Positions 1-42,645 of a DNA stretch of 42,645 nucleotides are shown one piece after another. This DNA comes from a bacterium (GTDB taxonomy: Bacteria > Omnitrophota > Gorgyraeia > Duberdicusellales > 4484-171). The stretch spans positions 1-42,645 of the forward strand of contig JAJYOP010000014.1 of assembly GCA_021796115.1 (NCBI GenBank). The letters are read 5' to 3'. The translations under genes and the position numbers were made by a program. Numbering within the stretch: the stretch's first letter is position 1; each line of letters starts with the position of its first letter. Below the pieces are notes generated by a model. That model was not told the origin of the DNA, did not search any database, and worked only from the letters and a program-made list of their open reading frames with translations.

Positions 1-55
1 CTATCAAAATAAAAGCTATACCGAGGAATTAGTATTATCAGAGGTCTAAAAAGAG

Positions 56-96
56 GCCATTTTAACTTTGGTAAAAAAGGGACATTTTAACTTTGG
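56..96. repeat. Two direct copies of a 16-mer, (G)(C/A)CATTTTAACTTTGG, 25 nt apart (56-71 and 81-96)
   Basis: gccattttaactttgg / gacattttaactttgg read directly; possible remnant of an insertion-sequence end. Confidence 0.7.
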
Positions 97-119
97 CTTG
101 ACAAATAACATAATAATTA

Positions 120-147
120 TTGACATTTCAGCCGAATATGGTATAAA
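120..147 (+). promoter_or_regulatory. sigma70-like promoter upstream of rplM
   Basis: TTGACA 120-125, 16-nt spacer, TATAAA 142-147; GTG start at 177 with ctggagg SD-like sequence. Confidence 0.6.
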
Positions 148-176
148 AATAAAATTCTCAACTGGAGGTATAAACA

Positions 177-602
177 GTGAAAAAAACCAGGTTTTTTAAC
201 GAAACAGACCGCAAATGGGTTTTAATTGATGCCAAAGATAAGGTTTTAGGCAGGCTTTCTACCCGCATAGCTAAAATACTACAGGGTAAAACCAAAGCAA
301 CCTATAGCCCGAATTTTTTATGTGGTGATAAAGTAGTAGTTATTAATGCAAGCCAGATAAAAATTACCGGAAATAAACTGGAAAATAAAATCTATGATAG
401 GTATTCAGGCTATCCCGGAGGGATCAAGACAATCAGCTTAAAAGACATGCAGGCCAAAAATCCTTCCCGCGCACTCTATTGTGCCGTAAGAGGCATGCTC
501 CCAAAAACCATGTTGGCCAAAAGAATGATTCGCGGACTTAAAATTTATCCCAATGAAAAATATGAACAAGTGGCTCAACAGCCAATAAAATTAGAGGTAT
601 AA
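177..602 (+). CDS. rplM: 50S ribosomal protein L13 (uL13)
   Basis: WVLIDAKDKVLGRLSTRIAKILQGK, Y.GYPGG, MLPK motifs; GTG start. Confidence 0.98.
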   Translation: MKKTRFFNETDRKWVLIDAKDKVLGRLSTRIAKILQGKTKATYSPNFLCGDKVVVINASQIKITGNKLENKIYDRYSGYPGGIKTISLKDMQAKNPSRALYCAVRGMLPKTMLAKRMIRGLKIYPNEKYEQVAQQPIKLEV

Positions 603-603
603 G

Positions 604-1005
604 ATGAGTGATACTGCAAAAACTATTTTTACTACAGGAAGGCGCAAAGATTCAGTAGCCAGAATTCGCCTGGTTCCTGAAGGCCAGGGAAAAATTACCA
701 TAAACGGAAGAGAACTTTCGAGCTATTTTAAATCTATAGATCAACTGTTGCAGGTAAAAAAACCCTTATCGGTCGTTGGCCTTTCCGAAAAATTCGATGT
801 GTTTGCCAATGTCAATGGCGGAGGCATAAATGGACAGGCAGGAGCGATAAGTCTGGGCATTTCCCGTGCGTTACTTATATTAAACCCCGAGTTAAGAGCT
901 GCGTTGCGTAAAGAAAATCTTCTTACCAGAGACCCACGAGCCAAAGAACGCAAAAAATACGGCCGTAAAGGCGCCCGCAGAAGATTCCAGTGGACCAAAC
1001 GTTAA
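604..1005 (+). CDS. rpsI: 30S ribosomal protein S9 (uS9)
   Basis: TGRRKDSVARIRLVPG-type N-terminus, NGGGINGQAGAI, C-terminal RRRFQWTKR; directly after rplM. Confidence 0.98.
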   Translation: MSDTAKTIFTTGRRKDSVARIRLVPEGQGKITINGRELSSYFKSIDQLLQVKKPLSVVGLSEKFDVFANVNGGGINGQAGAISLGISRALLILNPELRAALRKENLLTRDPRAKERKKYGRKGARRRFQWTKR

Positions 1006-1007
1006 TA

Positions 1008-1067
1008 CACAGATTATCACAGATGAAAATTGTGAGATGTTCACAGATAAAATTATCTGTGATAATT
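1008..1067. repeat. CACAGAT-word inverted repeat, right arm truncated
   Basis: cacagat repeated at left; perfect 10-bp arms tcacagataa (1041-1050) / ttatctgtga (1053-1062). Confidence 0.75.
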
Positions 1068-1087
1068 GCTGCCTGCCAACAGGCAGG
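1068..1087. repeat. GC-rich 20-bp palindrome copy 1 (17/20 to CCTGCCTGCCGGCAGGCAGG)
   Basis: gctgcctgccaacaggcagg. Confidence 0.75.
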
Positions 1088-1099
1088 AAAGATGAATGT

Positions 1100-1159
1100 G
1101 TACGAATAGTAAATGAATTTATTTGTGGTAATTCGTTCCAAATTCGTCGTAATTTGTTT
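1100..1159. repeat. ATTCGTG-word element
   Basis: atttgtggtaattcgttccaaattcgtcgtaatttgttt (1121-1159) aligns ungapped to 16394-16432 at about 32/39; words start at 1121, 1131, 1142, 1152. Confidence 0.7.
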
Positions 1160-1230
1160 CAAAAAACCTACCTGATTTCAATTTTTCAATAATCTTGACA
1201 ATTAAAGCAATTCGCGTTAATGTATTTTAC

Positions 1231-1269
1231 CCCGCACCAGTCCCGCCTACGACGGTACAGTGCGGGACT
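1231..1269 (+). repeat. Overlapping alternative hairpins immediately 5' of the ribBA SD
   Basis: CCCGCAC 1231-1237/GTGCGGG 1260-1266 and AGTCCCGC 1239-1246/GCGGGACT 1262-1269 share the 3' arm. Confidence 0.6.
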
Positions 1270-1286
1270 TCGCTTTCGGAGGCATA

Positions 1287-2474
1287 ATGTTTAGCCATAT
1301 CGAAGATGTAATTGAGGATATAAAACAAGGCAAATTCGTTATTGTCGTCGATGATGAAAAACGCGAGAATGAAGGAGACCTTGTTATAGCCGCCCAGTTT
1401 GTCACTCCGAGCGCAATAAACTTCATGATTAAAGAGGCCAGGGGCCTTGTTTGCGTACCGCTTACAAAGATAAGGGCAAAAGAGCTTGGCCTTTCTTCAA
1501 TGAATCATGCCATAAGTGAAGATCCTTTTAAAACCGCCTGGAAAATTTCTGTCGATGCCGCTTCAGGTATTACTACCGGCATCTCTGCATTTGATCGCGC
1601 AAGAACCATTGAAGTTTTAATTGATCAAAAAAGCACAGGCAATGATTTAATTAAGCCAGGCCACAGTTTTCCTCTTGAGGCAAAAGATGGCGGAGTTTTA
1701 GTCAGGTCCGGCCATACGGAAGCGGCAGTTGATTTAGCGAAACTTTCCGGTCTTATCCCCGCTGGCGTAATTTGCGAAATAATCAACGAAGATGGAACGA
1801 TGAGCCGTCTCCCGGAACTTGTAGAATTTGCGAAAAAACATAATTTAAAAATTTGCACCATTGCTTCGCTTATCGAATACCGCAGGAAAAAAGAAAAATT
1901 AATAAATCTTATTGAAAAAATAAATTTGCCAACCGATTATGGAAATTTTACGATGCATCTTTATGAATCGCTGATAGATAAAAGCGAACACATTGCAATT
2001 GTTTCCGGAACAATAACCGATGAGCCGCTTATTGTGCGCGTTCATTCGGAGTGCCTTACCGGTGATGTATTTTTGTCACGGCGCTGCGATTGCGGAAAAC
2101 AACTGCACAGATGCCTTGAATTAATTGCCAAATCAGGCGGTGTTGTTCTCTATATGCGCCAGGAAGGCAGAGGTATCGGTTTAAAAAATAAAATAAAGGC
2201 TTATGGCCTGCAGGAAAAAGGGACGGATACGGTTGATGCCAATAAACTTTTAGGCTTTGCTTCCGATTTAAGGGATTATGGCATCGGCGCACAAATATTG
2301 GTTGAGCTTGGCGTTAAAAAAATAAGATTATTAACCAACAACCCAAAAAAAATCATCGGGCTTGAAGGCTACGGTCTTGAAATCGTCGAAAGAATTCCGA
2401 TAAAAACAGATACTTGCGCCGAGAATGAAAAATATCTTAATACAAAAAAAGAGAGGATGGATCACATTTTATGA
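1287..2474 (+). CDS. ribBA: Bifunctional DHBP synthase / GTP cyclohydrolase II (start moved from 1260 to ATG 1287)
   Basis: DDEKRENEGDLV and RSGHTEAAVDLAKLSG (RibB); SRRCDCGKQL and MRQEGRGIGL (RibA); GGAGG at 1278-1282. Confidence 0.96.
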   Translation: MFSHIEDVIEDIKQGKFVIVVDDEKRENEGDLVIAAQFVTPSAINFMIKEARGLVCVPLTKIRAKELGLSSMNHAISEDPFKTAWKISVDAASGITTGISAFDRARTIEVLIDQKSTGNDLIKPGHSFPLEAKDGGVLVRSGHTEAAVDLAKLSGLIPAGVICEIINEDGTMSRLPELVEFAKKHNLKICTIASLIEYRRKKEKLINLIEKINLPTDYGNFTMHLYESLIDKSEHIAIVSGTITDEPLIVRVHSECLTGDVFLSRRCDCGKQLHRCLELIAKSGGVVLYMRQEGRGIGLKNKIKAYGLQEKGTDTVDANKLLGFASDLRDYGIGAQILVELGVKKIRLLTNNPKKIIGLEGYGLEIVERIPIKTDTCAENEKYLNTKKERMDHIL

Positions 2475-2477
2475 AAA

Positions 2478-2567
2478 CACAGATGAGCACAGATAAAAAA
2501 TCGCAAGATGATCACAGATAAAATCATCTGTGGTAACCTTGTGATTTGCCATCTGTGGCTGTCTGTG
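2478..2567. repeat. Long imperfect inverted repeat of CACAGAT words
   Basis: 42-nt arms 2478-2519 / 2526-2567, 6-nt spacer aaaatc, about 31/42 arm identity without gaps. Confidence 0.85.
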
Positions 2568-2587
2568 GAAAAAAGGGAGGAAAAAAC

Positions 2588-3046
2588 ATGAAAGAGATTA
2601 CAGGCAATTATTCAGGAAAAGGAAAAAAAATCGCAATCATCATTTCACGTTTTAATGAATTCATCAGCAACGAACTCTTTAGCGGCTGTGTTGATACACT
2701 GAAAAAATCCGGAGTTGACGAAAAAGATTTAACTGCCGTCTGGACTCCCGGCGCATTCGAAATACCGCAAGTTCTTTCTAAAATGGATACAAAAAAATTC
2801 GATGCAGTAATCACTCTGGGAGTTATTATTAGAGGAGATACTCCCCATTTTGATTACATTGCTTCAGAGGTTGCAAAAGGTATTGCGAAAATTTCTTTAG
2901 ATAAAAATGTCCCAATTGCCTTTGGTATTATTACTGCTGAAACAATAGAGCAAGCCATAGAAAGAGCCGGAACAAAGCAAGGCAATAAAGGAAGAGACGT
3001 TGCTCTTATCGCTCTCGAAATGTCCAATATTTATACGCAAATATAG
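2588..3046 (+). CDS. ribH: 6,7-dimethyl-8-ribityllumazine synthase (start moved from 2546 to ATG 2588)
   Basis: ISRFNEFISNELFSG, VWTPGAFEIPQ, GVIIRGDTPHFDYIASEVAKGI, FGIITAETIEQA; gggagg SD. Confidence 0.97.
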   Translation: MKEITGNYSGKGKKIAIIISRFNEFISNELFSGCVDTLKKSGVDEKDLTAVWTPGAFEIPQVLSKMDTKKFDAVITLGVIIRGDTPHFDYIASEVAKGIAKISLDKNVPIAFGIITAETIEQAIERAGTKQGNKGRDVALIALEMSNIYTQI

Positions 3047-3056
3047 ATAGATAATA

Positions 3057-3118
3057 GATAGGAGATGGCAGATGAGAGATAGGATTATCTGTATAACCGA
3101 TATCTGCAATCTGCTATC
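3057..3118. repeat. GATAG/CAGAT-word inverted repeat
   Basis: gataggagatggcagat (3057-3073) versus reverse complement of 3102-3118 (gatagcagattgcagat), 15/17. Confidence 0.65.
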
Positions 3119-3142
3119 CCTTGCTGTTTTATTCTAAAAACT

Positions 3143-3595
3143 ATGCGCTTAAGGTCAAAAGCACGAGAAGTTGTCGTTCATATTCTCTACCAGGTAGAGA
3201 TAGCTAAGACCGACTACAAAGAAGCTTTCCGCAATTACCTCGAAAATTACCCCCAGAAACAGGAAGTTGTTGATTTTTCTCTAATGCTTATCGAAGGTGT
3301 CATGAAAAATCTTACCCTCCTCGATTCTCTGATAAAGAAATACGTTAAAAACTGGGAAATAGAGAGAATGGCGGTTATAGACAGGAATGTTTTAAGAATG
3401 GCAGCTTTCGAAATAATATTTCTCGAAGAAATCCCGCCCAAGGTTTCGATAAATGAAGCAATAGAATTGGCTAAACGTTTTGGTGACGTTGATTCTCCGC
3501 GATTTGTAAATGGCGTGCTGGATAAGATTTACAAGATGGAGAGTAAAAAAGCAGATTCTAGCGTAAAAGTCGAAGAACTGAAGAAAACTGAATAG
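3143..3595 (+). CDS. nusB: Transcription antitermination protein NusB
   Basis: SKAREVVVHILYQVE, DRNVLRMAAFEI, PPKVSINEAIELAKRFGD.DSPRFVNGVLDKI. Confidence 0.95.
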   Translation: MRLRSKAREVVVHILYQVEIAKTDYKEAFRNYLENYPQKQEVVDFSLMLIEGVMKNLTLLDSLIKKYVKNWEIERMAVIDRNVLRMAAFEIIFLEEIPPKVSINEAIELAKRFGDVDSPRFVNGVLDKIYKMESKKADSSVKVEELKKTE

Positions 3596-3656
3596 TTTTT
3601 GAATCAGCTGCCCCCTTCCTTTTATTAAAAATGGCCTACGGGCTCCAAAAATATTT

Positions 3657-4511
3657 ATGAACTGGGAAAATACAAAAGACAATTTAGAGGCCAAGGTAGA
3701 CCTTCACATCCATTCCAATTTCTCCGACAGCGATTTAACCATCGAAGATATTTTTAAAACCGCAAGATTAAAAGAGCTTTTTGCAATCGCCATAACTGAT
3801 CACGATACGGTTGATGGATTAGAAGAAGCAAAACGCTACAGCGCAATTTATGATATAGAACTCATCGAGGGCATTGAATTAAGCACGCAGAAAGACGACG
3901 CGGAAATCCATATCCTGGGGTATTTCCTGGATTCCAGTAATCACAAATTGAAAGAAGAACTTAGTAATATAAAAAAATTAAGAAAAGAACGCCTTTGTGG
4001 TATGATTCGAAAATTAAACGAGCTCAAGTTCAATTTAGACGAAAAAGCAATTTTGTCGCGGGTGAAAAATGCTATGCCAACCAGGCTGCATCTTGCTTTA
4101 GAACTTGTAAAAAAAGGGAAGGTAAAAACCTTAAGAGAAGGGTTTGAAAAATATCTTTCGCCAGGTAAACCAGGCTATCTTTCGCGTTTTAAATATTCAG
4201 TAAAAGAAGGCATCAATTTGATTAAAAGTTACGGCGGGCTAGCTTTCTTAGCCCATCCGCAGCTGATTCCAGATAAATCATGGATTGAAGAATTTATCGA
4301 ACTTGGCATTGACGGCCTGGAAATTGCCTATCCGCGCCTTTCCGCTGCAAAAAGTTTATTATATAAAGAGACGGCTGATAAATTCGGGATATTAAAAAGC
4401 GGTGGCTCTGATGCCCATGGCAGTTATAAAGAATTTATTCAAATAGGAGAAGTGTTTGTTCCCTACGCCTGGGTTATCGAGATGAAGAAAAGAATAAATA
4501 TTTTAAAATGA
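3657..4511 (+). CDS. PHP-domain phosphoesterase (TrpH/YciV/RNase AM-like)
   Basis: VDLHIHSNFSDSDLTIEDI, AITDHDTVDGL, GIELST, HPQ, GGSDAHG. Confidence 0.88.
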   Translation: MNWENTKDNLEAKVDLHIHSNFSDSDLTIEDIFKTARLKELFAIAITDHDTVDGLEEAKRYSAIYDIELIEGIELSTQKDDAEIHILGYFLDSSNHKLKEELSNIKKLRKERLCGMIRKLNELKFNLDEKAILSRVKNAMPTRLHLALELVKKGKVKTLREGFEKYLSPGKPGYLSRFKYSVKEGINLIKSYGGLAFLAHPQLIPDKSWIEEFIELGIDGLEIAYPRLSAAKSLLYKETADKFGILKSGGSDAHGSYKEFIQIGEVFVPYAWVIEMKKRINILK

Positions 4512-5596
4512 AGCGGAATAAAAACGATATTTTTTTTCTTAAGCAGGCTTTCCAAATAGCCAAAAAAGCCGAAGGCTTTACTTCCCCAAATCCATTAGTC
4601 GGCGCGCTTATCGTTAAAAATGATAAGATTATTTCGCAAGGATACCATAAAAAAGCCGGATTGGCCCACGCGGAAATCGAAGCGATTAGAAAAGCAAAGC
4701 AAAATTTAAAAGGATCAACGCTTTATATAAATTTAGAACCATGCTGTCATTTCGGTAAAACTCCGCCATGCGTCGATGAAGTTATAAAATCAGGCATAAG
4801 GCGCGCAGTTATTTCTACCGTAGACCCAAACCCAAAGGTATGTAACAATTCTATAAGAAAAATGAAACAGGCAGGTATTAAAGTTAGGCTGGGCTTACTC
4901 CGAAAAGAAGCAGAGAAGCTTAACGAGGTATTCTTTAAGAATATGAAGGAGAATCGGCCTTTTGTGGTTGCTAAATTAGCGCAAACGCTTGATGGAAAAA
5001 TTGCCGCTTCTTCCGGAATTTCAAAATGGATTACCTCTGGATGCAGCCGTAAATTCGCAAAAGGTTTACGCGATAAATACGATTCCGTCGTAGTTGGAAT
5101 CAATACGGTATTAAAAGATAACCCGAAGCTTAACGGCTTAAGAAAAATACCCTACAAAGTGGTAATTGACCCCGATTTACGTATAAACAAAAATATTTTT
5201 ATCGTCAAGCATAATCCGGGGAAGCTGATAGTTTTTATTTCAAAAAAAAATAAATCGAACAAAGTTATAAAAGGAGCCAGAATAATTCCCATAAAGGAGA
5301 GAAAAGGAAGATTAGATTTAAACTCTATGCTGCTTGAGCTGTTTAGATTAGGTATAACCTCCTGTTTTGTCGAAGGCGGGTCGCAGACTTTAGGGAATTT
5401 CTTAGACGCAAAACTTATCGATAAGATGCACTTTTTTATCTCGCCAAAAATATTAGGCGGAAAATATGCGCTTACTTCGATAGGCGCAGAAGGTTATGAA
5501 TCACTCGATAAATGTCCTTATTTGAAAGAACCGGAAATAAAAAAAATAGGCCCGGATATTTTAGTAACCGGTTACCCTTCTTATGACGGAAAATAA
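4508..5596 (+). CDS. ribD: Bifunctional riboflavin deaminase/reductase RibD
   Basis: SPNPLVGALIV, HAEIEAI, NLEPCCHFGKTPPC, AKLAQTLDGKIA, FVEGG; 4-nt overlap with PHP gene. Confidence 0.96.
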   Translation: MKRNKNDIFFLKQAFQIAKKAEGFTSPNPLVGALIVKNDKIISQGYHKKAGLAHAEIEAIRKAKQNLKGSTLYINLEPCCHFGKTPPCVDEVIKSGIRRAVISTVDPNPKVCNNSIRKMKQAGIKVRLGLLRKEAEKLNEVFFKNMKENRPFVVAKLAQTLDGKIAASSGISKWITSGCSRKFAKGLRDKYDSVVVGINTVLKDNPKLNGLRKIPYKVVIDPDLRINKNIFIVKHNPGKLIVFISKKNKSNKVIKGARIIPIKERKGRLDLNSMLLELFRLGITSCFVEGGSQTLGNFLDAKLIDKMHFFISPKILGGKYALTSIGAEGYESLDKCPYLKEPEIKKIGPDILVTGYPSYDGK

Positions 5597-6167
5597 TTTA
5601 TATAAATTAATCATTCGAAGGCGTTCCATAAGGCTTTTTAAGCAGAAAAAAGTTTCCTTTGATATAATCGAAAAGATTATAGATTGCGCTAGGCTCGCGC
5701 CTTCGGCAGCAAATTTGCAATTCATTGATTATTTGGTTGTCGATAAAGATGCTTTAAATAAAAAAGTCTTTGCGGCTTTAACTTTTGCTGCCTATATTTA
5801 TCCAAAACGCACGCCCCCAAATGGTAGAGAACCCACTTTCTACATAATCTTGCTGGTTAATAGGCATCGCACCAAAGAGCCGAATTTACGCGATATCGGA
5901 CTAGCAGCAGAAAACATATTAATTTCTTTGCTCACGTTTAATCTTGGAGGGTGCTGCCTGCAGAATATCGATAAAGACAAAATAAGAAAAGAATTAAAAA
6001 TCAGCGACAATTATGAAATAGATTCTTTAATTGCCGCAGGATATCCGGACGAAGCGCCCAGGCTCGAAACCGATTCTGTGAATGTGAAATATTGGCTCGA
6101 TGATAATGATTGTTTACATGTTCCCAAACGGCCGCTAAAAGATGTTTTACATTACAATAATATATAG
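5583..6167 (+). CDS. Nitroreductase-family flavoprotein
   Basis: IIRRRSIRLFKQKKVS, APSAANLQ, DIGLAAENILISL, AAGYPDEAPR; overlaps the 3' end of ribD by 14 nt. Confidence 0.88.
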   Translation: MTENNLYKLIIRRRSIRLFKQKKVSFDIIEKIIDCARLAPSAANLQFIDYLVVDKDALNKKVFAALTFAAYIYPKRTPPNGREPTFYIILLVNRHRTKEPNLRDIGLAAENILISLLTFNLGGCCLQNIDKDKIRKELKISDNYEIDSLIAAGYPDEAPRLETDSVNVKYWLDDNDCLHVPKRPLKDVLHYNNI

Positions 6168-6205
6168 GAGATTTTCCAGCAGATGGCCACAGATTGGAAA
6201 TTACA

Positions 6206-6225
6206 CCTGCCTGCCGGCAGGCACT
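6206..6225. repeat. GC-rich 20-bp palindrome copy 2 (18/20 to consensus)
   Basis: cctgcctgccggcaggcact; core TGCCTGCCGGCAGGCA 6208-6223 is a perfect palindrome; preceded by a CACAGAT-word half element at 6178-6205. Confidence 0.85.
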
Positions 6226-6249
6226 CGGGAAGGATAGCCCGGGGGATGA

Positions 6250-6275
6250 ATCCAGCCCTTCGAGAAGGGTTGGAT
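6250..6275 (+). repeat. Stem-loop, 11-bp stem with one G.U
   Basis: atccagccctt-cgag-aagggttggat. Confidence 0.75.
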
Positions 6276-6309
6276 GAATGCCTTTTTGGGATTTCTGCTT
6301 TAGGAGGAA

Positions 6310-6329
6310 GCCACGGTTTAGTCCGTGGC
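6310..6329 (+). repeat. Stem-loop with TTTAGT loop upstream of mazG
   Basis: gccacgg-tttagt-ccgtggc. Confidence 0.8.
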
Positions 6330-6342
6330 GCTTCACTAAAAT

Positions 6343-6999
6343 ATGAAAGAATTTGATAAATTTGTCGAGATAATAAGATTACTGCGTTCGCCAAAGGGAT
6401 GCCCCTGGGACAGGGCGCAAAAAATCGATAATTATAAGAAATTTTTGTTAGAAGAAGCTTATGAACTGATTGATGAAATAAACCAGAATAAACCGGAAGC
6501 GGTAAAAGAGGAGTTGGGAGACCTTCTTATCATCCTTGTGGTTCTTGCCGAGATGTTTGACGAAAAAGGCAAATTTAACCTTGCTCAAGTATTAGATGGC
6601 GTAAGCCAGAAACTTATCGTGCGCCACCCCCATGTTTTTGCTAAAGAGAAGTTAAAGACTGACAAAGAGGTTTTAGCTTACTGGATAAAACATAAAGCTA
6701 AACATAAACAAAGAAAAACTATAAAAGAAAGACTTCCGCGTATGGCGCCGGCACTTTTGCTTGCTGATATCTTTTTTAAGGAGTTTTTTTCAGTAAATAA
6801 AGATAAGAAAGAAAAGCCGTCATTAATTTTACAAAGGATAAAGAAATCCACCGCAAGGCTGCATAGATTTCATAATAAGAGAAACCTTCTTGCGCAAGTT
6901 CTGTTTGATATGGCTAGTTTTGCTTCGGCTAATCATATCGACCTTGAAAACGCCTTAAGAGAAAAAATTATGCATGAAGCCAGCAAAGCATCTTATTAA
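6343..6999 (+). CDS. mazG: Nucleoside triphosphate pyrophosphohydrolase MazG
   Basis: LRSPKGCPWDRAQ, FLLEEAYELIDEI, EELGDLLI, RHPHVF. Confidence 0.93.
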   Translation: MKEFDKFVEIIRLLRSPKGCPWDRAQKIDNYKKFLLEEAYELIDEINQNKPEAVKEELGDLLIILVVLAEMFDEKGKFNLAQVLDGVSQKLIVRHPHVFAKEKLKTDKEVLAYWIKHKAKHKQRKTIKERLPRMAPALLLADIFFKEFFSVNKDKKEKPSLILQRIKKSTARLHRFHNKRNLLAQVLFDMASFASANHIDLENALREKIMHEASKASY

Positions 7000-7052
7000 A
7001 ATAAATCTTGTTTTATTGGTTATTTAACGATTTTGTATTATAATTATACCCT

Positions 7053-7400
7053 ATGGCAAATAACAGAAGACTTCTCAGGCTAAAAGTTTGTGATTTCCTT
7101 GAGATACGCAATGTAAACGAAGTGGCTAAATCCGTAAAAGCAACGGCCAGAGATTTGACGCCCATGGGCATATGTTTTTCTTCCGAAGTTGAATGGAAGC
7201 GGGGGCATGTGCTTCTAATTAACTATTTCATCCCTGAGGAATTCGAATCGATTAAATTAAAAGTAGCCATAGTCTGGTCTGAATTTATCGATACGGAGAA
7301 AGGTTATTTTTGCGGCGGAGAAATCACGGAAGTAGAAAAAGGAAAACAGGAAAAATTCGCCAATTATTACGCCAGAAGACTGAAAGACCTTTCTATTTAA
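7053..7400 (+). CDS. PilZ-domain protein (candidate c-di-GMP effector)
   Basis: N-terminal RRLLR and ARDLTPMGICF (D-x-T-x-x-G variant of the PilZ D/NxSxxG motif). Confidence 0.75.
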   Translation: MANNRRLLRLKVCDFLEIRNVNEVAKSVKATARDLTPMGICFSSEVEWKRGHVLLINYFIPEEFESIKLKVAIVWSEFIDTEKGYFCGGEITEVEKGKQEKFANYYARRLKDLSI

Positions 7401-7407
7401 GGGTTAG

Positions 7408-7473
7408 ACCTCAAAGGCGCAAAATTTTACGTTTTAGCGGTTACGTTTTTGCAGAATTTTGCGGCTTTGCGGT
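7408..7473. repeat. GCAAAA-word inverted repeat
   Basis: 23-nt arms 7408-7430 / 7451-7473, 19/23 identical, 20-nt spacer. Confidence 0.75.
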
Positions 7474-7484
7474 GTCAATAAACT

Positions 7485-8537
7485 ATGCCGAACGTTTTCT
7501 TTAAAAAAATCGATTACGAAACGCTCCTGAAAAATCCCGAAGAAGTTTTAAAAGGCCTTGAAGCATCGGGTATCGCCGATGACTTTAAGAAAGATCAATT
7601 TACCGGCCTAAAGATTCATTTTGGCGAGAAAGGAAACAAATCCTATATCAACCCCAATTTTCTTCTGCCGCTTGCAAAATTTTTAAAGAAACGCCAGACC
7701 CGGCCTTTTCTTTTTGAAACCAATACTCTTTACCATGGCCAGAGAATGAATACGATAAGCCATATAAATTTAGCTTATAACCATGGTTTTGGAAAACTCG
7801 ATTTACCGATTATTATCGGCGATGGCATAAAAGGCGATGATTATTTAGAGGTAAAGATCGGCAAAAAACATTTTTCAAGTTGTTACCTCGCGTATTCGCT
7901 TAAAGATATTAACTATCTTTTGGTGCTTTCGCATTTAACCGGCCATATGTTAACTGGCTTTGGCGCAGCGGTAAAGAATCTTGGCATGGGTTGTGCGGCA
8001 AGAAGAGGGAAGCTTGCCCAGCATTGTCAGGTTACGCCTTTTATTAATGATAAAAGGTGTGTTGCTTGCGGATTATGTAAAGCTATTTGCCCGGCCATGG
8101 CCATAGAAAAAGGGGAAGCGGCTTGTTTTATCGTTAAAGATAAATGCATCGGTTGTGCCCAGTGTATAAGCGTTTGCCCCACCGGGGCACTGGATGTAGT
8201 TTGGTCGCAAGATTGTAATCTTTTAGGAGAAAAAATGGCCGAATACGCCTATGCCCTAACAAAGAAAGTTAAATGCAGTTATGTAAATTTTTGTCTCTAC
8301 ATTACCAGAGAATGCGATTGTTTGAATAAAGAAGAAAAGGGTTTTATAAAAGATATCGGTATGCTTTTCAGCCGTGATCCAGTGGCAATTGATAAGGCAA
8401 GTCTGGATCTTGTCCTTCGCCAGGAAAATAAAGATATGTTTCTTGAAGCCCATCCAAAAATAGAGTATCTGCACCATCTTCAATATGCCAGTGATATAGG
8501 CTTAGGCAGTTTAGACTACAAGCTTATTGAAATTTAA
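7485..8537 (+). CDS. DUF362 family protein with two 4Fe-4S clusters
   Basis: CVACGLCKAICP and CIGCAQCISVCP; GMGCAARRGKLAQH. Confidence 0.85.
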   Translation: MPNVFFKKIDYETLLKNPEEVLKGLEASGIADDFKKDQFTGLKIHFGEKGNKSYINPNFLLPLAKFLKKRQTRPFLFETNTLYHGQRMNTISHINLAYNHGFGKLDLPIIIGDGIKGDDYLEVKIGKKHFSSCYLAYSLKDINYLLVLSHLTGHMLTGFGAAVKNLGMGCAARRGKLAQHCQVTPFINDKRCVACGLCKAICPAMAIEKGEAACFIVKDKCIGCAQCISVCPTGALDVVWSQDCNLLGEKMAEYAYALTKKVKCSYVNFCLYITRECDCLNKEEKGFIKDIGMLFSRDPVAIDKASLDLVLRQENKDMFLEAHPKIEYLHHLQYASDIGLGSLDYKLIEI

Positions 8538-8560
8538 ATTGAAAATATTAAAATATTTTC

Positions 8561-8646
8561 AACGCAGATTTTCGCAAATCCAACGCAGATTCTCGCAGAT
8601 AAATTAATCTGCGACTATCTGCGTTACATCTGCGACTATCTGCGTT
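8561..8646. repeat. Inverted repeat of CGCAGAT words with 10-11-10 spacing
   Basis: 40-nt arms 8561-8600 / 8607-8646, 33/40 identical without gaps, 6-nt spacer aaatta. Confidence 0.92.
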
Positions 8647-8683
8647 AGAATATCTTCCAATATATATAACTTTAGTACTTGTA

Positions 8684-11600
8684 ATGAATAATAAAATACA
8701 ACTACCCGAAGTTATTGTAGTTGAGGCTTCTGCCGGAAGCGGAAAAACTTTTGCTTTGGCGAAAAGGTATCTCGAACTTGTCTTAAACCCTAACTTTAAA
8801 ACCACCATATTTCCTTTACGTAATATTCTCGCCATTACTTTTACCAACAAAGCAACTATCGAGATGAAAGAAAGGATTTTAGAATTTTTAAAAAGGATTG
8901 CCCTTGATGAATTCAAAAATAAAGAACAGGAAAGCGAAATCTTGGGATCGCTCGGCGTCGATAGAAAAAAGATAAGCGAGTTTGCCGCAAGAACAATGGA
9001 GGCGATTATCGGTAATTATACATTTTTTCAGGTAAAGACCATCGATAGCTTCATTAACGCTATTCTCATGGGCTCGGCATTAAATATCGACAGATCAGCA
9101 CATTTTACGATTAAACATGATTTTGGCAATTATCTTGCCTATTGCCTTGATAACGTTATTGATCTTGCCGCAGAAGACAGCAATTTACTCTTACTTTTCG
9201 AAGATTTTCTTACACACTATTTATTTGTCGAAAACAAAAGCTCGTGGTTTCCCAAAAAAGATATCCTGGAATCCATCCAGGCCTTATTTAAACTGAATAA
9301 TACCTACGGCATACCGTTTTATGTTTATCCGGTATCAGACGAAAGCGTCTTTAAGAAAAAAAGAAAAATATTTAATGACCTCTGCCGCCTTTCGCTAAAT
9401 CTGCCGGAAGAGCTAAATGGCACAGTAAAAAAATCCATACTTAGATTTGCCGCCGGAGAGGAAATTTTCGAACTAAAAAATATCCCGGATAAATTTAAAT
9501 CTCTTGATATTCCAATGAATAAAAACAGAACTGCCACGCCGGCCTTCGAAAAGCTTTGGAAAAATATCCATAAAGAAATATGCGAGTTGGTCGAGCTTGA
9601 CGCAAATGTGATTTATAAGCCGTATATCGAACTTTTCGAAAAAATCTTCGAATGTTTTAATAAAATATGTAAGCACGATGATGTTTTATTTTTGGGCGAA
9701 TTAAATTCCAAAGCAAGATTATTGTTCAGCAAAGAGGGTATAACCATCGCCGAGATTTATTACCGTATGGCGACGCGTTTTAACCATTATTTGATCGATG
9801 AGTTCCAGGATACAAGCCGCCTGCAATGGAAGAACCTTGAGGAGATGGTCAGTGAGGCGTTGTCAACCGGCGGCTCACTTTTTTATGTCGGAGATAAGAA
9901 ACAGGCGATATACCGTTTTCGAGGAGGAGACGCCAGGCTTTTTGATGAGGTCAAAGATGAATTTTCCGGGTATGCCATGACAAAAAATTTAACCAAAAAC
10001 TGGCGCAGCCAAAAAGCCATTGTTGAATTTAACAATAAAATATTCTCTAAAGAAAATATCACAAAGGCAATCGCTTCGATGGATATCGAGGATAATATCA
10101 GCAGCAAGGAGAATTTATTAAAGCATATTCTCGGCGCCTTCAACGATTCCCATGAGGAATCAAGCCCGGATAAACCGTACGGCTATGTGTGCGTTGAGCG
10201 GGTTGAGGAAAGTAAAAAAGAAGAAAGAAATCTGATTATGAAAAAAAAGTTGATTCCGCTTATTGACACATTAAAGACAAGAGGTTTTTCTTATAAAGAC
10301 ATGGCGATTCTTTGCCGCGATAACGAGGAAGTTGAGCTGGTAACTGCCTGGTGCTTGGAAAAAGGCATTTCGGTTGAGTCGGAAAAGACTTTAAGCATAG
10401 AGGAGAACTCTTTAATACAAGAGCTAATTTGTTTTTTAAGATTCCTCTATTCGCCTATCGATGATTTAAGTTTTGCCGTTTTTATTTTAGGTGATATTTT
10501 TACAAAAGCTTCCGGAATTTCACACCAGGAGATAACCGATTTTATCTTTCGCCTGCGCCGGGAAAAAACAAGTGCAAATGAGCTAAGCCTGTATCGGAAT
10601 TTACGCAAATACTATCCGCAAATCTGGAATACATATATCGATGAATTTTTTAAGAGCGTAGGCTTTGTTTCTCCTTATGAACTTGTTGTCAGCATCTACG
10701 AACGTTTTAGCTTGATGGATAATTTTACCGACAATCAGGCATTTTTTATGAAATTTCTCGAACTCATTAAGCAAGAGGAGCAAGAGTATGCTGGATTAGG
10801 GGATTTTCTTTCCTATTTAGATACCGCACAAAAGGAAGAACTCTATGTCAGCGTCGATGAGACTGATTCGATAAATGTTTTGACGATTCATAAAGCAAAA
10901 GGCCTTGAATTCGGAGTGGTAGTTTTACCGTTCTTGCGCATCGATGTTAACGCCGAAACCGGAGAGATGCCCGGTTCCTACATTACTTCCGAAGAAAGTG
11001 CCTGCGGGCTAGTGCGAATTACCAAAGAACATCGAAAATATTCCAAACGGCTTAAAGAAATCTATGAAAAAGCTTACATAGAAGCCTGCCTTAACGAATT
11101 TAATAATTTATATGTTGCGCTGACCCGGGCGAAATTTGAGATGTATATCTATTTGCCGAAAAAAAGCGCTAATTCTGCCAATAAAGCGCGTAATCTAATT
11201 CCGGATGAGATAAGAGAATTCGGCTCCCGGCATGATTATGAGATAAAAAATAAGGCTCTAAGCCCGTCAGTTGTGCTTACGCCTTCACGCTATACCAATT
11301 ACCTTTCGCTTATCGAAGATGAATTCGAAGACCCTGTTTCCCTAAAGAACCGCGAAAAAATTTTGCAGGGAAACATTACACACTATATTCTTTCCTTTAT
11401 TGACGGCAGTTTTGATAAAAATAAAAAAGATATTTTGAGAAATGCTGTCGCTTGCGCAAAAATTAAATACCCTTTTTTTGATAATTTCGATGAAGTAGAA
11501 GGAAGAATAGTCAAACTCCTTAACGACAAAGAGTTTGAGCCTTTCTTTTCTTTAGGCCGGGATAAACTTTACCTTGAAAAAGAAGTGGTAAACCAAAAGG

Positions 11601-11806
11601 GGGATATGAAACGTATCGACCGTTTAATCGTCAAAGAAAAAGAGGCATGGATTATCGATTATAAGAGTTCACATGAAGGCAACGAAAAATATAAAATGCA
11701 GATAAAAGAATATATGGAACTTATCGGCAATATATATGCGCAGAAAAAAATAAGAGCATTTTTATTATATCTTAATGAGATGAAATTCGAAGAAGTGCAT
11801 GGATAA
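8684..11806 (+). CDS. UvrD/REP-family helicase with C-terminal PD-(D/E)XK nuclease (AddA/RecB-like)
   Basis: VEASAGSGKTFALAKRY Walker A, ITFTNKAT, LIDEFQDTSRLQW, YVGDKKQAIYRFRGGD, LTKNWRS, VLTIHKAKGLEF, ALTRAK, IIDYKSS. Confidence 0.9.
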   Translation: MNNKIQLPEVIVVEASAGSGKTFALAKRYLELVLNPNFKTTIFPLRNILAITFTNKATIEMKERILEFLKRIALDEFKNKEQESEILGSLGVDRKKISEFAARTMEAIIGNYTFFQVKTIDSFINAILMGSALNIDRSAHFTIKHDFGNYLAYCLDNVIDLAAEDSNLLLLFEDFLTHYLFVENKSSWFPKKDILESIQALFKLNNTYGIPFYVYPVSDESVFKKKRKIFNDLCRLSLNLPEELNGTVKKSILRFAAGEEIFELKNIPDKFKSLDIPMNKNRTATPAFEKLWKNIHKEICELVELDANVIYKPYIELFEKIFECFNKICKHDDVLFLGELNSKARLLFSKEGITIAEIYYRMATRFNHYLIDEFQDTSRLQWKNLEEMVSEALSTGGSLFYVGDKKQAIYRFRGGDARLFDEVKDEFSGYAMTKNLTKNWRSQKAIVEFNNKIFSKENITKAIASMDIEDNISSKENLLKHILGAFNDSHEESSPDKPYGYVCVERVEESKKEERNLIMKKKLIPLIDTLKTRGFSYKDMAILCRDNEEVELVTAWCLEKGISVESEKTLSIEENSLIQELICFLRFLYSPIDDLSFAVFILGDIFTKASGISHQEITDFIFRLRREKTSANELSLYRNLRKYYPQIWNTYIDEFFKSVGFVSPYELVVSIYERFSLMDNFTDNQAFFMKFLELIKQEEQEYAGLGDFLSYLDTAQKEELYVSVDETDSINVLTIHKAKGLEFGVVVLPFLRIDVNAETGEMPGSYITSEESACGLVRITKEHRKYSKRLKEIYEKAYIEACLNEFNNLYVALTRAKFEMYIYLPKKSANSANKARNLIPDEIREFGSRHDYEIKNKALSPSVVLTPSRYTNYLSLIEDEFEDPVSLKNREKILQGNITHYILSFIDGSFDKNKKDILRNAVACAKIKYPFFDNFDEVEGRIVKLLNDKEFEPFFSLGRDKLYLEKEVVNQKGDMKRIDRLIVKEKEAWIIDYKSSHEGNEKYKMQIKEYMELIGNIYAQKKIRAFLLYLNEMKFEEVHG

Positions 11807-14639
11807 GGTAATTACTTATAATTTGGGCGAAGATTTTGTCGCGAACGTCAGCGATTTTATCCTGGCTAATTTCAAAAATAAGGATAATGATTTAAGCCAT
11901 ATCGCTTGTGTTTTTGGCGGAAAGCGCCCCAGTTTATTCTTGCGCCGTAATCTTGCCGCAAAAATAAAAGCCCCGTTTTACCCGCCTCAAGTATTCTCTA
12001 TCGACGAATTTACGGAGTATATCGTAAAAGGCAATGCTCAAATCTCGAAAATGAGCGAGCTCGATGCTTGCCATCTTATTTACAATCTTGCGAAACTTAA
12101 GTTCCCGCGCATTCTCAAAGGAAGGGATTCTTTTGTCCAGTTTTTGCCTTGGGCAGAAGAATTTATTTCGTTCATCGAGCAGCTTGATTTAGAAAAAATA
12201 GATAATAAATCTTTAGAATTGATTCAAAAAAGCGCTAGTATCGGTTTCGATGTTCCGCAAAGTATCAATATTTTATTAAAGAATATCATAAATTTGCGAA
12301 ATGGTTATCACAAAGCTTTAAAGGAGAAAAAGAAGTTTTCTCGAGGTCTTTTATATCTTACCGCTTCGGAACTAATTGGCAAAAAAGCTTTTCCAGAATT
12401 TGAGGCGATAATATTCTGTAATTTCTTTTATCTCCATGCCAGCGAACTCGCCGTTATCAAATCAATTCTTGCCAGCGGAAAAGGCATGTGCATTTTTCAA
12501 GGAGACGAAAATGACTGGTCGGTATTGAAAAGTAATGCCAAGAATCTAGGTGTTTCCTTAAAAGCAGCAAAGAAGGAATATAAAGAACCGGAAATCAATT
12601 TTCGGACCGGTTTTGATTTGCATTCTCAGGTTTGTTTCGTCCGGGAAACATTGAAAGAAATCGAAGACAAAGAAAATACTGTTATTGTCATGCCGCAGCC
12701 GGAAACAGTTGTACCTTTACTTTCAGAGGTTTCTTACTTTGCCAAAAATATCAATGTTTCAATGGGCTATCCCTTAAAAAGAAGTTCAGTTTTTGCGCTC
12801 TTTGAAGCAATTTTTAAGTCCGAAGAAACAAAGAAACCTGCTCGCCGGCAGGCAGGGAAAGACACTTATTATGCCAGGGATTATCTGGATGTATTGCGCC
12901 ACCCGTTGGTGAAAAATATCAAATTTTTCGAAGATTCTTCCGTGACACGCGTTCTTGTGCATAAAGTTGAGGAGGTATTGACCGGAAAAATCGAAACCGA
13001 TATCAGCGGAAGCTTATTTATTGCTTTAGATGCAATCGAAAATCTCGACGATATCTATCGTTCGGCTCACGAAACTTTAGAAAACATGGATATTACCGTA
13101 AGCATCGATGAATTAAGAGGCATCATAAAAAATCTGCATCGATTATTTTTCAATTCCTGGGACAACGTCAATAATTTCAGCGATTTTTCTTTAGCGCTTT
13201 CGAATATCACCGATACGCTTTTAGCTAAAAGCATGATCAGCGCTTTTTCCTTCAATCTTAAAATTATCGAAAGAATTTTTTCTATCAAAGAAGAATTAAA
13301 AGCCCTTGCCTTTAGCCAGGAGCCTTTCAGGCTCGATGAGATGTGCGAGATATTTTTATACAAGCTTAAAAACGAACTGATTTCTTTTTCCGGTTCGCCC
13401 TTGAAAGGATTGCAGATTTTAGGTTTATTTGAAACCCGCTCGCTTCATTTTAAAAATGTCATCGTGATGGACGCTAATGAAGGGGTGCTGCCTAAATTAA
13501 AAATCTATGAACCGCTTATTCCGCGTGAAGTCATGCTTAACCTTGGCCTGAACCGTCTTGAAAAAGAAGAAGAAATCCAGCGTTATCAATTTATGAGCCT
13601 GATAAAAGCAGCGGAAAAAGTTTATATTATCTACGAAGAGAGCCAGGAGAAAGAAAAAAGCCGTTTTGTCGAAGAGCTTGTCTGGGATAAGCAAAAAAAG
13701 TTAAATAAACTCGAGGTAGCCGAGCCATGTAAGGGAGTTTTTAATCTAAAACTTAACCGCAAAGAGCGGATAATTACAAAAACTTCCGAGATGGTTGATT
13801 TTTTAAAAAAACAGAGGTATTCTGCAAGCCGCCTTAATACCTATCTTGAATGCCCGTTACAGTTTTACTATAGATACGTACTGGGAATTTCTCCGGCGGA
13901 GGATTTGCTTGATGAACCACAGGCGCAGGATATCGGTAATTTTATCCATGAATTGCTTGAAGAAACATTCAAAAAATTCATCAATAGAAAACCAGTTATC
14001 GACAAGGAATTCAAAGATTATTTCTGGCAGGTATTTAACCAAAGGTTTACTTCCGATATCGAAAAGCGCATGAAATCGGATTCTTTGCTTTTACGGGGTA
14101 TCATCAAGAATCGCCTGGGAAAATTTTTGGAAGAAGAAGCAAACAGCCCGGTGTGTAAAATTTTGTATCTTGAAGAAGAATTTAAAGGAAAACTTGAGCT
14201 TGCCGGAATATCTTTTGATTTTATTACCAAGGTTGACCGAATCGAAGAAGAGGAAAGCCACTGCTTAAACATTATCGATTATAAAACAGGGAAGATCGAC
14301 AAAACCCCCAAACCACTTAAGTATCTCAAAGAGATGGATTATAGTCGCGAAACGATTAGAGAGAATATAAAATCTTTTCAATTGCCTTTATACTATTACT
14401 TTGTTAAAGAACAATTTAGCGATAAGGAAATAAACGCCGAACTTTACAGCATTCGCACCCTGGAACGCAAAGCTTTTATCCAGGAAGAAGATTTTTCGCA
14501 TAAAGAACGGGTAATGGAAATCTGCCTTGAAGCAATACAGGCAATATTCAAGGAAATTCTCGATGTGAATGCGCCTTTCCTGGCGGATGATGATGAAAAT
14601 CGGTGCCAAAATTGTGAATTTATGCGGATGTGCCGCTAA
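11799..14639 (+). CDS. AddB-like PD-(D/E)XK nuclease with Fe-S cysteine pattern
   Basis: SASRLNTYLECPLQFYYRYVLG, IIDYKTGK, C-terminal CQNCEFMRMCR; 8-nt overlap with the AddA-like gene. Confidence 0.85.
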   Translation: MDKVITYNLGEDFVANVSDFILANFKNKDNDLSHIACVFGGKRPSLFLRRNLAAKIKAPFYPPQVFSIDEFTEYIVKGNAQISKMSELDACHLIYNLAKLKFPRILKGRDSFVQFLPWAEEFISFIEQLDLEKIDNKSLELIQKSASIGFDVPQSINILLKNIINLRNGYHKALKEKKKFSRGLLYLTASELIGKKAFPEFEAIIFCNFFYLHASELAVIKSILASGKGMCIFQGDENDWSVLKSNAKNLGVSLKAAKKEYKEPEINFRTGFDLHSQVCFVRETLKEIEDKENTVIVMPQPETVVPLLSEVSYFAKNINVSMGYPLKRSSVFALFEAIFKSEETKKPARRQAGKDTYYARDYLDVLRHPLVKNIKFFEDSSVTRVLVHKVEEVLTGKIETDISGSLFIALDAIENLDDIYRSAHETLENMDITVSIDELRGIIKNLHRLFFNSWDNVNNFSDFSLALSNITDTLLAKSMISAFSFNLKIIERIFSIKEELKALAFSQEPFRLDEMCEIFLYKLKNELISFSGSPLKGLQILGLFETRSLHFKNVIVMDANEGVLPKLKIYEPLIPREVMLNLGLNRLEKEEEIQRYQFMSLIKAAEKVYIIYEESQEKEKSRFVEELVWDKQKKLNKLEVAEPCKGVFNLKLNRKERIITKTSEMVDFLKKQRYSASRLNTYLECPLQFYYRYVLGISPAEDLLDEPQAQDIGNFIHELLEETFKKFINRKPVIDKEFKDYFWQVFNQRFTSDIEKRMKSDSLLLRGIIKNRLGKFLEEEANSPVCKILYLEEEFKGKLELAGISFDFITKVDRIEEEESHCLNIIDYKTGKIDKTPKPLKYLKEMDYSRETIRENIKSFQLPLYYYFVKEQFSDKEINAELYSIRTLERKAFIQEEDFSHKERVMEICLEAIQAIFKEILDVNAPFLADDDENRCQNCEFMRMCR
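12837..12856. repeat. GC-rich 20-bp palindrome copy 3, inside the AddB-like CDS (18/20 to consensus)
   Basis: cctgctcgccggcaggcagg; encodes PARRQAG in frame. Confidence 0.85.
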
Positions 14640-14757
14640 AAAACTATTCTTTCCAATTTACCATTTATAGTGTAAAATATACGTTATTTTAATCTACCCT
14701 TTCTTACTTAAATAACACTATCATAGATAAGAAAAAGCGGGGTAGCCATTAAAAACA

Positions 14758-16353
14758 TTGAAAAATATGGAAAAATTAGCCGGATTCAAAAAACTTGGAC
14801 TTTCCGATAACTGTCTAGAAGCCCTCTTGAAGAAGGGTTTTGAAGAACCAACGCAGATACAGAAGATGATTATCCCGATTTTTCTTGCGAAGGATGTCGA
14901 TATCATCGGCCAGGCCCAGACCGGTACCGGAAAAACTGCGGCTTTTGGCCTTCCGCTGATAGAGAAACTAAAAGGCGGCTCGCGCACCCCGCAAGTTTTA
15001 ATCCTTACGCCGACAAGAGAACTGGCTCTTCAGGTTGCGCAGGAGATAAATTCCTTAAAAGGGAATAAAGATATTCAAATTGCGGCAGTCTATGGCGGCC
15101 AGTCTATTGAAGAGCAATTAAGGAGACTGCATCGCGGTGTTGACATTGTTGTCGGAACTCCGGGAAGGATTCTTGACCATCTCTCCCGTAGGAGTCTTCA
15201 TCTTCAGGATATCTCCCATATGATACTTGACGAAGCTGATGAAATGCTCGATATGGGCTTTATTGATGATGTTGAAGAGATATTAAAACACACAAACAAG
15301 AACAAAAGGATATTACTTTTTTCAGCAACCATACCTCAAAGGATAGTCAGCCTGGCTCAAAAATATATGCGCCAGTATGAAATTGTCAGGGTAACGCCCG
15401 AGCAGTTGACAACTTCTCTTACCGACCAGATATATTTTGAAGTTGCCTATTCGGATAAATTTGAAGCGCTTTGCCGCATTATCGATGTGGAGCATGAATT
15501 CTATGGTCTTGTTTTCTGCCGCACAAAAATCGACGTTGATGAAATCGCAAAAAAACTTATCGATAACGGTTATGCCGCCGAGGCTTTGCACGGCGATGTA
15601 TCGCAATATCAAAGGGAGCGCATTCTTGATAAATTTAAGAAAAAAAGAATCAATGTCCTGGTTGCAACCGACGTTGCCGCAAGAGGAATCGACATCGCCA
15701 ATCTTACGCATGTCATTAATTATTCGTTGCCGCAGGATCCGGAATCGTATGTGCATAGAATCGGTCGTACCGGTAGAGCCGGAAAAGAAGGAACCGCTAT
15801 AACTTTTATTACACCTGATGAATACCGGAAACTTGTCTTTATAAAAAAAATCGCCAAAACCAATATCAGAAGAGAAAAATTACCTGGCATTGCGGAGATT
15901 ATTCAGACAAAAAGAAAAAAGATAAAAGAAAGATTGAGCGCAATACTTGAATCCGACGCTTATACCGATTATTTAAGCCTTGCCGATGATATGCTCAAAG
16001 AGCGTGATGCGCAAAAGGTGCTTGCGGCCATACTTAAATATACCTTTGGCGATGAGCTTGATGAAAAAAGCTACAACGAAATAAAAGATGTTTCCGTAAA
16101 CACCAAAGGCAAAGCCCGCCTTTTTGTCGCGCTTGGCAGCATAGACCGTATTAATCCGCATAAGCTGGCTGAATTTATAAAAGAAAAAACCCATATTGAC
16201 AGCCGCAAGATCCAAGATATACGAATATTCGAAAATTTTTCTTTTATCACCGTTCCTTTTGAAGAAGCTGAAATAATCATTCAGACTTTTAAAAAGTTAA
16301 AGACCGGCAAAAGGCCGATCGTTGAAAGAGCAAGAGAGAGAACGCACAAATAA
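14758..16353 (+). CDS. DEAD-box RNA helicase with DbpA-type C-terminal domain
   Basis: AQTGTGKTAAFGLP, PTRELALQ, DEADEML, SAT, HRIGRTGRAG; C-terminal KARLFVALGSIDRINPHKLAEFI. Start at TTG 14758 or ATG 14767. Confidence 0.93.
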   Translation: MKNMEKLAGFKKLGLSDNCLEALLKKGFEEPTQIQKMIIPIFLAKDVDIIGQAQTGTGKTAAFGLPLIEKLKGGSRTPQVLILTPTRELALQVAQEINSLKGNKDIQIAAVYGGQSIEEQLRRLHRGVDIVVGTPGRILDHLSRRSLHLQDISHMILDEADEMLDMGFIDDVEEILKHTNKNKRILLFSATIPQRIVSLAQKYMRQYEIVRVTPEQLTTSLTDQIYFEVAYSDKFEALCRIIDVEHEFYGLVFCRTKIDVDEIAKKLIDNGYAAEALHGDVSQYQRERILDKFKKKRINVLVATDVAARGIDIANLTHVINYSLPQDPESYVHRIGRTGRAGKEGTAITFITPDEYRKLVFIKKIAKTNIRREKLPGIAEIIQTKRKKIKERLSAILESDAYTDYLSLADDMLKERDAQKVLAAILKYTFGDELDEKSYNEIKDVSVNTKGKARLFVALGSIDRINPHKLAEFIKEKTHIDSRKIQDIRIFENFSFITVPFEEAEIIIQTFKKLKTGKRPIVERARERTHK

Positions 16354-16432
16354 CTACGGATTAAAAACGGATTTCCACGAATGAAGATGATTTATTCGTG
16401 GTAATTCATTTCAAATTCGTAGCAATTCGTGT
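16354..16432. repeat. ATTCGTG-word inverted repeat abutting the pyruvate kinase start
   Basis: 29-nt arms 16354-16382 / 16394-16422, 23/29 identical; words at 16394, 16404, 16415, 16425 (10-11-10). Confidence 0.88.
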
Positions 16433-16440
16433 ATAAAAAC

Positions 16441-17475
16441 ATGCCGCAGACAAAAATAATTGCCACACTCGGCCCTTCAACCGACAACGAAAATATCTTA
16501 AAAAAGATGGCTTCTTTTGGCCTTGACATTGCCAGGCTTAATTTTTCTCACGGCAATCCAAAGGAGCATTTAAACCGCCTGAAGTTAATCAGGTCAATAA
16601 ACAAAAAATATCACCACAAAATTACTATTATGCAGGATCTGGAAGGTTATAGAATTAGAATTGGTAAAATTACCGAACCAATACCGCTTAAGAAAAAAGA
16701 AATAATTTATTTAACCAGCGAAGATATTATTGGTTCAGGCCGCGAAATCAGTTTTGATTATAAAGGCAGTTTTAAAGGTATAAAAAATGGTAATTTTATT
16801 TTTATCGATGATGGGAAAATATGCCTGAAAGTAAAAGAAGTTGCCAGGAAAAGATTAAAAACGGAAGTAGTTTGCGCCGGGCTCCTAAAAGAGAGGAAGG
16901 GAGTAAATATTCCGGATGCTAAACTGGAATTTGAAGCACTTACGGAAAAAGACAGGAATGATATAAAATTTACCATTGAACATAAAACAGAATATGTTGC
17001 GCAGTCTTTCGTAAATCGCGCAAAAGACATAACGCTGCTCAAGGGTATCCTTAAACAGAATAAAAGCCAAGCGGAAATTTTTGCCAAAATCGAAAGCAGA
17101 GATGCGCTGATAAATATCGATGAGATTATTAAAGAGGCAGACGGAATCATTGTTGCCAGAGGGGACCTTGGGATTTGTCTGCCGATATATAAGGTGCCGG
17201 TAATCCAGAAGGAAGTAGTAAAGAAATGTAAAGTCGCAGGCAAGCCGGTAGTTGTAGCAACGCAAATGCTTGAAAGTATGATTGAAGAGGAAATCCCTAC
17301 AAGGGCAGAGGTAAGCGATGTGGCCAATGCTATTCTAGACGGCGCAGACGGACTTTTAGTTTCATCAGAAACAACCATCGGCAAATATCCGGATAAAGTT
17401 ATAGAGATGATGCGTAAGGTTATTGATTACACCGAAAAATATAAAGAAGAACAAAAGGAATTTTTAGGCCAATGA
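16441..17475 (+). CDS. Short pyruvate kinase lacking the C-terminal domain (start ATG 16441; GTG 16429 also possible)
   Basis: TKIIATLGPST, RLNFSHG, EALTEKDRNDI, AQSFV, AKIES, VARGDLG, ATQMLESMI, PTRAEVSDVANAILDGAD, SSETTIGKYP; ends about 120 residues earlier than typical PK. Confidence 0.88.
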   Translation: MPQTKIIATLGPSTDNENILKKMASFGLDIARLNFSHGNPKEHLNRLKLIRSINKKYHHKITIMQDLEGYRIRIGKITEPIPLKKKEIIYLTSEDIIGSGREISFDYKGSFKGIKNGNFIFIDDGKICLKVKEVARKRLKTEVVCAGLLKERKGVNIPDAKLEFEALTEKDRNDIKFTIEHKTEYVAQSFVNRAKDITLLKGILKQNKSQAEIFAKIESRDALINIDEIIKEADGIIVARGDLGICLPIYKVPVIQKEVVKKCKVAGKPVVVATQMLESMIEEEIPTRAEVSDVANAILDGADGLLVSSETTIGKYPDKVIEMMRKVIDYTEKYKEEQKEFLGQ

Positions 17476-18245
17476 AGCCGACAAGGGAAAGAATTGAGTT
17501 AAAGGGTATAGTCAGGCATGCTTATAAAACCATAGGCCGGGCTTGCGCTGATTTTAGTATGATTAAAGATGGCGATAGGATTTTAATCGGGGTTTCTGGC
17601 GGGCTGGATAGTCTTATGCTTTTAAAACTTTTTAAAGAACGCCAGGCGCGTATCCCTATAGATTTTGAGATTGCCGCTTGTTTCGTCGATACAAATTTCA
17701 TTAAGATTAACAAAAAAGCCTTAAAAAAATATGTTGAATCTCTGGGCATAGAATATATTGAAAAAGAATTAAAGATAAAGAAAAATGAGATAAATTGTTT
17801 CTGGTGTTCCTGGAGCAGAAGAAGGCTTCTCTTTGAAACCGCTCGAGACCGAAATTTTAATAAGGTTGCTTTCGGCCATAATTTGGATGATATTATCGAA
17901 ACCACTCTTCTGAACCTTTTCTTTAACGGAGAAATAAGCACGATGAAGCCGAAAATCGAACTTTTTGGCGGAAGGCTTACGGTAATTCGTCCGCTAGCAT
18001 ATTTAGAGAAGAAAAAAATTGCTGAAGCCTCGGGATTATTTTCTTTTCCCAATACACAATATGATTGTCCCTACGGAAAGAAATCAGAACGTAAAACAGT
18101 TAGAGAAATTATAGGAAGTCTTGCGGCGGAGCATCCGGATGTAAAGAAGAATATTTTCGGTGCGCTTGGCCGGATAAGAAAAGATTATTTGCTTGATGCT
18201 AAACCCAGGGAAAAACATTATAAGCGTGAATTGGCATTAAGGTAA
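17472..18245 (+). CDS. TtcA-family PP-loop ATPase (tRNA 2-thiocytidine biosynthesis-like)
   Basis: IGVSGGLDSLMLL PP-loop, NCFWCSWSRRR, GHNLDDIIETTLLNLFFNG; ATGA overlap with upstream gene. Confidence 0.87.
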   Translation: MKPTRERIELKGIVRHAYKTIGRACADFSMIKDGDRILIGVSGGLDSLMLLKLFKERQARIPIDFEIAACFVDTNFIKINKKALKKYVESLGIEYIEKELKIKKNEINCFWCSWSRRRLLFETARDRNFNKVAFGHNLDDIIETTLLNLFFNGEISTMKPKIELFGGRLTVIRPLAYLEKKKIAEASGLFSFPNTQYDCPYGKKSERKTVREIIGSLAAEHPDVKKNIFGALGRIRKDYLLDAKPREKHYKRELALR

Positions 18246-18249
18246 ATTT

Positions 18250-18879
18250 ATGAAAATATTAATCACTGCAGGGCCAACTTGGATTAAGGTGGACGATGTG
18301 CGGGTGATTACCACAATATTCAGTGGTAAGACCGGCATATATCTTGCCAGAAATTTTAAACAGAAAGGCAATTCGGTAGCGCTGATTATAAATTCACCAA
18401 GCCTCGATAGGGCGCAATTGAGAGGGGTAAAAGTAATTCCTTTCAAATATTTCGAGGAGTTTAAAGAAAAAGTTACTAAGGAAGTAAAAACTAATCGTTA
18501 TGATGTAATAATTCATAGTGCAGCCGTTGCTGACTATAAATTAAGCAAGGTTTTTAAAGGTAAATTTCCTTCCGGCAAGAAAACGGTAACTTTAAAGTTC
18601 GCCCCGGCAGAGAAAATCATTAAGATAATAAGACGCTTCCAAAAACAGGCAGTTTTGATACAATTCAAACTAGAGATAAAGCGAAAAGGCTTACTTAAAA
18701 AAGCATATCAAAGCCTTAAGGGAAATAAAAGTGATTTCGTCGTGGCTAATGCTTTAGAGGACTTAAGATTGGGGTATAAATCGTTCCTGATCGACAAAAA
18801 CAATAATATAATAACACTTAATTCTAAAGAGTCACTTTTCAGTAACCTTGAAAAGATTACGAAAGCCGGAGGAAGATAA
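18250..18879 (+). CDS. coaB: Phosphopantothenate-cysteine ligase domain, stand-alone CoaB
   Basis: ILITAGPTWIKVDDVRVITT.FSGKTG, HSAAVADYK, VVANALED. Confidence 0.85.
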   Translation: MKILITAGPTWIKVDDVRVITTIFSGKTGIYLARNFKQKGNSVALIINSPSLDRAQLRGVKVIPFKYFEEFKEKVTKEVKTNRYDVIIHSAAVADYKLSKVFKGKFPSGKKTVTLKFAPAEKIIKIIRRFQKQAVLIQFKLEIKRKGLLKKAYQSLKGNKSDFVVANALEDLRLGYKSFLIDKNNNIITLNSKESLFSNLEKITKAGGR

Positions 18880-19421
18880 TGAAAAAGAATGTTTTAGTCG
18901 GCGTTTGCGCCGGAATTGCTTCGTATAAAACCTGCGAGCTCATCAGGCTTTTAGTAAAAGATAATTTTAACGTAAAAGTGATCATGACAGAGAGTTCGAC
19001 AAAATTTGTCACGCCACTGGTTTTTCAAACGCTTTCGAATAACCTCGTATGCCTTGACATGTTTTCACTGGCAAAAGAGGATGGTATAAAACATATAGAG
19101 ATAACTGACTGGACGGATATTTGCGTGGTCGCGCCGCTTACCGCAAACACACTCTCAAAAATTGCTAACGGTATTTGTGATAACCTTTTAACGACGGTAA
19201 TCTGTGCCTTGCCTCAAAATAAGAAAATTATTTTTGCCCCGGCAATGAATACTAATATGTGGAAGAATCCGATAATCCAGGAAAATGTAGAGAAATTAAA
19301 ACAATTAAAAAGATATACATTTTTGAATCCGGCAGAGGGCGTGCTTGCTTGCGGAGCCTATGGCGAAGGAAGAATGCTGGAACCCGAAGAGATTTACAAA
19401 AAGATACAAATATCCATATAG
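18879..19421 (+). CDS. coaC: Phosphopantothenoylcysteine decarboxylase, stand-alone CoaC
   Basis: GVCAGIASYKTCELIRLL, MTESSTKFVTPL, APLTANTLSKIANGICDNLL, APAMNTNMW, ACGAYGEGRM. Confidence 0.92.
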   Translation: MKKNVLVGVCAGIASYKTCELIRLLVKDNFNVKVIMTESSTKFVTPLVFQTLSNNLVCLDMFSLAKEDGIKHIEITDWTDICVVAPLTANTLSKIANGICDNLLTTVICALPQNKKIIFAPAMNTNMWKNPIIQENVEKLKQLKRYTFLNPAEGVLACGAYGEGRMLEPEEIYKKIQISI

Positions 19422-19479
19422 GTAAATAGTTAATAGCATCAAATTCGCTATAATAGGTTAGTTATTAATAAAATATAAT

Positions 19480-20859
19480 ATGATTTTAATTGGTTTTATA
19501 CTAGGTGCTGTGTCTGGGGTGATTATAGGTTGGCTAATAGCGTCTTTAACGAAAGCAAAGTATTTAGCTAAAAAAATAAGAGAGATTGAAACTAAAACAT
19601 TAGGTTCTGATAAAACTATAGAAGAACTAAGAAGGCAATTACAGGAAAAAGAAGAAAAGAACAACAAGCTTTCAGAAATGTTTTTAAGCGAACAAAGCAT
19701 CAAGGTTAGAGCAGAAACACAGCTCGTTGAAGCTAAGGCTAATATTGAGGAACAGAAGAAATTAATAGATGACTCTACTAAGAAATTAAAAGATACGTTT
19801 GAAGCACTTTCGTCAGCAGCATTGAAAAGCAATAATCAAGCTTTTTTAGAATTAGCAAAAAGCTCATTAGAGAAATATATAAGCGATTCCAAGGGTGATT
19901 TAGAAAAAAGACAAGATGCTATAGAAAAAATGCTTGTTCCATTAAAAGAAGAACTTGAGAAATATGATAATAATATAAAAATTCTTGAAGCTTCTAGAAA
20001 AGAAGCCTATGGAGAATTGAAAGCCCAATTGGTTAACATGAAAGATATGGAAGGAAAATTGCAAAAAGAAACAAATGCCTTAGTTACCGCTCTTAAAACT
20101 TCTCAGGTTAGAGGTAAATATGGCGAGATTGGACTCAAGAGAGTTGTTGAATTTGCTGGGATGTCAAAATTTTGTGACTTTGAAGAACAGGTTAGCAAAA
20201 CAACTGAAGAAGGTTCTATCCGGCCAGATTTAATTGTAAAATTGCCTGGTAATAGAACGGTAATTATTGATGCTAAAGTGCCATTGTTGGCCTATATGCA
20301 GGCTTTTGAAACTACAGAAGATGCGTCCAAGGAAGCATTCTTAAAACAACACGCAAAGGCTGTTAGAGAACACTTAAAAATATTAAGCTCCAAATCTTAC
20401 TGGAGTCAATTTAAAGAAACTCCAGATTTTGTTGTGCTTTATATGCAAATAGAATCATCTTTTGGCGCAGCTTTGGAAATTGACAGGAATCTTATAGAAG
20501 ATGGGCTTACTAACCAAATTATTTTTGCAACCCCTACAACTTTAATAACTCTCTTGCGAACAGTTGCTTATAGCTGGTATCAAGAAAAGGTTACAGAGAA
20601 TTCAAAGAAAATCTGGGAAACTGGCGTAGAGCTTTTTAATAGAATCGCAATACTCGTTGAATACTTAACAAGCATTGGTGAAAATTTGAAATCCGCTGTT
20701 GATAGTTATAATAAAGCAACCAGTTCTTTAGAGACAAGGTTTATTCCACAAGTTAGAAAATTAAAAGATCTCGGAGCAGCTAATTCAGGTAAAGAATTGC
20801 CAGAGATTCAAGCTATAGATACGCCAATCAAGAACCCCCCAGAAATCAACGCAAAATAG
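19480..20859 (+). CDS. rmuC: RmuC-family protein
   Basis: N-terminal TM and coiled coil; RGKYGEIGLKRVVEFAGM, RPDLIVKLPG, IDAKVPLLAY, FATPTTLITLLRTVAYSW. Confidence 0.93.
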   Translation: MILIGFILGAVSGVIIGWLIASLTKAKYLAKKIREIETKTLGSDKTIEELRRQLQEKEEKNNKLSEMFLSEQSIKVRAETQLVEAKANIEEQKKLIDDSTKKLKDTFEALSSAALKSNNQAFLELAKSSLEKYISDSKGDLEKRQDAIEKMLVPLKEELEKYDNNIKILEASRKEAYGELKAQLVNMKDMEGKLQKETNALVTALKTSQVRGKYGEIGLKRVVEFAGMSKFCDFEEQVSKTTEEGSIRPDLIVKLPGNRTVIIDAKVPLLAYMQAFETTEDASKEAFLKQHAKAVREHLKILSSKSYWSQFKETPDFVVLYMQIESSFGAALEIDRNLIEDGLTNQIIFATPTTLITLLRTVAYSWYQEKVTENSKKIWETGVELFNRIAILVEYLTSIGENLKSAVDSYNKATSSLETRFIPQVRKLKDLGAANSGKELPEIQAIDTPIKNPPEINAK

Positions 20860-20898
20860 TAGGTTTATCTTTAGCTTATTAAAGAGAATATTAGAATA

Positions 20899-21114
20899 AT
20901 GACGATAAATGTCAAAGTTTTCCCGAAGGCAAAGAAAGAGAAAGTCGAAGAGGCAAGCGGTATCTTAAAAGTTTACATGAATGAGCCGGCAATAGAAAAC
21001 CGGGCAAATAAGAAACTTATCAAGATGCTTGCCGAGCATTTTAAAGTAAAAAAGTATAATATAAATATTATAAAAGGGCTTAAATCCCGAGAAAAGGTAA
21101 TTGAGATAGCCTAG
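20899..21114 (+). CDS. DUF167/YggU-family protein
   Basis: INVKVFPKAKKEKVEE, LKVYMNEPAIENRANKKLIKMLAEHF, IIKGLKSREKVIEI. Confidence 0.9.
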   Translation: MTINVKVFPKAKKEKVEEASGILKVYMNEPAIENRANKKLIKMLAEHFKVKKYNINIIKGLKSREKVIEIA

Positions 21115-21133
21115 TCCTCATTGTAAATATACC

Positions 21134-21802
21134 GTGAAATTACTTGAACGCGATAATTGTTTTCTTATTAAAGATTTTTTCGACGATAAGATAATCGCCG
21201 GTTTTAGCAAACCTGTTTTTTCCGGCAATGTCGAAGAAGATTTACCGTTAATTTTGAAAGAATTAACCAAAGACTTTCAAATTGCCTTTCTACACCAAAT
21301 TCATTCTCCTATAGTCCATAAAATAAATAAACCAGGCCGTTATGAGGGCGATGGGTTGATGACAAAAAAGTCCGGCCTTGTCTGTGTGGTAAGAACTGCA
21401 GATTGTTTGCCGGTTTTTTTAGCAAGTAAAGAGCAAGGAACCATTGGCATTGTCCATATGGGTTGGCGCGGCGCTAAAGAAGGCATACTCGATAATATAA
21501 ATGAAGACTTATCTGCCTTTAAAGCACTTGCTGGTGTAGGCTTACGGCAGTGCTGTTATGAAGTGGGAAAAGATTTTTTAACCTATAATGGTTTTACAGA
21601 ATTTCTTAAAGAGCGCTCAGGCAAATTTTATTTCGCGCCGGCAGGTTTTGCCAAGAAAAAACTTATAGCTTACGGGCTTAAGGATGACAATTTTTGTGAT
21701 TTAGATATTTGTAGCCTCTGTTCGGATAAAGATTTATTTTCCTATCGCAGAAATGCAACTGAAAAGCGTACTTTATCGTTCATTCTACGACAAGAAGATT
21801 GA
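21134..21802 (+). CDS. pgeF: Laccase-domain (YfiH/PgeF) purine nucleoside phosphorylase-like protein
   Basis: LHQIHS, EGDGLMTKKSGLVCVVRTADCLPVFL, GIVHMGWRGAKEGI; GTG start. Confidence 0.87.
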   Translation: MKLLERDNCFLIKDFFDDKIIAGFSKPVFSGNVEEDLPLILKELTKDFQIAFLHQIHSPIVHKINKPGRYEGDGLMTKKSGLVCVVRTADCLPVFLASKEQGTIGIVHMGWRGAKEGILDNINEDLSAFKALAGVGLRQCCYEVGKDFLTYNGFTEFLKERSGKFYFAPAGFAKKKLIAYGLKDDNFCDLDICSLCSDKDLFSYRRNATEKRTLSFILRQED

Positions 21803-21919
21803 CAAAATAACCCTTAAAAAAACATTAGCTTTATAGAATTTACGTGATAAAATTAAAAACTCTTGCATTTTTAAGGGGCAATTTTCAGTTAAAAACTACT
21901 TAAAATAAAAGGATTATAT

Positions 21920-23008
21920 ATGGAACTGCTAAAAACTCCTCTTTACGAAAAGCACGTTGATAACAACGCACATATAGTTGATTTTTCGGGCTGGGCCTTG
22001 CCTGTTGAATACTCAAGTATTCTTAAAGAGGCTAAAGCGGTACGCAGTACTTGCGGCCTTTTTGATGCTTCACATATGGGTGAAATATATGTGAAAGGCA
22101 AAGACGCGCTTACCTTTCTTCAAAGCCTTACACCAAACGACATTTCGATTACTAAAAAAGGCCAATTGCAATACAACCTTTTTCTCAATGACAAAGGCGG
22201 AATAGTTGATGATCTGATGATTTATAATCTCGGCGAAAATAACTTTTTGTGCGTGGTTAATGCTTCCAATACCGATAAAGTATACAACTGGCTGAAAACT
22301 AAAAAACAAGAGTCTAAATATGCCAATTTAGAAATCATTAATGAAAGCGGCAGCACCTCTTTACTTTCTTTGCAGGGGCCGAGAGCAGTTTTTGTTATGG
22401 AAAAAATCTTTGGCGCTGGAATTAAAAATTTAAAATATATGCGTTTTACGGAACTATCGTTCAAAAACAAGCAAATTATAATTTCAAGAAGCGGTTATAC
22501 CGGCGAAGATGGTTTTGAAATTTATTGCAATAATGCGTTTGCGCCTTTAGTTTGGGACCTTATATTAAAATACGGAAAAGAAGAGGGTCTGGTTTTAAGC
22601 GGTTTAGGCGCCCGGGACGTTTTGCGTATTGAGGCCGGCTATCCTTTATATGGCCATGAGATAAATGATGAGACTAATCCGCTTGAGGCTTCTTTAGGCT
22701 GGGTTACAAAGATAAAAAAAGATTTCATTGGCAAAGAAAAAATTAACAATAAACGGATTATGCGCAAGAGAGTCGGCTTTGTTATGGAAGAGCGGGCTAT
22801 CGCGCGCCAGGGTTATCCTATTCTGGCTTCCGGCAAAATCATTGGCGAGGTAACCAGCGGAACCTATTCGCCAAACCTTAACCAGTTTATCGGTATGGCT
22901 TATATCGAAAGTGCTTTTTCTGCGGTCGGACATTTTGTCGATATAAAAATAAGAGATAAATTTTATAAAGCAAAAATAACAAATTTCAATTTTATCGGTA
23001 AGAAATAA
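21920..23008 (+). CDS. gcvT: Glycine cleavage system T protein
   Basis: KTPLYEKHV, GLFDASHMGEI, SLQGP, SRSGYTGEDGFEIYC, LGARDVLRIEAGYPLYGHEI. Confidence 0.97.
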   Translation: MELLKTPLYEKHVDNNAHIVDFSGWALPVEYSSILKEAKAVRSTCGLFDASHMGEIYVKGKDALTFLQSLTPNDISITKKGQLQYNLFLNDKGGIVDDLMIYNLGENNFLCVVNASNTDKVYNWLKTKKQESKYANLEIINESGSTSLLSLQGPRAVFVMEKIFGAGIKNLKYMRFTELSFKNKQIIISRSGYTGEDGFEIYCNNAFAPLVWDLILKYGKEEGLVLSGLGARDVLRIEAGYPLYGHEINDETNPLEASLGWVTKIKKDFIGKEKINNKRIMRKRVGFVMEERAIARQGYPILASGKIIGEVTSGTYSPNLNQFIGMAYIESAFSAVGHFVDIKIRDKFYKAKITNFNFIGKK

Positions 23009-23020
23009 CTCTACTTGTTT

Positions 23021-23044
23021 TCTCCCAGGCTAAAGCTTGGGAGA
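23021..23044 (+). repeat. Stem-loop with TAAA loop
   Basis: tctcccaggc-taaa-gcttgggaga, 10-bp stem with one G.U. Confidence 0.82.
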
Positions 23045-23048
23045 ATTC

Positions 23049-23083
23049 GACTAAGTCTTTTTGCAAAGCAAGAAAACTTAGTC
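23049..23083 (+). repeat. Second stem-loop, 9 nt before the gcvH SD
   Basis: gactaagt (23049-23056) / acttagtc (23076-23083); GGAGG at 23092-23096. Confidence 0.75.
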
Positions 23084-23102
23084 TCATTAAAGGAGGATAG
23101 CC

Positions 23103-23483
23103 ATGGCTACTCTTAAATTTTCTAAAACGCATGAATGGGCAAAAATAGATGCAAATATAGCGGTAATCGGAATAAGCGACCATGCGCAAAAAGCATTGGG
23201 AGACATTGTTTTTATAGAGCTGCCGAAAATTGGCGCAAAGCTTAAAGCCAATGCGCAATTCGGCACAATCGAATCAACTAAGGCTGCCAGTGAGCTTTAT
23301 TCGCCTTTGAGCGGAGAGGTTACCGAAATTAATAAAGAACTGCTCAATAACCCACAGTGGGTTAATGAATCGCCTTTTGAGCGCGGTTGGATGATTAAAA
23401 TTAAAGTAGAAAATAGCAACGAACCATCCAGCCTGATGGATGAAGCAGTCTATAAAGAATTTGCCGCCAAAGAAGCCCATTAA
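23103..23483 (+). CDS. gcvH: Glycine cleavage system H protein
   Basis: KTHEWAKI, GISDHAQKALGDIVFIELP, IESTKAASELYSPLSGEV with lipoyl Lys. Confidence 0.97.
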   Translation: MATLKFSKTHEWAKIDANIAVIGISDHAQKALGDIVFIELPKIGAKLKANAQFGTIESTKAASELYSPLSGEVTEINKELLNNPQWVNESPFERGWMIKIKVENSNEPSSLMDEAVYKEFAAKEAH

Positions 23484-23486
23484 TAA

Positions 23487-23735
23487 ATGAAATTCCAAAT
23501 CACAAATTCTCCACCAGAGGCGAGGCCGCCCACATATAAAAATATATCAGTGGCGGACAAGCACCAAATAAATTCCCATGACCAAAATTCCAATGTTCTA
23601 AACATAAATCGTTTTGGTCATTTGAACATTGGAGCTTGGAAGTTATTTGGCATTTGTCCTTCGACTACGCTTGAGGACAACCCTGAGCGAGTGAAAACGA
23701 GTTGAAGGGTTGGTGCTTGGAAATTAGAATTTTTT
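23487..23735. repeat. Composite/nested repeat region between gcvH and gcvPA
   Basis: CCAAAT-word element; ATGACCAAAA 23578-23587/TTTTGGTCAT 23612-23621; CCAATGTTC 23590-23598/GAACATTGG 23624-23632; separate CCTTCGAC...GTTGAAGG palindrome 23658-23708 inside it. Confidence 0.82.
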
Positions 23736-23740
23736 AAATT

Positions 23741-25078
23741 ATGCCATACATTCTAAATACAGAAAAAGATATCAAAGAGATGTTGACTACGATAGGCATA
23801 TCGAGCCTTGATGATTTATACCGGCATCTTCCAAACCAAATCAAAATTAATAAAAAGTTAAACCTTCCATCAGGATTATCCGAACAGGAATTAAGAAGTT
23901 TTATTATTGCTTTAGCGGCAAAAAATAAAACCATAAACGAGTTCAACTCATTTTTAGGCGCCGGCTCTTACAAGCATTATGTACCTTCAGCGTTGAACTC
24001 AATAATTTCCCGTGCTGAATTTCTAACTGCCTATACGCCTTATCAGGCGGAATGTTCGCAGGGGATTTTGCAGGCAATTTATGAATACCAGAGTTATATC
24101 TGTCTTTTGACCGGCATGGATGTTTCAAATGCGTCTTTATTCGACGGAGGAAGCAGCTTGGCAGAAAGCATATTGATGTCGTTAAGAGTAACTCAGCGTA
24201 AAAAAGTTATTATATCTTCGGCAATCCATCCCGAATACAAGAGAACGATTTATACATATTTAAGCGGTTTTAATTTTAAGATCCAGGAAATAAATTTTGA
24301 CCAACAAGGTTTAACCGACATAAATCAGTTAACTGCAGATGGTGATACAGCTTGTATTGCGATACAGAGCCCGAATTTTTTTGGTATCATCGAAAAGCTA
24401 GGCAAAATTTCTTCTCTGGCAAAAGAAAAAGGCGCTTTAGTGATACAAGTCGCAAATCCGGTGAGCCTGGCAATTTTGAAAGAACCGGCTGCTCAGGGAG
24501 TTGATATTGTTTGCGGTGACGGACAGGCCTTGGGCGGATTTTTAAGTTTTGGCGGACCGAGTTTTGGTTTTATTGCAACAAAGAATGAATTCTTGCGCCA
24601 GCTGCCCGGCCGCATCGTCGGTAAAAGTACGGATAAAGAAGGCAAAACCGCATACTGCCTTACCATCCAGGCCAGAGAGCAGCATATCAAAAGAGAAAGA
24701 GCGACAAGCAATATCTGTTCTAACCAGTCTCTGAATGCGATTTCTGCGGCAATATACTTATCTTTGATGGGTAAGGAGGGCTTATACGATTGCGCTTTGT
24801 ATTCATTGAACTTAGCGCATTATTTGCACGGCCGGATTAGTGAAGTCAAAGGTGTAAAAATTAATTTTTCTAATAATTTTTTCAATGAGTTTGTCTGGAA
24901 TGTAGAAAATCAGAAAACTGTAATAAAAAAATTGTATAAAAAAGGAATAATTTCCGGATTAGCGCTGAGTAAATTTTATCCGGGACTTAAAGGCGGCATA
25001 TTAAGCTGTTGTACGGAAACAAAAAGTAGAGCCCAAATCGATGAGTTTATCGAAACACTAAAAACTATTCTAAATTAA
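23741..25078 (+). CDS. gcvPA: Glycine dehydrogenase (decarboxylating) subunit 1
   Basis: FLGAGSYKHYVPSALN, TAYTPYQAECSQGILQAIYEYQSYIC.LTGMDVSNASL, GKSTDKEGKTAYCLTIQAREQHIKRERATSNICSNQSL. Confidence 0.96.
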   Translation: MPYILNTEKDIKEMLTTIGISSLDDLYRHLPNQIKINKKLNLPSGLSEQELRSFIIALAAKNKTINEFNSFLGAGSYKHYVPSALNSIISRAEFLTAYTPYQAECSQGILQAIYEYQSYICLLTGMDVSNASLFDGGSSLAESILMSLRVTQRKKVIISSAIHPEYKRTIYTYLSGFNFKIQEINFDQQGLTDINQLTADGDTACIAIQSPNFFGIIEKLGKISSLAKEKGALVIQVANPVSLAILKEPAAQGVDIVCGDGQALGGFLSFGGPSFGFIATKNEFLRQLPGRIVGKSTDKEGKTAYCLTIQAREQHIKRERATSNICSNQSLNAISAAIYLSLMGKEGLYDCALYSLNLAHYLHGRISEVKGVKINFSNNFFNEFVWNVENQKTVIKKLYKKGIISGLALSKFYPGLKGGILSCCTETKSRAQIDEFIETLKTILN

Positions 25079-25079
25079 C

Positions 25080-26537
25080 ATGGATAATCGAGTAATTTTT
25101 GACAAAACAACGCCCGGCAGGAAAACAAATTACATTAAGAAACCAGATATTGGCATAAAGAAACCCGATGAATTATTGCCACAAGAAACGTTACGGAACG
25201 ATTTAATTCTTCCTTCTTTGGGAGAGCTCGATGTAGTCAGGCATTATACCAATTTATCGCGGCTTAACTTTTCCGTCGATACTAATTTTTATCCGCTTGG
25301 TTCCTGCACGATGAAGTATAATCCAAAAATAAACGAAGAATTAGCTGCTCTTTGCGGGTTCCTGAACATTCATCCTTATCAACCGGAAGAATCTATCCAG
25401 GGAGCACTTGAGCTTATTTATAATCTTGAGAAAATTCTTCGCGAAATTACCGGCATGAGCCGTTTTAGTTTCCAGGCTTCAAGCGGCGCGCAGGGGGAGC
25501 TTACCGGAATGCTGATGGTCAGAAAGTATCATAAGATTAATAAAAGTAAAAAGCGAAAAGTTATTGTTCCTGATTCTTCGCACGGCACAAACCCGGCAAC
25601 AAGTTCGATGTGCGGTTATGAAACTGTAGTTGTGGAAAGCAACAAAGATGGCTTGATAGATTTGGATAAACTGAGCCAGGCGATAGATAACGAAGTTGCG
25701 GCAGTTATGCTTACTAATCCAAATACTCTCGGCCTGTTTGAAGAAAATATATTGGCGATAAGTGAAATGGTTCATAAAGCCGGTGGATTTCTTTATTATG
25801 ACGGAGCAAATTTTAATCCGCTTTTAGGAATAACCAATCCGGCACTTATGGGGTTTGACGTAATCCATCTTAACCTGCACAAAACTTTCTCTACACCACA
25901 TGGCTGCGGCGGTCCTGGCGCGGGAGCAGTGGGGGTAAATGATAAGCTTTTGGATTTTCTTCCCTGCCCGTTAGTTAACAAAGAAGACGAGAAATTCTAT
26001 TTTAACTATAAGGTAAAACATTCCATCGGCAAACTGCGCGCTTTCTACGGAAATTTTTCCGTTTTGGTGCGGGCATATGCATATTTATTGCGTCTTGGCA
26101 AAGAAGGCCTGCCGCGGGTTGCTCAAAACGCAACGTTAAATGCAAATTACATCAAAGCAAAATTAAAAAATTATTACAACACCGCCTCAAGCAAGTCTTC
26201 GATGCACGAAGTAGTTTTTTCCTGTGTCAAACAGAAAGAAAGAGGAATCTCTGCGTTGGATATCGCGAAAAGGCTCATTGATTACGGCATGCATCCGCCG
26301 ACAATGTATTTTCCATTAATCGCTAAGGAAGCATTAATGGTTGAGCCTACGGAAACAGAAAATAAAGAAACCTTGGATTATTTTATCGAGGCAATGCTGA
26401 AAATAAACAAAGAAATCGATGACAACCCACAAAACATAAAAGATGCTCCGCACCATACACCAGTCAAAAGAGTCGATGAAGTAAAAGCCGCGAGAAATCC
26501 TGATTTGCGATGGCAGTGCAAAAAAATTGGCGCTTAA
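25080..26537 (+). CDS. gcvPB: Glycine dehydrogenase (decarboxylating) subunit 2
   Basis: FYPLGSCTMKYNPK, SSGAQGELTGMLMVRKYH, DSSHGTNPATS, LNLHKTFSTPHGCGGPG, PLIAKEALMVEPTETE. Confidence 0.97.
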   Translation: MDNRVIFDKTTPGRKTNYIKKPDIGIKKPDELLPQETLRNDLILPSLGELDVVRHYTNLSRLNFSVDTNFYPLGSCTMKYNPKINEELAALCGFLNIHPYQPEESIQGALELIYNLEKILREITGMSRFSFQASSGAQGELTGMLMVRKYHKINKSKKRKVIVPDSSHGTNPATSSMCGYETVVVESNKDGLIDLDKLSQAIDNEVAAVMLTNPNTLGLFEENILAISEMVHKAGGFLYYDGANFNPLLGITNPALMGFDVIHLNLHKTFSTPHGCGGPGAGAVGVNDKLLDFLPCPLVNKEDEKFYFNYKVKHSIGKLRAFYGNFSVLVRAYAYLLRLGKEGLPRVAQNATLNANYIKAKLKNYYNTASSKSSMHEVVFSCVKQKERGISALDIAKRLIDYGMHPPTMYFPLIAKEALMVEPTETENKETLDYFIEAMLKINKEIDDNPQNIKDAPHHTPVKRVDEVKAARNPDLRWQCKKIGA

Positions 26538-27304
26538 TTCTGGATAAAAAAAATGACGGCTATTTAAATATGGCCATCGACGAAGCACTGCTTTATTCAT
26601 ACCTAGCCACAAAGTTACCTACTTTAAGGATATATGGCTGGAACAGGCCGTTTATTTCCATAGGTTATAACCAGGATGCCAGAAAAATATTAAAACCAGA
26701 GAGCAAAATTCCTTTCGTACGCCGTTTTACCGGCGGTGCCGCAATCCTTCATGATAAAGAAGTTACTTACAGCATAACCTGCTCTTTGGAAGATTTGGAT
26801 TTGCCGCGGGAGGTGAAAAAGTCTTACGAAAAGATTTGCTCATTTATTAAAGAATTTTATAAACATCTGGGGCTAGAGGCGGAATTTGCGAAATATTTAT
26901 TTTCAGAAAATATCGGCAGATACGAAAATTTTTGTTTTTCAAGTTACGAACACTTTGATTTTGTGATAAATGGAAAAAAAATCGGCGGCAATGCCCAACG
27001 CCGAAAACATAATGTCATTTTTCAACACGGCAGCATTCCGCAGGAGATAAATTTTAATATGGTGTATAAAACAATAAATAATTCAATTGGCGCAGCGGCT
27101 AAAACAAGTTCGTTAAATGATTTATTGAGCCATAAAACAGATTTTGATAAATTACTCTCTCTGCTTTCTTCCAGTTTTGAGTCGTGTTTCAACATTAAAT
27201 TATTTCAAAGTAATCTGTCCCGGGAAGAAGAAGCGTCATCGCGCATGTTTTTAGAAAAAAAATATCGGCAAACTCATTGGAATTTTGAGAAAAAACAAGT
27301 GTAA
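26510..27304 (+). CDS. LplA/LipM-family lipoate ligase or octanoyltransferase
   Basis: NMAIDEALL, RRFTGGAAILHDKEVTYSI, FCFSSYEHFDFVINGKKIGGNAQRRKHNVIFQHGSIP; no accessory C-terminal domain; 28-nt overlap with gcvPB. Confidence 0.87.
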   Translation: MAVQKNWRLILDKKNDGYLNMAIDEALLYSYLATKLPTLRIYGWNRPFISIGYNQDARKILKPESKIPFVRRFTGGAAILHDKEVTYSITCSLEDLDLPREVKKSYEKICSFIKEFYKHLGLEAEFAKYLFSENIGRYENFCFSSYEHFDFVINGKKIGGNAQRRKHNVIFQHGSIPQEINFNMVYKTINNSIGAAAKTSSLNDLLSHKTDFDKLLSLLSSSFESCFNIKLFQSNLSREEEASSRMFLEKKYRQTHWNFEKKQV

Positions 27305-27327
27305 TGCTATTGATGAACGTTATGCAT

Positions 27328-27355
27328 TTGCTGAACACGAAAACTGTATTATAAT
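27328..27355 (+). promoter_or_regulatory. Candidate promoter of the pilin/Cys-rich cassette
   Basis: TTGCTG 27328-27333, 16-nt spacer, perfect TATAAT 27350-27355. Confidence 0.5.
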
Positions 27356-27413
27356 ATAGCTTATGCGGTGAATGCTTGATATAAGATAGCAAAAATGTTA
27401 TATTTTAACGGTA

Positions 27414-27421
27414 GGGGGGGG
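27414..27421 (+). repeat. G8 homopolymer tract in the pilin 5' region
   Basis: gta-GGGGGGGG-cgatatc read directly. Confidence 0.95.
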
Positions 27422-27446
27422 CGATATCAAAAAGAAAGCTTTAACT

Positions 27447-27821
27447 TTGCTCGAAATCATTGTAGTTATTATTCTCGTAGGGATTCTTTGCGCTATTTCT
27501 TTGCCGAGTTTTAACAAAATGGCGGAAAAGAACAAAGGCGAAAATGCAAAGTTCAGCCTTATTGCCATATCCAACGCTGAAAAAAGGTATAAGCTCGACA
27601 AGGGGCAATATTATGACTGTGCCAGTCCCTGTAATATCACAAAACTTAACGATGACCTGGGGCTTCTTCTCGGTGACCGTTATTTTGATTATTCTATAAC
27701 CGGTAATACTACTTTTTTTGAGGCTACAGCTACCAGAAAAAACGAAGGCATGTGTGCTGGCGGTACCATAAAGGTTACAAGCGACGATAATACAATTGTA
27801 GCGGGTTGTAACGTATGGTAA
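27447..27821 (+). CDS. Type IV pilin-like protein (5' end uncertain; reading frame opens upstream to 27390)
   Basis: In-frame upstream codons give KKKALTLLEIIVVIILVGILCAISLP, a prepilin N-terminus; four Cys in the globular part. Confidence 0.8.
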   Translation: MLEIIVVIILVGILCAISLPSFNKMAEKNKGENAKFSLIAISNAEKRYKLDKGQYYDCASPCNITKLNDDLGLLLGDRYFDYSITGNTTFFEATATRKNEGMCAGGTIKVTSDDNTIVAGCNVW

Positions 27822-29188
27822 AGAGAATACGAAAACAACTTTTACTTATCGCATTAAGTCTTAGCGCAGGTTTTATCATTTTTTCTATAAACAATTTTGT
27901 CGCGGCTGACAATACGACCAGGTCTTTACAATACCTTCCTCATGACGAAGTTGTGGATAGCGTAAACAAAAAATACGAACCTGCTTTAATAAAACAAGGT
28001 ATCAGTTGCGAAGCAGCTTTTGAAGACGCGACTCGCTGCTTTTACTGTGTCCAAACCCTCAAATCAGCTTGCCCGGATTGTTGTTTGAGTTTTAAGTCTC
28101 CAAAAAACGCCATTCGTTGTACGAAAGAGGATGATGCCAGATTTGATTGCCCGGCATTGGCCTATGCAACCGATTCGTGCCCCCTGGTGGCCGACTGTAA
28201 ATGCCCGGCTACCGTAACGCAATGTTCTGACAAGTTAAATGATTGCCGTGATTGCCCTGATTCAAAAAGCGGATCATGGGTTTGCAGTAATTTACCACAT
28301 TGCCAAGAGCTTGGTTGTCCGAGCGCAAAACCAAAAGCTTCCATCGGTAAGAATTGTGTATTAAAAGATAATCAATGGATTTGTGAAGAGAACAATCTTT
28401 CGCCGGAATTTACCGGCTGTAAATCAAATGTATCTATCGGCAACTGCCAAGTTTCACAATATTACGTTACTACGCTTATTTCTGACTGTCAGGGGTTGAC
28501 TTCACCTCCGCCTTCGCAATGTTACCAATATCTCCTTACTCCTGAATATCAAAATTGTATTAATACTTGCCAGGCATATACGAATAATTGGGAAAAATGC
28601 ACCAAAAGTGTTAATTGTTGTAACCAAAAAGTATGCGGAACCGGTTTTACCGATAATTGCGCTGTTAACCTCTGCCAGGAGCGAATAGATTGGCCGGAAT
28701 GCGATAATCTAACCCTGCCAACTTGTATTAATTTACAGCAAGAGGCATTAGCTTGCCTTTCAAATCCAAACCCCGGAGGCGGTTGCGGCAGTTGTTTTGA
28801 AGAAATTGACCCTAACTTATATTATAAATTTGTTGCAAGAAGCCGGGAAACTTCAGTAATATTTTGGCAGGTTCTTGCTGAAACTGAATTTAGCGGCACC
28901 GTAAGCGCTAAGGACATTCCTACCTACTTTTTCACTATGGTGAAAATAACCGATACGAATGGTAGAGAGGTCCATAGAAGCGTTATTCATCAAAAAAGTT
29001 TTCAAGGCTCATTTTCGATTTTTTCCGCAACCGCGGTTGACGCAGGGACGCTGCAACAAGGAGAAACTTATACGGTAAGGCTTTATTATTTTCTCCCGGA
29101 AAAACTTCTTATCCCGGGATTAGAGAACGTGAAATTATCTGCACAAATAAAAAGCGCCGGACTTATTGTTACCCGGACGAGAAATTAA
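27815..29188 (+). CDS. Cysteine-rich secreted protein of unknown function
   Basis: N-terminal signal/TM segment LLLIALSLSAGFIIFSINNFVAA; 36 Cys, all N-terminal of the EEIDPNLYYK region; 7-nt overlap with the pilin gene. Confidence 0.8.
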   Translation: MVKRIRKQLLLIALSLSAGFIIFSINNFVAADNTTRSLQYLPHDEVVDSVNKKYEPALIKQGISCEAAFEDATRCFYCVQTLKSACPDCCLSFKSPKNAIRCTKEDDARFDCPALAYATDSCPLVADCKCPATVTQCSDKLNDCRDCPDSKSGSWVCSNLPHCQELGCPSAKPKASIGKNCVLKDNQWICEENNLSPEFTGCKSNVSIGNCQVSQYYVTTLISDCQGLTSPPPSQCYQYLLTPEYQNCINTCQAYTNNWEKCTKSVNCCNQKVCGTGFTDNCAVNLCQERIDWPECDNLTLPTCINLQQEALACLSNPNPGGGCGSCFEEIDPNLYYKFVARSRETSVIFWQVLAETEFSGTVSAKDIPTYFFTMVKITDTNGREVHRSVIHQKSFQGSFSIFSATAVDAGTLQQGETYTVRLYYFLPEKLLIPGLENVKLSAQIKSAGLIVTRTRN

Positions 29189-29228
29189 TTAACAAGAGTA
29201 AAAATAATAGGGGGAGTGCAAGAGGGGG

Positions 29229-30023
29229 GTGTCTATGAGAGCGTTGCTAATAGTTTCTTTGATTCTGTTTTCTGTTGCTGGCATTACGTTTGCACAGGAA
29301 AAAGCGCAAATGGCTCCTGATAAAGGGCCGCAAATATTACAGGCGGTAGGCGAAAAATCCGCCGAATTAGGGCCTTCGCGTTATCCTGAATTTTCAGGTT
29401 ATCAGAGCGATAATCCTACCTGCGGAGAGTATTTAAAGAAAAAATTTAATGAAAGTGCAATAATCGGCGATGTGTCGCAAGAAGGAATGAGTCTTGCTCC
29501 TTTGTGGGTTAAAAGTAAATATCGCCGCGACGCAAATGCTCCTGCAGCCGGGAAAAAAGCAGAATATGTATTAGTTCCCGGTTTGACCTATACTTACGAT
29601 GTTCCTGCAGCATATCGTAAAACCGCCAATCTTCTTATTACCTGGACAGTGCGCGTAGAAGGTTATAAAACCGACCCATACATGATCTGGCCGAATCTTT
29701 GCAATGTTTGGCATGGAACATCGCTGCAGCATTTTTCTGGCGGAGAAGCAAAAACCGCTTTGTTCGTAAACGGCGAGCAAAAAGGCGAAGAAATAATAAT
29801 GACTATTCCTGATGGTGGCGTAACGAGCTCTTATCAGCCAAGCGATCCGACGCACACCGGAAGTTTCCTGCTCACTGCAGAAAGCTTTGCCAACGGAGAA
29901 CTACCTGAAACAGTTAAGATTGAGATAAAATGGTATAACGATACCTGCATGAAACTAGTAAGCCCAGCTGGAATGCGCAATTTGATAATCACTGTTGTGC
30001 CCATAGAAAGAACAACGGAATAA
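29229..30023 (+). CDS. Secreted protein of unknown function (start GTG 29229 or ATG 29235)
   Basis: Signal peptide MRALLIVSLILFSVAGITFAQE; G-rich SD. Confidence 0.75.
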   Translation: MSMRALLIVSLILFSVAGITFAQEKAQMAPDKGPQILQAVGEKSAELGPSRYPEFSGYQSDNPTCGEYLKKKFNESAIIGDVSQEGMSLAPLWVKSKYRRDANAPAAGKKAEYVLVPGLTYTYDVPAAYRKTANLLITWTVRVEGYKTDPYMIWPNLCNVWHGTSLQHFSGGEAKTALFVNGEQKGEEIIMTIPDGGVTSSYQPSDPTHTGSFLLTAESFANGELPETVKIEIKWYNDTCMKLVSPAGMRNLIITVVPIERTTE

Positions 30024-30032
30024 AATTGTGGC

Positions 30033-30066
30033 ATACCCTTGCCAGTTTCTATCCTGGCAAGGGTAT
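30033..30066 (+). terminator. Rho-independent-type terminator hairpin
   Basis: atacccttgccag / ctggcaagggtat perfect 13-bp stem, 8-nt loop, followed by agtttta. Confidence 0.78.
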
Positions 30067-30112
30067 AGTTTTAAGATTTTGTAACTCTTCTCTGAATAAA
30101 CGATAAAATATT

Positions 30113-30952
30113 ATGCCCAAAAGAAAAACTTTTACTTTACTTGAAATTGTAGTTTCCCTTATAATTATAGCCATAGGCCTGACTGCGGTAGGCGTGACAT
30201 TTATTGGTGGAAAATTTATTTTGAAAGAAGCAGAAAATAAATCAAGAGCCATAAGCATTGCGACCGTTAAGATGGAAGAATATTTGTCTAAAACATTTTC
30301 CGGTTTAGGCGGGATAGAAACACCTACTTTAACCTATATTGGCACTGATTCAGGTAAAGAGGGCGATATACCTGTTGACTGGAAGGTAGATATTTCTACT
30401 CAGTGGGAGGTCAATAAGAAACTTTCAATATCTGTGCCATATAAAGTTATTGAGGTTAATACGTTCTATAACGAAGAGTCTCCTAATAATCAAAAAATAA
30501 GAAAAAATGTAAAATTAATCAATATTATCCCGTACCCTTATATGCATATTCAATCATTGCATATTGAATCGGGGTCCGGCGGGCAAGCCGTTCCTCCCAC
30601 GTATTTCGATGATATCAGCGGTTTGAAAATTGAGTTTAATTACCCGGTCTTTAAAGACATTATGGTTGTTTATGATGTGGCTATTTATATTGAAAATAGT
30701 ACGAATATAACCCCTACCGATACGATCTATACCGGATGCTATTTAGATAACGAAAAAAATAATAGGGGAACGCAGACGAGGACACCCATTTCCATGCAGC
30801 CGTTCATAAGCAATGCTATCTCTATAGATAATGTTTCTCCCGGCCCCCACAGTCTTAGCATAAAATGGATGAAAGACACGCAGGTACGTAATGCCGGGAC
30901 AATAAAGCTCAAAGAAGCAAATTTAATAATTATTAGTACCGAAAAACAATAA
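30113..30952 (+). CDS. Pseudopilin-like protein with atypical leader (KRKT|FTLLE)
   Basis: MPKRKTFTLLEIVVSLIIIAIGLTAVGVTFIGG. Confidence 0.8.
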   Translation: MPKRKTFTLLEIVVSLIIIAIGLTAVGVTFIGGKFILKEAENKSRAISIATVKMEEYLSKTFSGLGGIETPTLTYIGTDSGKEGDIPVDWKVDISTQWEVNKKLSISVPYKVIEVNTFYNEESPNNQKIRKNVKLINIIPYPYMHIQSLHIESGSGGQAVPPTYFDDISGLKIEFNYPVFKDIMVVYDVAIYIENSTNITPTDTIYTGCYLDNEKNNRGTQTRTPISMQPFISNAISIDNVSPGPHSLSIKWMKDTQVRNAGTIKLKEANLIIISTEKQ

Positions 30953-30959
30953 ATTAGTT

Positions 30960-31538
30960 ATGATAAAAAAATCTAATATTTTAAGGCGAGCTGGCTTTAC
31001 TTTAATGGAGATTATACTCGCCATCGTCTTGATAAGTTCGGTAGTTATGATGGTAAACTCTATCTATATTTTTTTTGCCAGACAAATACCCTCTAACAAG
31101 GAACGTTATGATATGCTTAGCCAGATAGACTATACTTTGGACGACATGAGGCTCAGGCTTGTAAGCGCCAGCCAGGTTGACAAAGGCTCTCTTTTTTATC
31201 TTTCTCCTTCTTCTTTCTCGGATATAAAGCAGAATTTTAAATTTTTCGGAGAAAAAGATATTTATAAAATAACACCCAATGATACTACTGATAATGTCTG
31301 GTATGAATATCGTATCGAACGAAATAACCTTATTTTAGAAACCACTAGCGCAGATGGCTCAACAAAGGAAATTTTAGTCAATGGTAAATATAAGCCGCAG
31401 GTGACATTTGAATGGTATGCTGGTTATGAGCCAAATTTTTTTACTGTAACCATAACAGCACAAAGTACCACCAATCCACCTGTTAAATTATCAAAGACAG
31501 AAGGAATACATTTTTGGTTTGTTGATGTAAAGCAATGA
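30960..31538 (+). CDS. Pseudopilin (GspJ/PilW-like minor)
   Basis: LRRAG|FTLMEIILAIVLISSVVMMV prepilin motif. Confidence 0.82.
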   Translation: MIKKSNILRRAGFTLMEIILAIVLISSVVMMVNSIYIFFARQIPSNKERYDMLSQIDYTLDDMRLRLVSASQVDKGSLFYLSPSSFSDIKQNFKFFGEKDIYKITPNDTTDNVWYEYRIERNNLILETTSADGSTKEILVNGKYKPQVTFEWYAGYEPNFFTVTITAQSTTNPPVKLSKTEGIHFWFVDVKQ

Positions 31539-31879
31539 TTACCATAGCAGTTTCAATATTAGTGATGCTTTCGCTTCTGCTTTCGGCATTTTTGGGCTTT
31601 GGCCCGCAATTGCACAAACTTGTCGAGAACGATCTCATGCGCCGCTCCTATAATAATACCCTTATGTATGGTCTGGAATTAGGCCAAATAGGTATAAGAG
31701 CGAAAACTTTAACCACTGACCCAAAAACTAAAAAGAATATCGATATACCTTTCAGGACGGTATATTCCAATGCGGATGCGAAAGGAAAAATCCAAGATAG
31801 ATTCGTCGGCGATGTCTCTTTAAAAAATAATGCCGGGAATCTTGAAATAGAAGTTAATCTAGAACATCAAACTGACTAA
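31535..31879 (+). CDS. Small membrane-anchored protein of the pseudopilin cluster
   Basis: N-terminal hydrophobic helix MITIAVSILVMLSLLLSAFLGFG; 4-nt overlap with upstream pseudopilin. Confidence 0.6.
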   Translation: MITIAVSILVMLSLLLSAFLGFGPQLHKLVENDLMRRSYNNTLMYGLELGQIGIRAKTLTTDPKTKKNIDIPFRTVYSNADAKGKIQDRFVGDVSLKNNAGNLEIEVNLEHQTD

Positions 31880-31899
31880 ACCTCTTTTTAGCTGCTTCA

Positions 31900-32769
31900 A
31901 TGAAAAAACCCTACTGGCTGAATAAAAAAATACATTTAGGTTCCTGTAATCTTATGAAAAATAATTTGCGGGGGCTTAATTTACGTACTGTTTGCGAAGA
32001 GTCATTATGCCCGAATATTTCTGAATGTTTTTCAAATAACGTTGCTACTTTCATGATTTTGGGTGATGTTTGCACCCGCCAGTGCGCTTTCTGTGCGGTT
32101 AAGAAAGGTAAGCCTTTTATGAATGACAAAGATGAACCACATCGGGTGGCAAAAGCGGTAGAATTCCTTGGCCTTAAATACGTGGTGGTTACTTCTCCTT
32201 CAAGGGATGATTTGCCTGATGGCGGAGCAGCCATGTTTAGAGAAACTGTGGTTGCCATAAAAAAATCGAACCCTGCAGCCAAGATAGAAATTCTCATACC
32301 GGATTTTTCCGGTAATAGCGCTGCGATAAAGAAGGTTTGCGATTGCCCGGCAGATATTATAAGCCATAATATTGAAACCGTCCCGTCCTTATACAAAAAG
32401 ATACGAACCGGCGCAGAATATCTTCAGTCGCTGGAAGTCTTAAAATTGATAAAAAAATATGGAAAAAAAATTCTTACTAAATCAGGTATAATGCTTGGGT
32501 TAGGCGAAACAGAGGTCGAAGTTTTAAAGGTTTTTGATGATTTAAGAGGCGTTAATTGTGATTTTTTAACTTTAGGGCAATATTTAGCGCCTTCCAAACG
32601 GCATTGCCCAGTTAAAGAATATATTACCCTTGAAAAATTCGCTTTTTTCGAGGGAAAAGCCTACGCTTTAGGTTTTGCAAAGGTAAAAAGTTCACCCTAT
32701 GTCCGATCTTCGTATCTGGCCCACGATTTTTTAAGTAGTCCATCCGGTGATTCGACTATCCGCAATTAA
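31900..32769 (+). CDS. lipA: Lipoyl synthase
   Basis: TVCEESLCPNISECF, radical SAM CTRQCAFC, DDLPDGGA, ISHNIETVPSLYKKIR, KSGIMLGLGET. Confidence 0.97.
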   Translation: MKKPYWLNKKIHLGSCNLMKNNLRGLNLRTVCEESLCPNISECFSNNVATFMILGDVCTRQCAFCAVKKGKPFMNDKDEPHRVAKAVEFLGLKYVVVTSPSRDDLPDGGAAMFRETVVAIKKSNPAAKIEILIPDFSGNSAAIKKVCDCPADIISHNIETVPSLYKKIRTGAEYLQSLEVLKLIKKYGKKILTKSGIMLGLGETEVEVLKVFDDLRGVNCDFLTLGQYLAPSKRHCPVKEYITLEKFAFFEGKAYALGFAKVKSSPYVRSSYLAHDFLSSPSGDSTIRN

Positions 32770-32935
32770 ACTATCCGGTAATCAGTGGCTGTGGGGGGAC
32801 TTGGATATCAGAAAATCCGGGACAGATATTCCGGATAACCTGATGCCCAATGTCTAGCTGGATACCCTGATGCCCTGATCTCTGGTTGCCCTAGGCCCTT
32901 GTATCCGGATTACCGGGTATCCATTAATGGTTTAT
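32770..32935. repeat. ATCCGG/GATGCCCTGAT-word region with inverted copies
   Basis: ctatccggtaatc at the left end, ggattaccgggtatcc at the right end, tgatgccc words between. Confidence 0.6.
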
Positions 32936-33194
32936 CCCCTCCGCAAAAATCCCCATGACTTCAGGGTTTTCCTTGAAAGATATAAGAAGCCTGCCCCATC
33001 TTGGGCCAAGCCTTCCTTATAAAGGTATTAGGAAGGGCCATCTTGAGGATAGTCTGCGGTTCTTCACTAGTCTTAAATTCTATATAGGTATATATTATAT
33101 ATTAATGCACAATTTTGCGCCCTAAAAAAAGCTAATAAAATCAAGGGTATTTTTTAAGCACTATATATAGTAGTAGTGTAAAATATATACAAGA

Positions 33195-33224
33195 TATAGA
33201 AAATTATAGAAAATTATAACAAAA
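33195..33224. promoter_or_regulatory. Helically phased A-tracts upstream of the HTH-pilM promoter
   Basis: tatagaaaat-tatagaaaat-tataacaaaa; A-tracts at 33200, 33210, 33221. Confidence 0.55.
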
Positions 33225-33229
33225 TATGC

Positions 33230-33258
33230 TTGACACCAAAACATATAAATATTTAAAT
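33230..33258 (+). promoter_or_regulatory. sigma70-like promoter of the pilus-assembly operon
   Basis: TTGACA 33230-33235, 17-nt spacer, TTAAAT 33253-33258. Confidence 0.5.
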
Positions 33259-33282
33259 AGTATTACCATCAATTTATAACAT

Positions 33283-33474
33283 ATGATTAAAACGAGAAAA
33301 AAAAGAATTCCAAGGCTAATGACAATCAACGAACTCTCGGAATATCTGGGGTTGCAGAAGCAGACTATCTATAATTGGCTTCACCAGAAAAAGATTTCGG
33401 GCTTAAAAATCGGCAAGGTATGGCGTTTCGACAGGCAATATATAGACGAATGGCTTAAAAACTCAATGAAATAA
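33283..33474 (+). CDS. Excisionase/MerR-like helix-turn-helix protein
   Basis: RLMTINELSEYLGLQKQTIYNWLHQKKISGLKIGKVWRFDRQYIDEWL. Confidence 0.88.
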   Translation: MIKTRKKRIPRLMTINELSEYLGLQKQTIYNWLHQKKISGLKIGKVWRFDRQYIDEWLKNSMK

Positions 33475-33477
33475 AAT

Positions 33478-34950
33478 ATGGTTAAAAAAAGAATTGGCAT
33501 TTATTTAGGTTTAAGTTCGGTTGGAGCAGTGGCACTCGAAGGCAAAAAGATAGTTGCCGCATCAAGATATGATTTGGCTTCCGTAGAAGAAGAAGCCAGA
33601 GTAGAGAATCTTAGCGAAGAAATCCGATGGCAGGCATTGATAAACAAAATTTTACGCGAAATCGGTTCGGAAGAAAAAGATATTTTTGTCTCGTTAGCAG
33701 ACAAAGATTTTATTTTCAGGTCATTGGAGATGCCAATGATGGCCAAAAAAAACATAGGCCCTTCGCTCGTATATGAAATAGAAAAATATATCCCTTTTAA
33801 AATAAGCGAATTAATGTGGGATTACGGTTATATAACTTATCCAAAAGAGAAAAAACTGAATGTTTCTTTTGTCGGAATAAAAGAAGATAATATATATAAA
33901 GTTCAAGAAATGTTTGCTCACCTTAACTTGAATCCGCTCATAATCGAGCCGTCTTCTTTATCGCTTATCAAAACCTTACAGTCTGCCAAGAAATTTTCCC
34001 AGACCAAGAATTTCGCGATATTGGACATATCGCCAAATGAAGTTTACCTTACTTTCTTCTATCAGAACCTTCCGGTTTTTAACCAATATCTTGCAATACC
34101 GAAGAAAGGCGATTCTTTCGATGTCGATAAATTTGTAGAATCCGTTCGTTTTTCTTTCCAATACTTTAAAAGAGAATTCAGGTTCTATGAACTGGAAAAA
34201 TTTATTGCTATAACAAGCAGCAGTGGAGACAATATAGCCACGCTTTTGCAGGAAGAATTACAAATGAATATAGAGACGGTTTCCCCGTACGATATAGTTA
34301 ATGTACCCAATATAGAATCAGAAACGCTTAAAGCATTCGGCGCCGCAAATTTAGAATCGCCATATAAATTCAAGCCGCAACTTAAGAAAACAGAAGAGTA
34401 TGTAGAGGAGCAGGTAGTTTCCGGAGAGGAGCCTTTAAGATGGGGTTTATTCGCCATACTTATCGGTGCCGGCCTTATTGGATTGGTAGGGCTCGCTATA
34501 TTTTTTGGCAATGAAATATCTGTGATGGAATATAAATTTGAAAATGCAGATAAAGCCGTCGAAAGGCCCGAGCCATTAAAGGATCTTAGTTGGGGCAAAA
34601 TAGATACAATGTTGCAGGAAAAGGAAGGAAAATTGGCTAAATTAAAAGATTTAAGCAGCGTGCCTCATATTTCCGCAACATTGGATGAATTAGCTTCTTT
34701 GCGTTCGAAAGGTTTATGGTTTGAGAGTTTGGAAATTGACTATCGTGACAAAAAATATTCAATATCTTTAACGGGTTATGTTTTTCTGGGTGACGCCTAC
34801 AATGAGCGCTCGGCGGTAGATAAATTTGTCGCAAACATCAAAAACGACGAGCTTATAAAAACAAATTTTTCTGATATAGGGGTGGTTTCTTTAGAGAGAA
34901 GAGCTATTGGCGATTATACTGTAACATATTTCCTTATCAGGTTAGAATGA
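33478..34950 (+). CDS. PilM-PilN fusion (GspL-like architecture)
   Basis: Actin-like N-terminal domain (GIYLGLSSVGAVAL, DISPNEVYLTFF), TM LFAILIGAGLIGLVGLAIFFG, then a PilN-like periplasmic domain. Confidence 0.75.
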   Translation: MVKKRIGIYLGLSSVGAVALEGKKIVAASRYDLASVEEEARVENLSEEIRWQALINKILREIGSEEKDIFVSLADKDFIFRSLEMPMMAKKNIGPSLVYEIEKYIPFKISELMWDYGYITYPKEKKLNVSFVGIKEDNIYKVQEMFAHLNLNPLIIEPSSLSLIKTLQSAKKFSQTKNFAILDISPNEVYLTFFYQNLPVFNQYLAIPKKGDSFDVDKFVESVRFSFQYFKREFRFYELEKFIAITSSSGDNIATLLQEELQMNIETVSPYDIVNVPNIESETLKAFGAANLESPYKFKPQLKKTEEYVEEQVVSGEEPLRWGLFAILIGAGLIGLVGLAIFFGNEISVMEYKFENADKAVERPEPLKDLSWGKIDTMLQEKEGKLAKLKDLSSVPHISATLDELASLRSKGLWFESLEIDYRDKKYSISLTGYVFLGDAYNERSAVDKFVANIKNDELIKTNFSDIGVVSLERRAIGDYTVTYFLIRLE

Positions 34951-34987
34951 TGCCTGTAATGAATTTTATAAAGGGAGGCTTATAAGA

Positions 34988-35473
34988 GTGAAAGCTATTT
35001 CGCGTCTAAAAAATGTAATTATTACTCTTGCGATAATTGTAACCTTTGTAATCGTAATTAACAAAATGGTTTCCGGTTACATGTCGCAGATTAATGCTTT
35101 GAAAATAAAAATGGATGATTTGGAAAAAGGGAGGCTATTAATAGAAAGGTGGAACAAAGCGACCCTTTCTTATGATAAATTAGCGGAAGGTTTTTTTACT
35201 AAAGACCCCACGGAGTTTAAAACATTTGTTGACCAGCAGTCAAAGAAATATAATATCAATGTGTCTTCCTTGAGCCCTACAAAAAGAAACGAAAGTTTCT
35301 ATATAAATGCATCTTTAAGCTTAAGAGCCTCTACGGATAACTACGCGAATCTGGTTAATTTTATAAAGTCTCTTGAAGAAAAGAGAGTGATGGTAGAAAG
35401 GTTACGGATATGGAACGAACAAAATAATAACCGGTCGGCCGAAATACTGTTAAGCACTATCGTCCTTGAATAA
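34988..35473 (+). CDS. PilO/GspM-like inner-membrane protein
   Basis: N-terminal TM, coiled coil, ferredoxin-like C-terminal segment; operon position. Confidence 0.65.
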   Translation: MKAISRLKNVIITLAIIVTFVIVINKMVSGYMSQINALKIKMDDLEKGRLLIERWNKATLSYDKLAEGFFTKDPTEFKTFVDQQSKKYNINVSSLSPTKRNESFYINASLSLRASTDNYANLVNFIKSLEEKRVMVERLRIWNEQNNNRSAEILLSTIVLE

Positions 35474-35475
35474 TT

Positions 35476-35823
35476 ATGTTAATAAGAAGCACAATAATTT
35501 TTATTGTATTTTTTAGTATTCTTTGCGGTTATTCTATCGCGGCAGAAGATAAAAATGACCCTTTTGACTCTTTGCTTCCTGCGAAATCAGCGTCTACAGG
35601 AGAAAAACCTAAAGCAGTAGAGCCACCGGCAATAAGCATTGAGGGGGTATTATGGGGTACAGATATGCCAGAGACTATAATTGACGGAGAGGTATATAAA
35701 GTAGGAGATACGCTTAAAAATGTTGATGCAAAAATTTATAAGATAGAAAAAAATAAAGTGTCTATTTTTTATGAGGGAAGATTGTTTGAAATGAAAGTCA
35801 CGGGCAAAAAGGAGGCCAAATGA
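35476..35823 (+). CDS. PilP/GspC-HR-like periplasmic protein
   Basis: Signal peptide; ISIEGVLWGTDMPETIIDGEVYKVGDTLKNVDAKIYKIEKNKVSIFYEGRLFEM. Confidence 0.68.
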   Translation: MLIRSTIIFIVFFSILCGYSIAAEDKNDPFDSLLPAKSASTGEKPKAVEPPAISIEGVLWGTDMPETIIDGEVYKVGDTLKNVDAKIYKIEKNKVSIFYEGRLFEMKVTGKKEAK

Positions 35824-37388
35824 AGAAAATTATTTTGATGATTTTATCCCTTTTAATCATACCTCTGAATGCAGGTTTCCCCCAGGATAATACTTACGGA
35901 GATTATCTCCTGGGCAGTACGCAAAAACTTATTTCTCTCGATCTTGAGGGCGCCAAATTGATAGACACCCTTAAGATGCTTAGCCAGCAAACCGGCCTTA
36001 ACTTTATTTCGACGGAAGCGGTAAAAGAAAGGACTCTCACTTTATATCTTGACAAAGTTCCTTTGAAAGAGGCAATGGATATAATTTTTAAGGCCAACAA
36101 TCTTACTTATGAATATTATCCTGACGCAAACATGTTTGTTGTAAAAGAGATGGGCAAACCTGCGGTAGAGCTCAAAACAAAGATTTATCATCTAAAATAT
36201 GTCAGGGTAGCGTCTACACGCATGACTAAGGAAATTTCAGATTTAATGCAACCAGGAACCGCGAGCAGCTTGAATGTTTCGGCTGCTGCAACTAGCGGCG
36301 GCAGCGGCTCAACCACTGGTTCTACTACCGGTTCTACTACAACATCTTCTTCAACTCAACAACCCACGGATGTCGGTATAAAAAATGCGATTCAGAAAGT
36401 ATTGACCGAGTTTGGAAAAATAAGCGAAGATCCAATAACTAATTCCATCATTGTTGTTGATGTACCTGCAAATTTCGAGATGATTGATAAAATAGTAAAA
36501 AATCTGGATATACCTTTGACAAAAGTATTAATTGAAGTTGAAATGCTTGACGTGACAAAAGGATTACTTGAGCAAATAGGATTTAGGTATGGCCAAGATA
36601 CAGCCACTTATGCTAATGATTTTGGGTCGGCTTATAGAGGCCCGGCTAAATCTACATCTTTCCCTTTGGGTGGACTTATTCCTGATGGGACATCCAAGAG
36701 TTCTCCTTTTCTAAACCCAGTCAGCGCCTTTAGCTATGGTGCAATAGCTACCGGTGATTTCAATATGCTGGTGCAAGCTTTAGCGCAAGACCAGACAACA
36801 AAGATTTTAGCCCGGCCAAAAATCCTTACTCTTGCCAATCAAACAGCAGAAGTGAATTTAACAACTGATGAGGCTATAGGTATATCTAGTACTACAGCAG
36901 AAATCGGCGGAGCGATAAGCGCAAACATAGAGAGGACAGAAACCGGAACTAAATTAAGGGTAACCCCTCAGGTGGATACGGACACAGGGCAAATCACATT
37001 ATTTTTGGAAGTTTTTACTAGAGATACTTCCGACAGTGATTTACACGTTACCGGCCTAACCGGCGCTGTTAAAAACCCTGAAGAGAGAGGAGCAAAAACA
37101 GTCCTGCGTTTAAATAGCGGCGAAACATTACTCATGGGCGGGATGATAAGGAATAAACTTATAAAAAGCGTAACAAAAGTGCCTTTGCTTGGCGATATAC
37201 CTTTTGTGGGCAAGTTATTTACTTATAGAGATGAGAACAAGAGCGAACGGGAATTACTCGTTTTTCTTACGCCAAAGATAGTCGAAGACACACCAAGACT
37301 TACTCTAAGCGCCAGTGTTCCTTATCGGGAGCAGGATCAATCACGAATGGAACTTATGAATATGGCAATGGATAGGCTGTCTCGTTAA
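35820..37388 (+). CDS. Secretin (GspD/PilQ family)
   Basis: Signal peptide, STN/N0-like region, VLIEVEMLDVTKGL, ILARPKILTLANQTAEV, GTKLRVTPQV, VPLLGDIPFVGKLF, ELLVFLTPKIV; Ser/Thr/Gly linker. Confidence 0.93.
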   Translation: MKKIILMILSLLIIPLNAGFPQDNTYGDYLLGSTQKLISLDLEGAKLIDTLKMLSQQTGLNFISTEAVKERTLTLYLDKVPLKEAMDIIFKANNLTYEYYPDANMFVVKEMGKPAVELKTKIYHLKYVRVASTRMTKEISDLMQPGTASSLNVSAAATSGGSGSTTGSTTGSTTTSSSTQQPTDVGIKNAIQKVLTEFGKISEDPITNSIIVVDVPANFEMIDKIVKNLDIPLTKVLIEVEMLDVTKGLLEQIGFRYGQDTATYANDFGSAYRGPAKSTSFPLGGLIPDGTSKSSPFLNPVSAFSYGAIATGDFNMLVQALAQDQTTKILARPKILTLANQTAEVNLTTDEAIGISSTTAEIGGAISANIERTETGTKLRVTPQVDTDTGQITLFLEVFTRDTSDSDLHVTGLTGAVKNPEERGAKTVLRLNSGETLLMGGMIRNKLIKSVTKVPLLGDIPFVGKLFTYRDENKSERELLVFLTPKIVEDTPRLTLSASVPYREQDQSRMELMNMAMDRLSR

Positions 37389-37497
37389 ACATATTACCTA
37401 ATTTATTGCTGTTGTCTTTTGTCAAAATTCAGCTAAAGATAAAATCTTATCACAAGGTTAAACACATTTAAAGAAGCCAGAAACACGTAATTTTAAA

Positions 37498-39210
37498 ATG
37501 GCAAGATACAAAAGATTAGGTGACATACTAGTTTCCGAAGGGGTAATTACCAAAGAGCAGCTCAATGAAGCTATTTTACTCCAGCAGAAAGAGAGCGGAA
37601 AACTTGGCGAGGTTCTTTTAAGGTTAGGATATGTAAGCGAAGAGCAGATTGTTATTGCCCTGAGCAAACAGTTATCCATACCCTACATTTCTTTAGCCTC
37701 CGGAAAACTTAAACCAGCCCCTGATCAAAATTTAGAAGAGTTAGTCCCTTATGATTTCGGAACACGCAACCTTGTATTGCCGCTTTCGCGCAGCCTTAAT
37801 TCTCTTACCGTTGTAATGTTTGACCCTCTTGACTTAATCCTTATCGACAACCTTAAAAAATTTACCGGTTGTGAAATAAATATTGTAATATCTACCCGTT
37901 CCGACATCCTTAAAGCCATTGAAAATTTTTACGGCAAAGAGCGCGTTTTCCGCCAGGCTATGGATATCGGGGAAGATGAAGCAACCTCCGGCGGCATAAA
38001 GGAGTTATTTTCCGAAGAAACTGATTTAAGCCTTGACAAAATTATTGCCCAGGCAGAAGAAGCTCCTGTAGTAAAGCTGGTAGATTTAATCGTGCGCCAG
38101 GCGATTGAAGATGGGGCCTCGGATATTCATATTGAGCCAAGATATGATAAACTGAGTTTAAGATATAGGATTGACGGAGTGCTGTATGAGATGCCTTCGC
38201 CTTCCGCGTCTTTGTATTTACCTATTATTTCACGCGTCAAAATACTTTCGAAAATGGATATCGCCGAAAAAAGGCTCCCCCAAGATGGCGGGTTTATGGT
38301 AAAAATTGCGGAAAGGCTTATTGATTTACGCGTCTCTACGCTTCCAACTATCTATGGAGAGAAAATAGTTTTGAGAATTTTAGATAAAAGCCGCGTGCCT
38401 CTTGATTTAGCAAAGCTGGGCTTCCTGCCCCAAGAATTAGAAAAAATAAGAAAAGGCATAGCATGCTCTTACGGGCTTATTATGTTGACCGGACCTACAG
38501 GAAGCGGCAAGTCTACCACACTTTATGCTGCTTTAAGCGAATTGAATTCGCCAACTCTGAACATTCTTACGGTCGAAGACCCTGTTGAGTACCGTCTTGA
38601 GGGCATAAACCAGGTTCAAGTAAAGCCGGAAATAGGCCTTACCTTTGCTAATGCTTTAAGGTGTTTTTTACGGCAGGACCCGGACATAATTCTTGTCGGA
38701 GAAGTCCGCGATTTAGAAACAGGAGAAATATGCATCCGTTCAGCGCTTACCGGCCATCTCGTGCTTTCAACGCTTCACACTAATGACGCGCCTTCTACCA
38801 TAACACGCCTCATAGATATAGGTATACCCGCATATTTAGTTGCAAGTTCTCTGCGTTTAATTGTCGCGCAGAGGTTGATAAGAAAATTATGCAATCATTG
38901 CAAAGAATCATACGAAGTAAAGGAAGAAAAGTTTCCCGGAGGCATAACCATAAATTCTCCTATAATATATAAGTCCAAAGGCTGTGAAAAGTGCAATTTT
39001 ATCGGTTATAAAGGCCGCAGCCTGATTAGCGAGGTAATTCTTGTCGATGAAGAGATACGGGATGCCATTTATAAAGGCGTTGCAGCAGCAAAGATTATGG
39101 AAATATCTTCGAAAAAAGGAGCCCTTAGCCTGTTAGAAAGCGGCATTAAAAGAGTGGAAGAGGGCATCACTTCTTTAGAAGAAATATTGTCAGTAGCGAC
39201 AGTTTACTGA
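37498..39210 (+). CDS. GspE/PilB assembly ATPase with N-terminal MshEN domain
   Basis: GPTGSGKSTT, RQDPDIILVGEVRD, LCNHC...GCEKC; N-terminal RLGDILVSEGVITKEQLNEAI...KLGEVLLRLGYVSEEQIVIAL. Confidence 0.95.
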   Translation: MARYKRLGDILVSEGVITKEQLNEAILLQQKESGKLGEVLLRLGYVSEEQIVIALSKQLSIPYISLASGKLKPAPDQNLEELVPYDFGTRNLVLPLSRSLNSLTVVMFDPLDLILIDNLKKFTGCEINIVISTRSDILKAIENFYGKERVFRQAMDIGEDEATSGGIKELFSEETDLSLDKIIAQAEEAPVVKLVDLIVRQAIEDGASDIHIEPRYDKLSLRYRIDGVLYEMPSPSASLYLPIISRVKILSKMDIAEKRLPQDGGFMVKIAERLIDLRVSTLPTIYGEKIVLRILDKSRVPLDLAKLGFLPQELEKIRKGIACSYGLIMLTGPTGSGKSTTLYAALSELNSPTLNILTVEDPVEYRLEGINQVQVKPEIGLTFANALRCFLRQDPDIILVGEVRDLETGEICIRSALTGHLVLSTLHTNDAPSTITRLIDIGIPAYLVASSLRLIVAQRLIRKLCNHCKESYEVKEEKFPGGITINSPIIYKSKGCEKCNFIGYKGRSLISEVILVDEEIRDAIYKGVAAAKIMEISSKKGALSLLESGIKRVEEGITSLEEILSVATVY

Positions 39211-39224
39211 TATAATATAAATAT

Positions 39225-40460
39225 ATGCCTAAATATAGTTACGTAGCCAAAACAAAAGAGGCCAAGACAATTAAAGAAATCGAAGATGCTGCTTCGCGCG
39301 ATGAACTTATAGCTAAGCTGAAAAGCAGGAATTTGTTCATAATTTCCGTAAACGAAGTACGCGGCGAGCAGGAAAAATCTTTCCTTGCTTTTTTTAGTTC
39401 CCACAAACAAAGTTATCGCTCTTCGGTCAAGCTCTATGACATGGTTTTCTTATCGCGCAACCTCTCAACTATGCTTTCAAGCGGAGTAACTCTTTTAAGG
39501 AGCCTTGAAATAATATCTTCCCAAACCGAGAGCGCTAAACTCGGCAAGGTATTAAAAGAGTGCAGCCAGCATATAAAAGAAGGGCTGTCATTTAAAGAGG
39601 CAATTGCCAAATATCCCGGTGTTTTTTCGCCGCTCTGGAAGGCAATCGTTGAAGTCGGCGAAGCCTCGGGAAATTTACCGACAGTTTTGGACAAATTAGC
39701 CGATTATCTTGATATGAGGATGGAATTTGAGAGAAAAATAATCAGTGCCTTAATATATCCTATCATATTGATAGGAGCCATGATCGCCGCTGTTTTTATA
39801 TTCTTTAAATTTATATTGCCAAAGTTTGTTATGATATTCCGCGATTTCGGAGTAAAACTCCCCCTGCCTACCCAAATTATTTTCGCGATAGCATCCTTCG
39901 TCGATAAGAATTTTATTTTTGTATTGATAGGGCTAGCTGCCGTTATTGCAGGTTTTATCATGTTTATGCGCCGGCCGGAGACAAAGGAAACCAGAGATAG
40001 AATAAGCATGAAATTACCTTTGATAGGAGAATTAGTTTTCCTGTTTTGTTTAGATCGGTTTACCTCAACCATGTATATTCTTTTAGACAGCGGATTACCG
40101 CTAGTGTATGCTTTGGAAATTGCCGCAAGGGGCATAGGCAATACTATCTTAGAGAAGAATATTCTTTTCGTGAAAAATAGGGTTAAGGATGGCGCTTCCC
40201 TATCAAGGGAATTCAGCAAATTGAATATTTTTCCTGCGCTTATTTCGGAAATGGCAAAGATAGGTGAAGAAACCGGAACGATGCCCGAAATCTTTAGAAA
40301 AATATCCCTTCATTACAATAAAGAACTTACTACAAGAGTTGAGCGTATAATTGTTGCTTTTGAGCCGATAATGATTTTACTTTTGGGTATTGTTATCGGC
40401 GCAATTGTCATATCGCTATTCTTGCCGCTCTTTAAGATTGCCACCGGTGGAGGAATGTAA
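39225..40460 (+). CDS. GspF/PilC inner-membrane platform protein
   Basis: LSRNLSTMLSSGVTLLRSLEI, WKAIVEVGEASGNLPTVLDKLADY, MAKIGEETGTMPEIFRKIS, C-terminal TM. Confidence 0.95.
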   Translation: MPKYSYVAKTKEAKTIKEIEDAASRDELIAKLKSRNLFIISVNEVRGEQEKSFLAFFSSHKQSYRSSVKLYDMVFLSRNLSTMLSSGVTLLRSLEIISSQTESAKLGKVLKECSQHIKEGLSFKEAIAKYPGVFSPLWKAIVEVGEASGNLPTVLDKLADYLDMRMEFERKIISALIYPIILIGAMIAAVFIFFKFILPKFVMIFRDFGVKLPLPTQIIFAIASFVDKNFIFVLIGLAAVIAGFIMFMRRPETKETRDRISMKLPLIGELVFLFCLDRFTSTMYILLDSGLPLVYALEIAARGIGNTILEKNILFVKNRVKDGASLSREFSKLNIFPALISEMAKIGEETGTMPEIFRKISLHYNKELTTRVERIIVAFEPIMILLLGIVIGAIVISLFLPLFKIATGGGM

Positions 40461-40543
40461 TTATTTGTAAATAAGTCTAGCGCGAGAATAAAAAAAGAAA
40501 ATCATCCTTTCTAAAAATGCTGGACTAGCTTAACTTATTTGGC

Positions 40544-40572
40544 TTGACGCACAAATAAGATAATGGTATAAA
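40544..40572 (+). promoter_or_regulatory. sigma70-like promoter of the first pilin gene
   Basis: TTGACG 40544-40549, 17-nt spacer, TATAAA 40567-40572; then agggaggt SD. Confidence 0.65.
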
Positions 40573-40617
40573 TTAAGTGTGGGCTTATAAGTATTAATAG
40601 AAAAAGGGAGGTGTTTT

Positions 40618-41019
40618 ATGAGAAAAGGTTTCACGCTCATGGAGCTGATTGTGGTAGTTATAATCATCGGTATTCTTGCGATGATAGGCCTACCTCAATT
40701 TTTTAAAGTCGCAGAAAGGGGAAGAGCCGCTGAAGGAGTAGGAGCCCTCGGCACATTAAGAAATGCTCAGTTAAGATATGCGTTGACAAATTCCAGTAAC
40801 CAAACCACTAGTGCTATGAGCGATCTTGATGTGGATGTGTCAAACTTGAAATATTTTACTACCATCACTCTTCACCCAGTAACGGACCCCCAAAGTTCTG
40901 CCAGTTCCGTTGCTGATATTCTAAGAAGTGGAGGGTATACTTTAAGTATCGCAGGAAACGGCAATATAACCTGTACCGCAGGTGGCACTATAGCTTGTCC
41001 GCCAGTAGGGCAGCAATAA
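40618..41019 (+). CDS. Type IV pilin / GspG-like major (pseudo)pilin
   Basis: MRKG|FTLMELIVVVIIIGILAMIGLPQF. Confidence 0.92.
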   Translation: MRKGFTLMELIVVVIIIGILAMIGLPQFFKVAERGRAAEGVGALGTLRNAQLRYALTNSSNQTTSAMSDLDVDVSNLKYFTTITLHPVTDPQSSASSVADILRSGGYTLSIAGNGNITCTAGGTIACPPVGQQ

Positions 41020-41054
41020 GCGATAGGAAATTAATTTAGAAAGTAATAAAAAGT

Positions 41055-41474
41055 ATGTTTAAACTGCGTAAAAAAGCAATGACTCTTATGGAATTGACAG
41101 TGGTGGTCGTGCTTATTGGTATTCTTGCAGGCATCGGTATTGCTAGCTTCCGAAAGACGATAGCAAACGCAAGAATAAGAGAAGCGCAAAGCCTTTTGCT
41201 GTTGATTAAGCACGCAGAAGAGGTTTATCGCGCCGAAAGCAACACTTTTGTTACCTGTGCTAATAACGGAAATTGTAATGACATATTACGTTTGAATTTA
41301 CCTACGCCAGCTAGTCCGACATGGGTTTACACTGTTCCCAATGCAGGTGTAAATACAGCCTGTGCTTTGGCCACGCCACAAATTGCAGATATACCCAATA
41401 GTTATCGAATAAGATTGGATACGGATAATCCTGCGAATGATGAGAGCGAGGCGGTCATAGGCGGATGCCCTTAA
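41055..41474 (+). CDS. Pilin-like protein
   Basis: KKA|MTLMELTVVVVLIGILAGIGIASF. Confidence 0.88.
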   Translation: MFKLRKKAMTLMELTVVVVLIGILAGIGIASFRKTIANARIREAQSLLLLIKHAEEVYRAESNTFVTCANNGNCNDILRLNLPTPASPTWVYTVPNAGVNTACALATPQIADIPNSYRIRLDTDNPANDESEAVIGGCP

Positions 41475-41484
41475 TTTAACCAGC

Positions 41485-41895
41485 ATGGCAAAATTTGCAA
41501 AAAAAACAACCCCGTTATCAAAATATAAAACTTTGATAGCGGGGTTTACTTTAATGGAAGTTGTCGTGGGCCTGATTATCCTTGCCCTTATCTTTGGCGG
41601 TATCATCGCAACTTTTGTCGGCGTTAAACGCTATATTTCCCGTGCGACAAGGCGCGTGGTTTCAACAAACCTTGATAGGCAAGTTTTAAATTCTTTGTAT
41701 CAAGACGTAAGGGCAGATACCTGGGATACGGGTGGATTATCGACAGGCGTTCACAATGTCGCTAACGCAACGATTGATAATTTTGGTTATGGCACTGTAA
41801 TCCCCAACACTTACACCGTACAAAATGTGACCATAGGCGCTATCAATAAAGAATATCGTCAGGTTACCGTAAACATAACCTATCCTACAAATTAA
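41485..41895 (+). CDS. Minor pilin-like protein (start uncertain: 41485 or in-frame TTG 41533)
   Basis: LIAG|FTLMEVVVGLIILALIFGGIIATFVG. Confidence 0.82.
   Translation: MAKFAKKTTPLSKYKTLIAGFTLMEVVVGLIILALIFGGIIATFVGVKRYISRATRRVVSTNLDRQVLNSLYQDVRADTWDTGGLSTGVHNVANATIDNFGYGTVIPNTYTVQNVTIGAINKEYRQVTVNITYPTN
41508..41546 (+). repeat. Strong hairpin inside pilin leader codons
   Basis: aaccccgttatcaaa (41508-41522) / tttgatagcggggtt (41532-41546), 15-bp stem with one G.U, 9-nt loop. Confidence 0.9.
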
Positions 41896-41932
41896 ATAGC
41901 AAGGAAAAGAATATTATTTTTACAGAAGTCGC

Positions 41933-42460
41933 ATGAAAAATAAAGCGCTTACCCTCATGGAATTAATTCTTGCCATTTCACTGATAGGGGTGATAATAGC
42001 CGGCGTTGCCTCTTTCGATCTAGCCAGCAGGCAAATGTTTAGATCCTCCGAAACAAAGACCCAAGTAACAAATGAAGCAACTTTGATTATCGATCGCATC
42101 GCAAAAGATGCGCTTAATGCCATAGGAAACGCGAATACTCCGGCGGTTACCATAGGCGCCGGTGGTACCAGTATGACAATGTTATTAGATTCAAACCATG
42201 ACGGTGTATACACTCCAGGCACAGACCAGACAGTTACCTATGCTTTTATCGGTAATCAGATAACTCGAACACCAAGTGTTGGCTTACCAGAAGTTTTAAC
42301 CAATCGGGCTACAAATTTTGTTGTATCTGCGCCAGTGGGCAACTCTGTGCCAGTTCATATTGAATTAATGTTTAACCCTGCGCAAGCTGAAGACCCCTTT
42401 ACTAATCCTAGAGTAACAGTAGAAACTACCATTGAAGTTCCTGCCTGGTCGCTTAATTAA
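41933..42460 (+). CDS. Minor pilin-like protein (GspJ/PilW-like)
   Basis: MKNKA|LTLMELILAISLIGVIIAGVASFDLASRQ. Confidence 0.85.
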   Translation: MKNKALTLMELILAISLIGVIIAGVASFDLASRQMFRSSETKTQVTNEATLIIDRIAKDALNAIGNANTPAVTIGAGGTSMTMLLDSNHDGVYTPGTDQTVTYAFIGNQITRTPSVGLPEVLTNRATNFVVSAPVGNSVPVHIELMFNPAQAEDPFTNPRVTVETTIEVPAWSLN

Positions 42461-42463
42461 AAA

Positions 42464-42530
42464 AGAAACCAGAATACAGAGAACAGAAAAGAAATGATTC
42501 TGAATTTTATCTATGTCATCCATGGTTTCT
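42464..42530. repeat. Inverted repeat downstream of the last pilin
   Basis: agaaacca (42464-42471) / tggtttct (42523-42530). Confidence 0.5.
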
Positions 42531-42552
42531 ATCTATGCAATCGGCGGTTACA

Positions 42553-42645
42553 ATGATTATAAAAACTAAAAAAGACGAATTTAAAAGTTACCTCGAAGAT
42601 ACCTCTAATCTTTGTGGAAACGCCTCGGCATTGAGCCATAGCCAA
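42553..42645 (+). CDS. 5' part of a CDS truncated by the window end; product not determinable
   Basis: ATG then MIIKTKKDEFKSYLEDTSNLCGNASALSHSQ open to the window edge. Confidence 0.5.
   Translation, partial: MIIKTKKDEFKSYLEDTSNLCGNASALSHSQ

Follow-up and report, generated by a model that had tools for sequence, protein, structure and literature searches.

A helically phased intergenic palindrome of Omnitrophota as a probably mobile repeat dispersed in bacteria and archaea

An imperfect palindrome made of recurring CGCAGAT words lies between a DUF362 gene and an AddA-like gene of an Omnitrophota bacterium, raising the question of what such an element is and how it came to occupy this gap. 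It is one copy of a large, dispersed family of short intergenic repeats in bacteria and archaea. The family is probably mobile and apparently has no name; a search of the open-licence literature for the exact word pairs gave no match. With moderate confidence, we favor the reading that 8561-8646 is a non-autonomous mobile palindromic repeat with MITE- or REPIN-like behavior, whose phased words would be recognized by a putative DNA-binding recombinase or transposase acting in trans.

The palindrome and its copies in one genome

An exhaustive ungapped search with 40-nt arms returned 8561-8646 as the best palindrome of the window (the whole stretch of 42,645 nt that was analyzed), with a loop of 6 nt and 33/40 arm matches, the coordinates and arm identity being exactly those given in an earlier note on this DNA. 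When the window was replaced by 12 first-order Markov sequences modeled on it, the best palindromes reached only 23-25 matches, and a repeat finder delimited the two 43-nt arms listed in Table 1, which are 81% complementary. Words are spaced 10-11-10 nt in both arms. The earlier description of four copies of one word per arm is therefore correct as to spacing and inexact as to identity, since the left arm holds three exact words and one variant, its second word being CGCAAAT. Likewise, equating the palindrome with the whole intergenic gap was an overstatement, as it covers 86/146 nt. Its neighbors are co-directional, with a DUF362 protein gene on one side and, on the other, a UvrD-type helicase followed by a PD-(D/E)XK protein, resembling AddAB.

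The RNA fold of this segment is very stable, at -47.8 kcal/mol (z -10.6) on the plus strand and -57.9 kcal/mol on the minus strand; the latter is stronger because CGCAAAT and ATCTGCG meet there in a G.U pair, in place of the A.C contact of the plus strand. Such a fold between co-directional genes would suit an RNA hairpin that stabilizes or attenuates the DUF362-AddA transcript, but we consider this reading highly improbable. A search of 8400-8800 for a GC-rich stem with a T-run found no intrinsic terminator and no U-tract, bearing out the decision of the earlier note to set a simple terminator aside, and the window contained no Rfam 15 match above the gathering score. Furthermore, asymmetric elements are strand-neutral, with 12 in one orientation to the genes and 9 in the other. 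Placement between co-directional genes, seen for 21/21 elements, was dropped as evidence because the background of the same genome is equally co-directional (142/159 gaps).

Scanning the genome that contains the window (1.72 Mb, 88% complete) identified 14 exact CGCAGATNNNCGCAGAT and 83 CRCRGATNNNCRCRGAT matches, with none in the reversed control; the element is thus not the only copy, a point on which the earlier interpretation depended. Three sub-families were distinguished, and their words all match CRCRRAT. Sub-family A (CGCAGAT) occupies about 11 places, where several copies begin 1-6 nt from a stop codon and end shortly before the Shine-Dalgarno sequence of the next gene. Sub-family B (CACAGAT) is either compact or has its arms separated by 200-300 bp that contain another palindrome, while sub-family C uses the word ACGAAT.

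Table 1. Positions of the palindrome and of related repeats; those without a prefix refer to the window
Feature	Position	Strand	Description
Left arm	8561..8603	+	AACGCAGAT TTT CGCAAAT CC AACGCAGAT TCT CGCAGAT AAA; word starts 8563, 8573, 8584, 8594
Right arm	8604..8646	-	TTA ATCTGCG ACT ATCTGCGTTAC ATCTGCG ACT ATCTGCGTT; word starts 8607, 8617, 8628, 8638
Loop, with innermost words on either side	8601..8606	.	AAATTA
Intergenic region	8538..8683	.	146 nt, palindrome 86 nt; DUF362 gene (7485-8537) on one side, AddA-like UvrD helicase gene (8684-11806) on the other
CACAGAT sub-family element, related	2478..2567	.	between two co-directional genes
CACAGAT sub-family element, shorter	1008..1061	.	
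ACGAAT/ATTCGT sub-family palindrome	16353..16430	.	second-best of window, 30/40; words 10-11-10
ATTYGT words, single array	1119..1156	-	10-11-10; partner arm weak
Wide-arm CACAGAT elements, same genome	C6:25305-25590, C6:32572-32906, C14:20827-21112, C40:6845-7152, C42:9702-10011		enclose AATTCCAA-type palindrome
Nested palindromic repeats	L184 about 5576-5700 (same genome, C6 near 56086); window 23480-23745		

Helical phasing and spread across phyla

To measure the spacing, CGCAGAT pairs were collected genome-wide with the unbiased pattern CGCAGATN{0,26}CGCAGAT. The 27 pairs had distances of 10 (14 pairs), 11 (2), 21 (7), 30-31 (3) and 27 nt (1), so that 26/27 lie at 10, 11, 21 or 30-31 nt; the reversed control in this genome gave none. 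The word-agnostic scan proposed in the earlier note also works, given that ACGAAT follows the same plan: its 36 pairs (reversed control, 17) are spaced by 10 (14), 11 (9), 12 (3), 20-22 (6), 31-32 (3) and 25 nt (1), placing 35/36 at 10-12, 20-22 or 30-32 nt, and three perfect 10-11-10 arrays occur. The best periods are 10.25 for CGCAGAT and 10.65 for ACGAAT, with period strengths R of 0.91 and 0.88, where 2000 uniform draws gave at most 0.71 and 0.63. The copies behind these counts are related by descent and hence are not independent events, yet one rule is common to two words. With that shared ancestry in mind, the 10-11-10 spacing departs strongly from chance, and the pair distances of both words support the helix-phased array originally described. 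Words set so evenly suggest an element read by a protein from one face of the helix.

The arms are conserved unevenly. Across 29 oriented Omnitrophota copies, word positions carry near 2 bits, partly imposed by the search pattern, and spacers carry 0.2-1.3 bits. In oriented Omnitrophota copies, facing spacers are less complementary than spacers re-paired between copies, both for the outer (0.15 vs 0.35, P<0.0003) and for the inner positions (0.28 vs 0.39, P=0.005); the oriented test was relied on, as an unoriented one may be inflated by mixed orientations. This deficit holds for copies from outside DeMMO4 (P=0.036 and 0.019) and was not seen in Acidobacteria or cyanobacteria. Recognition may require the interruptions, or else long perfect palindromes may tend to be lost; we infer the second as the favored explanation.

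Helical phasing with two different words, together with conserved words and free spacers, would also be expected of a host binding site under selection, with the phased words recognized by a nucleoid protein, a gyrase-type protein or a regulator in a BIME-like chromosome function. The avoidance of divergent gene pairs by the elements in cyanobacteria (P=0.04) points the same way. However, the distribution makes such a role unlikely: within Candidatus Omnitrophota the word pair is patchy, occurring in 36/286 genomes, and the orthologous gap of relatives has no palindrome. More precisely, the upstream DNA examined at AddA orthologues of relatives contained none, with some contigs ending early, and in one relative (G199) three words lie about 600 nt upstream of its AddA orthologue. 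On this evidence the copy is lineage-specific, which also counts in favor of the mobile-repeat reading. AddA is only about 55% identical within the genus itself. A Microcoleus copy that decays, collapses or gives way to another repeat, described below, likewise argues against a host site.

Beyond the phylum, a strict hairpin pattern applied to one genome per species, which gives a lower bound, matched at least Omnitrophota, Acidobacteria, Cyanobacteria, Bacteroidota, Chloroflexi, Latescibacterota, Verrucomicrobia, Lentisphaerae, Planctomycetes, Proteobacteria and archaea. Between 3 and 220 word pairs were counted in each of seventeen named genomes (control, 0-1), among them an Acidobacteria MAG (220), Bacteroides sp. 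An322 (134), Methanoperedens (71) and Phocaeicola intestinalis (65). BLAST found no copies in plasmids or phages, and the strict pattern found none in viral contigs. The Omnitrophota copies yield an asymmetric eight-word consensus, AACGCAGATnnnCGCAAATcnAACGCAGATnnnCGCAGAT-loop-ATCTGCGnnnATCTGCGTGYAATCTGCGnnnATCTGCGTT, which was found again in several Omnitrophota genomes, one of another class, and this sharing indicates homology rather than convergence. Separately, in Methanoperedens (L245, L248, L251), further phased words of like style, such as ACACGGAT, form palindromes beside or between CGCAGAT arms.

Mobility and comparison with known repeats

Mobility of the palindromic repeat is reasonably supported, with evidence from the Omnitrophota genome DeMMO4_15. 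Elements of 134-160 bp in this genome have the palindrome as their core and AGCCAATTTAAGAACTA / TAGTTRTTAAATCRSC as their ends; 22 complete ones are bordered by target duplications of about 10 bp, whose identity is 7.8/10 vs 5.2 when cross-paired (P<=0.0002). The outer ends AGCCAATTTAAGAACTA occur in about 57 copies in 0.8 Mb of this genome (G296, L336-L365) and in 0-2 copies in each of 127 relatives of its order, so that the shell may be a distinct MITE that has picked up the palindrome. The AGCCAATTTAAGAACTA-ended MITE is very dense in DeMMO4_15, and its amplification is probably recent. No target duplication was found for 8 A-type and 11 B-type copies in the genome of the window or in other phyla, no arrays flanked a transposase gene among the loci examined, and no autonomous element with DeMMO4 ends was present in 128 genomes of that order. 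An ORF between facing arrays was considered as an autonomous partner and rejected, as it encodes acylphosphatase and is an ordinary gene.

The repeat works like a MITE or a REPIN and, in the genome of the window, corresponds in full to neither definition. Like MITEs, it is short (86 bp in the window), multicopy (83 word pairs in the genome) and without coding capacity; terminal inverted repeats and target-site duplications were both found in DeMMO4_15 and were not seen in the genome of the window or in other phyla. The DeMMO4_15 element resembles bacterial MITEs further in its length of 134-160 bp, its 10-bp duplications, the lack of an ORF and its dozens of copies. Unlike MITEs, the phased repeat has no autonomous partner that was found, its core is common to many phyla, and outside DeMMO4_15 it shows neither target duplication nor conserved ends beyond the word palindrome. 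ERIC and enterobacterial repeat units (RU) measure about 100-170 bp and, to our knowledge, contain no 10-bp word array. The phased repeat appears to differ from them in sequence and host range. It shares with them an intergenic, MITE-like character (PMC2759123). Intrinsic (rho-independent) terminators are similar in placing a stable hairpin after a stop codon, whereas the phased repeat lacks a U-tract, is strand-neutral and, in sister copies, is often followed immediately by the Shine-Dalgarno sequence of the next gene.

The repeat also resembles REP/REPIN sequences with TnpA-REP (RAYT), which are likewise short, imperfect intergenic palindromes with many copies and interrupted stems, without target duplication in most genomes; the genome of the window likewise has many intergenic, hairpin-forming copies with an interrupted stem. 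A true REP/REPIN, moved as a single-stranded hairpin by a TnpA-REP/RAYT-type Y1 (HUH) tyrosine transposase, would account for the size, the intergenic spread, the interrupted imperfect palindrome and the lack of target duplication in this genome (PMC3116915, PMC8266576), which also has one Y1_Tnp gene. Nevertheless, we regard this identity as improbable. Published REPs have a conserved tetranucleotide, in most cases GTAG, in front of the palindrome (PMC8266576), and their cognate Y1 transposase gene is flanked by repeats (PMC3116915), but GTAG is absent at either foot of 8561-8646 and no phased words occur at the Y1 locus of the same genome. Across array-bearing genomes, only 3/30 Y1 loci had phased words in the stretch examined, and the array-rich Bacteroides An322 and Phocaeicola intestinalis lack any Y1_Tnp match. 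The phased repeat further differs from REP/REPIN in its longer arms of 2-4 phased words, the absence of GTAG and of an associated Y1 gene, and the presence of the same words in many phyla and archaea.

Returning to the favored reading of a non-autonomous mobile repeat, the arms would be arrays of a seven-base CRCRRAT-type word about 10.4 bp apart, a spacing that would bring all words onto one face of B-DNA. A putative trans-acting recombinase or transposase would recognize these words and copy the element into intergenic gaps, where it would seemingly be mostly neutral and could lose 10-nt units by slippage. We infer this protein, its binding mode and movement of the window copy by the same route as in DeMMO4_15. 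A broader and more tentative idea, which we hold to be possible although the balance lies against it, is a superfamily of mobile palindromes, so far without a name, across bacteria and archaea. It would be defined not by one sequence but by a blueprint of 2-4 CRCRRAT-type words in each arm, spaced by the helical pitch, with words alike within an element and facing spacers unpaired in Omnitrophota, and be moved by a new class of recombinase reading phased words on one DNA face. If the reading as a mobile repeat is right, a common short repeat of environmental genomes would have a mobilizing enzyme that crosses the divide between bacteria and archaea and reads helically phased sites, and a class of intergenic palindromes ignored by annotation pipelines would be accounted for. 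Cultured array-rich hosts (Bacteroides sp. An322, Phocaeicola intestinalis and Methylophaga sp. OBS4) make this reading testable.

Fate after insertion and nested repeats

The later history of a copy was followed at a single site, one convergent intergenic slot orthologous in 30 Microcoleus genomes. The palindrome is present there in at least six genomes, is one 10-nt unit shorter in L258, has collapsed in L264 and L266, and is replaced by an unrelated GGGAATAGGG/CCCTATTCCC hairpin repeat in L279, L282 and L284, which belong to other species. Of the 16 changes that six full copies show at paired positions, 15 disrupt the pairing, and the rate of change is equal for paired and unpaired positions (3.7% and 3.6%), which indicates a structure without visible selection at this one site. 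Such loss of pairs, together with the orientation counts given above, disfavors the long RNA hairpin that the earlier note had offered as a functional form.

The loss of a 10-nt unit and the collapse of the palindrome at this slot are what local replication slippage and template switching at hairpins would produce, and the elements might be such products, devoid of mobility and function. We find this very unlikely as a general account: slippage alone does not yield dispersed homologous copies, yet several Omnitrophota genomes, one of them from another class, share the same asymmetric eight-word consensus, and some elements have inverted ends and target duplications.

Slots such as the one in Microcoleus look like repeat hot spots. 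Repeats are also found within one another in the genome of the window, where the widely spaced CACAGAT arms enclose a AATTCCAA-type palindrome, as if it had been inserted at the hairpin apex, and one A copy (L023/L184) contains another repeat, CCGCC..GGCGG. Further palindromic repeats (CCGCCACTGATATATTTTTATATGTGGGCGG..., AATTCCAA..TTGGAATT and CTTCGACT..AGTCGAAG) are nested mutually and within word-array elements. Additionally, a listed ORF with a TTG start at 2546 (window 2546-2590) overlaps the CACAGAT palindrome; its true start is more likely the ATG downstream, after AAAAAAGGGAGG.
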